Positions 1-64,000 of a stretch of 64,000 nt of DNA are shown piece by piece. Both the position numbers and the translations under genes were made by a program. The notes under the pieces were generated by a model, which saw nothing but the letters and a program-made list of their open reading frames with translations, did not search any database and was not told the origin of the DNA. Location of the stretch: the NCBI GenBank assembly GCA_040223695.1, contig JAVKFU010000015.1:232534-296533 (forward strand). The letters are read 5' to 3'. Source of the stretch: Deltaproteobacteria bacterium. Its GTDB lineage: Bacteria > Desulfobacterota_D > UBA1144 > Nemesobacterales > UBA2774. Within the stretch, counting starts at the first letter, position 1; each line of letters starts with the position of its first letter.

Positions 1-808
1 TCGAGACCTCCCAGCCGCCTTCGACGGGCCGGAGTGAATTAACCGTCTGATTTAACCTGACCGATCCGTCAGGCAGGCTCTTTCCGAGGGCGTCCACGAG
101 AGTACGCATGCCTTCTCTGTAGGACAGAAACAGGCTGTAGCGCGCCCCGCTTTCCCTCTTAACGCCTTCCCCCCTCTTTTTGTAGCTGTGATACATCCCC
201 TTTATAACGCTCCCGTACCTCTCCTCCATTTCAAGGAATTGGGGCATTGTCGCCCTCAGGCTCAGTTTCTCGGGATCAGCCGTATACACCCCGCTTATCA
301 TGGGCTGAGCTACGCGCTCTAGCGCCTCTCTGCCCAGACGTCTCCTTACAAAAGAAGCGAGGCTCTCGTCGCTTTGCTGCCTCCTTGCTATAAATAGGTC
401 CATCAGCATACGCGCTTTACCCTTCCAGGAAAAAAGGGGTGTCGTCAGGAAAGGATAGATGCGGGTCGGTGCGAGCATGATGAACCCTTCGGGCAGAGGC
501 GCTAATTTCCCGTCGAGAAGAACGAAGGTGCGTCTCTTCTCGTCGTTCGTTTCGATAATCTCTCCCGCCAGACCGAGCCGGTTGGACAAGTTGAGAGCCC
601 ACGGTTTTGTAGTGATGAACGAATCGGGTCCCTCTTCAATCAAAAAGCCGTCTCTCTCAATAGTCGATATAACGCCTCCGAGAACACCGGTCTTTTCAAG
701 CAGCGCTACATCTAGGTCTAAATTTTTCTCGTTGCTTAATTCCGTAAGCCGGTGGGCGGCGCTCAGTCCGGTTATGCCTCCGCCTATGACAACGATACGT
801 TTTTTCAT
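1..808 (-). CDS. hemG: Protoporphyrinogen oxidase, C-terminus beyond window
   Basis: The 269 visible residues begin with a Rossmann dinucleotide-binding motif (VVIGGGITGLSAA at about residues 6-18) and continue with the ER-rich FAD-binding region typical of oxygen-dependent protoporphyrinogen IX oxidase (HemY/HemG, PPOX), including the EEGPDSF segment that follows the FAD site. The enzyme removes six electrons from protoporphyrinogen IX to give protoporphyrin IX in haem synthesis. Family members are about 460-480 residues, so roughly 40 percent is missing. The ATG lies 72 bases downstream of the NtrC-type regulator, same strand, so it may be the last gene of that run. A related flavin amine oxidase is the alternative call. 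Confidence 0.85.
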   Translation of the reverse strand, partial: MKKRIVVIGGGITGLSAAHRLTELSNEKNLDLDVALLEKTGVLGGVISTIERDGFLIEEGPDSFITTKPWALNLSNRLGLAGEIIETNDEKRRTFVLLDGKLAPLPEGFIMLAPTRIYPFLTTPLFSWKGKARMLMDLFIARRQQSDESLASFVRRRLGREALERVAQPMISGVYTADPEKLSLRATMPQFLEMEERYGSVIKGMYHSYKKRGEGVKRESGARYSLFLSYREGMRTLVDALGKSLPDGSVRLNQTVNSLRPVEGGWEVS

Positions 809-880
809 AAGAGTATTTAACCATGATCGCTGTTGGATTTACAGTATGAGCGGTGATTACTCCGAAAGTTAAATCTTCCC

Positions 881-2236
881 TCACGATTCTTCCTTCTGCT
901 TTAGCTTGTACAGGAGCGAGCGTCTGCTGATACCGAGGGTTTTAGCGGCCCTCGTGCGGTTGCCGCCGGTCTCGGAAAGCGCTCTGTCTATAAAGGCGTT
1001 TTCGACCATTTGCTTTGCCTCGTCGAATGAGAAATTATTCAGCAATCCCTGAAGCTCTGTGCTGTTTGGGGGTCTGCTTCCGGCCGGTTCGACCTTTTGT
1101 ATTATATCCGAATCCGAGAGTATCATAGCCCTTTCAATTATGTTCTCCAGTTCCCTCACGTTTCCCGGCCACTCGTAACGGGTGAGCTCCGCCATGGCCT
1201 CGGGTGATACATGCCTGATACGGGGATTTATCTGGCGCCTGTATTTGTCTATGAAATGTCCTACCAGAAGTGGAATGTCCTCTTTCCTCTCCCTCAAAGG
1301 CGGTATAAAGATTGGAAATACGTTTAGCCTGTAGAAGAGGTCGTCTCTGAATCTTCCGCTTGTGACGTCCTGCCTCAGATCGCGTGAAGTTGCGGTTATA
1401 ACCCTCACGTCTATATTTATTAATTTGTTATCTCCGAGCCTTCTGATTTCCTCTTCCTGAAGCACTCTCAAGAGCTTCGGCTGGAGGACCTGTGGGAACT
1501 CGCCTATCTCATCGAGGAACAACGTCCCCCCGTGCGCTTCCTCGATTAAACCCCTCTTCGAGCTGTTCGCCCCTGTAAAGGCCCCTTTGGCGTACCCGAA
1601 AAGCTCGCTTTCCATAAGGGGTTCCGGTATGGCCGCGCAATTTACGGCGACAAAATTAGCATCCTTTCTGTCGCTTTGGTTATGAATCGCCTTTGCGACC
1701 AGCTCCTTCCCGGTCCCGCTTTCGCCTGTAATCAAAACCGTTGTTTTGAAACGGGACGCCTTGCTCGAAAGCTCGATCACTTCGTCAATTGCCCTGCTTG
1801 AGTGTACGATGTCCGTGAAAGTATTTTCTGTTCCGAGCTCTTTTCTCAGATAGCTGTTTGCCGCCCTCAGCCGGTGTCTCTCCCGGGCCATGTGCATCCT
1901 CAGAATCAGTTCTTCGGAGTTAATCGGTTTGTTTATATAATCCGCGGCTCCCCTCTTTATGGCCTCGATGGAGCTTTCTATTGATCCGTAAGCCGAGATC
2001 ATAATGACGATTGAGTCGATATCCCGGCACTCCGGCTGTTGCAGGAATTCTATTCCGCTCATTCCGGGAAGTTTTATATCGCAGATTATAAAGTCGTACA
2101 GTTTTCCCGAAGCGATAAGGTCGATGGCCGCCCTCGCGTCCTCTGCGCTGTCAACTCCATACCCCTCCATCTGAAGTATGAGCGTAAGCGATTCCCTTAT
2201 TCCTCTCTCGTCGTCAATTACCAAAATTTTCTGCAT
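881..2236 (-). CDS. NtrC-family sigma-54-dependent response regulator
   Basis: The 451-residue protein has three domains in the classical order. The receiver (about 1-120) has acidic residues Asp8 and Asp9, phosphoacceptor Asp53 (ICDIKLPGM) and Lys104. The AAA+ sigma-54 activator domain (about 145-375) shows Walker A GESGTGKE (171-178), the sigma-54 contact loop GAFTGA (218-223) and Walker B LFLDEIGE near 241. A Fis-type helix-turn-helix ends the protein (NRTRAAKTLGISRRSLLYKL). Once phosphorylated it should drive open-complex formation at -24/-12 promoters. Its start overlaps the end of the sensor kinase gene by 23 bases, so the two are a cognate pair. Position next to a prepilin peptidase suggests, but does not prove, a PilR-like role. 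Confidence 0.95.
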   Translation of the reverse strand: MQKILVIDDERGIRESLTLILQMEGYGVDSAEDARAAIDLIASGKLYDFIICDIKLPGMSGIEFLQQPECRDIDSIVIMISAYGSIESSIEAIKRGAADYINKPINSEELILRMHMARERHRLRAANSYLRKELGTENTFTDIVHSSRAIDEVIELSSKASRFKTTVLITGESGTGKELVAKAIHNQSDRKDANFVAVNCAAIPEPLMESELFGYAKGAFTGANSSKRGLIEEAHGGTLFLDEIGEFPQVLQPKLLRVLQEEEIRRLGDNKLINIDVRVITATSRDLRQDVTSGRFRDDLFYRLNVFPIFIPPLRERKEDIPLLVGHFIDKYRRQINPRIRHVSPEAMAELTRYEWPGNVRELENIIERAMILSDSDIIQKVEPAGSRPPNSTELQGLLNNFSFDEAKQMVENAFIDRALSETGGNRTRAAKTLGISRRSLLYKLKQKEES

Positions 2237-3719
2237 TTTTATAATCCTTTGCCCTGGGAAAAATAATTTTAAAGGCGGAACCTTGCCCTTCTTTACTGTC
2301 TACACTGATTTTGCCGCCGTATGTCTCGACTATTCTCGCTGAAACCGACAGACCGAGACCCGTCCCGTGTCCCGGCTCCTTGGTTGTAAAAAACGGATCG
2401 AATATTTTGCTCCTGATCTCCTCCGCTATTCCCGCTCCGTTGTCCGTTATATTGATAAGCACAGTCGAGTCCGGGCGGCTTTGTGTGGAAATCGTTATTT
2501 CTCCCGAATCGGCTATAGCGTCCCTGGAGTTCAGAATTAGATTTATTATCACCTGAGACAGCTGATTGGGGTCGGCTTCGATGAGAGGGATATCCTCTTC
2601 AAGCTGAAACCTGACTGAAATCCTTTTCAAAACTCCCTGGCTGTTCAATATATCGACTGTGTCCCTTATTACCTGGTTTACGCTTAGCGTTTGAGGCGCC
2701 AGTTTCTTGGGACGCGAGTAGTCGAGCAGTGTTCTTATGATCCTGTCCACCCTGTCCACTTCCCTCTTGATCTCGTTCAGAAAATCGGTTTTTTTGTCCT
2801 CGTCTGTTCGTGACGACCTTTTCATCACGTCCACATATCCGTTTATGGCCGACAGGGGGTTTCCGATTTCATGCGCAACGCCGGCGGACAGCTGTCCCAG
2901 CGAAGCGAGTTTTTCCGCTTCGATAAGCTCTCTCTGGGTTGATCTCAGCTCCGCGTTCGCTTCTTCAAGCTCCTTGATCTTATTCCTGAGCTCTTTTTTC
3001 CCGCTCTCTATTTCGTCGTACATATTCCTGAGCGCGGAATGGAGCTGATTTATTTCCCTCACTCTGCCGACGTCGGCGCTCTCGGGGAACTTTCCGGCCC
3101 CGATCGACTCGGCGGTTCTGATGAGTTCATGAACCGGCCTGATAATCCTTCTCGAAAGTATGTAAAAACCGAAGAGCGCTATAATAATCAGGAACAGTAT
3201 TATCCACAGAGCAATGAGCCTCTGCCCCAGAACTATACTCTCCCCGAGTGAGGAAAGAGGCTGGTATATGAGCAGGGCGCCGTCCTTTTTTCCGGATACT
3301 CGGATGGGTGCCGCGATTTTAATTCCCCGGTAACTGGAGAATGGAGGTATGTTAACGCCCTCTATATCGAAAACCGCGTGACCCGCTCTCCCGGCCTCAA
3401 GAATAAGCGGGTCGCTCCTGCTCTCTTTACCGGCGGCTTCTGATGTGCTGAAGGATAATCTCTCATCTCCGATTGCAACGGCGCCCCAGGCTCCGGGATC
3501 CAGCACCTTTTTCAGAAATCCTATTCCTCCGTCTATGTCATTTTTCTCGAGGTAGGAATTCTCTAGCGCCGTGACAATTGACTTGACGCTGTCTATCTTT
3601 CCCTGAAGCGCGAATCTTTCAGTCACTTTAAATGCGATTATGCCGATAAGAAACATGGCGACCGCCGTAATAAAAAGAATATTTACAAGTACTTCTGCTC
3701 TTAAGCCTGTCTGTCGCAT
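2214..3719 (-). CDS. Sensor histidine kinase with extracytoplasmic domain and HAMP
   Basis: 501 residues. A first membrane segment (about 12-30), an extracytoplasmic region of about 130 residues with no motif I recognise, a second membrane segment (about 168-186), HAMP (about 187-240) and a short coiled coil lead to the HisKA dimerisation domain with H-box AGVAHEIGNPLSAING (phospho-acceptor His283). The HATPase_c domain has an N-box (INLILNSRDAI), G1 (DNGAGI) and G2 (GHGTGLGLS). This is a class I kinase that should phosphorylate the NtrC-type regulator encoded immediately downstream. PilS has six N-terminal membrane helices; this has two, so it is not a standard PilS. The ligand is unknown. 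Confidence 0.95.
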   Translation of the reverse strand: MRQTGLRAEVLVNILFITAVAMFLIGIIAFKVTERFALQGKIDSVKSIVTALENSYLEKNDIDGGIGFLKKVLDPGAWGAVAIGDERLSFSTSEAAGKESRSDPLILEAGRAGHAVFDIEGVNIPPFSSYRGIKIAAPIRVSGKKDGALLIYQPLSSLGESIVLGQRLIALWIILFLIIIALFGFYILSRRIIRPVHELIRTAESIGAGKFPESADVGRVREINQLHSALRNMYDEIESGKKELRNKIKELEEANAELRSTQRELIEAEKLASLGQLSAGVAHEIGNPLSAINGYVDVMKRSSRTDEDKKTDFLNEIKREVDRVDRIIRTLLDYSRPKKLAPQTLSVNQVIRDTVDILNSQGVLKRISVRFQLEEDIPLIEADPNQLSQVIINLILNSRDAIADSGEITISTQSRPDSTVLINITDNGAGIAEEIRSKIFDPFFTTKEPGHGTGLGLSVSARIVETYGGKISVDSKEGQGSAFKIIFPRAKDYKNAENFGN

Positions 3720-3812
3720 TTTACCCGTATGATACTGCCGGATGTAGAATTAGGGGACGAAAGCGAGTCCGTCTCCTATGTAATTGTAGGTCTTTTTTTT
3801 GAGGAGTGGTAA

Positions 3813-4640
3813 CTAAATCCTCAGACTGAAGCCGCCCGTGAAGACAAAAATTACGGCGGCCAGGGACAAAAAGGGGCCGAAGGGCAGGGCGTATCTCAGG
3901 TCCCCTTTCTTAAAGGCTATAACGGTCAGTCCGGAAACGGTCCCTATAATCGAGCTCACCAGCATTACGAATATTACGCCTTCCACGCCTAAAAATGCGC
4001 CGATCATCGCAAGAAGCTTAACATCGCCCATTCCCATTCCTTCCCTTTTTCTCAGAGCGAGATAGAGGAGGGCTATAATGTAGAGGAGGCCCCCTCCCAG
4101 AATTACACCGAATACCGAGTCCAGAAACGGCACTTCGTTCAGTATTCCGAAGAAGTCTCCGAGGTTAAACTCGATAATTTCCATGAGCTGCCGGCTCCTC
4201 CGCCAGTCCGTTATGAGACCGTTAAAAATGAGGCCAGCTATGATCCCCGGAATGGTGATAACGTTCGGTATAATCATGTGTTTAAGGTCTATGAAGGCGA
4301 TCACGATAAGTGCGAATATGAAAATCAGATAGAAGAGGGTTTCGATGGAGATTCCGAATTTCCATAATACGGCAGGAAAAAGCAGTCCCGAGAGAATCTC
4401 TACGATCGGATACCGGATGGATATGCGGGATTCGCAGCAGGAGCATTTCCCGCCTAGAAATAAATAGCTCAGTATGGGAATGTTATGATAAAATTTGATC
4501 CTTTCACCGCAGGATGTGCAGTGAGACGGGGGGTACGCTATGGATTCCTCGCGCGGCAGTCTGTAAATGCAGACATTGAGAAAACTTCCTGTTACCGCAC
4601 CCAGTATAAACGAAAAGATGTAGAGGACAGTTTGGTTCAC
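3813..4640 (-). CDS. pilD: Prepilin peptidase / N-methyltransferase (A24)
   Basis: 275 residues, normal length for PilD/GspO. The N-terminal methyltransferase segment has the two CxxC pairs of the zinc site (Cys41-Cys44 and Cys66-Cys69) after the GSFLNVCIYRLP motif. The two catalytic aspartates of the aspartic peptidase are Asp118 (FIDLKHMIIPN) and Asp206 (GMGMGDVKLL). Seven or eight membrane helices follow the family pattern. It cleaves leader peptides of type IV prepilins or pseudopilins at the inner membrane and methylates the new N-terminus. No pilin or secretion genes lie in this window. It starts 10 bases after the CDC48 gene, so the two are co-transcribed. Confidence 0.96.
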   Translation of the reverse strand: MNQTVLYIFSFILGAVTGSFLNVCIYRLPREESIAYPPSHCTSCGERIKFYHNIPILSYLFLGGKCSCCESRISIRYPIVEILSGLLFPAVLWKFGISIETLFYLIFIFALIVIAFIDLKHMIIPNVITIPGIIAGLIFNGLITDWRRSRQLMEIIEFNLGDFFGILNEVPFLDSVFGVILGGGLLYIIALLYLALRKREGMGMGDVKLLAMIGAFLGVEGVIFVMLVSSIIGTVSGLTVIAFKKGDLRYALPFGPFLSLAAVIFVFTGGFSLRI

Positions 4641-4650
4641 AGGGAATTAG

Positions 4651-6789
4651 CTATTCCGCGCGCTCGTTTTTAAGTTCTACGTTCGCTATGATTTTGCTTT
4701 TTATTTCTTTAAGCGCCTCGGAAAAGTGCCGTTCGGTTATCTTTAATTTTTTCTTCCTGTTGCTCAGGTGTTCCCTTATCGCTATTATAGAGGCCCTCTG
4801 ACAGAGGAGTTCTATGTCGGCTCCCGAAAGCCCGTCTGTTTCGGAGGCGACCCCCCTCAGCCTTGCGTCTCTTCCCATCGGTTTTCCGCGCGTATGAATC
4901 TTGAGTATCTCGTGGCGTTCTTCCTCGTCCGGATAGGGAATGTTGAGTATAAGGTCGAACCTGCCCGAGCGCAGAAGCGCATGGTCAACTATGTCTATCC
5001 TGTTCGTAGCCGCCAGCACGAGCACCTCCCTCAGGTCCTCCACTCCGTCCATCTCCGTCAGCAGCTGGCTTACTACCCTCTCCGAAACACGGGTCCCGTC
5101 GGTCTCTCTGCGGTGAGGGGCAAGGGCGTCTATTTCATCGAAGAATACTATGCAGGGGGCGACCTGTTTCGCTTTCTTGAACACCTCCCTGACCGCGTGC
5201 TCGGATTCACCGACATATTTTGAAAGCAGTTCGGCTCCCTTGACGGAGATAAAGTTCGCTCCGCTCTGGTTTGCGAGCGCCTTGGCCAGAAGTGTTTTCC
5301 CCGTGCCCGGCGGGCCGCAAAGAAGTATCCCCGTAGGCGCCTTCGTATCCGTTATCTCAAAAAGGTCCTTGTGAATAAACGGCCATATTACGGCCTCAAT
5401 GAGCTTGTCCTTTATTTCCTTCAGCCCCCCGATATCATCCCAGGTAACCTTGGAGATCTCGACGAATATCTCCCTTATGGCCGAGGGCTCGACTTCCTTG
5501 AGCGCTTCCATGAAGTCGTTCATCTCCACCTTGATCGGTGCGAGGTTCCCGTTGTTTTCAAATATCTCCTCTTCTTCGTCCTCGTAATCGGGAAGGGATT
5601 TTCGGAGTGATTTCATGGCGGCTTCACGGCAGAGGTTCTCTATGTCCGCCCCCACGAACCCGTGGGTCAAATCCGCGAGCCGTTCGAGGTCGATGTCCTC
5701 TGAAAGAGGCATCCCCCTGCTATGGACCTCGAGTATCTGTAAACGTCCGTTACGGTCGGGCACGTCCAGGCTTACTTCCCTGTCGAACCTCCCCGGCCTT
5801 CTGAGCGCGGGGTCGAGCGCGGAGGGGAGATTTGTGGCTCCTATTACGACTATGTTCCCCCTGTGCCTCAGGCCGTCCATTAGCGAGAGCAGCTGGGCTA
5901 CTATCCTCTTTTCGACATCGCCCGAGACCTTCTCCCGTTTTGGCGCGATAGCGTCGAGCTCATCGAGGAAAATTATAGAAGGCTGGTTTCTGGTCGCAAT
6001 CTCAAAAATGTCCCTTAGCCTGGCTTCGCTTTCACCGTAAAATTTGTGCATTATCTCGGGGCCGTTTATCACCTGAAAATTCGCATTCGTTTCATGAGCT
6101 ACGGCTTTAGCCAGAAGGGTTTTACCGCTGCCTGGCGGTCCCACGAGGAGTATACCTCTCGGAGGGTTAATTCCGAGCTTGTCGAACAGCTGAGGGTATC
6201 TGAGCGGCAATTCAACAATTTCCTTTACCTTGTTTATCTGGTCCCTCAAGCCGCCTATATCGTCGTAGCTTACCCTCGAGCTGTCGAACTTTCCCTTGGG
6301 CCTCTTTCTTATATCGAGCTTTGTTGAAGCCCGGATAATAACCGAGTTTGAGGGGATTACTCCAATGACATTGAAATCTTCGAGCCTCGAGCCCGGGAGC
6401 TTGATCCTGATTTTATCGCCTATTGTTATGGGAAATCCGTCCAGCCTGTCAAGCAGGTATTTATTTTCGTTTCCGTTGTAAAGAACGTCGTTGTTCCTGG
6501 GCGCCAGCACCACCTTCGTGGCTGATTTGTTGTCTATCTTTTTAACGAATATATGCTCGTCTATATCAACCCGGGCGTTTTCTCTTGTAATTCCGTCCAT
6601 CTGTATTATGGACTTCTCGGAGAGTGATTTCTCAAGCGGCATAACCCGCACGACCGTTTTTCTCTTTCCGCCTACTTGCACCAAATCCCAGGAACCCACG
6701 CCTATCTCGCGCATGTCTTCCGGATTAAGCCTAGCAAAGCCTTTGCCCGAGTCCTTTTTTGCCAGTTCGCATATCTTAAGAGCTATCAT
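4651..6789 (-). CDS. CDC48/VAT-type AAA ATPase with two AAA modules
   Basis: 712 residues with the architecture of archaeal VAT and eukaryotic p97. An N-terminal double-psi-barrel plus small domain (about 1-160) is followed by D1, with Walker A GPPGSGKT (217-224) and Walker [10 protein letters not shown], and D2, with Walker A GPPGTGKT (492-499) and Walker B VFFDEIDA. Both modules have the GAT/AATN sensor-1 and R-finger segments ([16 protein letters not shown]). Such ATPases form hexameric unfoldases that extract or feed substrates to proteases. The D2 pore loop and C-terminus give no adaptor hint. It is first in the minus-strand run and has a good promoter 9-45 bases upstream. Bacterial copies are scattered, so past transfer from archaea is possible. 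Confidence 0.95.
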
Positions 6790-6804
6790 ATCAGTCCCTA
6801 GAAG

Positions 6805-6833
6805 AGGATACCGCTCACATATTTTTGGGTCAA
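6805..6833 (-). promoter_or_regulatory. Sigma-70-type promoter for the CDC48-pilD run
   Basis: Read on the minus strand, TTGACC (6833-6828) and TATCCT (6810-6805) are separated by 17 bases. The predicted transcript would start near 6798, only about 9 bases before the ATG at 6789, so the leader would be very short, holding at most the AGGGA ribosome site. Sequence match only. Confidence 0.5.
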
Positions 6834-6860
6834 GGATATTTTAAGTTCGCCGATTTGCGA

Positions 6861-6889
6861 TTGAATAAACCTTTCTTCTTTATTATAAT
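6861..6889 (+). promoter_or_regulatory. Sigma-70-type promoter for recF
   Basis: TTGAAT (6861-6866) and a perfect TATAAT (6884-6889) with exactly 17 bases between them, pointing at recF. It is divergent from the CDC48 promoter, with about 30 bases between the two -35 elements, so both could respond to one regulator bound between them. Confidence 0.65.
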
Positions 6890-6918
6890 TTTTCAAATCC
6901 TTATTTTACAACGCTCTC

Positions 6919-8019
6919 GTGAAACTTAGATCCCTGACACTTATGAACTACAGGTCGTATACGGCCCAGAACTTTATCTTTCATGACAGAATGAATCTCG
7001 TTTACGGTGATAACGCTCAGGGCAAGACCAACCTGCTCGAAGCGATTCACTTTCTTTTGATGTTCAAGCCCTTCAAACAGGTGAGACACGAGGAAATAAT
7101 CAACTTCGGCGCGGAGCTCTGCAGGATCAAGGGTGAAATCGAATCCGGCTCCGGTCTTGACGAGGTCCATATACTGCTGAGCGGCGAGCGGAAAACGGTA
7201 AAGCTGAACGGAAAAATCATTTACAGGACTTCCAGGATACTGGGCAGATACAATGTGGTTTCGTTCCTTCCGTCCGACCTCGAGCTCATAAAAGGAGGGC
7301 CGCAGGGGAGAAGAAGATACCTCGACGGCCTCGTCTGCACGCTCGAGCCCGTACACTTGAAGGACCTAAAGCTGTATCACAGATTACTTATGCAAAGAAA
7401 TGCTATACTGGCGAAGACTTCCGGCCTCACTCCGCAGAAGCTCGAGATATGGGACGAGAAGCTGGCCGAGACGGGCGCGCGGGTTGTATCGAGGAGAATT
7501 AATTACATAAAGAAAATCGCCCCTCATTTGAAACGCATATATGCGTCTACTTCCGGTCAGGAATCGGATGTAGGTTTCCACTATGCGGGTTCTTTCGGCG
7601 CAGAGAGCGATCCGGAGCGGGAGTTCAGGGAGCAGCTCAGGTCGAGATTTGAAAGGGACAGAAAGCGCGGCCATACAACGGCAGGGCCTCACAGGGATAT
7701 CCTTGGTTTCAGCATCGGCGGCAGGGACGCGTCTCTCTACGCGTCCCAGGGCGAGGCTAAAAATCTGGCCCTTGCGCTAAAGGCGTCCGAGATCGAGCTC
7801 ACCAGGGATTCCCTGGGAAAGACACCGATTTTGCTTCTGGACGACGTGACCAGCGAGCTTGACGAAGGGCGGAGAAAGTTCCTGTTCAGGCTCCTTCAGG
7901 ATTTCACCGGTCAGATTTTCATCACCGGCACAAGCCTGAATGAAATTCTTGGCGGTGGCGAGGCGCGGGTATTCCATATTGAAGGGGGAAAAGCCCGCCA
8001 CAAACAAATTACCGGATAG
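6919..8019 (+). CDS. recF: DNA replication/repair protein RecF
   Basis: 366 residues, standard RecF length. The N-terminal strand MKLRSLTLMNYRSY is the classical RecF opening. Walker A GDNAQGKTN spans residues 30-38. The ABC signature lies around ASQGEAKNLALALK and Walker B around ILLLDDVTSELDEGRR. RecF is an SMC-like ATPase that, with RecO and RecR, loads RecA at gapped DNA. The start is GTG at 6919; no good ribosome site precedes it, and the transcript predicted from the promoter at 6861-6889 would have a leader of only about 20 bases. It is not next to dnaA, dnaN or gyrB, its usual neighbours, so the replication-origin gene order is not kept here. Confidence 0.96.
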   Translation: MKLRSLTLMNYRSYTAQNFIFHDRMNLVYGDNAQGKTNLLEAIHFLLMFKPFKQVRHEEIINFGAELCRIKGEIESGSGLDEVHILLSGERKTVKLNGKIIYRTSRILGRYNVVSFLPSDLELIKGGPQGRRRYLDGLVCTLEPVHLKDLKLYHRLLMQRNAILAKTSGLTPQKLEIWDEKLAETGARVVSRRINYIKKIAPHLKRIYASTSGQESDVGFHYAGSFGAESDPEREFREQLRSRFERDRKRGHTTAGPHRDILGFSIGGRDASLYASQGEAKNLALALKASEIELTRDSLGKTPILLLDDVTSELDEGRRKFLFRLLQDFTGQIFITGTSLNEILGGGEARVFHIEGGKARHKQITG

Positions 8020-8126
8020 ATATGTTATTGTATTAATACCGGATTCAAATGGAGCAATACGGCTTGCATCCTGGTTTATATTATAAATAAAAATTTTTCG
8101 TAAGACCTACAGGGGAGGAACCGGGC

Positions 8127-8594
8127 TTGAGCGAAAAGGCGTTTCAGGATTATTGGGAGAAAAACAAATGCTGGGGGTGCGGAAGCTCAAACGAGCACGG
8201 ACTTCATCTGAAGAGCTACTGGTCCGGGGACGAGTCGGTTTCCGGTTTTATACCGTCACGGCATCATAAGGCCGGTCCCGATCACTATCTGAACGGCGGA
8301 ATAATAGCCACTGTTATAGATTGTCACTCCATATGCACGGCAATTGCAGACGCCTACCGGGAGGAGAAGAGAGAATTGAACAGCGAGCCGTTTATATGGT
8401 ACGTCACGGCATCCATGAAAATCGACTATCACAAGCCGGCCCCGATAAACGAGGCTGTTACTCTGAAGGGCAAAATAGTAAACAGGGAGGGCAGGAAGAC
8501 AGTCGTAGCCTGCGATCTCTATTCCGGAGAGCTCCTGTGCGCCCGGGCGGAGGTACTGGCGGTCCGGGTCTCGCCTGAGAAATGGTTCGATTGA
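8127..8594 (+). CDS. PaaI-family hotdog thioesterase
   Basis: 155 residues starting at TTG, chosen because a strong ribosome site (GGGGAGGAACC) ends a few bases upstream. The sequence has the acyl-CoA thioesterase hotdog pattern: HYLNGGIIATVIDCHS, where an active-site acidic residue (Asp) sits on the long helix, and the strand pattern ASMKIDYHKPAPINE typical of PaaI/YbgC-like enzymes. An N-terminal CWGCG motif is frequent in one branch of this family. It probably hydrolyses acyl-CoA thioesters in the cytosol. The substrate cannot be read from sequence. It lies alone between recF and a secreted protein. Confidence 0.8.
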   Translation: MSEKAFQDYWEKNKCWGCGSSNEHGLHLKSYWSGDESVSGFIPSRHHKAGPDHYLNGGIIATVIDCHSICTAIADAYREEKRELNSEPFIWYVTASMKIDYHKPAPINEAVTLKGKIVNREGRKTVVACDLYSGELLCARAEVLAVRVSPEKWFD

Positions 8595-8664
8595 GGGTTA
8601 AATCGGTTTTACCGGCCGCATTAAATTGATTCTGGTATTATTCTTTTGTTTTCAGAGGAGTTAT

Positions 8665-9531
8665 ATGAAAGATTCGTGCATTGTTTTGTTTTTTATTATC
8701 GCGTTCTCGGTTTTAATCTCTCCGCGGCTTTATGCCGGGGATATTCCTTCGCCGGTTGAAGCGAAGTTAATTTCCGATGCTTCCGCTATTAAGCCCGGTT
8801 CGTCATTTAGAATGGGTGTTTTACTCGACATCGATCCCCGATGGCACGTGTACTGGAAAAATTCAGGGGATTCGGGGCTGCCCACCAGGGTTAAATTCTC
8901 GCTACCGGAGGGGTTTCAGGCAGGCGAGTTAATGTGGCCGCTTCCGACCGTTTTCAGGGCGGAGGGCGGTATTGTCGACTACGGATACGAGGACTCCCTT
9001 CTCCTGTTCGCTTATGTAAGCGCCCCCCTTGAGATTTCACCTGACTCGGAGGTGAAACTGGCGGGTGAGGTGTCGTGGGTGAGCTGCAGGGAGATATGCA
9101 TACCCGGCAGGGCCGAGCTTGAGCTTCTGCTACCCGTGTCACAGGATGTAAAAGAGGTGAATTCTGAATTGTTTAAAGAGTGGAAGGCAAAGTTACCCAT
9201 CAATGAATTTGACGAAGATATACCTTTTAATATTGAGGTAAACACAGCTAAAAAGGAAAATAATTTAACCGCGGTGAATATTTTGCTGGATGCCGATACC
9301 GCGGTGACTGATATTGAGCTCTATCCCGTTCCGGGAAATACGCTCGTTGTCGACAATATCAAGATAACTCCACAGGCGCTTGATGAAAAAACCACGATAA
9401 CCTTCGACGTTAAACAGTTGCCGGGGCGCGAGTCGTCTCAGACGGAGCTGGATACGCTCATAGTATTTACGGACGGCAGCGGTAAAAGATCGGGGGTGTC
9501 GCTCCCGGTGCTGCTGGAAAACACGAACTAG
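8665..9531 (+). CDS. Secreted protein with DsbD N-terminal (alpha) domain only
   Basis: 288 residues. I take the ATG at 8665, not the in-frame one at 8626, because AGAGGAG sits 5-8 bases before it and a clean signal peptide then follows (MKDSC..., hydrophobic core, cleavage near LYAG). The mature part resembles the DsbD/ScsB N-terminal domain: the phrases PRWHVYWKNSGDSGLPT and VSWVSCREICIPG are typical, with a Cys pair four apart (CREIC). In DsbD this domain passes electrons to periplasmic partners. The membrane and thioredoxin domains that normally follow are absent. It is 21 bases before a DoxX gene, so the two may work together in periplasmic redox chemistry. Confidence 0.8.
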   Translation: MKDSCIVLFFIIAFSVLISPRLYAGDIPSPVEAKLISDASAIKPGSSFRMGVLLDIDPRWHVYWKNSGDSGLPTRVKFSLPEGFQAGELMWPLPTVFRAEGGIVDYGYEDSLLLFAYVSAPLEISPDSEVKLAGEVSWVSCREICIPGRAELELLLPVSQDVKEVNSELFKEWKAKLPINEFDEDIPFNIEVNTAKKENNLTAVNILLDADTAVTDIELYPVPGNTLVVDNIKITPQALDEKTTITFDVKQLPGRESSQTELDTLIVFTDGSGKRSGVSLPVLLENTN

Positions 9532-9552
9532 TAATTAAAGGAGGATGACACC

Positions 9553-9951
9553 TTGAGCTACCTGAACGACTTGGGGCTATTCGTACTGCGCGTCTCGATA
9601 AGCGCGACTATGATACTGGCGCACGGCCTGTCGAAGCTCCTGAACCCTGCCCCGTTTATCGAAGGACTTGCGGTAAAGGGTTATCCTGTTCCCGCTGTGC
9701 TTGGATACGCGGCAATATCGGCGGAGACTCTCTTTCCTCTGCTCATAATACTGGGCTTATTCACCCGTGTGTCCGCTCTTATTGCGGCCGGAAATATGCT
9801 CGTAGCCGGTCTCGTTCACCATGTGGTGCTGGGCGGCGATCCTTTCAACGTATGGGAAAGAGCCCTTCTGTATATGATTGTCTTCCTTACTATCCTGATC
9901 ACGGGTCCGGGCGGCTGGTCGGTCGGAAGATTATTCGGCGGCAGGCCGTAA
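9553..9951 (+). CDS. DoxX-family membrane protein
   Basis: 132 residues, TTG start preceded by GGAGG. Four predicted membrane helices and the DoxX signatures LRVSISATMILAHGLSKL at the N-terminus and LFPLLIILGLFTRVSALIAA in the middle. The name comes from the archaeal thiosulfate:quinone oxidoreductase subunit, but many bacterial members are uncharacterised; the mycobacterial DoxX joins a membrane-associated oxidoreductase complex. It follows the DsbD-domain gene by 21 bases and is close to the NDH-2 fusion, which fits a membrane redox role. The specific function is unknown. Confidence 0.85.
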   Translation: MSYLNDLGLFVLRVSISATMILAHGLSKLLNPAPFIEGLAVKGYPVPAVLGYAAISAETLFPLLIILGLFTRVSALIAAGNMLVAGLVHHVVLGGDPFNVWERALLYMIVFLTILITGPGGWSVGRLFGGRP

Positions 9952-10037
9952 TCGATAGATGCCCCCGTTCATTCTTGCTGTATCCTTAACGCTGTTTTAG
10001 TAATATTTTGATACCCTGTCCCACGGAGTATGCTCCA

Positions 10038-12074
10038 ATGCCTAAAAAACAGATCATAATTGCCGGAGGCGGTTTTGCGGGTGTAAAATGCGCCGGGACG
10101 CTTCGCAGGAAGCTTAAACCTGAAGAGGCCGATGTAATTTTGTTTAACAGCGAGAATTATATGGTTTTTCAACCCCTGCTGGCAGAAGTAGTGGGGTCTT
10201 CGATCAGTCCGGAGCCTGTCGCCGTGCCGCTCAGGCAAATGCTGCCCGGCGTTTACTGCCGCACGGAGGATATAAGCGGCATCAACATGGATGACAACTA
10301 TGTGGAATTTACCGGGGACCGGGGCCGTAAGGGCATGATGCACTACGACCACCTGGTAATCGCCTGCGGCTCGGATGTCAATCTGGGGCTGATACCCGGA
10401 ATGGCCGATCATGCGTTTCCGCTCAAAACGGTCGGCGACGCCATTACGCTGCGCTACCATGTGCTGCAGCAGTTGGAAAACGCGGAAATAGCCGACAACG
10501 CGGACCTCAGACGCTGGTATCTCTCTTTTGTCGTTGTGGGAGGAGGGTTCAGCGGCGTAGAGGTGGCGGGCGAGATAAACGACCTTGTTCGGGATACGTA
10601 TAAGTACTACAGAAATATTCCGAAGGAAGAAATCAGGGTTACGCTCATTCATTCACGCGACCAGATTTTGCCGGAGGTTACCCCGAAGCTCCGCGATTTC
10701 GCGAGAATAAAAATGGAGCAGGCGGGGATTAATGTGACGCTCAACCGGCGGGTGTCGTTTGTCAATCCTGAAGGGGTGGGTTTCGGCGACGGGAGCATGA
10801 TAAACGGCGCCACTATTGTCTGTACGGTCGGCAACGCCCCTTGCGCAATGGTCGGGAAGCTCGATATCCCGATGGAAAAGGGCAGGCTGCTTACCGAGCC
10901 CGATATGAGGGTAAAGGGCAGGGATAATCTCTGGGCGATAGGGGACTGCGCCATTATTACAAACGATTACGACAAGGCTCAGAGCCCCCCTACGGGACAG
11001 TTTGCCGAGCGCCAGGGCACTCAGGCGGCGAACAATATAGCGCGCGTACTGACGGGAGAAGAGACCAGGCCTTTCAGGTTTAAACCCCTTGGGCAGTTAT
11101 GCGCGATCGGGGGTCATAACGCAGTGGCGGAGTTTCTGGGCCTCCAGATATCGGGGTTCCTCGCCTGGGTTCTGTGGCGCTCGGTATATCTGTTCAAGCT
11201 GCCGACCCTGTCCCACCGCTTAAAGGTGGGATTCGACTGGGCATGGGAGATATTCTATTCACGGGACCTCGCGCACCCGAAAGGGGACACGACCGAAAGG
11301 ATATCGAAGGCGCATTATCAGCCCGGGGACTATGTGTTCAAAGAAGGAGACCCTTCCAATAACTTCTATATCATCGAGTCGGGCGAAGTCGAGGTCGTTC
11401 GGAAGTCTCCCGATAACGGCGGGGAAAGTATCGTGGCCATACTCGGACCGGGGGATTTTTTCGGAGAGATAGCGCTTCTCGAAAACCGTAACCGAAGCTC
11501 CGCCGTGCGCGCCAGGTCCGATGTGGAGCTCACGGTCATGGGCAAAAAGGTCTTTCAGCAAATATCCGGCACGCTCGCCCCGTTCAGGGAATTCCTTGCC
11601 GATGCGGTGAAGAGGCGAAGCGGCAACTTGTGGCAAAGAATACCCGCTGCGTACGACATACTTCAGGGGCAGCCTCTCAGTACCTTTATAAAACCCCTGC
11701 CCGAGACCCTTTCCCCTCATGAAACATTCGAGGATGCTGTGGGGAAATTCAGCGACCTAGATCTCGATTTCTGCTGTGTCGTGGACAACGGCAATAAACT
11801 CAAGGGAATTCTGACCCGCACGGATGTATTCAGAGCGGTTGAAAGGGGGGTAAGGCTTGAGACGGAAGTGGCGGATTTTATGAATCAATCCCCGGTTGTA
11901 GCCACGCTCGGCGATTCGAGCACGATTGTGGCGTCCATGATGCGGGAGCACGACCTCAAATCGGTCCCCATAGTGGATGACCCGGACAACCTGCATGTGG
12001 AGGGATACGTCAGGCGGGACAGGATGATAGGGTTCGTTCTGAAAAAGCTCGGCAGGAAGGAGACCGGGAATTAA
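10038..12074 (+). CDS. NDH-2-like FAD oxidoreductase fused to cNMP-binding and CBS domains
   Basis: 678 residues; the ATG at 10038 is preferred over the earlier ATG at 10008 because GGAG precedes it and the protein then begins directly at the FAD strand. Residues about 1-410 are a type II NADH dehydrogenase-like unit: first Rossmann motif IIIAGGGFAGVKCA, second VVVGGGFSGVEVAGE, and the FAD motif LWAIGDCA. Residues about 425-540 form a cyclic-nucleotide-binding domain (YQPGDYVFKEGD, then FGEIALLENRNRSSAV, which keeps the phosphate-binding Glu and Arg). Residues about 555-675 are a CBS pair. The enzyme should oxidise NADH and reduce quinone, with activity plausibly set by cNMP and adenine nucleotide levels. 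The fusion is unusual. Its end overlaps the convergent VIT gene by 4 bases. Confidence 0.88.
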   Translation: MPKKQIIIAGGGFAGVKCAGTLRRKLKPEEADVILFNSENYMVFQPLLAEVVGSSISPEPVAVPLRQMLPGVYCRTEDISGINMDDNYVEFTGDRGRKGMMHYDHLVIACGSDVNLGLIPGMADHAFPLKTVGDAITLRYHVLQQLENAEIADNADLRRWYLSFVVVGGGFSGVEVAGEINDLVRDTYKYYRNIPKEEIRVTLIHSRDQILPEVTPKLRDFARIKMEQAGINVTLNRRVSFVNPEGVGFGDGSMINGATIVCTVGNAPCAMVGKLDIPMEKGRLLTEPDMRVKGRDNLWAIGDCAIITNDYDKAQSPPTGQFAERQGTQAANNIARVLTGEETRPFRFKPLGQLCAIGGHNAVAEFLGLQISGFLAWVLWRSVYLFKLPTLSHRLKVGFDWAWEIFYSRDLAHPKGDTTERISKAHYQPGDYVFKEGDPSNNFYIIESGEVEVVRKSPDNGGESIVAILGPGDFFGEIALLENRNRSSAVRARSDVELTVMGKKVFQQISGTLAPFREFLADAVKRRSGNLWQRIPAAYDILQGQPLSTFIKPLPETLSPHETFEDAVGKFSDLDLDFCCVVDNGNKLKGILTRTDVFRAVERGVRLETEVADFMNQSPVVATLGDSSTIVASMMREHDLKSVPIVDDPDNLHVEGYVRRDRMIGFVLKKLGRKETGN

Positions 12075-12631
12075 AGTTTTCCGATCAGTATTCCGGCTCC
12101 GAGCACGATGACTCCCCCTACTATCACCTGAAAGGTGGCCGACAAAAACGGGGTGTCCATATATCTGTTTCTGATGTAGGCGATGGCTATGAGCTCTATC
12201 GCTACCACAACGCTCGCGATGATGAGCGCTGTTTCGAATTTCTTTATCAGGAAGGGGAGGGCGTGCCCTATCGCTCCGAGAAATGTCATAAGCCCCTCGA
12301 CTATTCCCCTTAGCCAGGGGCTTCCTCTCCCGCTGATTTTCCCGTCGTCCGAGAGCGCTTCCGAGAAAGCCATGCTTATACCCGCGCCGACGGCGGTCGC
12401 GAGGCCGACTATGAAGGCCGTTTTGCTGTCCTTCGTAGCGAGCGCCGCCGCAAATAGCGGGGCGAGGGACGATACGGTCCCGTCCATAAGTCCGGCGAGC
12501 CCCGGTTGAACAATCTGGAGAATGAATCTCCTTCGTTCATCGTCGTTCGGTGCGCCCCCGTCCGGATTCGGTACATTGAGTCCCTGCATTTCGTTTACTA
12601 TTATACAGCCGTTTTTTCTTTGATCCTCCAA
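12071..12631 (-). CDS. VIT1/CCC1-like membrane protein (possible Fe/Mn transporter)
   Basis: About 186 residues, five predicted membrane helices. The segment GLMDGTVSSLAPLFAAAL followed by a polar loop and a helix starting GISMAFSEALSDDG matches the vacuolar iron transporter / CCC1 membrane fold as found in the erythrin-vacuolar-iron-transport family, but no rubrerythrin domain precedes it. It may move Fe2+ or Mn2+ across the inner membrane. The start is uncertain: the TTG at 12631 is the earliest good candidate, and an ATG at 12589 would remove 14 residues. Convergent with the NDH-2 fusion, with overlapping stops. Confidence 0.7.
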   Translation of the reverse strand: MEDQRKNGCIIVNEMQGLNVPNPDGGAPNDDERRRFILQIVQPGLAGLMDGTVSSLAPLFAAALATKDSKTAFIVGLATAVGAGISMAFSEALSDDGKISGRGSPWLRGIVEGLMTFLGAIGHALPFLIKKFETALIIASVVVAIELIAIAYIRNRYMDTPFLSATFQVIVGGVIVLGAGILIGKL

Positions 12632-12665
12632 GTCGGTTTTGAGTATTACACTCTTGGAGTTTCGC

Positions 12666-12694
12666 TTGAATTGGTATATTTTTGTAGTTAGAAT
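12666..12694 (+). promoter_or_regulatory. Sigma-70-type promoter for the secreted protein at 12739
   Basis: TTGAAT (12666-12671) and TAGAAT (12689-12694), 17 bases apart, about 40 bases before the start codon. Confidence 0.6.
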
Positions 12695-12738
12695 GGTTTT
12701 TGGGGGAGTGGATTATAAATAAATTTACGGAGGTTATG

Positions 12739-13413
12739 ATGAGAAAGATAGCTCTTACTTTCAGTTTCCTTTTATTGGCGTTCTCCGCGGGCATAAGCCT
12801 GCAAGCCGCCGAGCACGGTATAACCATAGGCGAGTTCAGGCAGATGTACGACAGCCTTTTAGCGGGCAAGACGCTGGTCACCGAGACCGAAGAGGACGGG
12901 ATGTCTGTAAGGACGGAAAGGAATTACGGACAGGCGATAAGCGTCGGAGGGGAAGATTTTGAAGTGCCTGTGCAAAGGGTTATAACCAAGACAAAAGACG
13001 GGCAAATGGTACAGAGAGTGACTGTAAGCATCCTGGACAGGGTTAATGACATAGGCGGTCAGCCTATCATATACGAGGAAGCCAGGAAATTGGTGGTTGA
13101 AAATCCGGAAGCGGCTCCTCTGGATACTGAGGAAATTGAATTTCTCGGGCTTTTCCGTGTGTCAAAAAATGACAAGGGCGGTTTTGATGTTCATAATTTC
13201 GGACTGATTCCAACTGTTATCGTAGAAAATAACACCAATAAAATCAGCGGATCGAACGTTTCATATTCCTGTTATCCGGAAAATAATGCCACAAAGTGCG
13301 TATTGACGGTTCGCGATTATCGTCTCGGAGACTACACGCCCCTTATGGGTTATCAGCTTATGGAGCCAATCGGAGGCGATTTCGTAGAGACTGCCGTTGA
13401 GGTAAAACAGTAA
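12739..13413 (+). CDS. Secreted protein of unknown function
   Basis: 225 residues. Two adjacent ATG codons (12736, 12739) follow GGAGG; the second has the better 5-base spacing. A signal peptide is clear (RKIALTFSFLLLAFSAG, cleavage near LQAAE). The mature chain of about 200 residues is hydrophilic, begins GITIGEFRQMYDSLLAGKTL and has two cysteines near the C-terminus (SYSCYPENNATKC) that could form a disulfide. I do not recognise the family. It is followed by a lipoprotein gene 62 bases on and has its own promoter, so it is probably the head of a small envelope gene group. Confidence 0.75.
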   Translation: MRKIALTFSFLLLAFSAGISLQAAEHGITIGEFRQMYDSLLAGKTLVTETEEDGMSVRTERNYGQAISVGGEDFEVPVQRVITKTKDGQMVQRVTVSILDRVNDIGGQPIIYEEARKLVVENPEAAPLDTEEIEFLGLFRVSKNDKGGFDVHNFGLIPTVIVENNTNKISGSNVSYSCYPENNATKCVLTVRDYRLGDYTPLMGYQLMEPIGGDFVETAVEVKQ

Positions 13414-13475
13414 GATTCTCCACGCGTTCATTTTCGTTATCAACAAATTAAAAGTAAATCAGGGAGGCAAATAAA

Positions 13476-13850
13476 TTGAAAAAAATACTCTTGATTATAT
13501 CGACAATTGCCGTGCTTGGATGTCAGACTTACACGCCTGTAATAGACCCTGCGAGTGTGCGCAACGACGACGCGTATTACAGGGATCAGGCGGAATGCAG
13601 GGCGATTGCCCAGCAGGGAGCGCCTGGCTGGAAAGACACAGCCAAGGACACGGTGGTCGGAGGAGCGGTGGGAACGGGAGCCGGGGCGCTGATAGGCACA
13701 ATAGCTGGAGATACCGTTAAAGGCCTTGCATACGGGGCTGTAGTCGGCGGGCTTGCGGGCGGAGCCAAGGGGGTATATGATTCCGAGAAGGGGTATGAGG
13801 ACATTTACAGGAACTGCATGAGAGGCAGGGGCTATAATGTCCTTAACTGA
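13476..13850 (+). CDS. Glycine-zipper lipoprotein
   Basis: 124 residues from a TTG start with GGGAGG 8 bases upstream. A type II signal ends in VLGCQ, so Cys16 is the lipidated residue. The mature part has a conserved-looking segment with NDDAYYRDQAECRAIAQQ and then two glycine-zipper repeats (VGGAVGTGAGALIGTIAG, and GAVVGGLAGGAKGVY), a helix-packing motif common in outer-membrane lipoproteins (Rick_17kDa/SlyB-like). A last pair of Cys may be involved in a disulfide (NCMRGRGYNVL). The role is probably structural in the envelope. It sits 15 bases before the J-domain fusion gene. Confidence 0.8.
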   Translation: MKKILLIISTIAVLGCQTYTPVIDPASVRNDDAYYRDQAECRAIAQQGAPGWKDTAKDTVVGGAVGTGAGALIGTIAGDTVKGLAYGAVVGGLAGGAKGVYDSEKGYEDIYRNCMRGRGYNVLN

Positions 13851-13865
13851 CGCTGAATTTCTGTT

Positions 13866-14984
13866 ATGAGCAGACCCAATATCGGGAAATTACTGGAACT
13901 CTTTGACCTGGATAGGGATTTCACGGATGAAGAGCTGAGAGTCGCTTACAAAGACCTGGTTCAGGTCTGGCATCCCGATAAATACGCTCATAACGAAAGG
14001 TTAAAGACACGCGCGGAAAATAAGATCAAGGAATTAAATGAAGCCTATACCACTCTGCGCAAGGTTCTTAATAATAACCCGGGCTTGAACCCCCGACCGG
14101 CGGGCGCTCCGCAGGGCTCGCCGGGCAGCGGTTTTATCAACAGTATTTTTCACCCGACGGATTTCAAGGAAGCGAGTGATATTGCCTTTGCCCATGCGCT
14201 CAAGCTTTCGGTGGCCGCGAGGGCGAGACTCGATTTATTCCACGTATCCCCCGAGAGAAATAAGGAATTAATCTCCGAATTCCCCAAGATAAGGGATACG
14301 CTTGTCAAGTGGAACGTTCTGCCTGAAAACTCTTCTCAGGAGGACTTCCGGAACCTGGGTTTTTACTATCAGAAAATAATCGGTTTTCACAAGGATACCG
14401 TAAGCTCTATTCTTCAATATCTGGATCAGCATCCTTCCGACATGACGGTGCTCGCTACTCGCCAAAAGACCGGAGCCGGGAGTTTGCTCTTCAAATCCGT
14501 TGCGGAGAAGGTATCGAGAAAATCAGGGGGAATGACCCTTTTTCTGCAGGATAAGAAAGACGGCTTTGTTACGCTTGACGAGGGGAAGGTGACGCTCAAA
14601 AATATCCTGATTCCGGTAGACGACAAGCCCGACCCGATGCTTTCCGTAAACGCCGCTTTTAGAATCGCTCAGCTTCTCGAATGCGGCGAGTGCTATTTCA
14701 CGCTTCTATACGTGGGCGATGCATCCGGAATGCCTGATTTTAATCCGCCTGCTCACGGTTCGTGGGAATGGAAAAAGCTGACGCTCGGCGGTAATGTAGT
14801 CGAAACGATCCTGGGTGTAGCCGGGGATATTTCAGCGGACTTGGTAGTAATGGGCACACAGGGACATCAGGGGTTTCTGGACGCCCTCAGGGGAAACACG
14901 ACAGAACAGGTGTTAAGACGAGGCGCGAGCCCTCTCCTGGCCGTGCCGGAACGAAGAACTTTAAAAAGAAATGCCTGGAGGTAA
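13866..14984 (+). CDS. J-domain protein fused to two UspA domains
   Basis: 372 residues. The first ~68 residues are a DnaJ J-domain: helix I around LLELFDLDRDFTDEEL, the HPD motif at 36-38 (VWHPDKY) and the third helix with KIKELNEAYTTL. A Pro/Gly-rich linker (about 78-92) joins it to two universal stress protein units. The first (about 95-225, starting FHPTDFKEASDIAFAHALKL) has a degenerate nucleotide loop. The second (about 238-362, NILIPVDDKPD...) has GTQG, nine residues, then GNT, close to the G-x2-G-x9-G(S/T) ATP motif. The J domain should stimulate an Hsp70 ATPase; the USP part may sense ATP or direct DnaK to stress-bound clients. No DnaK gene is in the window. An unusual fusion. Confidence 0.88.
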   Translation: MSRPNIGKLLELFDLDRDFTDEELRVAYKDLVQVWHPDKYAHNERLKTRAENKIKELNEAYTTLRKVLNNNPGLNPRPAGAPQGSPGSGFINSIFHPTDFKEASDIAFAHALKLSVAARARLDLFHVSPERNKELISEFPKIRDTLVKWNVLPENSSQEDFRNLGFYYQKIIGFHKDTVSSILQYLDQHPSDMTVLATRQKTGAGSLLFKSVAEKVSRKSGGMTLFLQDKKDGFVTLDEGKVTLKNILIPVDDKPDPMLSVNAAFRIAQLLECGECYFTLLYVGDASGMPDFNPPAHGSWEWKKLTLGGNVVETILGVAGDISADLVVMGTQGHQGFLDALRGNTTEQVLRRGASPLLAVPERRTLKRNAWR

Positions 14985-15064
14985 AGATAATTAAATCGGT
15001 ATTCGCAAATCAGGTATAGTCCCTGTCGTCTTGCCGCGGTATATGATTGGGGCAGACTTTAAGC

Positions 15065-15616
15065 TCAATATTCCGTTTTGTCCGGGGAGTTGTAATAATC
15101 CTGCTGATATTTTAAGGGTACATCCCCGATATTGTTTGTTATATGAAGGTTCCCTTCGTCGTCCACCCATTTATAGATCGGATTTCTCGAAGGCGGATTT
15201 GAGGCATAATCCGGGCCGTTTCCGGTCTCTTCATAAGGGGACGTAGTGGAAATGGATGGTTCAGGGCTTTCTTCTCCCTCTTCCGTGGTTCCCTCGTCTT
15301 TATCCTTCTCCGTCTCGGGCTCTCTACGGGGGTTGATCTCGAGGTTGCTCTTTCGTTCGCTGCTTCGGCCCAGTGTACTGCCGCCTTCCCCGCTCTCCAT
15401 CGTGGAAAGTCCGAAGTTGTTGAGGTCTTCCTCCGGCCAGTAGTAATACTCGTACGGCTGCTCCTCTATGTTTACGATCGGCTCGGAGGGGTCCGTACCT
15501 GTTTGGCTCTCGGTCTGGTTATTGGAAGGCCTGGATTCTCCCGTTTGCGCGGAGGCTTCGTAAGTCAGGAATGTTATCGACATTATAATAAGACAAATAA
15601 CCGGGACTATTCTCAC
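15065..15616 (-). CDS. Secreted DUF4124-domain protein
   Basis: 183 residues. The reading frame extends further upstream, but the GTG at 15616 is preferred: GAGGAG lies just before it and a signal peptide follows at once (VPVICLIIMSITFLTYEASA, then QTGE). The mature chain has a long low-complexity, acidic Glu/Ser/Pro-rich stretch (about 60-145) and ends with the DUF4124 motif (YKWVDDEGNLHITNNIGD), a short beta domain found in many proteobacterial periplasmic proteins. Function unknown; probably an envelope-anchoring or wall-binding role. It is convergent with the J-domain fusion gene and backs onto the repeat-rich gap. Confidence 0.8.
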   Translation of the reverse strand: MRIVPVICLIIMSITFLTYEASAQTGESRPSNNQTESQTGTDPSEPIVNIEEQPYEYYYWPEEDLNNFGLSTMESGEGGSTLGRSSERKSNLEINPRREPETEKDKDEGTTEEGEESPEPSISTTSPYEETGNGPDYASNPPSRNPIYKWVDDEGNLHITNNIGDVPLKYQQDYYNSPDKTEY

Positions 15617-15749
15617 TTCACTGCTCCTCTTTGTAGTTGTGATAATAATTATAACCCGAAACGCATCTGTAATAGTAAATCCTGGATTAAGACAAACGGT
15701 ATTCTCCCCGGTTTGATCCATGCACACATTGCGCGCCTCTACGGTTACT

Positions 15750-15770
15750 GCGCAGAATCTGCGCTCATAT
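15750..15770. repeat. 21-bp palindromic repeat, copy 1
   Basis: A near-palindrome of two 7-base arms (GCGCAGA and TCTGCGC) followed by TCATAT. The same 21 bases recur at 15943-15963, 193 bases away. Confidence 0.8.
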
Positions 15771-15829
15771 TTAATTTCTCCGGACCCCCTGCTTCTCAAC
15801 AACTGTAGGAGCGGCATCCGGACGCGACG

Positions 15830-15938
15830 CACACGTAGTGTGATTTTACGATTCCTACTCAACACGTCTGCTGTAGCGAGCATCCTCTCAAGCCGCTTCA
15901 CTCCCTTATGCCGGCGGATGCCATCCGCCCGCTCATCC
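15830..15938. repeat. 109-bp dispersed intergenic repeat, copy 1
   Basis: This block matches 23936-24044 along its full length with about a dozen substitutions. It begins CACACGTAGTGTG (itself an inverted repeat) and includes a GGCGGATGCCATCCGCC hairpin. Neither copy is coding. It is a dispersed non-coding element of unknown function. Confidence 0.85.
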
Positions 15939-15942
15939 CGAG

Positions 15943-15963
15943 GCGCAGAATCTGCGCTCATAT
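15943..15963. repeat. 21-bp palindromic repeat, copy 2
   Basis: Identical in sequence to 15750-15770; together the copies flank the 109-bp block, suggesting that they were copied as one composite unit. Confidence 0.75.
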
Positions 15964-16008
15964 ACGATTTTTTTCGGCGCCCACGCATGTCACCGGCATC
16001 GGATAAAG

Positions 16009-16380
16009 AACCCGCTCACCCTGAGCCCAGTCGAAGGGTGATAACCTCCCTCCGTGGCTCCAGCTAACTTGGGCATCGTCATTGCGAGGTTGCGAAGCAA
16101 CCGCGGCAATCTCGCCTTTCAAACTTTGTCATGCTGAATTTATTTCAGCATCTCGTCTTTTATGCTGAATTCTGAATCATGCATCTTGCTTCGTTTAGCC
16201 CGCTCATCCTGAGACAAGTCGAAGGATATAATCTTTTAATTTCCTTCCCCCTTCTAGGGGGAAGGTTAGGATGGGGGTATACCCGACCGTGCTGAGCGCA
16301 CACAGGATGCAGTCGAAGGAGTCTTTAGTCTAACCATCATTGCGAGCATGTAACGATTTCGAGCGTGTGAGGAATCGGGT
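16009..16380. repeat. Cluster of short palindromic intergenic repeats
   Basis: A 370-base non-coding stretch packed with four short motif families. (A) CTCATCCTGAG-N-TCGAAGG types at 16010-16041 and 16199-16228. (B) CATTGCGAG...GCAATCTC types at 16078-16115 and 16337-16378. (C) ATGCTGAATTTATTTCAGCAT at 16130-16150. (D) CCTTCCCCC/GGGGGAAGG hairpin at 16242-16279. The same families occur near 24037, 33390-33680, 34884 and 35109. I see no gene in this stretch. The hairpins suggest mobile MITE/REP-like elements or transcript-end structures. Confidence 0.8.
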
Positions 16381-16448
16381 CCATTGACAGAAAGCCTGTT
16401 TTATTTTGTGTTACATTTTATAGATAAAATCACGTCAGGAGGAAGTAA

Positions 16449-16820
16449 ATGAGGAATACGGCGTTTGCACTAGTAATTGCGGTTCTGGCAGCGGGGCTAA
16501 TTTCAATGGACGCCTACGCCAGGGAAGGTATAAAAATAGTAAGTGTCGAGTCGGAGCCCGTCGCTGCGGCATCGGGGAAAAGCATCTCGGCCAAAAGTGT
16601 ATGCCCTGCGGGTACAAGACTCATAAGCGGCGGAGGAGAATGTTACGGGTTCCTCAATACTGAGGGAAGAGCCGCTCTTACGAGAAGCGCTCCTGTGTTG
16701 GACGAATCTATATGGGTTGTCGAGTGCACGAACATGAACCGCAATGCCGGGGAACTTCAGGCAAGGGCGTGGGCCATTTGCGCCGATCCCGAAATTCTGG
16801 AGATTAAAGGCGGAAAGTAG
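16449..16820 (+). CDS. Small secreted protein, unknown function
   Basis: 123 residues; the ribosome site AGGAGG lies 6 bases before the ATG. A signal peptide is clear (ALVIAVLAAGLISMDAYA, then RE). The mature part has a CPAGTRLISGGGEC motif and later VVECTNMNR and AWAICADPEI, giving four Cys. This C-P-A-G-x3-I-x-GGG pattern is a small beta motif that recurs in secreted and phage-related proteins, but I cannot assign a function. It lies 14 bases from the 3' end of the convergent RND gene and behind the repeat cluster. Confidence 0.75.
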   Translation: MRNTAFALVIAVLAAGLISMDAYAREGIKIVSVESEPVAAASGKSISAKSVCPAGTRLISGGGECYGFLNTEGRAALTRSAPVLDESIWVVECTNMNRNAGELQARAWAICADPEILEIKGGK

Positions 16821-16834
16821 CTACATATCCCTTG

Positions 16835-19800
16835 CTATTTTTCGGAAGGGGTCGGTATCTTGAAAAATATGGTGTATAGAACTGGCACTACGACAAGTGT
16901 GAGTATGGTCGCGAAAAGGAGTCCGAACATTATCGTAACCGCCATGGATACGAAAAACGCGTCCTGAAGGAGCGGGACCATGCCGAGTATAGTGGTGGCG
17001 GCTGCCATCATGACAGGGTTTAAACGGCTTACCCCCGAATCGACTACCGACCTGTACCTGTCCTTACCGCTCCTGATCTCCGTGTCGATCTGGTCGATAA
17101 GAACTATCGCGTTTTTAATCAGCATTCCGGACAGGCTCAAGAGTCCGAGCAGCGCCATAAAACCGAATGGCTGCCTGAATAACAGAAGTCCTACCGTAAC
17201 GCCTATTATAGATAGAGGTACGGTAAGCCATATTATGAGCGGCTGTCTCACGGAATTAAACAGGAATACGACAATAAGCACCATGAGTCCGAAGAATACC
17301 GGGAGCTTGGCTTTCAGTCCCGCCTGCGCGCGCGCCGAATCCTCGGCCTCTCCGCCCCAGGCGATATAATAACCCGGCATGTCTTTAATCGGCAGCTGAT
17401 CGGCGTCACGTATGGGAATGACCTCATTATTGAAGTCCTTAAAAGGGTTATCCCCGGGGCCGAAGTCCTTACCGGTTATTGCGCCGACGTCCACGTTCAG
17501 CACTTTTTCTATCCGTGGCTTAACCCTGGCCAGAAGCTCGCTCGGCAGCTCCGTTCTCGGATCGGCGTGTATTTTAATCATCGTCACGCGGTCCCTTCTG
17601 CCGATATTCGCGTCCTCCGTTTCAGTGCTAAAACCGGATATAACCTGTCCTGCCGGGATCATCTTTCCCGCGGCCGTGCTCCATATAAGCAGGCTCTGAA
17701 TGGTGTCAAGATTCTGTCTTTCATAATCGGGAGCTCTTGCGATAATGGGAAGCAGCTGGCCTTCAAAGCTGCTTTTGTCTCTGTACACTCCAGTTTGAGT
17801 CCCGGAAAACGACTCTTCAAACGCCCTTGCAACCTCCGGTCTGGAAACCCCTAAAAGGCTAGCCTGGGCTTCTTCGAGCTGGGGCCTTACGACCTTTATC
17901 TTCTCCTTCCATTCGTCCCTTACCGCCTTTGCCTGGGGATCGGACCTCAGCACTTCTTTTGCCCTTTCCGCAAGCTCTCTGAGCACCGTCCGGTCGGGCC
18001 CGCTTATGCGGAGCTGTACCTTGCCCCCTTCGCCCGGTCCGAGGAGAAATTTTCTTACATTCACGACCGCGTTCGGCAGAAGCCCTTCAAGATCGTTCTG
18101 CGTCTTTTGAAAAACCGGATCTATTACGCCGTAATCTTCGACCGAAGCCAGAATTACCCCGTAGCTGGACGAGCTTTTACCCGGCACATAAGTCAATAGA
18201 AATCTGGGATCGCCCCCTCCGACCTGCGTTATAACGTCCGTAACGCCTTGTATGTTCGAGAGATACTCTTCGGCCTCCGTCAGGTCTTCCGCCGTATTCT
18301 CTATGCGGTATCCCTCAGGGAAGTAGAATTCGACGAAGAACTGCGGCCTCGTGGAATTGGGAAAGAACATAGTCTTCACGAAGCCGAATCCGATTAGCGA
18401 GGCAACGAATATTCCGACAACAAGGCCGACCGTAACGTAACGGTTTTTTATCGCCGCTATGAGCAGCTTCTTGTACGCTTGAAAGAATTTCCCCGAGTAG
18501 GGTTCTTTTTCTTCGCGCCTGCCTTTACCGGATTTTGCCTTGCCGATCAGGAAATATTTACATAGAAGAGGGGTCACGGTCACGGCTGTGACCCAGCTCA
18601 GCATCAGGGAAATCAATATGACCTGAAACAATGATCTGGTGTACTCGCCGGTGCTGTCCTTTGAGGTCCCTATCGCGGCGAACGCGAGCACCGCAACGAC
18701 TGTTGCGCCCAGGAGGGGGAGAGCAGTCTGTCCCACCACTTCGTTTGCGGCGCCGATTGCGTCCAACCCCTGCTCCATTCTGATTTTCATGCCGTCCACG
18801 ACAACAATTGCGTTGTCCACGAGCATGCCGAGCGCTATTATGAGCGCGCCGAGCGAAATCCTCTCAAGTGTTATATTCCACATCCCCATAAACAGGAAAG
18901 TACCGCATATGGTAAGAAAGAGAATTCCGCCGATAATGAGTCCGCTCCTCAGACCCATGGCGAAAAGAAGCACGACAATCACAATCACAACGGCTTCAAG
19001 AAGGTTTATTATAAATCCGTTAATCGCTTTGGTTACCGATTCAGACTGCAGTGATATAACCTCAAGCTCCATCCCCAGAGGGGCGAGTGGCTCAAGCTCT
19101 TCGACCTTCTCGTCGATTCCCTCTCCCATGGTTACGACGTTTCCGCCGGGAACTGTTGAAATCGCGAGACCGATTGCGGGTTTGCCGTTATATTTCAGTA
19201 TGTTTTTCGGAGGGTCTATATAACCGCGTCTTATATCCGCCACGTCCCTCAGATATACCAGGCTGCCGCTCCCGCGGCTGCTTATGAGTAGATTGCCGAA
19301 CTGTTCCTCCGAGGTGAACTCCCCTGTAGGGCTTATCGGAATTATCTCCGGGCCGACATCGATCCTCCCTGCGTCCACCGGCAGGTTCTTTGCTCTGAGC
19401 GCGTTGTATATGTCCTCTTGTGATATTTCGAGCGCGGCCATTTTAGGGCGGGACATTTCGACGTAAATGGCTTCGGTCTGCGCTCCGTAGAGGATTATCT
19501 TCTTTACGTCCTTTACGAGGAGCAGTTCGCGTTTAAGCAAGTCGGCGTAATCCTTTAGCTCGGCGTACGTATAACCCTCGCCGGATATTGCCAGATACCC
19601 GCCGTAGACATCGCCGAAATCGTCGTTTACAAGTGAGGGACCCGCCCCGGGCGGTAATTGAGTCTGATAATCGTTTACCTTCCTCCTTAGCTCGTCCCAA
19701 ACCTGGGGCAAGCCGTTCTTGTCGTATTCATCTTTTATTATGGCTTTCACGGTTGAAAGTCCGCGGGAGGACATTGATTCAACGCGCTTTAACTGCCCCA

Positions 19801-20020
19801 GCTCTTGGGCGGCTTTTTCAATTACGTTTGTAACTTCTTCCTCGACTTCCTCGGCGCTCGCGCCGGGATACGGGGTCAGTATTACGGCTTCCTTAATCGT
19901 AAATTCCGGGTCCTCCAGGCGTGGCAGGCTCTGAAAGGACTTTATTCCCACGAACAGCATAACCAGGGTAAGGCTAATCGTTATTACGTTTTTTCTTATG
20001 GAAAATTCGGCTATTTTCAT
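16835..20020 (-). CDS. Efflux RND transporter permease (AcrB-type)
   Basis: 1061 residues, full length for the AcrB/HAE family. Twelve membrane helices are laid out in two halves around large periplasmic loops. The N-terminal helix (FSIRKNVITISLTLVMLF) and DPEFTIKEAVILTPYPGASAEEVEEEV are typical. Helix 4 has GMLVDNAIVVVDGM: the AcrB proton-relay Asp pair is Asp-Asn here, as in many members of this subgroup. It should pump amphipathic compounds out, driven by protons, as the inner-membrane trimer of a tripartite complex. It is the last of three genes; the adaptor is 28 bases upstream and the TolC-like gene precedes that. Substrate unknown. Confidence 0.95.
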   Translation of the reverse strand: MKIAEFSIRKNVITISLTLVMLFVGIKSFQSLPRLEDPEFTIKEAVILTPYPGASAEEVEEEVTNVIEKAAQELGQLKRVESMSSRGLSTVKAIIKDEYDKNGLPQVWDELRRKVNDYQTQLPPGAGPSLVNDDFGDVYGGYLAISGEGYTYAELKDYADLLKRELLLVKDVKKIILYGAQTEAIYVEMSRPKMAALEISQEDIYNALRAKNLPVDAGRIDVGPEIIPISPTGEFTSEEQFGNLLISSRGSGSLVYLRDVADIRRGYIDPPKNILKYNGKPAIGLAISTVPGGNVVTMGEGIDEKVEELEPLAPLGMELEVISLQSESVTKAINGFIINLLEAVVIVIVVLLFAMGLRSGLIIGGILFLTICGTFLFMGMWNITLERISLGALIIALGMLVDNAIVVVDGMKIRMEQGLDAIGAANEVVGQTALPLLGATVVAVLAFAAIGTSKDSTGEYTRSLFQVILISLMLSWVTAVTVTPLLCKYFLIGKAKSGKGRREEKEPYSGKFFQAYKKLLIAAIKNRYVTVGLVVGIFVASLIGFGFVKTMFFPNSTRPQFFVEFYFPEGYRIENTAEDLTEAEEYLSNIQGVTDVITQVGGGDPRFLLTYVPGKSSSSYGVILASVEDYGVIDPVFQKTQNDLEGLLPNAVVNVRKFLLGPGEGGKVQLRISGPDRTVLRELAERAKEVLRSDPQAKAVRDEWKEKIKVVRPQLEEAQASLLGVSRPEVARAFEESFSGTQTGVYRDKSSFEGQLLPIIARAPDYERQNLDTIQSLLIWSTAAGKMIPAGQVISGFSTETEDANIGRRDRVTMIKIHADPRTELPSELLARVKPRIEKVLNVDVGAITGKDFGPGDNPFKDFNNEVIPIRDADQLPIKDMPGYYIAWGGEAEDSARAQAGLKAKLPVFFGLMVLIVVFLFNSVRQPLIIWLTVPLSIIGVTVGLLLFRQPFGFMALLGLLSLSGMLIKNAIVLIDQIDTEIRSGKDRYRSVVDSGVSRLNPVMMAAATTILGMVPLLQDAFFVSMAVTIMFGLLFATILTLVVVPVLYTIFFKIPTPSEK

Positions 20021-20048
20021 CCGGGTCAGACCTTAAAAAGGAGAATTG

Positions 20049-21128
20049 TCAATCGAGCAGCGTGACTTCCATCCCCTCCTGAAGCTGAGTTATGCCGGCT
20101 ATGACGACCATATCGCCGGTTTTGAGACCGCTTAGTATTTCAATGTCTTTTTCGCCCGTAACCGCGCCGACCGTTACTTTCCTTTTATGAACCGTTTGAT
20201 TGTTCTGATCTACGACCCATACGTACTGGTCGGTTCCGGTTCCGGGTATTACGGCGATTGCGGGAATGACGAAGTAACTCCCGTCGTCATTTTGCTCTAT
20301 CCTCCCCCGGTAATGCACCTGAGCGGTCATGCCCGGAAGAACCACAATCCCCTCGGGCTGATCCATGCTCAGTGTAGCGCGGTAGGTCTGCGTTTGAGGA
20401 TCGGCCTGCGCGCTCACCTCTTTAACCTCGAGCGGGAACTCCTCTCCGGGCGCCGACTGGAACGTAGCGTAAAGCTTCAGCATCTCGCTCCTGTCTCTCG
20501 ATCTCGCGATCACATTTTCGGGAAGGTCGATTACGATCTCAACCTCCGTTATGTCCTGGAGGCTCAATATATTGTCAAAGGGCCTCACTTCCTGGAAATT
20601 CTCGACGTATTTGGCGCCTATAAAGCCGTCGAACGGGGCTCTTAGGTACGTATAATCGAGGTTCGCCCTGGCGTAATCCAGCCGCGCCTTCGCGGTGTCG
20701 CGTTTCGCCCTTCTTACATCCAGATCGGCTACCGGAACCGCGTTTCTCTCGTACAGGTCCTCGTACCTGTTGTAATCCGCGACCGCTTCGATGTATTGAG
20801 CGTAAGCCTCGTCGTACGCGATCCTGTAATCCCTCTGGTCGAGCCTCGCGAGGAGATCCCCTTTATTTACCTCGTCTCCCTCGTTCACCGGAAACTCGAC
20901 GAGAGGCCCCTGGACCCGGAACGATAAATTTACCCTTTGTGACGCCTGCACTTTTCCCGGAAAGCTCCTCCCGATTCCCTGCTCTCCCCCGAGAGTCATC
21001 GTCTTTACGGGTCTAATTACCTGCACCGAGGTTTCCTCGCCTTTATCCCCCTTGCACGAAGCGAAGATGAGTATGAAGGCGAATGAAGCGACGATTATCG
21101 TTGATAAAAGGTTTTTTAATCTTCTCAT
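20049..21128 (-). CDS. RND efflux periplasmic adaptor lipoprotein
   Basis: 359 residues, the AcrA/MexA family. The N-terminal signal ends in FILIFASC, so Cys26 should be acylated and the mature protein held in the inner membrane. The barrel-sandwich phrases VNEGDEVNKGDLLARLDQRDY and YLRAPFDGFIGAKYVENFQEV are the two halves of the lipoyl fold, separated by an alpha-hairpin (about 105-155). The C-terminal part has GMTAQVHYRG and the membrane-proximal domain. It should bridge the pump permease and the outer-membrane channel. Located between those two genes, in one operon. Confidence 0.93.
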   Translation of the reverse strand: MRRLKNLLSTIIVASFAFILIFASCKGDKGEETSVQVIRPVKTMTLGGEQGIGRSFPGKVQASQRVNLSFRVQGPLVEFPVNEGDEVNKGDLLARLDQRDYRIAYDEAYAQYIEAVADYNRYEDLYERNAVPVADLDVRRAKRDTAKARLDYARANLDYTYLRAPFDGFIGAKYVENFQEVRPFDNILSLQDITEVEIVIDLPENVIARSRDRSEMLKLYATFQSAPGEEFPLEVKEVSAQADPQTQTYRATLSMDQPEGIVVLPGMTAQVHYRGRIEQNDDGSYFVIPAIAVIPGTGTDQYVWVVDQNNQTVHKRKVTVGAVTGEKDIEILSGLKTGDMVVIAGITQLQEGMEVTLLD

Positions 21129-21217
21129 ATTTTCCTCACTGCCTGGCTCAACAAGATTCTCTATTCTACTTTGTTATTGTTTTCTATTAAAAAAGAATGC
21201 AGTTCCGTCTGCCGGAT

Positions 21218-23662
21218 TTATTGTCCGGGTAAGTCATTCGTATTTTTATTCTCGGCTTCTTTCTCCGATCCGCTGCCGGTTCTTTTATTGTAGAATTGAT
21301 CCAGCTCTTCAAACCACCTGTCCCGATATTCCGGCGTTGTAAAGAAATCGAATTTGCCCGCCGCGCGCTGTACATCCATCAGATCGATAAGGAAATTGTA
21401 TGTCGCGTTCGCCGCGTTTAGATCCGCCGAGAGAGCGGCGTTCTGCGCGTCGAGGAGATCGATGATTGATACCACTCCCCGCGAGTAGGAATCGGTCACA
21501 AGCTCCAGGTTCTTGTGCGCGGCGTCGGCGGCGTCAAGCGAAAACCTTATGCTCGGGTAAGACGCCCCCGCATCGTTTAAAGAGGTTCTTATCTCTTCCT
21601 CGACCCTCTCCGCGGTCGAGTCTCTTTCATAGCGCAGTCTGGATAGCTCCTTTCGCGCCTTCCTGTAATCGGCGATCTTACCTCCGCCCCTGAAAAGAGG
21701 GAATGAAGCCTGAAGCTGAACTACCCATTCCGTGTCGTCAGGGCTCGTAATATCAAACGGCAGCTGGTTCCCGAAGTCAACGTTGCTCCCCGCGCCGCCC
21801 TCATACAGGAAATGCCTTATTTCGCCGAACGCGAGAACGGTGGGGGACCAGAACGCCCTTTTCGTGGAGGTAAGAATTCTGTCCTGAGCCGCGATAAGTG
21901 AATCCACGTTCGATATCTCGGGCGACTGCTCCAGACCCTGACTGACCATGAACTCCATAAACAACTTGAATGATTCGGGGTTTTCCACGTATTTGTCGAG
22001 TCTGGGGTCGCTCACCAGAAGGGAAGGGTCGTCGAGGCCCGCCTCCACCGTGGTAAACTGCTCGCCCTGGGGTCTGTGAAGGAGCCTGTTGACGAGTATT
22101 TCGGTATTTTTTCTTGCGGCCTCCGCATTGACTACTTCTATCCTGTCTGAAGAAATTTCACTTTCCCACCTGAACACCTCGGCGGGGCTTGCCACTCCTA
22201 TATCCCGTCTCACCTTGGCTATTTCCAGATTGGATTTTGACAGCTTGAGATTGTCTTTCTGTATGTTCTCGATTGTTTTTGCCCTGAGCACGTTCAAGTA
22301 GCCAATCGCCGTTGCGGCGATAATGTCGAGCCTGATCTCGTCCCGTGTGAATACCCGCGAGTCCTGTAGTCTCCGCTGTACAGTCACGTTCGACCATGCG
22401 GACTCGGAATATATAAGCTGGCTCAAGTTCCCTCCGGCGCTCAGCTCCCGCTGCGGCTGAGTCCCGAGGCTCGCCTCGGCCCTGTCCTTGTCTATATATG
22501 TGTTTTCCAGAAAAATATCTGACTGGGGAAGAAGCCGGGACATCGCGAGCTTAATGTCCTGTGCGCCCGCGGCGACGAACTCGTCAGCCGCGAGCAGGTC
22601 CAGGTTCGCCTCGACCGACTCCTCCACCGCGTGCTCCAGGGTCAGGATGCGACCTGTCTCGGGCGCGGCGTCGTTTATCAAATCGGCGTCCGTCAATACC
22701 TGCCAGGTGGGTGAGAATTTGATACTGCGCGCCGTAGCCATATTTATGATAAGCCTTTCTTCAATGTTGAACTCGACCGGGAAATTTCCGGCGTTATCGC
22801 CGAGCAGTATGCTCTGTACAACCAGAGCCGCCCGTCTGGCCTCTCTGGTCAGGTTTAACTCAGGAGTAAGACCCATGAGCGCGCCTTCATCCACTTCGCT
22901 TTTCCCCAGCATCGAAAAACTGGGGAGATTCTTTTCGATGATACCGTCGTACAGCTCCGCTTTCTCGGCTTCGGTATAATTCAGGATCGGCGATACATAG
23001 ACCGCCTGCACGTCCCGGGGGATAGACGCGAGCGTATTCTGGACGCTCCTCGTTACGGGTATGAGCACTATTTCGATACCGTTTTCTCTCGCGATCCTGT
23101 TAACTGTATTTTCGATTCCGGGAATTAGGCGGGTTACTACCGGCATGTAGAGTAGCGCCATTCTTTGAAAGCCGGCTATTTCCTTAAATGTTTCTATATC
23201 CTTTCCGAGTCTCTGGGGCCTGGAAAGATAATAAAAATTCCTGACGCCGCTCCCCCCGTCCTCTGCTACAGTCAAACCGAGAAGAGAGGGCTCGATGACC
23301 CAGGGTGCGATTACCGGTTTCGGGAAGTCGGTTCTTCGGGCAGCCTCGGTTGATCCTATTATTCCGAGCGTGATCAGGATATCCACTCCGGGGTCCGACA
23401 GCTGTCTCTCTATAGCTTTACTCACACCTGCTTCGGTCCAGTCCGCCGTGATGACCTTGTCCGCCGGAAAACGTACCGTGAACTCGTCCTTGGTAAGGTC
23501 GGTAATCTCTTTCATGTAAGTGTCTAATGTCTTCGAATTTAGGTCGGAGGGTCCGTCGAATATTATACCGATATTGATACCGTATGAGACTTCCGTTGCC
23601 GCTGTTAAAAGGAATAAAATAATAGGAATGAGGAAAAGCAGTTTCTTGTCCCTCGACGTCAT
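21218..23662 (-). CDS. Fused ABC-substrate-binding-like domain and TolC outer-membrane channel
   Basis: 814 residues, about twice the usual TolC length. After a signal peptide (about 1-28) residues 29-335 look like the ABC_sub_bind (PF04392) periplasmic binding fold: DILITLGIIGSTEAARR, VYVSPILNY and the closing ARSIKFSPTWQVLTDAD phrase are characteristic. From about 340 to 780 the protein is a TolC-type outer-membrane efflux protein with two repeats of the coiled-coil/strand pattern (TLEHAVEESVEANLDLLAAD; YSRGVVSIIDLLDAQNAALSA). It is the first gene of the three-gene pump operon; the adaptor starts 90 bases on. The N-terminal domain could sense or deliver the pumped ligand. The fusion is uninterrupted: no frame problem is seen. 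Confidence 0.88.
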   Translation of the reverse strand: MTSRDKKLLFLIPIILFLLTAATEVSYGINIGIIFDGPSDLNSKTLDTYMKEITDLTKDEFTVRFPADKVITADWTEAGVSKAIERQLSDPGVDILITLGIIGSTEAARRTDFPKPVIAPWVIEPSLLGLTVAEDGGSGVRNFYYLSRPQRLGKDIETFKEIAGFQRMALLYMPVVTRLIPGIENTVNRIARENGIEIVLIPVTRSVQNTLASIPRDVQAVYVSPILNYTEAEKAELYDGIIEKNLPSFSMLGKSEVDEGALMGLTPELNLTREARRAALVVQSILLGDNAGNFPVEFNIEERLIINMATARSIKFSPTWQVLTDADLINDAAPETGRILTLEHAVEESVEANLDLLAADEFVAAGAQDIKLAMSRLLPQSDIFLENTYIDKDRAEASLGTQPQRELSAGGNLSQLIYSESAWSNVTVQRRLQDSRVFTRDEIRLDIIAATAIGYLNVLRAKTIENIQKDNLKLSKSNLEIAKVRRDIGVASPAEVFRWESEISSDRIEVVNAEAARKNTEILVNRLLHRPQGEQFTTVEAGLDDPSLLVSDPRLDKYVENPESFKLFMEFMVSQGLEQSPEISNVDSLIAAQDRILTSTKRAFWSPTVLAFGEIRHFLYEGGAGSNVDFGNQLPFDITSPDDTEWVVQLQASFPLFRGGGKIADYRKARKELSRLRYERDSTAERVEEEIRTSLNDAGASYPSIRFSLDAADAAHKNLELVTDSYSRGVVSIIDLLDAQNAALSADLNAANATYNFLIDLMDVQRAAGKFDFFTTPEYRDRWFEELDQFYNKRTGSGSEKEAENKNTNDLPGQ

Positions 23663-23694
23663 GAAAGAATCCGCCTGTTTATTGTGGATTTGTC

Positions 23695-23700
23695 ATTATA
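23695..23700 (-). promoter_or_regulatory. Possible -10 element for the pump operon
   Basis: TATAAT on the minus strand, 33 bases upstream of the TolC-fusion start. The matching -35 is weak (a T-rich run), so this is only a candidate. Confidence 0.35.
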
Positions 23701-23935
23701 CATGACTGTCCGCCCATAAAAAAGAAATTAACGATTATTAATCATAAACAATGATATAAGACTGATCGGGAATGTGCTTTTTATAAATCCGGACTAAACG
23801 TAAGTATAGAGCAAATGTAATGAGGCTCAATAGAGAACGCAGTCGAGAGGGAGAAATTGGGCCTGCTGTCTATGTGGCAATACGGACGGTAACAGCATTA
23901 AGTCTGGAATAGTACGGTATTCCTTCCGAGTCCTA
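23701..23935. other. Non-coding gap between pump operon and repeat
   Basis: Part of the 588-base gap before the MFS gene. I find no reading frame, tRNA or clear hairpin terminator. It is AT-rich at first; the repeat copy starts at 23936. Confidence 0.5.
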
Positions 23936-24044
23936 CACACGTAGTGTGGCCTTACGATTTCCGCTCGACACGTCTGCTGTACCGAGCATTCTCTTAAGCC
24001 GCTTCACTCCCTTATGCCGGCGGATACCATCCGCCCGCTCATCC
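23936..24044. repeat. 109-bp dispersed intergenic repeat, copy 2
   Basis: Pairs with 15830-15938 over the full length. It runs straight into a family-A motif (CTCATCCTGAGCCCGGTCGAAGG at about 24037-24060), as the first copy also nearly does, so the two elements travel together. Confidence 0.85.
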
Positions 24045-24250
24045 TGAGCCCGGTCGAAGGATGCCCCGTCTTTTTTCCGTAACGGTATCTGTGATAAACT
24101 CCTTCCAGCGCCTTATCAAGGGATATAAATTGTGAGTTAAGGCCATGTTTTGTTAAAAAAACCTTATATTGTGGAATACCGGCAACATAATGGGTTTATA
24201 TGTAAAACGGCTTCTGCGGAACACAAAGCGTTTATTAGAGAATAATTTTT

Positions 24251-25477
24251 ATGAGCAATAAATTTACGAAACGCGAGCAAAAGTGGGTTTTCGGACTCGC
24301 ATTTGCGGTAATTATATTGAGCTGGATGTCTATTAAGATTTCCATGCCTGCATTGCCAAAGCTGTCGGAGGTTTTCCACAGCGCCCCCGGCGGTGTGAAA
24401 CTATCGGTTACGATCTTTTTTATTTTCTTTGCCGTTTCTCAGCCGGTTTGGGGTGGAATTACGCAAAAAATAGGGTGCAGGCCGACGTTACTTATCGGCA
24501 TACTGGTCAGCATAGCCGGTTCTTTGATAGCCATGCTGGCTTTTGATCTGCCGTCCTATATAATCGGACGAGGGTTAGAAGGGCTGGGAATGGGAAGCGC
24601 TTCTCCGGTTGCAAGGACTATGCTGACAGATGTTTTCGATCGGAAGTATCTGGCACGATCTATGGGCACGATCAGCGGCACCGCGTCCATCATGCCGGCT
24701 TTGGCCCCGATTATCGGAGGTTATCTGCTGACCTGGATCGATTGGCGCGCGATTTTCGGTTTTTTCTTGATTCTATCGGTTCTGTATTTCGCATTAGCCT
24801 ACCGGGACTTACCCGAAACCCGGTTTCATTCGGATAAAGACCCGCGTCCGACAACTCCCGAATTGCTCGGCTATTATCTCTCAATTCTGAAAAATACGTC
24901 ATTCTGGGGATATGCTCTTTGTTATGCCGTAATGACCGGCGGGCTGCTCGGGTACTATTCAGCCGCGCCTTACTGGTTTGTTTCTCAGCTGGGTATTGCC
25001 GCCAATCACTACGCGTTTCTCACTGTCCCCACGGTTGTGTTGTACATATTCGGTCTTTTTGTAAACCGCATGCTTTTGAAAAGATATGATCTGGAGAAAC
25101 TTCTCTTTCTGGGAATATCGTCGGCGGTTTTGACGGCAATCCTAACCCTCGGTCTCGCTTTTGCAAATGCTTCAGGTCTGATCGTTATTATAGTCTTGCT
25201 CAGCTTGTTTGGATTTAGCGCGGGCCTGGTAATGCCGGCGGTTAACGCCGGGGCAATGGCTCGGTTTAAGAAGGTTGCGGGGCCCGCTTCCGCGCTACTG
25301 GTAATGACCGTATTCGGCATGTCCTCGATAACCGCGAGCTGGGCGATGAGAATTGATATAGGCACTCTGTGGCCGGTTGCATTATATCTGGGGGTTTTGT
25401 CATTGATCGGGTTGTTTGCTAATTTCTTTTGGGTATGGCTTCCATACAAAAATAATGTTAGAGAAGAAATACATTGA
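24251..25477 (+). CDS. MFS drug-efflux transporter (Bcr/CflA-like)
   Basis: 408 residues with twelve membrane helices. The start at 24251 gives a short cytosolic N-terminus and then VFGLAFAVIILSWMSIKIS. The Bcr/CflA subfamily features are present: PALPKLSEVFHSAPGGVKL in the first loop, motif A-like GGITQKIGCRPTLLIGI, and motif C-like GTASIMPALAPIIGGYLL in helix 5. It should export drugs or metabolites by proton antiport. The ribosome site is poor. Neighbours give no substrate clue; it stands alone beyond the repeat gap, and the SDR gene is convergent. Confidence 0.88.
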   Translation: MSNKFTKREQKWVFGLAFAVIILSWMSIKISMPALPKLSEVFHSAPGGVKLSVTIFFIFFAVSQPVWGGITQKIGCRPTLLIGILVSIAGSLIAMLAFDLPSYIIGRGLEGLGMGSASPVARTMLTDVFDRKYLARSMGTISGTASIMPALAPIIGGYLLTWIDWRAIFGFFLILSVLYFALAYRDLPETRFHSDKDPRPTTPELLGYYLSILKNTSFWGYALCYAVMTGGLLGYYSAAPYWFVSQLGIAANHYAFLTVPTVVLYIFGLFVNRMLLKRYDLEKLLFLGISSAVLTAILTLGLAFANASGLIVIIVLLSLFGFSAGLVMPAVNAGAMARFKKVAGPASALLVMTVFGMSSITASWAMRIDIGTLWPVALYLGVLSLIGLFANFFWVWLPYKNNVREEIH

Positions 25478-25616
25478 TTACCGGTATATCGTTAACGGGC
25501 TCACGCCCGTATCTGCTTAAAAGAATATCAAGGTTGATACAATGTACACGCTTAAAGGATTGGAAGCGTTTACTGTATGTCCGTGTACGCCGCATTGTGC
25601 CTGTTGATAGTCCGGT

Positions 25617-26372
25617 TCATTGTGCCGAATAACCTCCGTCGATTGACAGGAATGACCCGGTTATAAATGAGGCGTCGTCGGAGCAAAGAAAGAGCACCGT
25701 ACGGGCAATCTCTTCGGGCTCTCCCAAACGGCCGATAGGTATGGTGGCAGCCGATTGTTCTTCGGTTATTCCTTTAAAGTCCATAAAAATATCTTCCATG
25801 GTCCCTTTAATAAACGCGCCGCAAACGGCGTTCACACGAATCCCCGATTTTGCCGCCTCCAACGCTGTGGATCTGGTCAACCCTAATACCGCATGCTTAC
25901 TGGCCGAATACAAGCTGTTCTCGCGGGAGCCTAAAATGCCCGCCAGAGAAGATGAATTGACAATTGCGCCCCCTCCCGTTTTTACCATTTGAGGTATCTC
26001 ATGCTTGAGACAGAGGAATACGCCTTTAACGTTAACGTCCATGATCGACTTATAATTAGCCTCTGTCTGCTCGACAATGGGAGAGAGGTTAATTGTGCCG
26101 GCGTTATTAAATGCGCAGTCTATGCGCCCGTAAGCTGCAATTGTCTTTTCAACCAGGGCCTCTATATCGGACTCAACTGTTACGTCGGTTTTTACGAAGA
26201 TGCCCTCGCCGCCCGCCTCATGTACCAGGCGAACGGTTTCCTCACCCTCGTTGTCCCGCCTTCCTGCGACGACAACCCTGGCGCCTTCCCGTGCGAATGC
26301 CACCGCGGTTGCTCGACCTATTCCCGAAGTCGCCCCCGTTACTAATGCTGTCTTATCTATGAACCTTTTCAT
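25617..26372 (-). CDS. Short-chain dehydrogenase/reductase (classical SDR)
   Basis: 251 residues, a complete classical SDR. The cofactor motif TGATSGIG is at 12-19, NNAG at 89-92, the catalytic Ser around 140-142, and Tyr155 with Lys159 (YSASK). An Arg-rich segment after the second strand (AGRRD) suggests NADP(H) preference. The ribosome site AAGGAGGG is strong. It is close to glucose 1-dehydrogenase and 3-oxoacyl-ACP reductase-like SDRs, but the substrate cannot be told. It stands alone: the MFS gene is convergent and the upstream gap is non-coding. Confidence 0.88.
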   Translation of the reverse strand: MKRFIDKTALVTGATSGIGRATAVAFAREGARVVVAGRRDNEGEETVRLVHEAGGEGIFVKTDVTVESDIEALVEKTIAAYGRIDCAFNNAGTINLSPIVEQTEANYKSIMDVNVKGVFLCLKHEIPQMVKTGGGAIVNSSSLAGILGSRENSLYSASKHAVLGLTRSTALEAAKSGIRVNAVCGAFIKGTMEDIFMDFKGITEEQSAATIPIGRLGEPEEIARTVLFLCSDDASFITGSFLSIDGGYSAQ

Positions 26373-26384
26373 ATAACCCTCCTT

Positions 26385-26800
26385 AGTTTATAACGAGCTG
26401 CTTGATTATTTTAAAACAATTGTGACGGTCAACGAAAGTGCATTCCCCGTTTTGTTTAACGCCGATCTTTTTAAAATAGTCAATATTCTCAGCGCATGTC
26501 ATTTGACCAACGGGAGAAATCTGTCTTTTCCCCCTCTAGTAAGGAGAGAGAGTTCGGAGATCAAGAGAAGGATGGTGCGCAGCTCATAGGAGATTTTTAC
26601 GCAATACACGCCGAGCATACTATTTGGAAATCTAACGCGGGTACGTGAACTCTATCTCCTGAGAGAGTCTGGCTTCAGGGCGGGGCGGTAGCCCGCTCAG
26701 GTTTAGTACCTAAAAAATCAGTACGATAAGAGACAGAGTATTCTCATAAATGGCCGTTGATGTTGGCGGGCAATAAATTTCAACATTGGATTTATTTTAG
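26385..26800. other. Non-coding gap upstream of the cyanovirin-like gene
   Basis: About 415 bases without a convincing reading frame. It has no recognised repeat or RNA. Only the promoter at its end is readable. Confidence 0.4.
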
Positions 26801-26809
26801 TGTTATAAT
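26801..26809 (+). promoter_or_regulatory. Extended -10 promoter (TGTTATAAT) for CVNH gene
   Basis: A TG dinucleotide one base before a perfect TATAAT, 44 bases upstream of the start codon. No good -35 at the proper distance, which extended -10 promoters do not need. Confidence 0.5.
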
Positions 26810-26852
26810 TGTTACCAGAAAAATACAGATTTTATCCAAATGGAGGAGCGAG

Positions 26853-27674
26853 ATGGCTGGATTCCCGGGTTTCAATAGAACTGTTATATATTCATTCTTT
26901 TTTGTTTTCACACTTCTTTTTTACATCTCTCATGCGAGCGGGCAGGTCAGAGCTCCGAGCGGCAGCTATCAGGAGACCTGCAGGGGTATTCAGGTAGTCG
27001 GAAGCAACCTTATCGCGCAGTGCAAAAACATAGCGGGCGACTGGAAGAACTCAACGCTTGTGTACGCCACCTGCGAGGGAGATATCAGAAACGATAACGG
27101 ACAGCTAAAGTGCAAGCAGAAGATAAAACCCGCCAAGGCGCTTCCCGCCGGATCTTATAAAAGGACATGCCAGAACATGAGGATCGACGGAGACTATCTG
27201 AGGGCGAAGTGCGAGAAAAAGAACGGGGTCTGGAACAACACAAAGATAAAATACAAGAAATGCTCCGGTGATATATGGAACGACAACGGTGAGCTTACAT
27301 GCAAGGACTCGGGTTCAAAAAATACTCCGAGCGGGAGTTATAAAAAGAGCTGCAGGGACTACTATGTGGACGGCAACAGGCTCTACGCCAAATGTGAGAA
27401 GAAGAACGGAAGGTGGAATGACTCCTCCATCAATTATAAGAATTGCAACAAAGATATATGGAACGATAACGGAGTGCTCACCTGCGGCAACAAAGAAAAT
27501 ACGAATCTGCCGAAGGGAAGCTACAAGAAAACTTGCAAGGATCTTTATGTTGACGGCAACATACTGGAAGCCCGGTGCTTGAATAAAAACGACAAGTATT
27601 CCCATACGAGCATCAATTACAAGAAGTGCAATAAAGGTATTTGGAACGACAGCGGGAAGCTGAGGTGTAACTAA
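26853..27674 (+). CDS. Secreted protein with four CVNH (cyanovirin-like) repeats
   Basis: 273 residues from the ATG at 26853, chosen over earlier ones because GGAGG lies 6 bases before it and a signal peptide follows (VIYSFFFVFTLLFYISHASG). The mature part is four tandem repeats of about 56 residues starting near 37, 100, 161 and 222, each opening with GSY and a Cys and closing with a pattern like DIWNDNGELTC. Every repeat has four Cys. This is the cyanovirin-N homology fold: two such motifs make one domain, so the protein could form two mannose-binding domains. Bacterial CVNH proteins are thought to bind glycans; a surface or defensive lectin is possible. High Lys/Asn content sets it apart from its neighbours. 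Confidence 0.85.
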   Translation: MAGFPGFNRTVIYSFFFVFTLLFYISHASGQVRAPSGSYQETCRGIQVVGSNLIAQCKNIAGDWKNSTLVYATCEGDIRNDNGQLKCKQKIKPAKALPAGSYKRTCQNMRIDGDYLRAKCEKKNGVWNNTKIKYKKCSGDIWNDNGELTCKDSGSKNTPSGSYKKSCRDYYVDGNRLYAKCEKKNGRWNDSSINYKNCNKDIWNDNGVLTCGNKENTNLPKGSYKKTCKDLYVDGNILEARCLNKNDKYSHTSINYKKCNKGIWNDSGKLRCN

Positions 27675-27722
27675 TCACGGCTCTTTCCGAATTCATTTCA
27701 GCTTGCGCCGACTGGAGCCTTA

Positions 27723-29066
27723 TCAATTATCCGTATTCTCACCGGCGAGGATAAGGTCTTTGAGGGTTAAATCTCCGAGCGCCTGGTTGATTGCGTTATC
27801 CACTTTTCCGCTTATCAGGTCTACTTCCGGCATGGAGAGGTACTTCTTTTCTACAACGTCGGTCTGGTAATTAGTTCTAGTGGAGTCGATAATTTCTTTG
27901 AGTGTTATCTTCTCTATGGCTCTCGCCGGAACCAGGCATGGCGGGTCATCCCCGGTCTCTATAATCAGTTTATTATTGGCAAGCTCATCTACCGCTTCTT
28001 CGACCGGGTCGTGAGGAAGGCGCAGATGCTCAGTCAGGGAGTCAAGACTCCAGCGCTGCAAGTCAAAGTAAAAATTGTAGCCCACCTGATGCATTATTAT
28101 TAAGGACAGCTTTTCCTTGAGTTTCGTGCTCAGCGTGAACACTTCCTTTTTGACGGTCAGAAACTTTAGGTTTTGGTAGCAGAATGAAATCTGAGCCCCG
28201 ATAAGTAGTATAAGCCAGTTTAGATAGAGCCAGATCATGAAAATTATAAGAACCGCCAGGCTCGAGTATATGGCCGCGTACTTTGTCGAGGACGCGACGG
28301 ATATTGTAAATATCCAGCTCGCTGCGTGCCATGCCACAGCCGCTATTGCCCCGCCTATAGCGGCTGACTTATAATTCACCTTGGTGTTCGGGATAATCAC
28401 ATAGATGAAAGTGAACACCAGAAATATTATTACAAACGGCATTATTTTCCCGACTATAAAAACGATCGTGCCGAGCGGCTCTACGGCCAGAATTTTGTTA
28501 ACCACGGTGTTGCTGGTCAACGATGCCGTGAGTCCCAGGGCCGCGAACATGAGAACAGGGCCTATCAGTAGTGTCGCTATGTAGTCGCTGAACCTTCGGG
28601 CAAGGCTTCTGCCTTTCTTGATTTTCCATATCACGTTCAGTGAATCCTCGATTTTTTTGATAACCGATATCGACGTATAGATGAGCATTATGAGGCCGAC
28701 CACACCGAGGACGCCGAAATTTATCTTCCCGATGAATTCCATTATTCTGGTTGTTATCTCTATGCCTTTTTCGCCCAGGGGCTGGAGGAAGTTTGCGAGA
28801 AAGGGCTCTAGCTGATTGTCCACGACCCCGAACGCCTTAAGTATCGAGATACTGAACGCGAGAAGCGGAACAAGCGATAGAAGCGTAGTATATACGAGGC
28901 TCATCGCCCTTAACGTGAGCTCATTTTCGGTATATTCACGAAAGGTTACGTAAACCAGCCTTATGAAATTTACGAGCGTGGATCTGCTTCTGTTAAGTGA
29001 AGCCGTGTCGATTCGCCATAGCTGGCGGGAAAAAAAATAATTAATTTTTTTAACCAGTTCCGACAT
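27723..29066 (-). CDS. YihY/BrkB-family membrane protein
   Basis: 447 residues from the ATG at 29066 (GAAGG precedes it; an in-frame TTG lies 12 bases earlier). The first ~300 residues have six membrane helices with the YihY/UPF0761 signatures RAMSLVYTTLLSLVPLLAF and WLYLNWLILLIGAQISF. The last ~130 residues are a cytosolic winged-helix-like tail (LDSLTEHLRLPHDPVEEAVDEL), often seen in longer members. The old name RNase BN is not supported for this family; its function is unknown, and roles in virulence and membrane transport have been suggested. It stands alone. Confidence 0.9.
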   Translation of the reverse strand: MSELVKKINYFFSRQLWRIDTASLNRSRSTLVNFIRLVYVTFREYTENELTLRAMSLVYTTLLSLVPLLAFSISILKAFGVVDNQLEPFLANFLQPLGEKGIEITTRIMEFIGKINFGVLGVVGLIMLIYTSISVIKKIEDSLNVIWKIKKGRSLARRFSDYIATLLIGPVLMFAALGLTASLTSNTVVNKILAVEPLGTIVFIVGKIMPFVIIFLVFTFIYVIIPNTKVNYKSAAIGGAIAAVAWHAASWIFTISVASSTKYAAIYSSLAVLIIFMIWLYLNWLILLIGAQISFCYQNLKFLTVKKEVFTLSTKLKEKLSLIIMHQVGYNFYFDLQRWSLDSLTEHLRLPHDPVEEAVDELANNKLIIETGDDPPCLVPARAIEKITLKEIIDSTRTNYQTDVVEKKYLSMPEVDLISGKVDNAINQALGDLTLKDLILAGENTDN

Positions 29067-29263
29067 TTCTACCTTCAATTATACTATCATTTCTGGATGA
29101 AATTTAAAATCCGCTTGAACCGGCTGCGGGTTTTTAACTTTTAAAAAGCATACCTTATAAACGTAAGTATCAGGCGACTATTAATGTCCTTTTGTCTGTT
29201 AATAATGAATAGAGGCAGGGGCGCGGAGCTGTATTGAGGTGTAACATAAGCATTGCTGCTTAA

Positions 29264-30190
29264 CTAGTCCAGATCAAAGCAGATTTTCTTAAAATTGCAT
29301 GATTCGCAAATCCTGTCGTCGTCGGTTCTCGGGAAATCCGTCATAACGGCAACGTTTTCATTTGGCTCGGCGAGGTAGCTCTTCATCTCGGCTATGCTGT
29401 TATTTATGTAACCCATGCCGTCCCGGAGCTCATCAACACTGAACCGGTGCGTTAAAGGCCTGTCTCCGAGCAGGTTGTATTCGATGAGGGAGATTTGCTC
29501 AAGCGGTACTTCAAGCTCCTCGTTGGCGAAAATCGTGTACACCTGAAATTGGAGCTTTTCGCCCTCGCCCGAGCCGGTTTTCCAATCCACTATTTCTACT
29601 CGGTCCTCGATTTCATAAGCCAGGTCCAGTTTTACAAAGATTATTTCCGGACTGAACGAAAGTGAGGCCGCCGTCATGCTTTCCACTGATAATATTTTCT
29701 CTTTCGGCAGATTTTTTACTCGATCGAGTACTTCCGACCGGTAGAAGCTCTCCAGGCATAAGACCACTTCATCATGTATCTTTTTCCAAATCTCATCTGG
29801 AGTTTCGGTATTATACTCATGCTCGAACAGGGCTGTCTCGTTCCTGAGACTGCCGTCCTTCTGCCGGTAAAGTCCGTCTCTTGAGGACCTGAACCCCTTT
29901 CTCATAAGCTCCGTTGCTCTTTCTATCGATTTTGCAAGGGGGGCGAGATTGCCTGTACTGACAAGCTCCTTTAGTATTCTCTCGATTTCGTGATGGACCA
30001 TGGAGCCTTTCCACTGCCACCTGTTCTGCAGGTTTTTTAATACGTAAAGTGTTCGGGTGACCCTATCCGCCTTATCCCTTTCCCACCCACCCCACGAGCC
30101 GTAGTAATTATAGTAGTACGCCCTTTTGCACTCTTTAAATAGAGCCTGGCGGGAGTTTGACCAGCTGAATTCATTTTTAAAGTCCGCCAT
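29264..30190 (-). CDS. PD-(D/E)XK nuclease with Cas4-like Cys cluster
   Basis: 308 residues. Near the N-terminus WSNSRQALFKECKRAYYYNYYG contains Cys21; a RecB-type helix with HHEIERIL follows; the nuclease core has VEIVDWKTGSG (the D...K catalytic strand), then a Gln-Tyr helix (LQFQVYTIFANEEL). At the C-terminus Cys295, Cys298 and Cys304 are spaced C-x2-C-x5-C. One N-terminal and three C-terminal Cys is the iron-sulfur cluster arrangement of AddB and Cas4. It should be a DNA exonuclease or end-processing enzyme. There is no CRISPR or addA nearby. The next gene (GNAT) ends 13 bases before its stop-to-start junction, so the pair is co-transcribed. Confidence 0.82.
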   Translation of the reverse strand: MADFKNEFSWSNSRQALFKECKRAYYYNYYGSWGGWERDKADRVTRTLYVLKNLQNRWQWKGSMVHHEIERILKELVSTGNLAPLAKSIERATELMRKGFRSSRDGLYRQKDGSLRNETALFEHEYNTETPDEIWKKIHDEVVLCLESFYRSEVLDRVKNLPKEKILSVESMTAASLSFSPEIIFVKLDLAYEIEDRVEIVDWKTGSGEGEKLQFQVYTIFANEELEVPLEQISLIEYNLLGDRPLTHRFSVDELRDGMGYINNSIAEMKSYLAEPNENVAVMTDFPRTDDDRICESCNFKKICFDLD

Positions 30191-30202
30191 ATATTTCCCC
30201 CC

Positions 30203-30808
30203 TCAGGTCAGAGCCAGCTCCATAGTGAGCATTTCAGGGTGCTCTGTTGAAGGATTCAGGGCCGGATTCCGGCCGCGCAGTCTAAATCCGAATTTCCCGT
30301 ATAAAGCGAGCGCCGACTCGTTATTGCCGTTCACATCGAGCAGGACGCTCTTGCAATTTCTCTTCTTTGCCGTGTTTACCGCCTTCCTCAGAAGTAAAGA
30401 CCCTATGCCCTTGCCCCTGTGTTTTTCATCTACCGCGAGCACGCTCACGTAAAATTCATCTTCCTCCACGTCAGGTGTGTAGGCGCCGTGAAGTATATTT
30501 GACGTAAGGGTCATATAGCTCGCGAACTCGCTCAGACGAAGGGTAAACAGCAACTTGAGCAAAGTTTTAAACTCCCGTTTTCCTTTACCGGTATAGCCTA
30601 TCATTAGACCCGTGATCCCCTCCTCCGATACGGAGACATAGATGTTCTCGTGTCCCAGAAAATTATTCCCCGCCTTAATGAGACCTCTGACTGTCTTCGC
30701 AGGGCCCGGCGAGCGGCCGGATTTTGCCGCCTCGGCGTCGGCGCTCAAAATCAGGTCGGTTATCCTGTCAATATCGTGTATAGTTAAATCGAATTTCCTT
30801 ATTTCCAT
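30203..30808 (-). CDS. GNAT-family N-acetyltransferase
   Basis: 201 residues. The acetyl-CoA pocket motif A is VDEKHRGKGIGSLLLRKAV, with the R/Q-x-x-G-x-G/A pattern, followed by motif B CKSVLLDVNGNNESALALYGKFGF. It transfers an acetyl group to an amine: a small molecule or a protein N-terminus (RimI-like enzymes share this pattern). The substrate is unknown. It is 13 bases upstream of the Fe-S nuclease gene on the same strand, so it may be the first gene of a two-gene unit. Confidence 0.85.
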   Translation of the reverse strand: MEIRKFDLTIHDIDRITDLILSADAEAAKSGRSPGPAKTVRGLIKAGNNFLGHENIYVSVSEEGITGLMIGYTGKGKREFKTLLKLLFTLRLSEFASYMTLTSNILHGAYTPDVEEDEFYVSVLAVDEKHRGKGIGSLLLRKAVNTAKKRNCKSVLLDVNGNNESALALYGKFGFRLRGRNPALNPSTEHPEMLTMELALT

Positions 30809-30860
30809 GCCGCTTAATTTATATTGTTAAATCCTGTTTCGTGACGTATTGAGTCTAGGT

Positions 30861-30866
30861 TATAAT
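30861..30866 (+). promoter_or_regulatory. Possible -10 element (TATAAT) upstream of 94-aa gene
   Basis: A perfect TATAAT about 35 bases before the start at 30901, with only a weak -35 (TTTCGT, 18 bases upstream). Confidence 0.35.
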
Positions 30867-30900
30867 ATTTCGTATTCAGAAGCAAAAACCGGGTAAATAC

Positions 30901-31185
30901 ATGGCGGATGTAGAAGTCAAAGAACTGAAATCTGATGAAGGCGGATGGGAATACGACGTACTCGTGCGTGAGGACGATACGGAGAGCGCTCACGCGGTGA
31001 CTGTCGGCAGAGCTTATTATGAGAGCTTAACGGGCGCTGAAGTCCCCCCGGATAAACTGGTGAAAAAGTCTTTTGAGTTTCTGCTGGAAAGGGAGCCCAA
31101 GGAATCGATAATGAGCCGGTTCGACCTTACGGTTATTTCCAATTATTTCCCGGAGTACGAAAGCCGGATAAAAGATTATTTCTAA
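30901..31185 (+). CDS. Conserved small protein of unknown function
   Basis: 94 residues, highly charged, no membrane segment. It begins MADVEVKELKSDEGGWEYDV and ends with a helix-rich stretch containing LVKKSFEFLLEREPKES and FPEYESRIKDYF. I recall small cytosolic proteins with this C-terminal phrase in other bacteria but know no function. It has no clear partner: the M23 peptidase gene starts 47 bases downstream, so the two may be transcribed together. Confidence 0.7.
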   Translation: MADVEVKELKSDEGGWEYDVLVREDDTESAHAVTVGRAYYESLTGAEVPPDKLVKKSFEFLLEREPKESIMSRFDLTVISNYFPEYESRIKDYF

Positions 31186-31232
31186 AACTTCAGTTTCTAT
31201 AAAAAGAACCGGAGAGAGGATCAAGGTAAATC

Positions 31233-32582
31233 ATGGGAAAGTTTTTCACACTGCTAATAATTATTTTGATTATCGGAGGGGTTTATTATATCTACCCCCA
31301 AATCGAATGGTCTTCACCCGAAGTCGATATAAAACTCGCTTCCGAAAATGTGGGCATGAAACCCTTTGACGTAGAGATACGAGAGAAAGGGAAGGGTATC
31401 AAGGAGGTTAAGGTCGTATTGATAAAGGACGGCGTGGAAAATGTGCTGGTCAATAAGGTCTACCCCGAGGGAGTTATGGGCGATACGGTTACAGTATCTA
31501 TTAACCCCGGGAAGCTCGGCATCAAGGACGGCCCGGCGGAGCTCAGGGTCGAAGCCGAGGACAGGTCGCGAATCAAGGTTTTCTCCGGCAATAAAACGAC
31601 CGAAAGCAGGAATTTGAAGCTCGACCTCGTGCCGCCCGCAGTCGATTTAATAAGCACCGAGCATTACATCAACCACGGAGGCTCGGGGCTCGTCGTTTAC
31701 AAGACCTCGCCAGATGTTGAAATAAGCGGAGTGAGTGTAGGGGACTATTTCTTCCCGGGCTACAAGGGGAATTTCTCGGAAGACGACGTGTACCTCTCAT
31801 TCTTTGCCTATCCCTATAATGTCGAGCCCGATACGAATATAGTTCTAATTGCCGAGGACGCCGCGGGAAACCGCAAAACCGCCGCGGTCCCCTACAGGCT
31901 GAAGAATATCAATTACAGGAGTAGTAATATAAACATCAGCGAAGATTTTATTGAAAATGTCATGGTTCCCCTTGCGGGCGAAAGCGGACAATCGGATCAC
32001 AGGGAAATCTTCCTCAAGGTCAATAGCGAGCTTAGAAAGGCGAATGACGCCAAGATAAAAGAGGTAGGCTCGAATTCCACAGGAGAGATTATGTGGAAGG
32101 GGGCTTTTCATCAGCTTTCAAACTCTAAAGTCGAGGCTAACTTCGCCGACCACAGAACCTATATCTACAACGAAGAGCCTATCGATGAGCAGTATCATCT
32201 CGGTTACGATCTTGCTGTAACGAAAAGGTATCCCATAGAGGCCGCTAACAGCGGCGTTGTGACGCACGCGGGCGAGCTCGGTATATACGGAAACGCCGTC
32301 ATAATCGACCACGGTATGGGTGTGGCGAGTCTTTACGGCCACATGAGCACGATAGATGTCAATGTAGGGGATAAGGTGAAGAAAAAGCAGGTTATCGGAA
32401 AAACCGGTCAGACCGGTCTTGCAGCCGGGGACCATTTACACTACGGCGTGTACGTAAACGGCGTAGCCGTCAGGCCTATCGAATGGTGGGATAACAAATG
32501 GATCAAGGATAACGTGCTTCTGAAGATCGATCAGGCCAGGGCCGAATTCGGCATGAAACCCGCGCAAAAGAAGCAGAATTAA
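31233..32582 (+). CDS. M23-family peptidoglycan endopeptidase, membrane-anchored
   Basis: 449 residues. One N-terminal membrane helix (FTLLIIILIIGGVYYIY) anchors it; the next ~290 residues are beta-rich, Ig-like and of unknown role; the C-terminal ~120 residues are a LytM/M23 domain. The zinc and catalytic residues are in HLGYDLAV (His, Asp), LYGHMS and GDHLHYGVYVNG (HxH). The active site appears complete, so it should cut peptide cross-links in the wall rather than act as an EnvC-type activator. It is followed by rlmB 18 bases downstream; the pairing seems incidental. Confidence 0.9.
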   Translation: MGKFFTLLIIILIIGGVYYIYPQIEWSSPEVDIKLASENVGMKPFDVEIREKGKGIKEVKVVLIKDGVENVLVNKVYPEGVMGDTVTVSINPGKLGIKDGPAELRVEAEDRSRIKVFSGNKTTESRNLKLDLVPPAVDLISTEHYINHGGSGLVVYKTSPDVEISGVSVGDYFFPGYKGNFSEDDVYLSFFAYPYNVEPDTNIVLIAEDAAGNRKTAAVPYRLKNINYRSSNINISEDFIENVMVPLAGESGQSDHREIFLKVNSELRKANDAKIKEVGSNSTGEIMWKGAFHQLSNSKVEANFADHRTYIYNEEPIDEQYHLGYDLAVTKRYPIEAANSGVVTHAGELGIYGNAVIIDHGMGVASLYGHMSTIDVNVGDKVKKKQVIGKTGQTGLAAGDHLHYGVYVNGVAVRPIEWWDNKWIKDNVLLKIDQARAEFGMKPAQKKQN

Positions 32583-32600
32583 AACGAGAGAACCTGAATT

Positions 32601-33347
32601 TTGCTCATCTACGGTAAGAATCCAGTAAAGGAGCTGCTCTCCGACTCAAACTCCAGGATTGAAGAAATCCTGATCTCGCAGGATTTGAGAAAGGACAAAA
32701 GCTCCGACATCTTCACTCTGGCCAAGAAGCGCGGAATAAAAGTTACCTTCCTTCCCCGGGACGCCATTTCAAGGCTTACGAATTCGACGTCTCATCAGGG
32801 CATAGCCGCCAGGATTCCCGAGTATGAGTACGCTCCGGTAGAGAGTATACTGGAGAAGGCCCGCGCGGGGGAAGAAAAACTACTCCTCGTAGTTCTTGAT
32901 CATATTGAAGACCCTCAGAATCTGGGGGCGATTATAAGAACCGTGAATGCCCTCGGCGCTCACGGGGTCGTTATACCGAAGGACAGGGCGGCTTCGGTTA
33001 CGCCTGCGGTGATAAAGGCCTCCTCCGGCGCAGCCAGCCACGTGCTCATTTCAAGAGTCGTAAACATCTCAACCGTAATCGACGATCTGAAAGGGAAGGG
33101 CGTCTGGATAGTGGGCGCGGACGCGTCGGCTCCGAAGCCGCTCTACGGCGAGGGTTTCGGAAATCTTGATCTGGCGGTCGTAATAGGCAATGAAAGCAAG
33201 GGGTTAGGTCGCAAAGTTAAAGAAAATTGCGACTTTCTCGTTTCTATCCCGCAGTCAGGACGGGTCTCTTCGCTCAATGCCTCCGTATCCGCCGGGATTC
33301 TCTTGTATGAGATTATCAGGCAGAGAAGAACTAATAAACCGGAATAG
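32601..33347 (+). CDS. rlmB: 23S rRNA (guanosine-2'-O)-methyltransferase RlmB
   Basis: 248 residues, normal length for the SpoU family. The TTG start gives the canonical opening LIYGKNPVKELL. A substrate-binding domain (about 1-75) is followed by the SPOUT methyltransferase domain with motif 1 (PQNLGAIIRTVNALGAHGVV), motif 2 (VVIGNESKGLGRKV) and motif 3 (IPQSGRVSSLNASVSAGILL), which makes the trefoil knot that binds S-adenosylmethionine. It 2'-O-methylates G2251 in the ribosomal P-loop. The related TrmH is shorter and lacks the N-terminal domain. Confidence 0.92.
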   Translation: MLIYGKNPVKELLSDSNSRIEEILISQDLRKDKSSDIFTLAKKRGIKVTFLPRDAISRLTNSTSHQGIAARIPEYEYAPVESILEKARAGEEKLLLVVLDHIEDPQNLGAIIRTVNALGAHGVVIPKDRAASVTPAVIKASSGAASHVLISRVVNISTVIDDLKGKGVWIVGADASAPKPLYGEGFGNLDLAVVIGNESKGLGRKVKENCDFLVSIPQSGRVSSLNASVSAGILLYEIIRQRRTNKPE

Positions 33348-33387
33348 AATTAATTGAATATACGGCTATTTTTTCTGTCATTTCGAA

Positions 33388-33526
33388 CTCTTCATCATTG
33401 CGAGTCCTTCGATAATCTCAGGATAAACTCTGCGAAAGATCTAGTCATTTACAATCCGCTCATCCTGAGCCTGTCGAAGGATGTATTAGTTAAACCGTCA
33501 TTGCGAGCAAAGCGAAGCAATCTCCC
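33388..33526. repeat. Cluster of palindromic intergenic repeats
   Basis: Families A and B of the 16 kb cluster recur here: CTCATCCTGAGCCTGTCGAAGG at about 33459-33480, CATTGCGAGCAAAGCGAAGCAATCTCC at 33499-33525, with a rearranged partial copy at 33395-33420. It is immediately 3' of rlmB. No coding potential seen. Confidence 0.75.
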
Positions 33527-33590
33527 TTCTCCCTTCAACCCGGCACGTGCGGCTGGGAAGAACTGGTCGCTCTTCATTGAACCCAAGATT

Positions 33591-33682
33591 CAAACTCTGA
33601 CGTGAGAAATCTAAGTCCTTCATTCCTTCCCCCTTGAGGGGGGAAGGTCAGGATGGGGGTGTTATCATCCTTTCCTGCATAA
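33591..33682. repeat. ~90-bp direct repeat, copy 1 (upstream of bicupin)
   Basis: Matches 34851-34940 with about seven differences. The core is a hairpin of CCTTCCCCCTT / GGGGGGAAGG followed by TCAGGATGGGGGTGTT. The family-D core also occurs once at 16242-16279 without the flanks. Confidence 0.85.
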
Positions 33683-33717
33683 CCCCCGAATGGTGGCTAA
33701 TTCATAAGCGGTTAATG

Positions 33718-33723
33718 TATAAT
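33718..33723 (+). promoter_or_regulatory. Candidate -10 element (TATAAT) for bicupin gene
   Basis: Perfect TATAAT 30 bases upstream of the start codon and just after the repeat copy. The -35 region has no good match. Confidence 0.35.
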
Positions 33724-33753
33724 ACGTGGTAATTACAATTCAGGAGGTTTGTC

Positions 33754-34782
33754 ATGGACTCCCCCCATGTATTCCACTTACTTTCGGCAAAACCCCAGGA
33801 TATTACAAAAGGCGGCACACGCACCTACGTCGATATATCCAACTTTCCCGTTCTTAAAGGAATGGCGGTTTATCGGCTTTTGCTAAATCAAAAGGGGGTT
33901 CGGGAGCCGCACTGGCATCCGAACGCAAATGAGCTGGCCTATTGTTTAAAAGGAGACGCTCTAGTAACAGTTTTCGGCAACTTGAGTAAAAGAGAAACCT
34001 TTACCGTTTCCGAAGGGCAAATGTTTTATGTGCCGTCGGGATATTTGCATCATATTGAGAACATGGGCAGGAATAATTTGGAATTGATTTTAGCTTTTTC
34101 AGACGAGGAGCCGGAAGATTTCGGTCTCTCGGCGTCTCTGGGGTGTATGACAGACGCCGTTCTGGGCAATACGTGGGGTCTCAAAGGCAATCTGTTCTCG
34201 AAAATTAAAAGGTCCCCGAAAAAAATTCTTATCGGCAGGAAAAAATCTGTTAATAAAACGCCTGAATATGCGTCTTTCCCGAGCCAATATAAATTTGACG
34301 TGGAGGGATCAAACCCTCTTCTCGATAATGCGGGCGGTTCGGCAAAAGTGGCCAGGAAAAGCGCGTGGCCGGTACTGGAAAATCTGTCGATGTACTCTCT
34401 CCGCATAACTAATAAAGGCATGAGAGAGCCCCACTGGCACCCTGTAACGGCGGAGATGGGCTATGTAAATAAAGGTAAGGCAAGGATGACGCTTCTCAGT
34501 CCCCGTGGAGATGTCGACACCTATAAGCTGGAAGAAGGAGATGTGTATTTCATTCCCAGGGCATATCCTCACCATATTGAAAATATCGGCGGAGACGAGC
34601 TCCACTTTCTGGTTTTCTTTGATCAGAATACGCCCGGCGATATAGGGTTTTCCGCCGGAGTCAAGGCTTATTCCAACGAAGTATTAGGAGCGACATTCAA
34701 CACCGATCCGGCAAGCTTTAAAATACTGCCGGATTATCACGAAGACCTGCTGATTGTTTCGCGAATAAATCGAAGAGACTGA
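33754..34782 (+). CDS. Bicupin protein, oxalate-decarboxylase-like
   Basis: 342 residues with AGGAGG before the ATG. Two cupin domains each keep a full metal set: His53, His55, Glu60 and His99 in the first (REPHWHPNANELAYCLKG; PSGYLHHIEN), and His227, His229, Glu234 and His273 in the second (REPHWHPVTAEMGYVNKG; PRAYPHHIEN). The two halves are alike, suggesting a duplication. Bicupins of this type include Mn-dependent oxalate decarboxylase and related sugar or acid enzymes; oxalate decarboxylase is the nearest well-known relative but is longer by about 40 residues, so the substrate is open. It is flanked by a 90-bp direct repeat, with no neighbour gene in the block. Confidence 0.8.
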   Translation: MDSPHVFHLLSAKPQDITKGGTRTYVDISNFPVLKGMAVYRLLLNQKGVREPHWHPNANELAYCLKGDALVTVFGNLSKRETFTVSEGQMFYVPSGYLHHIENMGRNNLELILAFSDEEPEDFGLSASLGCMTDAVLGNTWGLKGNLFSKIKRSPKKILIGRKKSVNKTPEYASFPSQYKFDVEGSNPLLDNAGGSAKVARKSAWPVLENLSMYSLRITNKGMREPHWHPVTAEMGYVNKGKARMTLLSPRGDVDTYKLEEGDVYFIPRAYPHHIENIGGDELHFLVFFDQNTPGDIGFSAGVKAYSNEVLGATFNTDPASFKILPDYHEDLLIVSRINRRD

Positions 34783-34850
34783 TTTTATACTGCTCCCCTT
34801 TTGTACAAATGGGGTTAAGTTGGATATTTGAAAAACCGAGTTCTTCCTTT

Positions 34851-34940
34851 CGAACCCTGACGTGAGGAATCTAAGTCCTTCATTCCTTCCCCCTTGAGGG
34901 GGAAGGTCAGGATGGGGGTGTTGTCATCCATCCTGCACAA
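34851..34940. repeat. ~90-bp direct repeat, copy 2 (downstream of bicupin)
   Basis: Downstream partner of 33591-33682, in the same orientation, 1260 bases apart. Each copy sits just outside the bicupin gene, on opposite sides. Confidence 0.85.
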
Positions 34941-35108
34941 AACTATTTTTCAACCTTAGGAAGGTTTGCCAAAAAACATATAGAGGATTTGGATGTTTAA
35001 TTGCAAATTGTTTAAGCGTTTGCCTCACTATTAAGGCATTATCCCTGAAACCAGAGCCAATCCTGTCCCCCGGAACCTGCCGGAATGGCCGGAAAGTATC
35101 TCCGATTA

Positions 35109-35134
35109 GTCATTCTGAATTTATTTCAGAATCT
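35109..35134. repeat. Family-C palindrome
   Basis: Arms ATTCTGAA and TTCAGAAT around a short spacer; the same motif (ATGCTGAA / TTCAGCAT) occurs at 16130-16150. It lies 30 bases beyond the stop of the haloacetate-dehalogenase-like gene and may act as a terminator, but no T run follows. Confidence 0.55.
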
Positions 35135-35162
35135 AATTTCTGTCCTTCAGCCGGTGCAGCGC

Positions 35163-36041
35163 TCAAATCGAGGAAAAGAATTCCAGGAGCTCTTCGCATA
35201 CGGCCTCGGGGCTCTCTTCGGGCAGGAAATGGCCGCAGTCAAGCGCCCTGCCGCGTACATTGACCGCTTTTTCCTTCCAGGTCTCTGGCACGTCGTAAGT
35301 GCGGTGCACGAATCCCCTGGTGCCCCATAAGACCAGAAGCGGGCACTCTATTTTCTTATCGAAATCTTCCTCGTCGTGCTCGAGATCGATACTTGCGGCT
35401 GCCCTGTAGTCCTCGCAGCTTGCGTAGATGGCCGCAGGGTCGCTGAAGCACCTGACATACTCCCTCACCGCCCTTTCGTCGAACTCCGCTCCCGGCGCGC
35501 TCCACCGTTTGAGCTTCTCTCTCAGGTAGTATTCCGGGTCGCACCCTATGAGCCTTTCGGGCAGACCTTCGGGCTGAATGAGAAAGAACCAGTGGTAGTA
35601 ACCGGTCGCGAATTCCATATCCGCGAGCTTGAACATAGTGTGAGTCGGGGCTATGTCCATTACGCACGCGCCTTTTATCCTGTCCGGATAATCGAGAGCC
35701 ATTCTGTGAGTGACTCTCCCGCCCCTGTCGTGCCCGGCAGCGAAAAAGTGCTCATACCCAAGGGACTCCATAACCTGAACGCAGTCTTTAGCCATCTCGC
35801 GTTTCGAGTATGTGTAGTGGTCAGGGGAGGATTCGGGCTTGCTGCTGTCTCCGTAACCTCTTAGGTCCATGCATATCACATGGAATCTCTCTGCGAGCCG
35901 GGGTGCTGTCCTGTGCCACATTAGATGCGTCTCCGGGTAGCCGTGAAGGAGGAGGAGGGGTTTTCCTTCCCCCGCGTGGACGAGGTTGATGACAGCGCCC
36001 GACGTCTCGATTCTGGCCTTCCGGAATTTATTGTCGAACAT
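35163..36041 (-). CDS. Haloacetate/fluoroacetate dehalogenase-like hydrolase
   Basis: 292 residues, alpha/beta-hydrolase fold. The nucleophile elbow is GHDRGGRV with Asp105 in place of Ser, flanked by Arg106 and Arg109. Asp129, His150, Trp151 and Tyr212 follow, and the general base is His271 (DCGHFLP). From memory, the fluoroacetate dehalogenase RPA1163 has Asp110, Arg111, Arg114, Asp134, His155, Trp156, Tyr219 and His280; the spacing Asp-Asp (24) and Asp-His-Trp (45, 46) agrees exactly. It should hydrolyse a carbon-halogen bond of a short haloacid to a hydroxy acid. Epoxide hydrolases also use Asp nucleophiles but lack the HW pair. It is followed on the same strand by no close gene; the esterase ends 63 bases upstream. 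Confidence 0.78.
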   Translation of the reverse strand: MFDNKFRKARIETSGAVINLVHAGEGKPLLLLHGYPETHLMWHRTAPRLAERFHVICMDLRGYGDSSKPESSPDHYTYSKREMAKDCVQVMESLGYEHFFAAGHDRGGRVTHRMALDYPDRIKGACVMDIAPTHTMFKLADMEFATGYYHWFFLIQPEGLPERLIGCDPEYYLREKLKRWSAPGAEFDERAVREYVRCFSDPAAIYASCEDYRAAASIDLEHDEEDFDKKIECPLLVLWGTRGFVHRTYDVPETWKEKAVNVRGRALDCGHFLPEESPEAVCEELLEFFSSI

Positions 36042-36104
36042 TGTTTTTTCAGCCCCCTGTACTTAGTTCATTTTGCGACTCTAAGTGGATCTGTCTCGGA
36101 CTCT

Positions 36105-36875
36105 TCAGGCATGCACATTCACCCATTCGCGAACCCGCTGCACGAACCTGTCAGGCGCGTCCGCATGCACCCAGTGAGCCGCATCCTCTATAATCTCAAG
36201 CGTCATGGCGGGGAAGTGAGCCCTGAGCAGCGTCTCGTGCTCCCAGACCCGGTACTCGGATTTGCCTCCGGCGAGCACCAGAGTAGGTCCTTCGTAAATT
36301 GCCTGCTCCGCGAGCTCGAAGGAATCCTCCGCCGCAAAACGGCGTAGCTCGGGAAGGTTACAGCGCCATGCAGGCTCTCCCGTGTCCTTCCGTTTGAGAT
36401 TCTGTAGCAGAAACTGCCTCACACCGGGATCGGGAATTTTCTTGGACAGGGCCTTGTCGGCGTCGGTTCGGGAGCTTATGGATTTCAGATTCAGCTCCGT
36501 CAGGGCATCGAGTATTTTCAGGATGCCCTCTGTTCTGCGCACCGGGGCCGCATCGACCACTATGAGGCTTGCGAGCGCCGCTGCATCTGAGGTCGCCACG
36601 GCCATGGCCGCCAGACCGCCCATCGAATGGCCGATTAAGTGAGGAGCTTCCCCGCAGGTAGTCTCTATGAGCCGGCTAATGTCGTCCCGCATCGCTGCGT
36701 AGCCGTGGGGGCCGTGCGGCGAGTCGCCGTGGTTGCGCAAATCAGGGACGATCACCCGGTGGTCCGTTGACAGCTCCCGCATGACGCGTTGCCAGTTCCG
36801 TGACGATCCCAACAAACCGTGCAGTATCACGACTTCAGGTCCGGAGGTGCCGGCTTTTCTCAGACTTAGCTCCAT
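36105..36875 (-). CDS. Alpha/beta-fold hydrolase, YbfF/ABHD11-like esterase
   Basis: 256 residues. Oxyanion motif HGLLGSSRNW at 19-28, then DLRNHGDSPHG, nucleophile Ser84 in GHSMGG, and a catalytic His in EDAAHWVHADAPD near the C-terminus. This pattern, especially the DLRNHG phrase, marks the YbfF/ABHD11 esterase group (carboxylesterase, acyl-CoA thioesterase). Substrate unknown. It precedes the haloacid hydrolase by 63 bases on the same strand and follows the MBL hydrolase by 85 bases; three hydrolases in a row may be an operon. Confidence 0.85.
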   Translation of the reverse strand: MELSLRKAGTSGPEVVILHGLLGSSRNWQRVMRELSTDHRVIVPDLRNHGDSPHGPHGYAAMRDDISRLIETTCGEAPHLIGHSMGGLAAMAVATSDAAALASLIVVDAAPVRRTEGILKILDALTELNLKSISSRTDADKALSKKIPDPGVRQFLLQNLKRKDTGEPAWRCNLPELRRFAAEDSFELAEQAIYEGPTLVLAGGKSEYRVWEHETLLRAHFPAMTLEIIEDAAHWVHADAPDRFVQRVREWVNVHA

Positions 36876-36960
36876 ATCAATTCCTTACTCCGCTCAGACT
36901 CCGTTTTTGTTGTTCGTCACGGATCAGGCACTTCACCCGATAAACCTCCTGAAAACGGGC

Positions 36961-37845
36961 TCAGAGTCGAAACTTTTTCCAGTAGCGCACGAGTCCCGGT
37001 ACATTCATCCAGAAAGGGTCTGCCAACTCGTAAGCTTTAATCAATTGACTGTCGGCTTCGGCTTTTACGAGTATCGTTCTGAACATGTCCTCAAAATCAG
37101 AGGTCATTTCATCTTCGGTTTTTCCTTCTTTCAATCTCTCTCCGATCCATTCGGTGGCTTCGAGGAGTCTGTCTTCCAGTTCTCTCAAATGATCTCTTAC
37201 GTTGTCGGACCTGCCGTAATGAGTACAATACAAGGCCTCTGGATTCAAATCCAGTATCTTTCGTATGGATTCCTGCCAGAGCTCCACATTGATCTCGGGC
37301 GGAGGGGTGGGGGGCAATACCGGACCGTTCTCTATGCGGACACCGCCGACGTCCCCTGCAAATAAGATGTCATCTATGAGATATGAATGATGGTGGGACG
37401 CGTGCCCGGGAGTCTCAACAGCCTCTATATCAATGTTACCGATTTTTATCCTTTCCCCGTCCTGAATTTCGTGGATATTTTCCCTCGGTATAGGCCGGAT
37501 TTCGCCCCATAGCGTGTCCATCTGTTCTTGATATATTCTTCTGGCCGACGCTATGAGCTTTTCAGGATCGGCCAGGTGCTTGGCTCCGAAAGGGTGGACA
37601 TAAATTTTAGCGCCGGTTTTAGCGAAGTGCCAGGCTCCTCCTGAGTGATCCAGGTGTATGTGTGTAACAAAAACATTTCTTATGTCTTCGACGGAGTAAC
37701 CGTGAGCATTGAGGCTGCTTTCGAGTTTGTTAAAAGTCGTATCAGGGCCGGTTTCGATTAAAATAGGCTCTCCCCCGTTTTCTATCAGATATGAAGCTAT
37801 TACCTTCTCTTCAAAGAAGTTATGGTCTAAAACATGAATTTTCAT
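36961..37845 (-). CDS. MBL-fold metallo-hydrolase
   Basis: 294 residues. The metal motif THIHLDHSGG carries His62, His64, Asp66 and His67; further ligands sit in TPGHASHHHSY, FAGDVGG and CTHYGRSD. Those make a two-metal metallo-beta-lactamase site. The C-terminal 100 residues form a helical cap (AFFLRDH... with an acidic stretch GERLKEGKTEDEMTSDFED). Substrate cannot be assigned: the family includes hydroxyacylglutathione hydrolases, lactonases and phosphodiesterases. It is the first of three hydrolase genes on this strand. Confidence 0.85.
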   Translation of the reverse strand: MKIHVLDHNFFEEKVIASYLIENGGEPILIETGPDTTFNKLESSLNAHGYSVEDIRNVFVTHIHLDHSGGAWHFAKTGAKIYVHPFGAKHLADPEKLIASARRIYQEQMDTLWGEIRPIPRENIHEIQDGERIKIGNIDIEAVETPGHASHHHSYLIDDILFAGDVGGVRIENGPVLPPTPPPEINVELWQESIRKILDLNPEALYCTHYGRSDNVRDHLRELEDRLLEATEWIGERLKEGKTEDEMTSDFEDMFRTILVKAEADSQLIKAYELADPFWMNVPGLVRYWKKFRL

Positions 37846-37929
37846 AAAAAACTCCCTTTTGCTTCTGAGATATCTTCCTGAATGTATAAAACATAGACAG
37901 GACTGCAGTGAAGGTAAAGTTAAGTTGAT

Positions 37930-39942
<2,013 letters not shown>

Positions 39943-39999
39943 TTATACGTCTTATTTTTAGTATATATACTATATTAGATATATGCAGTATACTTCACT

Positions 40000-41736
40000 C
40001 TAATTCCTGTTCGTTTTAAGCCACTCGTCGAGTTCTTTAAATGGCAGCGCGTTCAGAACGTCTTTCTTCTCGACCCAGCCCCTTCTCGCTGTCCCCGCAC
40101 CGTACCTCATAAATCCGAGCTGTCCCCGGCTGTGGGCGTCGGTCGAAATAATTATCTTCACACCCGCGTCGACCGCCTTCCTTACGTGTAGGTCGTTCAG
40201 GTCGAGCCTCGGGTAAGAGCCGTTCACTTCAAGAGCCTTCCCGTGCTCAAGCGCGGCCTGAATTACATCGTCGATATCGACGTCGTAAGGGTCCCGCTCT
40301 CCGATAAGCCTCCCCGTAGGATGCCCTATGGCGTGGACGTATGGGTTTTTTATCGCCTTTATAATGCGGTCGGTCATAGCTTCTCTTTCCATTTTGAAAC
40401 CGCTGTGGACGGACGCTATAACAACGTCCAGCTCCTTAAGCACACCGTCCGGATAATCGAGGGAGCCGTCTGTTTTTATATCGACTTCTGTTCCCATTAG
40501 CACTTTTATTTTCTTGAATTTCCCGGCAACCGCCTCAAGCTCTTTTTTCTTTTTCATAAGCCTTTCGATTGAAAGTCCGTTCGCGATCGTTTGGGAAGGG
40601 GAGTGGTCCGTTATCGCTATGTACCCGTAGCCGAGCTCTGCCGCGCTTTCAGCCATTTCTTCAATTGACGCTTTGCCGTCGCTCCAGGTTGTATGGGTGT
40701 GGAGATCGCCTTTTATATCCTCAAGCTCGATGAGGTGAGGGAGCCTGCCCTCGGCTGCGGCCTCTATTTCGCCCCGGTCCTCTCTCAGCTCGGGCGGGAT
40801 AACCGGCAGGCCGAGCGTTTTATAGACATCCTTTTCCGTCTCCCCTGCGACCATTTTCTCTCCTCTAAATACCCCGTACTCGTTAATTTTGAGCCCTTTT
40901 TTGGTGGCTAGTGTTCTGAGCTTCACGTTGTGAGCTTTTGATCCGGTGAAATACAAAAGCGCCGCCCCGTATGACTCGGGCGGCACCACCCTGAGGTCCA
41001 CCTGTATTCCCTCCCCGGCAATAATACTTCCCTTCGTGCTTCCCGACGCGAGCACGTCTTTTACAAATTTCATTTCGGTAAACCCTTTGACTACTTTCTG
41101 TGTATTATCGGATATCGTCAGTATGTCTATATCCTTAGCTGTCTCCCTCATTCTCCTGATCGACCCCGCGACTTTGGTGCCTTCCGTTCCGGGAATATTT
41201 TCTATTTCCGCGACGATGCTCTCCGCCAGAGGGAGCGCTTTTCCCAGCAGATTTCTTTCCTTGCTCTCCTTGAATAACTGAACCCCTCTCTTGATGTCGT
41301 CTATTTTCTTTTGCCCCATTCCCCTGAACTCCAGAATTTTTTTCCCGCTAAGCGCCTTTTCCAGATCGGCGAGTTTTCTGACCTTCAGCTCCTTGTATAA
41401 GAGGGCAAGCGTTTTCGGGCCCAGGCCCTGAATCCGCAGCAGTTCGGTGAGCTCAAGGGGAACCTCGCTCTTAAGTTTTTCGTATTCCTTTATCTTTCCT
41501 GTCTTTATATATTCTTTTATTTTTTCCCCGAGGTCCTTCCCGACCCCGGGTATCCCTGTAAGCTCATCCCTGGCGGCCCTGTCCTCTACATCCTCATTCA
41601 GTTCCAGTATGTTCGTCGCCGCTTTCCGGTACGCCCTGATTTTAAAAGGGTTTTCATCCAGCACGCTCAACATGTCGGATATATGCTCGAATATTTCCGC
41701 TATCTCGCTATTTTTACTCATCTTCTGAGACCGCAT
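40000..41736 (-). CDS. polX: DNA polymerase X with PHP domain
   Basis: 578 residues. The N-terminal ~310 residues are polymerase family X with two helix-hairpin-helix motifs (LTGIPGVGKDLGEKIKEYI; LLRIQGLGPKTLALLYKEL) and a palm with paired aspartates (ETAKDIDILTISD). The C-terminal ~240 residues are a PHP domain with HTHTTWSDGKA and a DAHSRGQLG motif; in PolX this gives a Mn-dependent 3'-5' exonuclease and, reportedly, AP endonuclease activity. It fills short gaps in base-excision repair. The start is ATG 41736 or ATG 41721; no strong ribosome site decides. It lies 63 bases upstream of ligA. Confidence 0.93.
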   Translation of the reverse strand: MRSQKMSKNSEIAEIFEHISDMLSVLDENPFKIRAYRKAATNILELNEDVEDRAARDELTGIPGVGKDLGEKIKEYIKTGKIKEYEKLKSEVPLELTELLRIQGLGPKTLALLYKELKVRKLADLEKALSGKKILEFRGMGQKKIDDIKRGVQLFKESKERNLLGKALPLAESIVAEIENIPGTEGTKVAGSIRRMRETAKDIDILTISDNTQKVVKGFTEMKFVKDVLASGSTKGSIIAGEGIQVDLRVVPPESYGAALLYFTGSKAHNVKLRTLATKKGLKINEYGVFRGEKMVAGETEKDVYKTLGLPVIPPELREDRGEIEAAAEGRLPHLIELEDIKGDLHTHTTWSDGKASIEEMAESAAELGYGYIAITDHSPSQTIANGLSIERLMKKKKELEAVAGKFKKIKVLMGTEVDIKTDGSLDYPDGVLKELDVVIASVHSGFKMEREAMTDRIIKAIKNPYVHAIGHPTGRLIGERDPYDVDIDDVIQAALEHGKALEVNGSYPRLDLNDLHVRKAVDAGVKIIISTDAHSRGQLGFMRYGAGTARRGWVEKKDVLNALPFKELDEWLKTNRN

Positions 41737-41918
41737 CCCGTTCTATAAACGATGAATAATAACATGTTTGAAAACCGTTTTTTAGCGAATGTTTATTATG
41801 CGGGTGTTGATTGCGTGATTTAACAATCGGGTACTATAAACGGGGTAATTTGAGGCGCATATGAAGGTGATAATCCTGATTGCCCCGCCTTATCATCAAT
41901 AAAGACCGGACGAAATAG

Positions 41919-42875
41919 ATGAATCTGGATGAATTGTTCAACAAGAAACTGGTTGTGGTAACGGGAAAGGGCGGGGTCGGCAAAACAACCGTTTCCCTTG
42001 CGCTCTCTTATTTAAACTCTCGATTCGACCGCGATTCAATTTATGTAACCCTGAACGAGATTAAGAAAGATTCCTACTTTTTTGGATTTAACACCGGGAT
42101 TAACAGCAGGGAAAAAGCGCTGGATAATAATTTGTGGTCGGTCGCTATTGACCCGAACACTGCGCTTAAAGAATATGTCCGTGAGAATTTTGTAAATCTA
42201 TACCCCGTTTACGCGACAATCCTTAAATCAAAAACCCTTCAAAACTTTTTTGAGGCGGCTCCGGGGCTGATGGAGCTTATAACGATCGGTAAGGTGTGGC
42301 ATCTGGGTAACAGGAACCCGCAGGGGAGGAAATCGCGGAAAGCGTACGATCAGGTTATATTCGATGCCCCCTCTACCGGCCACGCGATACCTATTCTAGA
42401 CCTGCCGTCCAGGGTTCTCGATATGGTGAGGGGAGGGGCGTTTAAAAGCCACATAGGATGGGTTGAGAGTTTTCTGAAAGACCCGGATCAAGCCGCGGTC
42501 GTGGTTGTGGCAACTCCCGAGGAGATGGTGGTCAGAGAGACGATCGAGCTAATAGATTCGGTTAAGTCTCTCGGAATCAATGTTATCTTCACGGTTGTGA
42601 ATAATGCATATGAAAAGATGTTCGATAAAAAGGAAGTGAGTATCATAAAGGAGCTTCTGACTGAAAATAAAGGCGCCGAAATAAGCCCTGCTGTTGAATT
42701 GGCTTTCAGCCATGCTGCGAGAACCCGTATGTCTGAAAAATACACAAAGAAACTGCGCAAGGAATTGAAAGAGCCTGTATTAATAATACATAAGAGGTAT
42801 AAAAGAGACCTCGCGGTCCGGGATTTAAAGTCAATATCCTCCGAGCTGCGGAATCAGCTGGATAAGAGCCTGTGA
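41919..42875 (+). CDS. ArsA/GET3-like ATPase, first of pair
   Basis: 318 residues, one ATPase domain. The deviant Walker A GKGGVGKTT spans 16-24, with signature Lys17 (across-dimer lysine) and P-loop Lys22. The switch II-like phrase is FDAPSTGHAIPILDLP and an acidic A-loop region follows. It lacks the second domain of the arsenite ATPase ArsA, so it should be a dimeric signalling or membrane-protein-linked ATPase. No arsenic genes are near. The stop codon overlaps the start of the next gene by 4 bases, so they are translated together, as in tandem pairs in actinobacteria and deltaproteobacteria. Confidence 0.85.
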   Translation: MNLDELFNKKLVVVTGKGGVGKTTVSLALSYLNSRFDRDSIYVTLNEIKKDSYFFGFNTGINSREKALDNNLWSVAIDPNTALKEYVRENFVNLYPVYATILKSKTLQNFFEAAPGLMELITIGKVWHLGNRNPQGRKSRKAYDQVIFDAPSTGHAIPILDLPSRVLDMVRGGAFKSHIGWVESFLKDPDQAAVVVVATPEEMVVRETIELIDSVKSLGINVIFTVVNNAYEKMFDKKEVSIIKELLTENKGAEISPAVELAFSHAARTRMSEKYTKKLRKELKEPVLIIHKRYKRDLAVRDLKSISSELRNQLDKSL

Positions 42876-43960
42876 CGAAATTGAACCGTATTCTTGAAGA
42901 AAAGAGTGTAATTATATGTATCGGTGCCGGGGGCGTCGGAAAAACCACTATTTCCTCCCTCCTTGCGCTTGAAGCAGCCTCAAAGGGGAAACGCACCCTT
43001 GCATTGACCGTCGACCCGTCACGCAGGCTGGCCAAGTCTCTTGGAATATCCGAAGGATCGGAATTCGGCGTTATTTTGCCGAGACGCCTCGGTAACGCCG
43101 GCTACGCCGGGTCCTCCGGGCTTACGGTCAGGGTCCTGGATGTAAAAAACACATTTGACAGACTTATAGAAAGGGTTGCGGACTCGAGTGAAACCAGCGG
43201 CAGAATTCTGTCTAATAATTATTATAAAAGTGTTGCCGATTCTCTCGCGGGCGCTCATGAGTACATGGCGATGGAGGCGCTTCTCTCGTCATATGAAGAG
43301 GGCGAGTATGACATTATTATCGTTGATACTCCTCCTTCCGAGCATCTGTCGGGCTTTCTTTCGGCTCCCCTGAGACTCAGCTCCATACTCGACTCCGAGA
43401 TTTTTAAATCCTTCCACTTTATAGACCGAATGAGCCTGGGTTTTACAAGATTATTCACGTTGATGTCGCTTAAATTTGCTGAGAGGATAGTTGGCATTGA
43501 CGTTATCCATGATATGTGGGAGTTCTTTTCGGATTTTGAAGCGGTAAACGAGGGGATAAAGGCGCGCGCGGCCAAAACCTATAACCTGCTCAAATCAGAT
43601 TCCAGTTCGTTTTTGATCGTCACAAATTTAAAAGAACGGTCGCTACAAAACACCTTCGACTGGCATAATGAGTTAACCTCAGACGGCTATGATGTGGATG
43701 CTGTAATTGTGAACCGGGCGGCGGTCGATAAGGACCTCTCTCAATTAAAGGAGCCGGATTACAAAGATATACCGGGCGGCCGCGAATTCAGGCAGAAGCT
43801 CCTCAGGAATTATGACAATTACAGGAGCTTGATATCAGCCGAGAAGGCGGCCCTGGAAAGGCTTCAGTCGAGGCTTACCTCTTACGCGATTCCCGACCTG
43901 GATACCGAGGTTATAACCTTAAAAGACCTGCGCGGAATAAGAGAGTATTTATTTGACTAA
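42872..43960 (+). CDS. ArsA/GET3-like ATPase, second of pair, lacking signature Lys
   Basis: 362 residues, GTG start in a GTGA overlap with the preceding gene. The P-loop is GAGGVGKTT (18-26): Lys24 is kept but the across-dimer lysine position is Ala19. The phrase LTVDPSRRLAKSLGI follows and the switch II phrase is VDTPPSEHLSGFLSAPL. The pair probably forms a heterodimer in which only the first partner offers the trans-acting lysine, so one of the two sites may be inactive. Function unknown; a similar tandem in Mycobacterium has been linked to metabolic stress resistance, stated from memory. Convergent with the amidase gene. Confidence 0.85.
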   Translation: MTKLNRILEEKSVIICIGAGGVGKTTISSLLALEAASKGKRTLALTVDPSRRLAKSLGISEGSEFGVILPRRLGNAGYAGSSGLTVRVLDVKNTFDRLIERVADSSETSGRILSNNYYKSVADSLAGAHEYMAMEALLSSYEEGEYDIIIVDTPPSEHLSGFLSAPLRLSSILDSEIFKSFHFIDRMSLGFTRLFTLMSLKFAERIVGIDVIHDMWEFFSDFEAVNEGIKARAAKTYNLLKSDSSSFLIVTNLKERSLQNTFDWHNELTSDGYDVDAVIVNRAAVDKDLSQLKEPDYKDIPGGREFRQKLLRNYDNYRSLISAEKAALERLQSRLTSYAIPDLDTEVITLKDLRGIREYLFD

Positions 43961-43971
43961 CTCTTTGAATG

Positions 43972-45675
43972 CTACCTGAGTGACGCTGTTTGTACTTCTG
44001 AAGAAAATCGTTTGATACCGGCAAGGATGCCGTCTGCTAATTCGTCTATATAGGCGTCGCTTTTGAGTCTTTTCTCGTCTCTGGGATTGGTAATGAAGGC
44101 TGTTTCAACCAGTATGCTTGGAATATCCGCTCCGATAAGAACTACAAAGGGAGCTTTTTTGACGCCTTTATTTTTGACGGGCTGATAATTTGCGGACACG
44201 GTTTTAACGACCGAGTTCTGCACATAACCGGCAAACCGCTCGGATTCCTCGATCTTGGAGCTCAGTAAATATTGCTTCAGGACATTTGCCATTTCACTTC
44301 GTGATATGCTGGTCGTGGCGTTCTCCCGCGCCGCAACCGCAAGCGATCTCTGGTCGTTTGTGAAACTCAGGATATAGGTTTCTATTCCGTATGCGTTTTT
44401 GTTCCGTGCGGCGTTGCAGTGAATAGAGATGAAGAGATCGGCCCCGTGTTTCTTGGCGATTCCCGTTCTTTCTTCAAGGGGTATGAACCGGTCATTATTT
44501 CTGGTGAGGTAAACATTCGTAATTCCGAACTTCCTCCCCTCTTTATCCAGTTTCTGCTTTAACGCCTTGGCGATTTTTAAAGTGATATCTTTTTCCTTTA
44601 AGCCCGACGGTCCGATAGCGCCCGGGTCGTGGCCTCCGTGACCGGCGTCTATCACGACGGTTCTTATCTTCAGCCCCAGGGCTTGGGAAAGGCTTGCTAC
44701 ATTGTCATCCGGCAATCTTGTTTCGTACTCATAATCACCCGTACCTTTTTTTGCGTAGTAGTCTCCCGGTTTTGCTCCCGTGCCCTGTATGTCCATCACA
44801 ATTCTGAACGGGTCCTGGAGCGCGAAAACCTTGTAATCGTCGAAGCTTTTTATGTAGAGTACTACCCTCACGCTGTCATGTGTATTCCGGGCGAACTTGA
44901 TCTGTTCTAGGAGACCGTTGTTAACCGGCTCTACATAGAGGTTTTTATCTACGCTCGTCCCGTGGATATCCACAAAAAGCCGGGGCGGTATCCCGTTTTC
45001 GGGGTCGGCTTTGAGCAGTATGGGTTTAAACGGCACTTCCTTGTCGACATGAATTACGACCCTTGTGTACGTGTCCGTTGACCAGTGCCGGATCTGGCTC
45101 ACCTTGATAAGGCTGCCCCCGGAGGACTTCACAGACTTCGAAACCCCGGATTTTTTTGACGGCTTAAACGGCGATAGGTCCGCTACTTTATTTTTGGCGA
45201 TCATTTTCATGTCGCCGTCCGGGAACCCGGTAACCACTTTCTCGTATTCGAGATAAGCGTCTGATTTGCTTTTCTTCTCCACAATCCTCGCGACCCTCAA
45301 TTGAGCGTCGTCGGCCAGGTTGCTCTCGGGGTATCTTCTCACGAATAATCTCGAATACTCAACCGCCATATTGAGGTCGGGCTGTGAATCGAACCTCTCC
45401 CCCATTTCCTCATACATTTTTCCCGAAAGAAAGAGAGAATTCGGCGCTTTCGAGCTTTCCGGATAGTTGATATATATACTGTAAAAAGCGCGCGCTATTG
45501 TATCCCAGATTTCCTTTTTGTTAACTTTGCTCGGATCCCCGGCGAGACTTTTGTAAAGCTGGAAGGTTTCTTTGTAGAGTACTTCCCCGCGATCCAGGGC
45601 GCGGCTGTCTTGCGCTAGTGAAAATACAGCGAGAAAAGAAACAATTATGACCGTGTACGCCGATTTTTTATTCAC
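43972..45675 (-). CDS. N-acetylmuramoyl-L-alanine amidase with AMIN domain
   Basis: 567 residues. A signal peptide (SAYTVIIVSFLAVFSLAQD) precedes a helical repeat region (about 30-160) that looks like tetratricopeptide repeats, then an AMIN domain (about 190-290, VSQIRHWSTDTYTRVVIHVD) and the amidase_3 domain. Zinc and catalytic residues are in VIDAGHGGHDPGAIG, in the short helix LKEKDITLKI, in SIHCNAARN and LVETAFITNPRD. AmiC-type enzymes cleave septal peptidoglycan during daughter-cell separation; AMIN recruits them to the division site. TPR-fused versions are less usual. It is monocistronic and convergent with the ArsA pair. Confidence 0.93.
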   Translation of the reverse strand: MNKKSAYTVIIVSFLAVFSLAQDSRALDRGEVLYKETFQLYKSLAGDPSKVNKKEIWDTIARAFYSIYINYPESSKAPNSLFLSGKMYEEMGERFDSQPDLNMAVEYSRLFVRRYPESNLADDAQLRVARIVEKKSKSDAYLEYEKVVTGFPDGDMKMIAKNKVADLSPFKPSKKSGVSKSVKSSGGSLIKVSQIRHWSTDTYTRVVIHVDKEVPFKPILLKADPENGIPPRLFVDIHGTSVDKNLYVEPVNNGLLEQIKFARNTHDSVRVVLYIKSFDDYKVFALQDPFRIVMDIQGTGAKPGDYYAKKGTGDYEYETRLPDDNVASLSQALGLKIRTVVIDAGHGGHDPGAIGPSGLKEKDITLKIAKALKQKLDKEGRKFGITNVYLTRNNDRFIPLEERTGIAKKHGADLFISIHCNAARNKNAYGIETYILSFTNDQRSLAVAARENATTSISRSEMANVLKQYLLSSKIEESERFAGYVQNSVVKTVSANYQPVKNKGVKKAPFVVLIGADIPSILVETAFITNPRDEKRLKSDAYIDELADGILAGIKRFSSEVQTASLR

Positions 45676-45812
45676 GAGATTGCATTAATTATATTATTTT
45701 GCTAGCCGCTTGTAAATGGTTTTTTATAAACTACTTTAACATTTTACCAGATAATTCATCGTTTTGAACAGTATATTTTTTGAAATGACCTTTACTTAAT
45801 GCTAAATTTCTA

Positions 45813-46577
45813 ATGATGAAGGCTATTATACTCGGTTGCGCCACCTCTACAGGTGTTCCAATTCTGGGGTGCGGCTGTAGTGTTTGCACCTCGAAAAACC
45901 CCAAAAACAAAAGAACACGGTGCTCTCTATTCATTGAGACCGGGGGTAAAAATCTTTTGATCGACACCTCCACCGACCTCAGATTTCAGGCTATGAGGCA
46001 CGGTATTACGAAGATTGACGCCGTATTATATACCCACTCCCATGCCGACCATACACACGGAATCGACGAGCTCAGGGTATTCAACTTCGTTAATAAAATG
46101 GAAATTCCCTGTTACGGGAACCGCCAAACCCTTAAAAACATTGAGAAAAATTTCAAATATATATTTGATGGCACGAATTCCGCGGGCGGCAAGCCGAAGC
46201 TTCTTTTAAATACCGTCTCTCAGGAATTCAATATATACGGCGTCACGGTGACCCCGGTCGATATTTACCACGACAACTGGACAATACTCGGTTACAGAAT
46301 AGGCAACCTGGCTTATCTCACCGACTGCAGCGGCATTCCCGATGAATCGTGGGACAAGCTCCGCAACCTCGACGTCCTCATACTGAGCGCTCTCAGATAC
46401 AGGCCGCATAATGCACATTTTAATGTCGAGCAGGCGGTAAGGACAGCGGAGAGAATTAAACCCGGGCTTACGATATTCACCCACATGGGGCATGAGCTCG
46501 ATTATGATACGCTTTTGAAAGAGCTACCCGACTCCATGGTCCCTGCGTATGACGGTATGGAAATAGAATTCGATTAA
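45813..46577 (+). CDS. MBL-fold phosphodiesterase, PhnP-like
   Basis: 254 residues. A Cys cluster GCGCSVC (Cys20, Cys22, Cys25) near the start resembles the structural zinc site of PhnP, and the catalytic metal motif is THSHADHTHG (His75, His77, Asp79, His80) with more ligands later (THMGHE). PhnP hydrolyses 5-phosphoribosyl 1,2-cyclic phosphate in phosphonate use; this member has no phn neighbours, so its true substrate may be another cyclic phosphodiester. ATG at 45813 and 45816 are adjacent; no clear ribosome site. 66 bases before apgM. Confidence 0.8.
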   Translation: MMKAIILGCATSTGVPILGCGCSVCTSKNPKNKRTRCSLFIETGGKNLLIDTSTDLRFQAMRHGITKIDAVLYTHSHADHTHGIDELRVFNFVNKMEIPCYGNRQTLKNIEKNFKYIFDGTNSAGGKPKLLLNTVSQEFNIYGVTVTPVDIYHDNWTILGYRIGNLAYLTDCSGIPDESWDKLRNLDVLILSALRYRPHNAHFNVEQAVRTAERIKPGLTIFTHMGHELDYDTLLKELPDSMVPAYDGMEIEFD

Positions 46578-46643
46578 CACCGACTTGATTACCTCTCAAA
46601 CTGCGGGGAAAATGTTTATAGCTATTGCAGCAGAGGGGATAAA

Positions 46644-47867
46644 ATGCAGGAAGTTATCAAAAAATTACTACAGCCCAATGATACTAAAATCGTACTCTGC
46701 GTGCTCGACGGCCTCGGGGGCCTTCCGCAGAACGGCAAAACCGAGCTTGAAGCTGCGTCCACGCCCAATCTTGACGCGCTTGCCGGAAAAGGGGCATGCG
46801 GTCAGCATATGCCGGTAGCATTCGGCATAACGCCCGGAAGCGGCGCGGCGCACCTGGGGTTGTTCGGCTATGACCCTCTTCAATATGAAATCGGGCGCGG
46901 CGTGCTCGAAGCGCTCGGGCTCGGGCTTGAGCTTACGCCCAGCGACCTTGCCATAAGGGGTAATTTCGCAACTGTTAAATACGAAGGCGATACGCCTGTA
47001 GTTACAGACAGAAGGGCGGGAAGGATTCCTACTGAAGAGAATATCAGGATCGTATCGAGGATTACCGGGGAGATTAAAAAAATAGACGGCGTGAAGGTGA
47101 ACATGGTTTCCGGAATGGAGCACAGATCGGCAATTATTTTTACCTTCCCCGAGCCGATAGGGGAGGGCGGAGACCGGATTCACGACACTGATCCGCAGAT
47201 GGAAGGGAAGAGCCCGATTCCCCCGACCGGGAATAATCCCGAAGCGGCAAAAGTTGCGGCAATAGTACAAAAGTTTCTTAGCCGGGTCGCGGAGATAATA
47301 AGAGACGAGGAGCGCGCGAATTACCTGTTAATGAGGGGCTTTGCGGTTCATCCGAACCTCGCTTCCTATAAAGACGCATACGGGTTGAGCGCGGCTTGTA
47401 TCGCTACTTACCCTATGTATAGAGGGGTTGCGAAGCTGGTCGGCATGGATGTGCTGGAAGTGGGGGACATGACTATCAAGAGCGAGATCGAAACCCTGAA
47501 GAGGGATTACGATAAATACGACTTCTTTTACATGCACGTTAAGAAAACGGACAGTTACGGCGAGGACGGGAACTTCGGCGCCAAGGCGAAGGTCATAGAG
47601 GAATTCGACAGCTTTGTTCCGGAGATAATGGCGCTAGCCCCGGACGTATTTGTCGTGACCGGGGACCATTCCACGCCAGCCTCGATGAAGGCCCACAGCT
47701 GGCACCCGGTACCCATAATGATCAGCTCCGGGTACACGAGGGGCGCGGGCGCCGAGGGCTTCGGAGAAACGGAGTGCGCGCGAGGCGAGCTAGGCACTTT
47801 CAGGGCGGTTGATCTTATGACCATGCTACTAGCCCACGCCGGGCGGCTTCAAAAATACGGCGCCTGA
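46644..47867 (+). CDS. apgM: Archaeal-type 2,3-BPG-independent phosphoglycerate mutase
   Basis: 407 residues with GAGGGG before the ATG. It belongs to the alkaline-phosphatase superfamily branch of archaeal aPGAM: CVLDGLGGLPQNGKTE at the start, GSGAAHLGLFGYDPLQYEI carrying the phospho-acceptor Ser region, HIHDTDP-like metal residues (RIHDTDPQM) and FVVTGDHSTPASMKAH near the end. It interconverts 3- and 2-phosphoglycerate in glycolysis using two metal ions. Several bacteria use it in place of GpmI. Related phosphonate-pathway enzymes share the fold but not this motif set. Confidence 0.9.
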   Translation: MQEVIKKLLQPNDTKIVLCVLDGLGGLPQNGKTELEAASTPNLDALAGKGACGQHMPVAFGITPGSGAAHLGLFGYDPLQYEIGRGVLEALGLGLELTPSDLAIRGNFATVKYEGDTPVVTDRRAGRIPTEENIRIVSRITGEIKKIDGVKVNMVSGMEHRSAIIFTFPEPIGEGGDRIHDTDPQMEGKSPIPPTGNNPEAAKVAAIVQKFLSRVAEIIRDEERANYLLMRGFAVHPNLASYKDAYGLSAACIATYPMYRGVAKLVGMDVLEVGDMTIKSEIETLKRDYDKYDFFYMHVKKTDSYGEDGNFGAKAKVIEEFDSFVPEIMALAPDVFVVTGDHSTPASMKAHSWHPVPIMISSGYTRGAGAEGFGETECARGELGTFRAVDLMTMLLAHAGRLQKYGA

Positions 47868-47902
47868 ATACCGGCTTTGAGGCTCTTGAATTTAGGCGTT
47901 CT

Positions 47903-47911
47903 TGTGATAAT
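47903..47911 (+). promoter_or_regulatory. Extended -10 promoter for tRNA-Leu
   Basis: TGTGATAAT, with GATAAT at 47906-47911, ends 25 bases before the tRNA 5' end. Only a weak -35 (TTGAAT, 14 bases before). Confidence 0.4.
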
Positions 47912-47936
47912 TTATTTCTTCCCTCTATTTATTCGT

Positions 47937-48021
47937 GCCGAAGTGGTGGAATTGGCAGACACGCAGTCTTGAGGGGGCTGTGCCTTCGGGCGTGCGGGTT
48001 CGACTCCCGCCTTCGGCACCA
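47937..48021 (+). tRNA. tRNA-Leu (anticodon GAG), CCA encoded
   Basis: 85 bases folding as a class II tRNA. Acceptor stem GCCGAAG/CTTCGGC (7 bp), discriminator A, and CCA encoded in the gene. D arm around GTGG...CAC. Anticodon stem CAGTC/GGCTG with loop TTGAGGG; the anticodon GAG is at 47971-47973 and reads CUC/CUU. A variable arm with a GCC-TTCG-GGC stem-loop and T arm GCGGG-TTCGACT-CCCGC complete it. No deviating bases seen. Confidence 0.97.
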
Positions 48022-48113
48022 CAAATTCTTCAGAAGTTCGATTTAACTTTCCCTTAACATTTCTTGTATATTATTTACGACAAAGTGTAATGTTTTAAGG
48101 CGGGAATAAATAT

Positions 48114-48356
48114 ATGAATCCAAAATCAGGCGCGAAGCGGTTGACGGGATATTCTTTTCTGGTAGTTTTTGCAAACGACGGCACAATCAGCGAAGAAGAG
48201 CTCAGGATGCTAGAAAAGATAGCTCTCGAAGACAGGGTAGTGGATGAGGACGAAAAAAGGATTCTGCAAAAGGTATTCTCACGTGTAACCAAAGATCAGG
48301 TGACCGACACTGTCTGGAAGGAAATTTCGGATTTCCGCGACAAGCACGGGATATGA
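48114..48356 (+). CDS. Small helical protein, TerB-like, unknown
   Basis: 80 residues with no signal or membrane segment; a GGCGGG lies 7-12 bases before the ATG. The sequence is rich in acidic residues and helices and has two acidic segments, ANDGTISEEELRMLEKIAL and DRVVDEDEKRILQKVF, spaced like EF-hand or TerB acidic loops, but a clear EF-hand consensus is missing in the first. TerB-family proteins bind metals in stress; this could be a minimal version. It stands alone between the tRNA and the channel gene. Confidence 0.65.
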   Translation: MNPKSGAKRLTGYSFLVVFANDGTISEEELRMLEKIALEDRVVDEDEKRILQKVFSRVTKDQVTDTVWKEISDFRDKHGI

Positions 48357-48466
48357 AAATTTTCTGCGCCTCCCGTTTGTGAATTAATACTCTCTTTAAT
48401 CCCCGTTTCACACAAGCCCGCTTTTCTATTACAGCCGCACTTTCCGTATTACATCATTTTGGCGCA

Positions 48467-48494
48467 TTGCCTTATATTCCGGCGATTCTATAAT
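48467..48494 (+). promoter_or_regulatory. Sigma-70-type promoter for ion channel
   Basis: TTGCCT (48467-48472) and TATAAT (48489-48494), 16 bases apart, 58 bases upstream of the start codon. Confidence 0.5.
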
Positions 48495-48552
48495 GCTAAG
48501 CACAATGTTAATATAGATTGGTGCTTTTAATATTTCACATGGAGAAAATTTA

Positions 48553-49371
48553 ATGCCGGAAAATAACAATAATGAGGGTTGGAGAGAAAGGGTTCATGAA
48601 ATAATATTTGAGGCCGATACGCCTCTCGGCAAGCTGTTCGATGTGGTATTGATCGTCAGCATCATCGCGAGCGTCATTGCCGTAATGCTGGACAGCGTGG
48701 GTTCCATAAGCGCAAGATACGGCAATGTTCTCTACTCACTCGAGTGGTTTTTCACTATCCTGTTTACTATCGAGTACGTCTTGAGACTTGTCACGGTGCG
48801 GCGTCCCCTTAAATACGCTACGAGCTTTTTCGGAATCGTCGATCTGCTCACGGTTATTCCGACATATCTGGACTTGCTCCTCCCGGGCGCCAGGTTTTTG
48901 CTGGTTATAAGAGTCTTGAGGGTTCTCAGGATATTCCGGGTGCTCAAGCTCGCCAAGTATGTCGGGGAAGTCAATATGCTTGTAAGCGCTATCAAAGCAA
49001 GCAGCAGGAAAATAACCGTATTCCTCTTTGCTATCGTAACGATAGTCGTTGTTCTCGGCTCCCTCATGTACATGGTGGAAGGGGCTGAGAACGGCTTTAC
49101 GAGTATTCCGCTAAGTGTTTACTGGGCTATAGTTACATTGACGACAGTGGGGTACGGCGATCTGTCTCCTCAGACAAGCCTCGGGCAGACGCTGGCTGTG
49201 GTGGTGATGATATCGGGTTACAGTATAATCGCGGTTCCCACAGGAATAGTTACCGCGGAGCTCTCGCAGTCTTATAAAAGAGGCGTTACGACGCGCTCAT
49301 GTATGCACTGCAGCAGGGAAGGGCATGATTTAGACGCGAAACATTGTAAATATTGCGGAGAGGAGCTTTGA
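48553..49371 (+). CDS. Voltage-gated-type potassium channel with zinc-ribbon tail
   Basis: 272 residues. Six membrane helices: S4 (RFLLVIRVLRVLRIFRVLKL) has Arg at every third position, and the pore loop has TLTTVGYGD, the potassium selectivity filter. The C-terminal ~30 residues form a Cys4 zinc ribbon (CMHCSREGHDL... CKYCGEEL). It should be a tetrameric K+ channel (Kch/KvAP type), with the zinc ribbon for oligomerisation or regulation. No RCK domain is present. The stop is 20 bases before the convergent cydB stop. Confidence 0.9.
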   Translation: MPENNNNEGWRERVHEIIFEADTPLGKLFDVVLIVSIIASVIAVMLDSVGSISARYGNVLYSLEWFFTILFTIEYVLRLVTVRRPLKYATSFFGIVDLLTVIPTYLDLLLPGARFLLVIRVLRVLRIFRVLKLAKYVGEVNMLVSAIKASSRKITVFLFAIVTIVVVLGSLMYMVEGAENGFTSIPLSVYWAIVTLTTVGYGDLSPQTSLGQTLAVVVMISGYSIIAVPTGIVTAELSQSYKRGVTTRSCMHCSREGHDLDAKHCKYCGEEL

Positions 49372-49391
49372 TCATTGTAAAGTCGTTCTAA

Positions 49392-50387
49392 TCATAGTTT
49401 CCTGAATACGCGTAAGAGGTAATAAAAAGAGGGGAGCAGTAAAAAGCCGCCGAGCACAAGCGTAGCGAGAAGTAATTTCAGTGTACTTTCCGGCGCCGCG
49501 GCATTGAAAATAGTTACATTCGGTTCTACGAGGTACGGGTATTGCGCAATCGCCCATCCCAGGATTATAAGCGACACCTGGCCTATCGCGCACATCCTCG
49601 CTAATCTAAATCTTCTTGTTATCAGCGCAACGAAAGCCGAGACAGCCAGGATAAATACTACAACTTGTATACCCCACGCCCACCAATTCTCACTCAGCTC
49701 CCGACTTATTGTAGGCGCGCCCGAGCCTGAAAGCACATAGACGGCGATCGCGAGTAAACCGGATATTACGGCTGATATTAATGCCCTGCCGCGGAAATCG
49801 TCCTGTAATTCCTCATCGTCCGTTTCAAGTGTTAAGTAGACGGCGGCCAGATAAGCGAAGAGAGCCAGCGTGAATAATCCCACAAAGAGCGCGAACAGTG
49901 AGAACCAGGGCTTAATGAAGCCGTCTCTGACAATCCCGTTCTCGACAATTACATTCCCGGATATGATCGCCCCTAGTATCACTCCCAGGAGTACGGGCGT
50001 TATCAGGCTTGATACGGAAAAGACCAGCCCCCAGCTCCTCGATTCCTCTTTCTTGGCGTCGTATGTGCGAAACGCGAAAGCCGAGCCTCTAAAAACTATG
50101 CCGATTAACATCAGCGTTAAAGGAATATGAAGAACGGTGCTGATGGTCGAAAAGCCCGCGGGAAAGGCTGTAAATAGAATTACGATAACCAGTATCAGCC
50201 ACACGTGGTTTGCTTCCCAGACGGGCGATATAGCCTCGGCAATCACCTCTCTCTGCTTTCTGGCTCTTTTCCCGAATGCCAGTAGGTCCCACACGCCTCC
50301 GCCGTAATCCGCCCCCCCTTTCAAAGCGTAGAGGATTAGCGAAATCAGCATTATCACGGATATTATTACTTCAAACGAAAATATCAT
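49392..50387 (-). CDS. cydB: Cytochrome bd-type quinol oxidase subunit II
   Basis: 331 residues, normal for CydB. The opening MIFSFEVIISVIMLISLILY and GGADYGGGVWDLLAFGKR and the loop EAISPVWEANHVWLILVIVILFTAFPAGF are family hallmarks; eight or nine membrane helices. It has no haem ligands; it makes the complex with CydA, stabilising the haem pair. The ATG overlaps the stop of cydA by 4 bases (ATGA), so they are translated together. The CIO-type branch (cyanide-insensitive) is also possible. Confidence 0.94.
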   Translation of the reverse strand: MIFSFEVIISVIMLISLILYALKGGADYGGGVWDLLAFGKRARKQREVIAEAISPVWEANHVWLILVIVILFTAFPAGFSTISTVLHIPLTLMLIGIVFRGSAFAFRTYDAKKEESRSWGLVFSVSSLITPVLLGVILGAIISGNVIVENGIVRDGFIKPWFSLFALFVGLFTLALFAYLAAVYLTLETDDEELQDDFRGRALISAVISGLLAIAVYVLSGSGAPTISRELSENWWAWGIQVVVFILAVSAFVALITRRFRLARMCAIGQVSLIILGWAIAQYPYLVEPNVTIFNAAAPESTLKLLLATLVLGGFLLLPSFYYLLRVFRKL

Positions 50388-51706
50388 GGCTCGGAATTCC
50401 CCTTATCGACGTATTCGGGGCTTGCCCTGAACTGTCTCAGCAGGAGTAAAACCACGATTGCGGAAAGGAATATGTAGATCAGCGTAAAGGAACTGAAGGT
50501 CACGACCAGACCGGGCATGGGCGTTAGAGCGTCGGCTGTCTTCATGACCTCATAAATTATCCAGGGCTGCCTTCCGACCTCGGTGACCGTCCACCCCGCT
50601 TCAATGGCTATAAAACCGAGGGGAGAGCACAGCATCAAAATACGTAGGAGCCGTCTGGAATTATAAATTTTCTTTCTTCTAATCATTAGTATGAAGCAAT
50701 AAATGGATATGGCTATCATGATTAATCCTGCCGCGACCATAATCTGAAAAGCGACGTGAACGATGGCCACGGGCGGCCAGAGATCGCGCGGGAAGCTTTG
50801 GAGTCCCTTAACTTCCGCCTTCGGATTGTTATAAGCCAGCAGACTCAGCCCGTAGGGGATCTCGAGCGCGTATTTTGTTCTCATCTCGTCGACATCGGGT
50901 ATCCCGCCGATCTTAAGCGGAGCCCCTTTCTCGGTCTTGAACTGGCCCTCGAAAGCGGCGAGCTTGAGCGGCTGATTTTGCGCGACAGTCTTTGCAAGTA
51001 TGTCTCCGCTCACGGGTTGTATTACAGCAGCTACACCCCCTATGGCCAGAGCGATATAAAGGGCTTTCTGGTGAAACTGATTTCTCGGATTTTTGAGCAA
51101 GAGAAAGGCGTGTATGCCTGCGACCGCAAAACCGGTTGCGGCATAAGCCGCGATAATCATATGCAGGCTCTGCGAAAAAGCCGCCGGATTGAGCATGGCT
51201 GAAATGGGGTCGATATTTACGGGCTTTCCGTCAATGAGATCAAACCCGGCAGGGGTGTTCATCCAGGCGTTGGCTATTGTAACAAATATTCCCGACGCGG
51301 CCCCGCTGACGGCGACTAAAGCTCCGGAAATTAAATGAACGGTCGGATTAACCTTGTTCCATCCGTAAAGATAAATACCGAGAAAGATCGCCTCTGTAAA
51401 AAAGGCAAATCCCTCGAGTGAGAACGGCATGCCTATTATAGAGCCCGCCCATTCCATAAAATTGGGCCACAGCAGCCCGAGCTCGAAAGACAGAACCGTA
51501 CCCGAGACGGCTCCAACGGCGAAGAGGATCGCCGTTCCCTTCGCCCAATGCTTGGTTAGTGAGAGATAAACTTCTTTTTTTGTCCTGAGCCATTTCCATT
51601 CCGCGATAACCATCATAAGCGGCATAGCGATGCCCGCTACGGCAAAAATGATGTGAAAGCCTAAGGAAATGGCCATTTGAAGTCTGGCAGCCAGGAGAGA
51701 ATCCAT
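50384..51706 (-). CDS. cydA: Cytochrome bd-type quinol oxidase subunit I
   Basis: 440 residues, nine membrane helices. The N-terminal LARLQMAISLGFHIIFAVAGI carries His18, the haem b595 ligand; the second haem ligand pair is His in SQSLHMIIAAY and a Met in the later helix. The quinol-binding loop (about 230-290, including GIPDVDEMRTKYALEIP) is of the short CIO/Q-loop-S type. It reduces O2 to water using ubiquinol or menaquinol with high oxygen affinity, so the cell can respire at low oxygen. Operon with cydB; no cydC/D/X nearby. Confidence 0.95.
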   Translation of the reverse strand: MDSLLAARLQMAISLGFHIIFAVAGIAMPLMMVIAEWKWLRTKKEVYLSLTKHWAKGTAILFAVGAVSGTVLSFELGLLWPNFMEWAGSIIGMPFSLEGFAFFTEAIFLGIYLYGWNKVNPTVHLISGALVAVSGAASGIFVTIANAWMNTPAGFDLIDGKPVNIDPISAMLNPAAFSQSLHMIIAAYAATGFAVAGIHAFLLLKNPRNQFHQKALYIALAIGGVAAVIQPVSGDILAKTVAQNQPLKLAAFEGQFKTEKGAPLKIGGIPDVDEMRTKYALEIPYGLSLLAYNNPKAEVKGLQSFPRDLWPPVAIVHVAFQIMVAAGLIMIAISIYCFILMIRRKKIYNSRRLLRILMLCSPLGFIAIEAGWTVTEVGRQPWIIYEVMKTADALTPMPGLVVTFSSFTLIYIFLSAIVVLLLLRQFRASPEYVDKGNSEP

Positions 51707-52124
51707 TGTTATCAGTTTCAGAAAACGATTATTTCAACCCTCGGAACCCTTTGAAAGCACCTGTTATGAATCTTTCATCTCACTTTTAATAGTCTAAAGG
51801 GTACTCTATCCAAATCAATCCTCTTAAACATAGTTTTTAAGACAACTGTTCCCGGAACTCTAACTAACCCTTTTCCGGTATATAAAGAATCGCTTCGATA
51901 GTTTCTTTGCGAGTGTCTAAAGATTCCGTACGCACTTGTTTAGGATAAATAAGTGATTACTTTTTATACACGATACTGCGATATTCTGTATATTTTTTGA
52001 CCTTCAATGTAATTTCAATATATTTAAGTGAAGAAAATACCGAGAAACTTAACCGTATAATATCGGGCAGTTAGCCGCGGTAAATATACAGAAGCTGATA
52101 CCTGGTATGCTTATTGCTTTGTTC
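51707..52124. other. Non-coding gap
   Basis: About 420 bases upstream of the reductase leader, AT-rich. I see no gene, tRNA or recognised repeat; it contains the cydA upstream region. Confidence 0.45.
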
Positions 52125-52154
52125 TTTAGTGTTTGGTATTAACCTCTATATAAT
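52125..52154 (+). promoter_or_regulatory. Candidate promoter for reductase leader
   Basis: A perfect TATAAT at 52149-52154 with a -35 (TTTAGT) at 52125-52130, 18 bases upstream. Transcription would start near 52161, giving a leader of about 190 bases before the reductase ATG. Confidence 0.5.
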
Positions 52155-52159
52155 GGAAC

Positions 52160-52352
52160 GGAATTCGGACAATGGAAAGGATATTACAGGCCCGAGCCCG
52201 GCGGTTTCTGAGTCACCGGGCATTTACTCCGCCGGAGTGAACGCAGATGCGCTGAAATTTGCGTAAAAGCTCATCGCTATATAAAATAATTTAGACTGGA
52301 ATATAGATTTTTAAGGAGAACATATAAAGAATATCAACACAAGGGAGAAGTT
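52160..52352 (+). promoter_or_regulatory. Structured leader RNA upstream of reductase
   Basis: Three consecutive hairpins are readable. H1: GCCCGG 52196-52201 with CCGGGC 52216-52221. H2: TTTACTCC 52223-52230 with GGAGTGAA 52234-52241, three-base loop. H3: CGCAGAT 52242-52248 with ATTTGCG 52257-52263. An alternative helix CCGGCGG 52198-52204 with CCGCCGG 52229-52235 is exclusive with H1 and H2. After the hairpins come about 90 unstructured bases and the ribosome site AGGGAGAAG before the ATG. Mutually exclusive folds suggest an attenuator or riboswitch; I do not recognise a known class. It could bind a sulfur or tetrapyrrole ligand given the gene it controls. Confidence 0.55.
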
Positions 52353-54521
52353 ATGGAGGTACAGGTAAAACAAAAATCGATGAAGGAAATAAAGGAAGGC
52401 TTGCCTGAGGAGGTCCGTGAGGAGCTCGATTTGTACGAGCGTCAGATACAGGACTATCTCGCCGGGCTCACGGGGGATATCAAGTTCCAGAAGATACGGC
52501 TCCAATTGGGCACTTACGCCCAGCGTCAGGACGGTGTACAGATGCAGCGTATCAAAATCCCGTTCGGAGGCCTAAATTCGCTGCAGTTAAGGCAGCTTGC
52601 GGATGTAGCGGACAAGTACGCGAGCGGGTTTATGCATCTAACTACCAGGCAGGACGTGCAACTTTATTACATCAGGATAGAGACCGTGCCAAATATGATG
52701 CGTGAGCTTGCGGACGTAGGAATTACGACCCGTGAGGCTTGCGGAAATACGGTGAGAAACGTAACCGCGTGCCATCAGTCCGGCGTTTCTCCTACCGAAA
52801 CATTCGACGTAACCCCTTATGCGGAAGCGTTTAAAAATTTCATGCTCCGAAACCCTATTTGTCAGAATATGGGCAGAAAGTTCAAAGTATGCTTCGAGGG
52901 CTGTCAGGATGTGGATCATGCGGGAGTCAGAATTCACGATCTCGGTTTCAGGGCGCGTGTCAGGGATGTGGACGGCGAGCTGAGGCAGGGATTTCAGGTC
53001 CACGTGGGCGGCGGATTGGGTGCTTCTCCTTCACTCGGCGAACTGTGGACGGAGTTCATGCCAGTTGAGGATATGATTCCCTTCTCGGCGGCTGTTATCC
53101 GAATATTCGACCGCTACGGGGAGCGTAAAGTGCGCATGAAAGCGCGAATGAAGTTCCTGGTTAGAAAATTGGGATTTGAAGAGTTCCGTAAAAAGGTGGA
53201 GGAAGAATGGGCCGCACTGAAGGTCGATCCTTCCTGGAATGACTATTTGGCAGATATTAAGGAAGAAATAACTCCTCCTGAAATTAATGAAAATATTCCT
53301 TCCGCGCTTGAAGGCACGGAAACGGATCCCGCCTATCTGAAGTGGAAAGAGTCCTGCGTCAGGCCGCACGAGCTTGACGAATTTTGCATGGTCAACCTGA
53401 AGATACATAACGGGGATGTGGAATCTGAGACTGCCAGAAGACTGGCTGACATTACCGATATTTATTCGGCGTCCGATATAAGGATAAGCATCGGTCAGAA
53501 TTTGATACTCCGCTGGATCCCGAAGACTGCGCTTCCGTCTCTTTATTCCGCGCTTAAGGAGATAGATATTGTCGGGCTCGGTCCGGATACATTTAATGAT
53601 ATTACTGCGTGCCCCGGGGCGGATACGTGCCGTTTGGGAATTACATCGGCCAAGGGACTCGCCGACACGCTGACCGAGGGGATGACAAACGGGCTCGGAG
53701 AATTCAAAGAGCTATCGAAAAACCTGAATATCAAGATTTCAGGCTGTCCGAACGCCTGTGCACAGCACGTGGTTGCGAGTATAGGGTTCCAGGGTGCTTC
53801 CTTGTCCAAAGACGGCAGGAATGTGCCGTCGGAGCAGGTTTTCGTCGGCGGCGGCTTGTACGGCGATGAAACCAGACTCGCAACATCTATAATCAAGGTG
53901 CCGACCAGAAATGCTCCAAAAGTGGTAAAAAGACTTCTGGAGGTTTACCGTGACGAAAGGGACGGCGAGGAGCATTTTGATCTTGTTATGGAGAGATTGG
54001 GCAGGGACCGTATAAAAGAAGAGATTTCACAGTTCACAGATATACCGTCTTTTGAGGAAGATCCGTCATTTTATCAGGACTGGGGACACGAAGAGGAAAA
54101 GTTCGAAATTCAGAAGGGCGTGAAAGGAGAATGCGCAGGGGCTACCGTTGAAGAAAAGGTGCCCAGTTTTGCGGACGCCCAAAAACGAGTTCAACAGGCG
54201 GAGGCCTTGCTGTCGCACGGTGAATACGAGACATCTATCATAGAGTCTTATCATTCTTGCGCCGCGAGCGCGCACGTTCCGCTCTACACTAAGCTCGTCG
54301 ACCCCTTCACGTCCGAGCAGACCATGTGGGAATTCGAGAATCTTCTCGTGAGGACAGGGGAGGCCGGTGAGAAGTGGATGGACATTTCGGGAGTGCTGCA
54401 GGATATGCTCGACCAGGAAGCGTCCGAAGAGCTTGCCGTGGAGATGCTCGATATAGCGAAGGAGCTCTATGCGGAATGCGAAAGGGTGCAGATGAATCTC
54501 ACGGAGCCGGCCAAGAATTAA
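52353..54521 (+). CDS. Siroheme sulfite/nitrite reductase with HEPN-like C-terminal domain
   Basis: 722 residues. Two ferredoxin-like repeats and two siroheme domains are arranged as in assimilatory reductases. The [4Fe-4S]-siroheme Cys are Cys420 and Cys426 (TACPGADTC) and Cys465 and Cys469 (SGCPNAC). From about residue 600 the family core is over and a helical extension follows, ATVEEKVPSFADAQKRVQQA and IIESYHSCAASAH, resembling the C-terminal HEPN-like domain of Bacteroidota-type reductases preceded by KGECAGA. The enzyme reduces sulfite to sulfide or nitrite to ammonia with six electrons; which one cannot be told by eye. Ribosome site AGGGAGAAG; leader at 52160-52352. No ferredoxin or cys gene is adjacent. 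Confidence 0.85.
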   Translation: MEVQVKQKSMKEIKEGLPEEVREELDLYERQIQDYLAGLTGDIKFQKIRLQLGTYAQRQDGVQMQRIKIPFGGLNSLQLRQLADVADKYASGFMHLTTRQDVQLYYIRIETVPNMMRELADVGITTREACGNTVRNVTACHQSGVSPTETFDVTPYAEAFKNFMLRNPICQNMGRKFKVCFEGCQDVDHAGVRIHDLGFRARVRDVDGELRQGFQVHVGGGLGASPSLGELWTEFMPVEDMIPFSAAVIRIFDRYGERKVRMKARMKFLVRKLGFEEFRKKVEEEWAALKVDPSWNDYLADIKEEITPPEINENIPSALEGTETDPAYLKWKESCVRPHELDEFCMVNLKIHNGDVESETARRLADITDIYSASDIRISIGQNLILRWIPKTALPSLYSALKEIDIVGLGPDTFNDITACPGADTCRLGITSAKGLADTLTEGMTNGLGEFKELSKNLNIKISGCPNACAQHVVASIGFQGASLSKDGRNVPSEQVFVGGGLYGDETRLATSIIKVPTRNAPKVVKRLLEVYRDERDGEEHFDLVMERLGRDRIKEEISQFTDIPSFEEDPSFYQDWGHEEEKFEIQKGVKGECAGATVEEKVPSFADAQKRVQQAEALLSHGEYETSIIESYHSCAASAHVPLYTKLVDPFTSEQTMWEFENLLVRTGEAGEKWMDISGVLQDMLDQEASEELAVEMLDIAKELYAECERVQMNLTEPAKN

Positions 54522-54682
54522 GAGCACAGGCGGATCAAAATCACTTTGAGGGAAACACTTCCTTTATGAATCTGTCAGGCTTTTCTTCACGTGTATTAAT
54601 GTTTCGTTCACAGAACTCAATTTCATTTCGATGAATCGGTTTGTATAATTTCCACTCGATTATAAACTAAGAGGCTGAATAG

Positions 54683-54889
54683 ATGTATGTACCGGGAACC
54701 AAATTCAAAGTGGTGCTTAAAATTACTCTCGGGGATCAGGTTTTTGAGCCCGGTCTGGTAGGAGAAATAATTAGAGGTGTTAATAAGATGGTCGGCAAGG
54801 CATACAGCGTTAAATTTGATGACGGAAGAACCGCGGAGATTCATGTGGTGATTCTGAATAATCAGACAGAGGTCGTAAAAGATACCTGA
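54683..54889 (+). CDS. Small conserved-looking protein, unknown
   Basis: 68 residues, no signal peptide. Compact alternating strands (KFKVVLKITLGDQVFEPGLVG; AYSVKFDDGRTAEIHVVILN) suggest a small SH3-like beta barrel. Codon use is like its neighbours and it has a GAGG-like ribosome site (AGAGGCTGAATAG) before the ATG. I do not recognise a family. It lies 160 bases after the reductase, so it could belong to the same transcript. Confidence 0.55.
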   Translation: MYVPGTKFKVVLKITLGDQVFEPGLVGEIIRGVNKMVGKAYSVKFDDGRTAEIHVVILNNQTEVVKDT

Positions 54890-55012
54890 TCCGAGCTAAT
54901 TCAATCCTGTGGCTCTCTCCTTATTCCGCTTGTGAAATTCCGGTAAAGGCGTATCCCAAAATAAACGGGTTTTTACGACTGGCTGCACGCTTGTGGCAGG
55001 GACTGCCGGACT

Positions 55013-56860
55013 TTAGTGTACATTTGTAGCCATCTCGGACTTTTTTGCTTTTGAATGGTGAAGGGCGTTTTGAAGGACGCGGTCGAGTCCATAGATATCC
55101 TCGTGGAAATTAACGGAACCGTCGTCATCAACCCATGCCGTGAAATAAAGTATGTAAACCGGGACAGGTTCAGATAAATTCACGGTTTGCGTTTTCCCTC
55201 TGTTGATGGTAGAGCGGACTTTCTCATGTGACCAGGCCGGGTCTGAATAAAGTACGAACTCCGCCAGTTCAACCGGTTTCTCCACGCGGATGCAGCCGTG
55301 GCTGAAATTCCTCTGAGCCCTCTCGAAGTAACCCCTGTTCGGCGTGTCGTGTAAATAAACCGAGTGTTTATTGGGGAAGAGGAATTTAATTCTTCCGAGC
55401 GGGTTTGAAGGGCCGGGATTTTGACGAAGCCTGTAATTACCCGAAAGTACCTTGGATATATATTCTTCCTTTGCTGCTTTTGCACCTGCATCTTCCACAG
55501 GGGTTGCGTTACCGTTACCGATTATTGAGGCTAGATCCCCTGAATTTACGTCGGCTTCCTTTTTCTCGGGCGGCTGGTATTTGAGGCCTACTGCCTGAAT
55601 GTTTCTGCTGGTCATATAATCGGGGTCGGATTTGATCTTGGGAGCAATGTCATCCCTGAATATACTGTGCGGTATATTCCAGTAGGGATTTATAACAATG
55701 TGCGTCATCTGTTCACTGAAAATAGGGGTATTCCATTGGGGCTTGCCCACGACTATACGCATCGTAAGCGCATTATTGTTGTTTTCCACCGCATACAGGT
55801 GGAAGTTGGCAATGTTCACGAGTATATAACGGGTTCCCAGACTCTGAGGCAGTAACCGCCATCGCTCCATCGTGAGCTCAATCTGCCGTACACGCTCTTC
55901 AGCCGGAATATTTAGCGCCGCGAGCGTGGACTCCCCGACTACACCGTCCACATACAGTCCGTTTCGCTCCTGATATTTTCTTACCGCCTGATCGAGCGTA
56001 CTGTCGAAAGCGTCGTTCCCGAGTGCGGAACTGTCTATTTCCCCCGTCACCAGAAGCCTTTCCTTAAGAGCAGTTACCCTAGGACCTCTCGCGCCTTTTT
56101 TAAATTTAGGCCCTTGTGGAATGGGCTCCCAGCCGCCGTCAGCAGCCAGCTTTCTGTATCTTTCAAGCGCCGTTCTGAGCTTATCGTAAACGGGATATTT
56201 CGGAAACAGGCCGTTGATCGTTTCCCTGACATTATTTTGGTTTACGGCTGTTACAAGAAGGTCCGACAAGTCTATTCTCCTTTCTCCGAATATGAGCTCT
56301 ATATTAATCTGCTCGGGTGTGACCTGTCCGTATAATACGTCTTGGGCATAGCTCAGATACGAGTTCGAAAGCAGGAGGTCCAATTCCGCAAGCGACTCAC
56401 TATTGACAGGGCCGCCGGAGTCCTTGTCGGCTTGAATCCTGTTTAGCTCGTAGTCGATTTCGGTAAGACAATAACTGTTAGGGTTTAATCCTTCTCTGTA
56501 GCTGTCTTTTATGACATCTATCATTTCGTATGCCTGCGGGCGCGGACCGTTTTCATCTATCCACAATGGCTGGTAATTACGGTTCCGGTAAATTAACGGA
56601 AGCGATGCATGAGCTTTTATAGCCTTGGAATCTATTATAAATTTCCCCGGGTATTGAGGGTTATTTATTTTGAGCCCTATTAAACTGCTTATTTGATTAA
56701 GCGTAATTTCTTTATTGTCAGGCGCCGGGTCTTGGATTTCATGTACGGAGCTTTCCTGATTGGCGGGCACGCAGCCCGAGATAATAGTACCGGTAATGGC
56801 CAGCATAATTGTGAAAACGGGTAGTAGATTTCTCATCAATGCGTTAATCGGATTAAGCAT
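55013..56860 (-). CDS. L,D-transpeptidase, YcbB-like lipoprotein
   Basis: 615 residues. The N-terminus has a lipobox (ITGTIISGC, Cys30), so it is a lipoprotein; the start is ATG 56860, with ATG 56836 the alternative. A scaffold domain (about 70-240), a peptidoglycan-binding domain (about 252-310, GARGPRVTALKERLL ... VVGESTLAALNIP) and a YkuD catalytic domain follow, with the active-site motif SHGCIRV (Cys about residue 540) preceded by YLHDTPNRGYF. As in E. coli LdtD, it should form 3-3 cross-links between meso-diaminopimelate residues. The domain has an insertion of about 60 residues before the motif. Monocistronic. Confidence 0.9.
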   Translation of the reverse strand: MLNPINALMRNLLPVFTIMLAITGTIISGCVPANQESSVHEIQDPAPDNKEITLNQISSLIGLKINNPQYPGKFIIDSKAIKAHASLPLIYRNRNYQPLWIDENGPRPQAYEMIDVIKDSYREGLNPNSYCLTEIDYELNRIQADKDSGGPVNSESLAELDLLLSNSYLSYAQDVLYGQVTPEQINIELIFGERRIDLSDLLVTAVNQNNVRETINGLFPKYPVYDKLRTALERYRKLAADGGWEPIPQGPKFKKGARGPRVTALKERLLVTGEIDSSALGNDAFDSTLDQAVRKYQERNGLYVDGVVGESTLAALNIPAEERVRQIELTMERWRLLPQSLGTRYILVNIANFHLYAVENNNNALTMRIVVGKPQWNTPIFSEQMTHIVINPYWNIPHSIFRDDIAPKIKSDPDYMTSRNIQAVGLKYQPPEKKEADVNSGDLASIIGNGNATPVEDAGAKAAKEEYISKVLSGNYRLRQNPGPSNPLGRIKFLFPNKHSVYLHDTPNRGYFERAQRNFSHGCIRVEKPVELAEFVLYSDPAWSHEKVRSTINRGKTQTVNLSEPVPVYILYFTAWVDDDGSVNFHEDIYGLDRVLQNALHHSKAKKSEMATNVH

Positions 56861-57145
56861 CTTTTATCTCGATTTACCTATAGTCACTATCCAGAATAAA
56901 TATAACTGTCCGCAATGGATAGCCGAAATTTTAGATTATGTGAATAAAAAATATAACCCCTCGGTAACTATTATAATACTAAATTTATATTAAGGCTAGG
57001 GATTTATATCATATATGTATTGATACAGGGCTAAACCGTTTTTGAGTCGGATAACAGGCCAAGTGTAGTTTTGTCATCTTTTTCATCGATTGTATTGGGG
57101 CTGCGCCTGTATTGTTAATTTTTCTCATCTGTAAGTTGTGAGCTG
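56861..57145. other. Non-coding gap between L,D-transpeptidase and vWA genes
   Basis: About 285 AT-rich bases between divergent genes. No gene or repeat family seen. Confidence 0.4.
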
Positions 57146-57174
57146 TTGACTTTTTTAAGAAATAAAACTATACA
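57146..57174 (+). promoter_or_regulatory. Sigma-70-type promoter for vWA gene
   Basis: TTGACT (57146-57151) and TATACA (57169-57174) with 17 bases between; leader about 40 bases, ribosome site GGAGG at 57207. Confidence 0.65.
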
Positions 57175-57220
57175 TCGTTATATAAAGTCTTATCGAAAGA
57201 GCAGCGGAGGTTAGATTATT

Positions 57221-58666
57221 ATGGCTAAATTCAAGAGCGGATTCTCGATACGGGTATTTTTGGTGCTAGTTTCAGCCCTCATATTCTTGGGCGTAAGCGA
57301 AAGTATTACGGTACTGGCACAAACCGAAGAAGAAGGTTCGGGCTCCAATATATTACTGATTCTGGACGGTTCGGGGAGCATGGCCGGACAGATAGAAGGT
57401 AAGGCCAAGATGAATGTTGCGAAAGAGGTCATGACGGATTTGATCAATGATTTGCCCGATGATGTCAGTGTCGGCCTTGTTGTATACGGGCACAGGAGCA
57501 AGGGAGATTGTGACGATATTGAGATGATGGCTGAAATGGGGGAGATTGATAAAGCAACCTTAACCCGGAAAATTGAGTCGATAAGCCCGAGGGGAAAAAC
57601 CCCGATTGCAAAATCTCTTGAGATGGCCGGAGAACAGCTGGAGGCTATGGAGGATCTGACGACTGTGGTCCTTGTCAGCGATGGAGAGGAGACTTGCGAG
57701 GGAGACCCGTGCGCCCTGGTAAAATCTTTAAAAGAAAAAGGTATTAACGTTAATGTGCATGTTGTTGGGTTTAACGTGGGAGAAAAAGAGAAAGTCCAGC
57801 TCAGCTGTATTGCGGATGCGGGGGGCGGCAGATATTTCACGGCTAATAATGCGGATCAGCTTAAAGAGGCTCTTTCCGAAGTAAGAGAAGAAGTTGTTGT
57901 AAAAAAAGATGTGCCGAAGATGAACCCGCTTCCAATGGGCGGTGACAGAAAGGAGACAGCTGTACCGATCTCTGCAGGGGATTACGGGACGGACCATGAG
58001 ATAGCTAAAGGCCTTACGGAGTACTTTGCGGTTAAATTATCGCCCGGTCAAACCCTGAGTGTCGGATTTCGAACACCGGATACGACGAATCCCTATGCGG
58101 GAGCCTCGATTTACAATGAAGAGGGTAATCTCGTTATTAAAGAAACGATCATAGGCAGTCCCGGGACGCTTAAGTCTGTCAGCTGGAGCCCCGATTCAAA
58201 CAAAGACGAAAGTATGCTCTACATCGGGGTAGGCAACGATTACGACGAGAATGCTATTGAGACGGCCTATTACATTACAATTGAAGATAACTTCGATATT
58301 GGCAGCGCGACAGACGCCGGGGAGATATTCGACAATGCGATTAATCTCGAGCCGGGGAAGAGTAGCGGCCACCTGTCCGGGAAACGGGGAGAGGACAAGA
58401 AGGATTTCTATGCGGTCAAAATGAATGCCGGACAAAAGGTGAGTGTTAAAATAACGCCTGAATCCGATACGGGATTTAAGCTGACTATCTTCGATCAGGA
58501 CCGTGTAATTGTCAATAGCAAAGCTTCGGCCAATCCCGGAGCGATAACGCGGATTTCATGGACTGCGCCGGAGGATCAGGAAGTCGTATATATACTGATC
58601 GAGCCCCATAGATTCCCGGGTGAATCCTCGGCCATCAAGTATGATATGGATGTATCGCTCGACTGA
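57221..58666 (+). CDS. Secreted von Willebrand factor A-domain protein
   Basis: 481 residues. Signal peptide (VFLVLVSALIFLGVSE, cleavage near VLAQ). A vWA domain covers about 44-225 with the metal-binding MIDAS motif DGSGSM (Asp49, Ser51, Ser53), Thr in RGKTPIA and Asp in LVSDGEE. The next ~230 residues are two beta-sandwich units with the repeating phrase FYAVKMNAGQKVSVKI, like bacterial pre-peptidase C-terminal (PPC) domains. It is extracellular or periplasmic and probably binds other proteins or glycans. A good promoter and GGAGG ribosome site precede it. No operon partner; the next gene is on the opposite strand. Confidence 0.88.
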   Translation: MAKFKSGFSIRVFLVLVSALIFLGVSESITVLAQTEEEGSGSNILLILDGSGSMAGQIEGKAKMNVAKEVMTDLINDLPDDVSVGLVVYGHRSKGDCDDIEMMAEMGEIDKATLTRKIESISPRGKTPIAKSLEMAGEQLEAMEDLTTVVLVSDGEETCEGDPCALVKSLKEKGINVNVHVVGFNVGEKEKVQLSCIADAGGGRYFTANNADQLKEALSEVREEVVVKKDVPKMNPLPMGGDRKETAVPISAGDYGTDHEIAKGLTEYFAVKLSPGQTLSVGFRTPDTTNPYAGASIYNEEGNLVIKETIIGSPGTLKSVSWSPDSNKDESMLYIGVGNDYDENAIETAYYITIEDNFDIGSATDAGEIFDNAINLEPGKSSGHLSGKRGEDKKDFYAVKMNAGQKVSVKITPESDTGFKLTIFDQDRVIVNSKASANPGAITRISWTAPEDQEVVYILIEPHRFPGESSAIKYDMDVSLD

Positions 58667-58816
58667 GCCCTGAATGATTGAAGTGTGATAATTTTATATG
58701 AAGGATAAGCTTCGCTGAATGGTTAACTCAGGGAAGGTTTGAAACGGAGCACTTCCACCGCATTCTAAGGGTTCACTGAGGATTCGGTGGTTTGAAAAAT
58801 CCAGCGATAGATCCTA

Positions 58817-59563
58817 TCAGGCAAGAATTTCGTTCAATTGCGGCAATCCCTCAATCGTATAATCGGGCGGTGGTTCTGCTTGTAGTGAAGCGCGGTTTTT
58901 ATTCAGCCAGACCGTTTTAATTCCCACGGCTTTCGCTCCTCTGACATCGGCACTGAAATTATCCCCTACGAAGAGAGCGTCTTCCGGTTCGATGTTTAGA
59001 AGCATCAGGGCGCGTCTGAATATAATATCTTTTGGTTTTCTCCATCCGACTTCCTCCGATATTACAATCTGCTCGAAAAATCTCCCTATATCATACTTAT
59101 CGATCAGGGCGTGAGCGGTGGGGGCATAATCGAAGTTTGAAACTATTGCCGTAAGGTAGCCTTTCTCCTTAACTTTCTCCAGAGTGCGTTTGTTTTCTTC
59201 CGGGAATTCTATACACTGCGCGAGTCCGTCCATATGCGCGACTACCATTTCGTCTGCCAGCCTGTCGGTTTTTTCATTCGGAGTTAATTTCATATTCTGA
59301 AGCATCAATATAAACCTGTTACGGTTGGGAAACTCTCTGTATTCCGCAAGCTTCATCTCCTGAAACTGATGATAGCTCTCGATGAAGTAGGGATAGAAAC
59401 CGCTGAAGCTTATTTCCGGATAATACCTCTCGAAAACCGAATAGACCTCTTTGCTGGTTGTTCTTGAACGTATTCCGTTCATTTCTACCGTCGGTAGCTG
59501 TCTGAAGTTGAAATTTATAATCGTGTCAAACAAGTCGAATAATATTGCTTTGTACTTGTGCAT
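58817..59563 (-). CDS. HAD-superfamily hydrolase
   Basis: 248 residues. The nucleophile Asp10 is in ILFDLFDTI; the usual second Asp (Asp+2) is Phe12 here, as in several dehalogenase-type or unusual HADs, so phosphatase chemistry may be altered. Motif II Ser in IVSNFD, motif III Lys in GWRKPKDIIF, and motif IV in FVGDNFSADVRGAK. A helical cap sits between motifs I and II. Substrate unknown. It is in a run of minus-strand genes; the chelatase-like gene starts 440 bases upstream. Confidence 0.85.
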   Translation of the reverse strand: MHKYKAILFDLFDTIINFNFRQLPTVEMNGIRSRTTSKEVYSVFERYYPEISFSGFYPYFIESYHQFQEMKLAEYREFPNRNRFILMLQNMKLTPNEKTDRLADEMVVAHMDGLAQCIEFPEENKRTLEKVKEKGYLTAIVSNFDYAPTAHALIDKYDIGRFFEQIVISEEVGWRKPKDIIFRRALMLLNIEPEDALFVGDNFSADVRGAKAVGIKTVWLNKNRASLQAEPPPDYTIEGLPQLNEILA

Positions 59564-59622
59564 ACTTTAAGGTCCTGTCGAAATCAGGATATCTTTTCGT
59601 GTAAGTTTTACAGGTCTGGTTT

Positions 59623-60003
59623 TTAGACCTGATTTGCGGCCCTGGATATTTCCAATACAACTTCTACAATCTTTTTATGTACTCCCAGGGGCTCCGTCAC
59701 GGTATAAGTGACGCCATTGTGCTTCCCCGCTGCCGCCTTTACCATATTCGGAATATCCTGTGTAGAGTGCCTGCCCGGTGCAAGGAAGTACGGGTGTACC
59801 ACGATGTGGCCGGCGCCTTCGGCGACGCATTCATCAAAAGCTTGAGAGATAGTGGGCTCTGCCAGCTCCATATGGCAGTGTTTGACTATATCGAAGCCGC
59901 AGCCAATGTCTGATCTGACGAGATCTGTAATTTTAACGAGCATATCATTGGCTTCGCTAACCGTGCTTCCATGATCGACTAATATGAGCGCCTTTTTATT
60001 CAT
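59623..60003 (-). CDS. CbiX/SirB-like sirohydrochlorin chelatase
   Basis: 126 residues from the ATG at 60003; an earlier TTG (60033) would add ten atypical residues. The half-size CbiX fold opens KKALILVDHGSTVSEANDML with the His that binds metal, and has VHPYFLAPGRHSTQDIPNM with two further His. Such short enzymes insert Co2+ or Fe2+ into sirohydrochlorin as dimers. In this genome it could supply siroheme to the reductase at 52 kb. The His set looks intact, though the TTG leads to no clear ribosome site. Family members often annotate as 'cobalamin biosynthesis protein CbiX'. Confidence 0.82.
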   Translation of the reverse strand: MNKKALILVDHGSTVSEANDMLVKITDLVRSDIGCGFDIVKHCHMELAEPTISQAFDECVAEGAGHIVVHPYFLAPGRHSTQDIPNMVKAAAGKHNGVTYTVTEPLGVHKKIVEVVLEISRAANQV

Positions 60004-60068
60004 AATAAATACAGAGTATATCCTGTGAACCAAGAATTATTAATGCGTATCAATATAGCTTTATTAAG

Positions 60069-61238
60069 CTACTCGGAATTGTACGCGTTCAATTTTATGG
60101 ATTCGAGAACTATTTCCGCAGAGCGGTAGAACTCTTCCAATACTAGATACTCGTTAACGGTATGCAGCTCGTACATGCCGGTTCCGAGGTTGACGCATTC
60201 TATGCCCATCTTATTGAAGTAATTGGCGTCGCATCCTCCACCGCTCGTATGAAGCGCGATATTATGACCGAGGTTTTTAACGGCGGCTTGCACCAGCCTC
60301 GCAGGAAGCGACTCCGGGGGGACATCCATTTTGTCATAGCTTCTTTCGATCTTTTCTATGAGCTTGGCGACGTGGGTTGTGCCCTCGACCGCGAGATCGT
60401 CGTGTATTGTGACTTCGTATGTGGAAACCGTTTCGTGAAAGCAGCTCCTCATATGATCTACCTGGGATTCCAGCGTCTCTTCGTTATGGCTTCTTGCCTC
60501 TCCTACTACCCTGACAAGGTTCGGGACTATATTTGTTGCCCTGCCTCCCTCTATGAGCCCTATGTTTGCCGTTGTGATTTCGTCTATTCTTCCGAGCTTC
60601 ATTTTCGATATCGCTTCACTCGCGATTTGGATCGCGCTGATCCCGTTTTCAGGACAGAGCCCCGCATGGGCTTCGAGTCCGTGTACATTGAATTCAAGCT
60701 TGACCGCGGAAGGGCATCTGAGCACCAGACGGGATGGTGTGCTGCTGTCGAGCACTACGCCGTGTCTTGATCTGAACCTGGATATATCGATATGCTTTGC
60801 TCCGAGCAGTCCTATCTCCTCACAGATTGTAAAGGCGACTTCAATATCTCCGTGCGGAATATTTTTTTCCTTTAGCGTCCTTAATACCTCCACTATTACC
60901 GCTACTCCGCTTTTGTCGTCGCTTCCCAGAATTGTCGAGCCGTCACTTTTCATGATACCGTTTTCGATTCTCGGGCTTATGCCTTCCCCGGGCCCGACCG
61001 TATCCATATGGGCCGAGAGAAAAAACGGGCGTGCGTCCGACCTGTTCCCCTTTAATCTTACGATAAGATTGCCGACATTTCCGTTTACCTTTTCACCCGC
61101 AAAATCGTAAAGGCATTCGGCCCCAAGCTCTTCCATCTCGCGCTCGAGCTTGGTTGCGACGTCTTTCTCCATTTTTGAAAGGCTGTCTATCCTTATCAGA
61201 TCCATTGCGTGCTCTGTCATTCTTTCTCTTTCGATCAT
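60069..61238 (-). CDS. M20-family metallopeptidase, PepT-like
   Basis: 389 residues. Motif 1 SAHMDTVGPGEG carries His and Asp; the bridging Asp lies in ILGSDDKSGVAVIVEVL; the general base Glu follows in ICEEIGLLGA. The dimerisation domain is about 190-300 (HAGLCPENGISAIQIASEAI). Two metal ions hydrolyse a peptide bond; the nearest well-known members are tripeptide aminopeptidase PepT and related carboxypeptidases. Start by ATG at 61238. The genes before and after have no clear functional link. Confidence 0.87.
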   Translation of the reverse strand: MIERERMTEHAMDLIRIDSLSKMEKDVATKLEREMEELGAECLYDFAGEKVNGNVGNLIVRLKGNRSDARPFFLSAHMDTVGPGEGISPRIENGIMKSDGSTILGSDDKSGVAVIVEVLRTLKEKNIPHGDIEVAFTICEEIGLLGAKHIDISRFRSRHGVVLDSSTPSRLVLRCPSAVKLEFNVHGLEAHAGLCPENGISAIQIASEAISKMKLGRIDEITTANIGLIEGGRATNIVPNLVRVVGEARSHNEETLESQVDHMRSCFHETVSTYEVTIHDDLAVEGTTHVAKLIEKIERSYDKMDVPPESLPARLVQAAVKNLGHNIALHTSGGGCDANYFNKMGIECVNLGTGMYELHTVNEYLVLEEFYRSAEIVLESIKLNAYNSE

Positions 61239-61424
61239 AAGGGCTCCGAGCTTGTATCTTGTATATAGTATGGATTATAAATGATAGATTGGTAAATTCG
61301 AGCTCACCAAAAAATGAGTATAACTTACGGGACTTCTTTTAGGAATTCAGTAATTGCTCGGGACAGAGAATAAATATTATCCTTTCAGGGGGCGTATTTA
61401 ACTTTGATAAGACCAAACCTGCAG

Positions 61425-61685
61425 TTATGACTCGTGGAGAATCCCCTGGAGGATGTCGATTACTTTTAGAAGTTCGGGCCTGTTGAGTGAGTATATGCGG
61501 TTTTGTTTTACCTTCTTTTCGTTTATCAGATTTGCTTCTTTCAGTATTTTCAAATGATTCGATACAGTAGGTTGAGATATATTAAATTTGCCCGCTATTT
61601 CACCCGCGCTTGCATCATTCTTTCCGAGTATGTTGAGAATAGTCCTTCTGCGTTCATCGCTGATGGCTTTGAATTTACAACCCAT
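61425..61685 (-). CDS. ArsR-family transcriptional regulator, SdpR-like
   Basis: 86 residues, a minimal winged-helix repressor. The HTH is SAGEIAGKFNISQPTVSNHLKILKEANLI; no metal-binding ELCVCDL motif, so it is not a metal sensor of the ArsR/SmtB kind but closer to the SdpR/autorepressor subgroup. CGGAG precedes the ATG. It has its own promoter at 61734-61762. The target is unknown; candidates are the SDR-DoxX genes directly upstream. Confidence 0.85.
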   Translation of the reverse strand: MGCKFKAISDERRRTILNILGKNDASAGEIAGKFNISQPTVSNHLKILKEANLINEKKVKQNRIYSLNRPELLKVIDILQGILHES

Positions 61686-61733
61686 ATTCAGTCTCCGTGG
61701 GGATAGTTTTTATTTAGATAATTATGAAAATTA

Positions 61734-61762
61734 ATTTTATATGAGAAATTTTGTAAAATCAA
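61734..61762 (-). promoter_or_regulatory. Sigma-70-type promoter for ArsR gene
   Basis: On the minus strand TTGATT (61762-61757) and TAAAAT (61739-61734) are 17 bases apart; leader about 42 bases. Located in the 95-base gap before the SDR stop. Confidence 0.55.
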
Positions 61763-61780
61763 ATACCGGGCTAAGAATTA

Positions 61781-62497
61781 TTAAAATTTCTCAACAGATG
61801 GTCGTAGGTCAAGCTCGAGTGTCCAGGAAGTCTTGTCCTGGATATGTATCTGCCAGTATTGCTCGGATATTGCCTCGGGTGAGAGGAAGCTGCCGGGCTC
61901 TCTGTCCGGTTGGCTTTGATTGTTTTCCTTGCTTGCGATTTGTCCGTCTATTATCACGTGCGCTACATGTATTCCCTCAGGGCCCAGCTCCCTTGCCATT
62001 GACTGAGCGAGAGCGCGCAAACCGAATTTACCCACCGCGAGACGCGCGAAACCCGCACTGCCACGCATGGATGCGGTAGCGCCCGTGAATATAATAGTTC
62101 CTCGACTTAGTTCGAGCATGGATGGAATAGCTTGCTTCGCGCATAGAAACGCGCCGAAGCAGTTTGTTTCCCATGAGCTTTTAAAATTTTCGGGTTCAAT
62201 ATCTATGATGCTCTGGGTTTCAAAATCGCCCGCATTGTATACAAGAATGTTTATATTACCGAAAGTTTCAACTATGTGCTTGAAGGCGGTCTCTACTTGT
62301 TTTGCGTCTGTTACATCGCAGGGTAGGGCTACTGCACTGCCTCCTTCTTCTTCGATAACTCCCTTAATTTTTTCCAGGTTTTTAGGAGTTCTTGAAATGA
62401 GGAATACCGTGTAACCTTCTTTTGCGAATTTGCGTGAGAGGGCGGATCCCAGTCCCGGGCCTACTCCTACGATGACGGCTGTTTGATATTTATCCAT
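61781..62497 (-). CDS. SDR-family oxidoreductase lacking the catalytic Tyr
   Basis: 238 residues. The Rossmann motif is VGVGPGLGSALSRKF, with Asn in VYNAGDF. In the active-site region the phrase FARLAVGKFGLRALAQSMAREL keeps the Lys but the position four residues before it, Tyr in classical SDRs, is Leu. This variant sub-group is common in proteobacteria, with ASMRGSAGFARLAVGKF-type wording. It may still bind NAD(P) but its reaction is uncertain. It starts 80 bases after DoxX on the same strand. Confidence 0.82.
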   Translation of the reverse strand: MDKYQTAVIVGVGPGLGSALSRKFAKEGYTVFLISRTPKNLEKIKGVIEEEGGSAVALPCDVTDAKQVETAFKHIVETFGNINILVYNAGDFETQSIIDIEPENFKSSWETNCFGAFLCAKQAIPSMLELSRGTIIFTGATASMRGSAGFARLAVGKFGLRALAQSMARELGPEGIHVAHVIIDGQIASKENNQSQPDREPGSFLSPEAISEQYWQIHIQDKTSWTLELDLRPSVEKF

Positions 62498-62577
62498 GGG
62501 CGCTTCAGCTTGGACCTTGATTGCCTACAGTGTGATCTGTGAGCTTCCGATACTCATTGTCCGGGCAGTTGATTGTT

Positions 62578-63018
62578 TTAATTATTGACTATCGCTCTGT
62601 CAATCGACCAAATACCTCCGCCTTTAATCAATACAATCAAACCAAGCCCTACGGCAAGTATATGGTATTCATATCCCTCCCCCGCTTTACCGCCGAGCCA
62701 GTTCATGAAGAACCCGTTAGGGAGGTGTACCATGAATATCGCTCCCAGCATTATCAGGGTTATACCGAATGCGGCGATTCTGCTAAGGAAACCCAGTATC
62801 AGGCCGAGTGCGCCGAAAGATTCGCCGATAATTATTAAAATTGCGACAAAAGCAGGCATACCGCTGCTGACAAAAAAGTCCACTGTTCCGGAAAACCCGG
62901 CCCCTCCGAACATTCCCAAAAGTTTCTGAAGTCCGTGTGGAAGTATTACTATGCCCAAAGCGATCCTTGCTATAAATGCGCCTACGTCACCTTTTGTACC
63001 TAACAATGAGCTTATCAT
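62578..63018 (-). CDS. DoxX-family membrane protein
   Basis: 146 residues, four membrane helices. The signature IARIALGIVILPHGLQKLLG and LGAIFMVHLPNGFFMNWLGG put it in the DoxX family, distinct from the copy at 9553. AGGAGG precedes the ATG. A promoter at 63059-63088 lies upstream. Together with the SDR 80 bases downstream, it may form a small redox unit under the ArsR-type regulator. Function unknown. Confidence 0.86.
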   Translation of the reverse strand: MISSLLGTKGDVGAFIARIALGIVILPHGLQKLLGMFGGAGFSGTVDFFVSSGMPAFVAILIIIGESFGALGLILGFLSRIAAFGITLIMLGAIFMVHLPNGFFMNWLGGKAGEGYEYHILAVGLGLIVLIKGGGIWSIDRAIVNN

Positions 63019-63058
63019 TCGGAACCTCCTTTCAGCTGTGATCGATCCTTAAGTATTT

Positions 63059-63088
63059 ATTCTATCTCAAGAGAGCAGGGATTATCAA
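63059..63088 (-). promoter_or_regulatory. Sigma-70-type promoter for DoxX
   Basis: On the minus strand TTGATA (63088-63083) and TAGAAT (63064-63059) are 18 bases apart, about 40 bases upstream of the DoxX start. Confidence 0.5.
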
Positions 63089-63734
63089 GGCTTAACCTGT
63101 GTCATTGGCTATTGATTTGTTATAAGGCTGATTCTAGCAGATTACTATTCTTTTAAACAGCAATAGCCAATCTTGGTGTTTCATTGCTCCTCAGTTTGGG
63201 TTATTTGATTTGTATAAGCTTCGGATATGGCTCTTCTCATTTCATCTGTTCTGAACAGGCAACGAGATTCTCATTTATCGGACCTCAAGCTGGTTTTCAA
63301 GTTCTGTTAAAACATAATAAATAGTTTGATATATATCTTCTAAGCTCCTGCTAATATACAATATAATACCTTGATAAACATTGTTAATTGTTGTTTCGTT
63401 TCTTTATCTTTGTATTTTTCAGCTGTTTTTCTTTAAAGGTGAAATATAAATATATATATTAACCGGCTGCACTCATTAATAATATGTCACCTAATGCAAT
63501 ATCTTAGTTGTAGGTTAAAACTTAAAGAAAAATTAGTGTAAGTGACGGATTTTATTGAAATCTTAAATATAGTGAGCATAGCAAGGCAATGATGGCATAT
63601 ATTTTATATGCTAATATATGATCAATTTGATATATATAATCTTTCCTCAAGCGATTCAAATGGAGCAAGGGCTGAGCGTATTACAATGAAAAATTTGTAA
63701 ATTCAGGCCCTATATAATCCTTGAGGTTTGATTC
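63089..63734. other. AT-rich non-coding gap
   Basis: About 640 bases, markedly more AT-rich than the rest of the window, with no reading frame I accept and no tRNA. No clear hairpin or repeat family from other gaps is present. Confidence 0.5.
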
Positions 63735-64000
63735 CTAGTCGTCCTTATTCGCAGCAGAAGCCGTTGATAGCGCCCGCTCTTCAATCTTTATCCTTCTATG
63801 CAGTAAGGCTAGATTGAGCATGCTGAATAGTGCAGAAGTGAAATAGCAGGAAAAGACCAGGGGAATTACCGCTATTTCAATAGTAACGGCGGCATAATTT
63901 GGGTGTCTAATATATTTGTAAGGGCCCTTCCTGATTAACGGCGAGCCGGGAATTACCAAAATCTTGGTGTTCCAGAATTCTCCTAAACTGTAGATAGACC
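63735..64000 (-). CDS. Isoprenylcysteine carboxyl methyltransferase-family protein, N-terminus beyond window
   Basis: The last 88 residues of a membrane methyltransferase; the frame is open to the window edge. The signature KGPYKYIRHPNYAAV is the ICMT/YpbQ-type cofactor-binding segment, followed by a hydrophobic helix (LVFSCYFTSALFSMLNLALL) and RIKIEERAL. Members act on small hydrophobic substrates such as isoprenylcysteine or alkylpyrones; some sit beside type III polyketide synthases. The neighbour beyond the edge is not visible. Confidence 0.8.
   Translation of the reverse strand, partial: SIYSLGEFWNTKILVIPGSPLIRKGPYKYIRHPNYAAVTIEIAVIPLVFSCYFTSALFSMLNLALLHRRIKIEERALSTASAANKDD

Follow-up and report, generated by a model that had tools for sequence, protein, structure and literature searches.

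The 64,000-nucleotide stretch analysed here (the window) encodes a polypeptide in which a signal peptide is followed by an entire ABC_sub_bind fold and then by a full-length TolC core, and this fusion is a conserved class of TolC-type outer membrane factor that many phyla inherit as one unit. The architecture is new, although the families it combines are known. The proteins are already deposited in RefSeq under generic names; a published description of the fusion was not found in the open-access literature searched, which was covered in part. The open reading frame (21218–23662, minus strand) starts with ATG and codes for 814 amino acids in a single frame without stop or break, as the initial annotation had stated, and the three genes on the minus strand follow in the order fusion, adaptor (MFP) and RND pump, which bears out the assignment of the fusion as first gene of an RND pump operon. 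The fusion is the sole PF04392 protein of its source genome, and the closest relatives in genome collections are labelled Candidatus Dadabacteria. The coordinates of the individual features are compiled in Table 1.

Table 1. Features of the fusion gene and its operon, in positions of the window.
Feature	Position	Strand	Basis
N-terminal signal peptide, residues 1–28, no lipobox Cys	23579–23662	−	sequence MTSRDKKLLFLIPIILFLLTAATEVSYG
ABC_sub_bind-fold (two-lobed periplasmic binding protein) domain, residues 29–329	22676–23578	−	Pfam, PDB profile search, AlphaFold2, Foldseek
Linker, residues 330–338, from the end of the binding-protein fold to the first channel core residue	22649–22675	−	alignments, AlphaFold2
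TolC-type outer membrane factor, residues 339–780, two OEP repeats	21323–22648	−	Pfam, Foldseek
Insertion of ~16 residues (550–565), equatorial region	21968–22015	−	alignment
C-terminal tail, low confidence, and stop codon	21218–21322	−	pLDDT <50 from residue 798
Periplasmic adaptor (membrane fusion protein, MFP), same operon	20049–21128	−	TIGR01730 250.6 bits, over cut-off
RND pump, same operon, TM4 motif VDNAIVVVD	16835–20020	−	Pfam, sequence comparison

Pfam, profile comparison, AlphaFold2 and Foldseek agree on the domain identities and boundaries proposed before, namely a binding fold followed by a TolC channel. The HMM search suggested by the initial annotation returned both families over their cut-offs, with 134.9 bits and two repeats for PF02321 (OEP) in the rear half and a narrow pass for PF04392 in the front domain (27.0 bits against a cut-off of 25.9, residues 83–316). 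A chance PF04392 match near the cut-off is ruled out by the family profile together with the Foldseek fold: the front-domain profile of 29 relatives matches two PF04392 proteins of solved structure, 3lkv (E 4.4e-10) and 3lft (3e-5), and 3lft, 3lkv and 6hni are the top Foldseek matches of the front domain (TMt 0.74–0.77), the two-lobed fold being complete. Of 30 relatives, 20 give a PF04392 match at E ≤ 0.01. For the full chain, Foldseek lists TolC structures first, with a TMt of up to 0.85 to 2vdd (TolC), and the rear half is predicted by AlphaFold2 and Foldseek to adopt the β-barrel and long α-barrel fold. The AlphaFold2 monomer reaches a mean pLDDT of 85 over the full length and of 92.8 when the front domain is predicted by itself, with a full-length pTM of 0.70 that leaves the placement of the two halves relative to each other uncertain. 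As the signal region of the window protein contains no cysteine at all, and so no lipobox cysteine, a lipoprotein anchor of the kind found in lipidated OprM-type factors was dropped; a cysteine in the signal region is present in only some relatives of the fusion.

The fusion was found in six other Dadabacteria at 64–74 % identity, one copy being cut by a contig end, and on the Sulfuricurvum kujiense plasmid pSULKU01 (RefSeq NC_014754.1), where it lies between a TetR gene and HlyD-RbbA-ABC-2 permease genes under the RefSeq name ‘ABC transporter substrate binding protein’ (WP_041667226.1). Besides these carriers, it occurs in about 25 genomes of roughly ten other groups. A scan of GTDB species genomes with an alignment yielded 32 loci, nearly all with front domain and channel in one frame and the rest truncated at a contig end or interrupted by a stop, while the same scan with a single sequence as query yielded no loci; as the scan demands exact conserved motifs, the 32 loci and the prevalence outside Dadabacteria are lower bounds. 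Named as deposited for the metagenome-assembled genomes (MAGs), the groups are Gemmatimonadota, Calditrichota, Aminicenantes, Acidobacteria, KSB1, Zixibacteria, Latescibacteria, several Proteobacteria, Deltaproteobacteria including Desulfobulbus and an Olavius endosymbiont, Sulfurimonas and Chlamydiae. The compilation of genomes and contexts that the initial annotation had called for places the fusion in many groups, beside RND or ABC-2 exporters.

This distribution bears directly on whether the protein might be an artefact or a relic, that is, an assembly join of two genes or a channel with a non-functional passenger. A PF04392 score just over the cut-off, the Cetobacterium plasmids, which encode a channel with a degenerate front domain, and one related channel without the domain could be read in this way. 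An assembly join or frame error is nevertheless ruled out by the intact single frame in independently assembled relatives, including the plasmid NC_014754.1, and the near-constant length of the front domain (~308 amino acids) as well as purifying selection on both halves (NG86 dN/dS of about 0.12 and 0.05, with dS near saturation) speak against a passenger, so that we regard this explanation as extremely improbable. The identities of the front and rear halves between species correlate with r = 0.90, which fits halves inherited together, although shared phylogeny alone would yield part of this value.

In a phylogenetic tree, the fused channels, the Cetobacterium forms and a domain-less channel from an Acidobacteriota genome (locus L113) form one clade against the other Dadabacteria channels with a support of 100/99. 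The fork that places the long-branched L113 among the fused channels is weakly supported, so that the tree makes no firm case for or against strict monophyly of the fused channels. An insertion at residues 550–565 is common to all fusions, the Cetobacterium forms and L113 and absent from the other Dadabacteria channels; as a marker of the front domain this equatorial insertion was rejected, since L113 has it without the domain. At the L113 locus (1885–7072), this channel lies beside an EmrA-like adaptor and a FUSC/aromatic acid exporter-like permease.

Conversely, the front domain without the channel was rare among the genomes checked. The Acidobacteriota genome with the domain-less channel, G073, also encodes two proteins of ~545 residues in which a close relative of the front domain is followed by BON repeats (L101 862–2511 and L106 829–2463). 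BON domains bind membranes, and from these fusions the front domain looks like a module used in envelope proteins. The Desulfobulbus MAG G072 encodes proteins that each contain two ABC_sub_bind domains in tandem (L104 577–2502, L126 1032–3146). The Sulfurimonas MAG G081 contains an ABC_sub_bind-like domain before Cache and GGDEF domains (L136 82–2466; PF04392 25.0 bits, just under the cut-off), a sensor use of the PF04392 family, and an Aureimonas PF04392 protein matched by the front-domain profile adjoins genes for a SpoIIE phosphatase and a response regulator.

The pumps that accompany the fusion are diverse, and the gene order around the fused channel varies among the loci. The RND partners sort into two subfamilies, each at least 52–59 % identical inside and 32–36 % between each other, with the window, L043, L045, L057, L061 and L068 in one and L046 to L070 in the other, while the Cetobacterium RND partner is a third type. 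At three loci, from Sulfuricurvum, Sulfurimonas and a gammaproteobacterium, an adaptor-RbbA-ABC-2 permease set stands in place of the RND pump. The initial annotation had pointed out that no ABC permease is present. This holds for importers, none of which adjoins the fusion within the window, the relatives having RND or ABC-2 exporters instead, but not for ABC systems at large, because elsewhere the fused channel adjoins the ABC-2 exporter system. The window-type RND pump occurs in 6 of 58 Dadabacteria genomes, five of which have the fusion while the sixth, G040, is 59 % complete; in the fusion genomes G003 and G042 (82 % complete) no match to it was detected. The G003 fusion is an orphan without adaptor or RND genes. 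Since the same fused channel stands beside such varied pump types, the front domain belongs to the channel and not to one pump or substrate.

Several neighbouring features were recorded alongside. The G003 orphan lies back to back with an MlaE-STAS/ATPase/MlaD type lipid-transport operon (L040 8489–16543). A small exported protein that matches DUF4124 below threshold and contains a motif resembling YYWPEENL (window 15065–15988; L036 3353–3919; L040 7489–8055) is encoded after the operon in Dadabacteria and directly after the orphan fusion in G003. A cyanovirin-N homology (CVNH) repeat protein (window 26757–27674; L036 11366–12181; L041 1978–2796) is encoded divergently and directly adjoining the fusion in several Dadabacteria, with MFS and SDR genes intervening in the window. 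Almost every RND partner in the fusion family has the VDNA element seen within the TM4 motif of the window pump; the corresponding residues of AcrB from E. coli are D407-D408 (PMC13095208).

To see what the front domain has kept and lost, the fused domains were compared with 13 standalone PF04392 ORFs, one of which is counted twice; almost all come from the same genomes. In the fused domains the NVTGV hinge motif reads NLxYL, a hydrophobic loop resembling PLxxL takes the place of the D-N-T type loop, and the YxxLG region has become R-x-A-R-R and is longer by a two-residue insertion. CD0873, VC_1101 and SP1069 have two described positions for side-chain selectivity (PMC6816091), and neither of these is kept, as judged from the profile alignment and not from coordinates, and the amino-acid ligand-contact residues of the solved members are likewise replaced according to the alignments. 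We infer that the front domain came from the amino-acid-binding ABC_sub_bind family and has probably lost the known mode of amino-acid binding. Conservation in the fused domains is uneven: the cleft loops of lobe 1 average 2.9 bits and those of lobe 2 only 1.8, with 3.2–3.4 bits for the hinges and a domain mean of 2.4, whereas the cleft loops of standalone PF04392 proteins lie at about 1.8–2.4 bits in both lobes without such asymmetry. G100, K115, P116, A119, P120, G260, R276, R277 and N307 are invariant, and D36, G100, S104, A119 and P120 are conserved residues that face the cleft. P120 and R276 differ in the BON fusions, a hint from two sequences of one genome that these two residues may go with the channel.

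In established TolC structures the mature N-terminus is located at the equatorial domain, outside the duct. For TolC and OprM it has been assigned to the equatorial domain on the outer surface of the duct (PMC8277102), and in the fusion the alignments let the channel core start at residue 339 directly after the binding-protein fold without an extra spacer, so the front domain should lie at the waist of the channel, on the outside of the duct and away from its entrance. Once exported by Sec, the rear halves would trimerise in the outer membrane, and three front domains, each attached to the first core residue, would ring the equatorial belt outside the duct, immediately beneath the membrane. 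In this position they may serve as a collar by which the channel is held, positioned or stabilised, together with its contacts to the adaptor, the neighbouring protomer or the wall, with the conserved lobe 1 and hinge as docking face and lobe 2 free. We favour such a built-in equatorial collar, at slightly less than even odds. Its position is deduced from TolC topology, the AlphaFold2 model being that of a monomer, while the variable lobe 2 and the conserved lobe 1 and hinge count in its favour. A structural role alone, however, leaves the conservation of the cleft-facing residues unexplained, and the close domain-less channel L113 presumably works with its FUSC pump. In E. coli, YbjP sits at the TolC equatorial domain in a 3:3 arrangement (PMC13095208; PMC13082787); since laboratory efflux does not depend on YbjP (PMC13082787), this analogy says little on the need for a collar.

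The cleft conservation leads to a reading in which the collar is ligand-responsive: the domain would bind a periplasmic small molecule or a wall or lipid fragment, and the motion of its lobes would alter adaptor docking or channel dilation. The two-lobed fold is complete and the hinge intact, the conserved residues cluster on the lobe 1 cleft loops and the hinges, and PF04392 domains are met in signalling contexts, as the front domain of the Sulfurimonas Cache-GGDEF protein, albeit at a sub-cut-off score, and next to the Aureimonas phosphatase and response-regulator genes. Set against this are the replaced amino-acid-contact signatures, the lobe 2 cleft loops, which are among the least conserved parts of the domain, and partner pumps too varied for one obvious signal, and we consider the ligand-responsive collar the main rival, possible though less likely than not. 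Somewhat less likely still is the specific mechanism by which a ligand in a lobe 1/hinge pocket closes the lobes and alters channel docking or opening, which would make the duct regulated at the outer membrane and not only by pump and adaptor. The front domain may have a sensing role, but the ligand-gated exit duct or feeding device envisaged by the initial annotation found no support, given the waist position by TolC topology, the replaced binding signature and the variable lobe 2.

The feeding variant of that idea, in which the domain catches a substrate and hands it to pump or duct in the manner of ABC importer binding proteins, draws on the presence of a substrate-binding-protein fold beside export pumps. 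We hold it to be very doubtful, since by TolC topology (PMC8277102) the attachment at the waist lies outside the duct and far from the pump and the channel entrance, the substrate-contact signature is not conserved, and the partners of one fused channel type range over two to three RND subfamilies plus an ABC-2 pump; feeding of one substrate is in particular disfavoured by these unrelated pump classes. A further variant of the collar differs in its docking target, the domain binding peptidoglycan, LPS or lipid, or an outer-membrane partner instead of the channel. The BON-repeat fusions of closely related domains and the divergent CVNH gene that directly flanks the fusion in several Dadabacteria fit such an envelope anchor, but no wall- or lipid-binding motif was recognised in the domain and the BON fusions number only two, both from one genome, which renders this variant improbable.

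TolC-type channels are regarded as passive ducts that the adaptor opens from below. In the clade described here, which spans about a dozen bacterial groups and is paired with several classes of pump, a binding-protein domain of 300 residues is fixed to the start of the channel, by topology at its waist. Either a waist collar is a common need of such channels, to which YbjP in E. coli would be an independent answer, or some exit ducts are able to sense something, and the cultured carrier Sulfuricurvum kujiense makes this question testable.

Compared with known systems, the fusion shares with the TolC/OprM family (PF02321) the two OEP repeats, the predicted TolC fold and the operon with adaptor and RND pump, but adds the 300-residue binding-protein domain before the core; relative to the other Dadabacteria channels, it has ~16 extra equatorial residues. 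The nearest solved relatives of the window RND pump by sequence are MexK and the RND transporter of PDB 6vej, and the outer membrane factors of the known MexK-type pumps are not known to carry a binding-protein domain. SP1069 (3lft, TrpX-like), VC_1101 (3lkv) and CD0873 (6hni) have the same fold and element order as the front domain and are detectable by profile, yet they are only 16–20 % identical to it: the NVTGV hinge, the D-N-T loop and the aromatic-side-chain selectivity positions are lost, while the front domain gains a conserved KPxxAP and RR, is fused to a channel and has no ABC importer nearby. YbjP resembles the front domain as an extra periplasmic domain at the TolC equator, with three per channel expected at the position deduced here, but it is a lipoprotein of its own whose DUF3828 fold is unrelated (PMC13082787, PMC13095208), whereas the front domain is covalently attached, not lipidated and present in many phyla.
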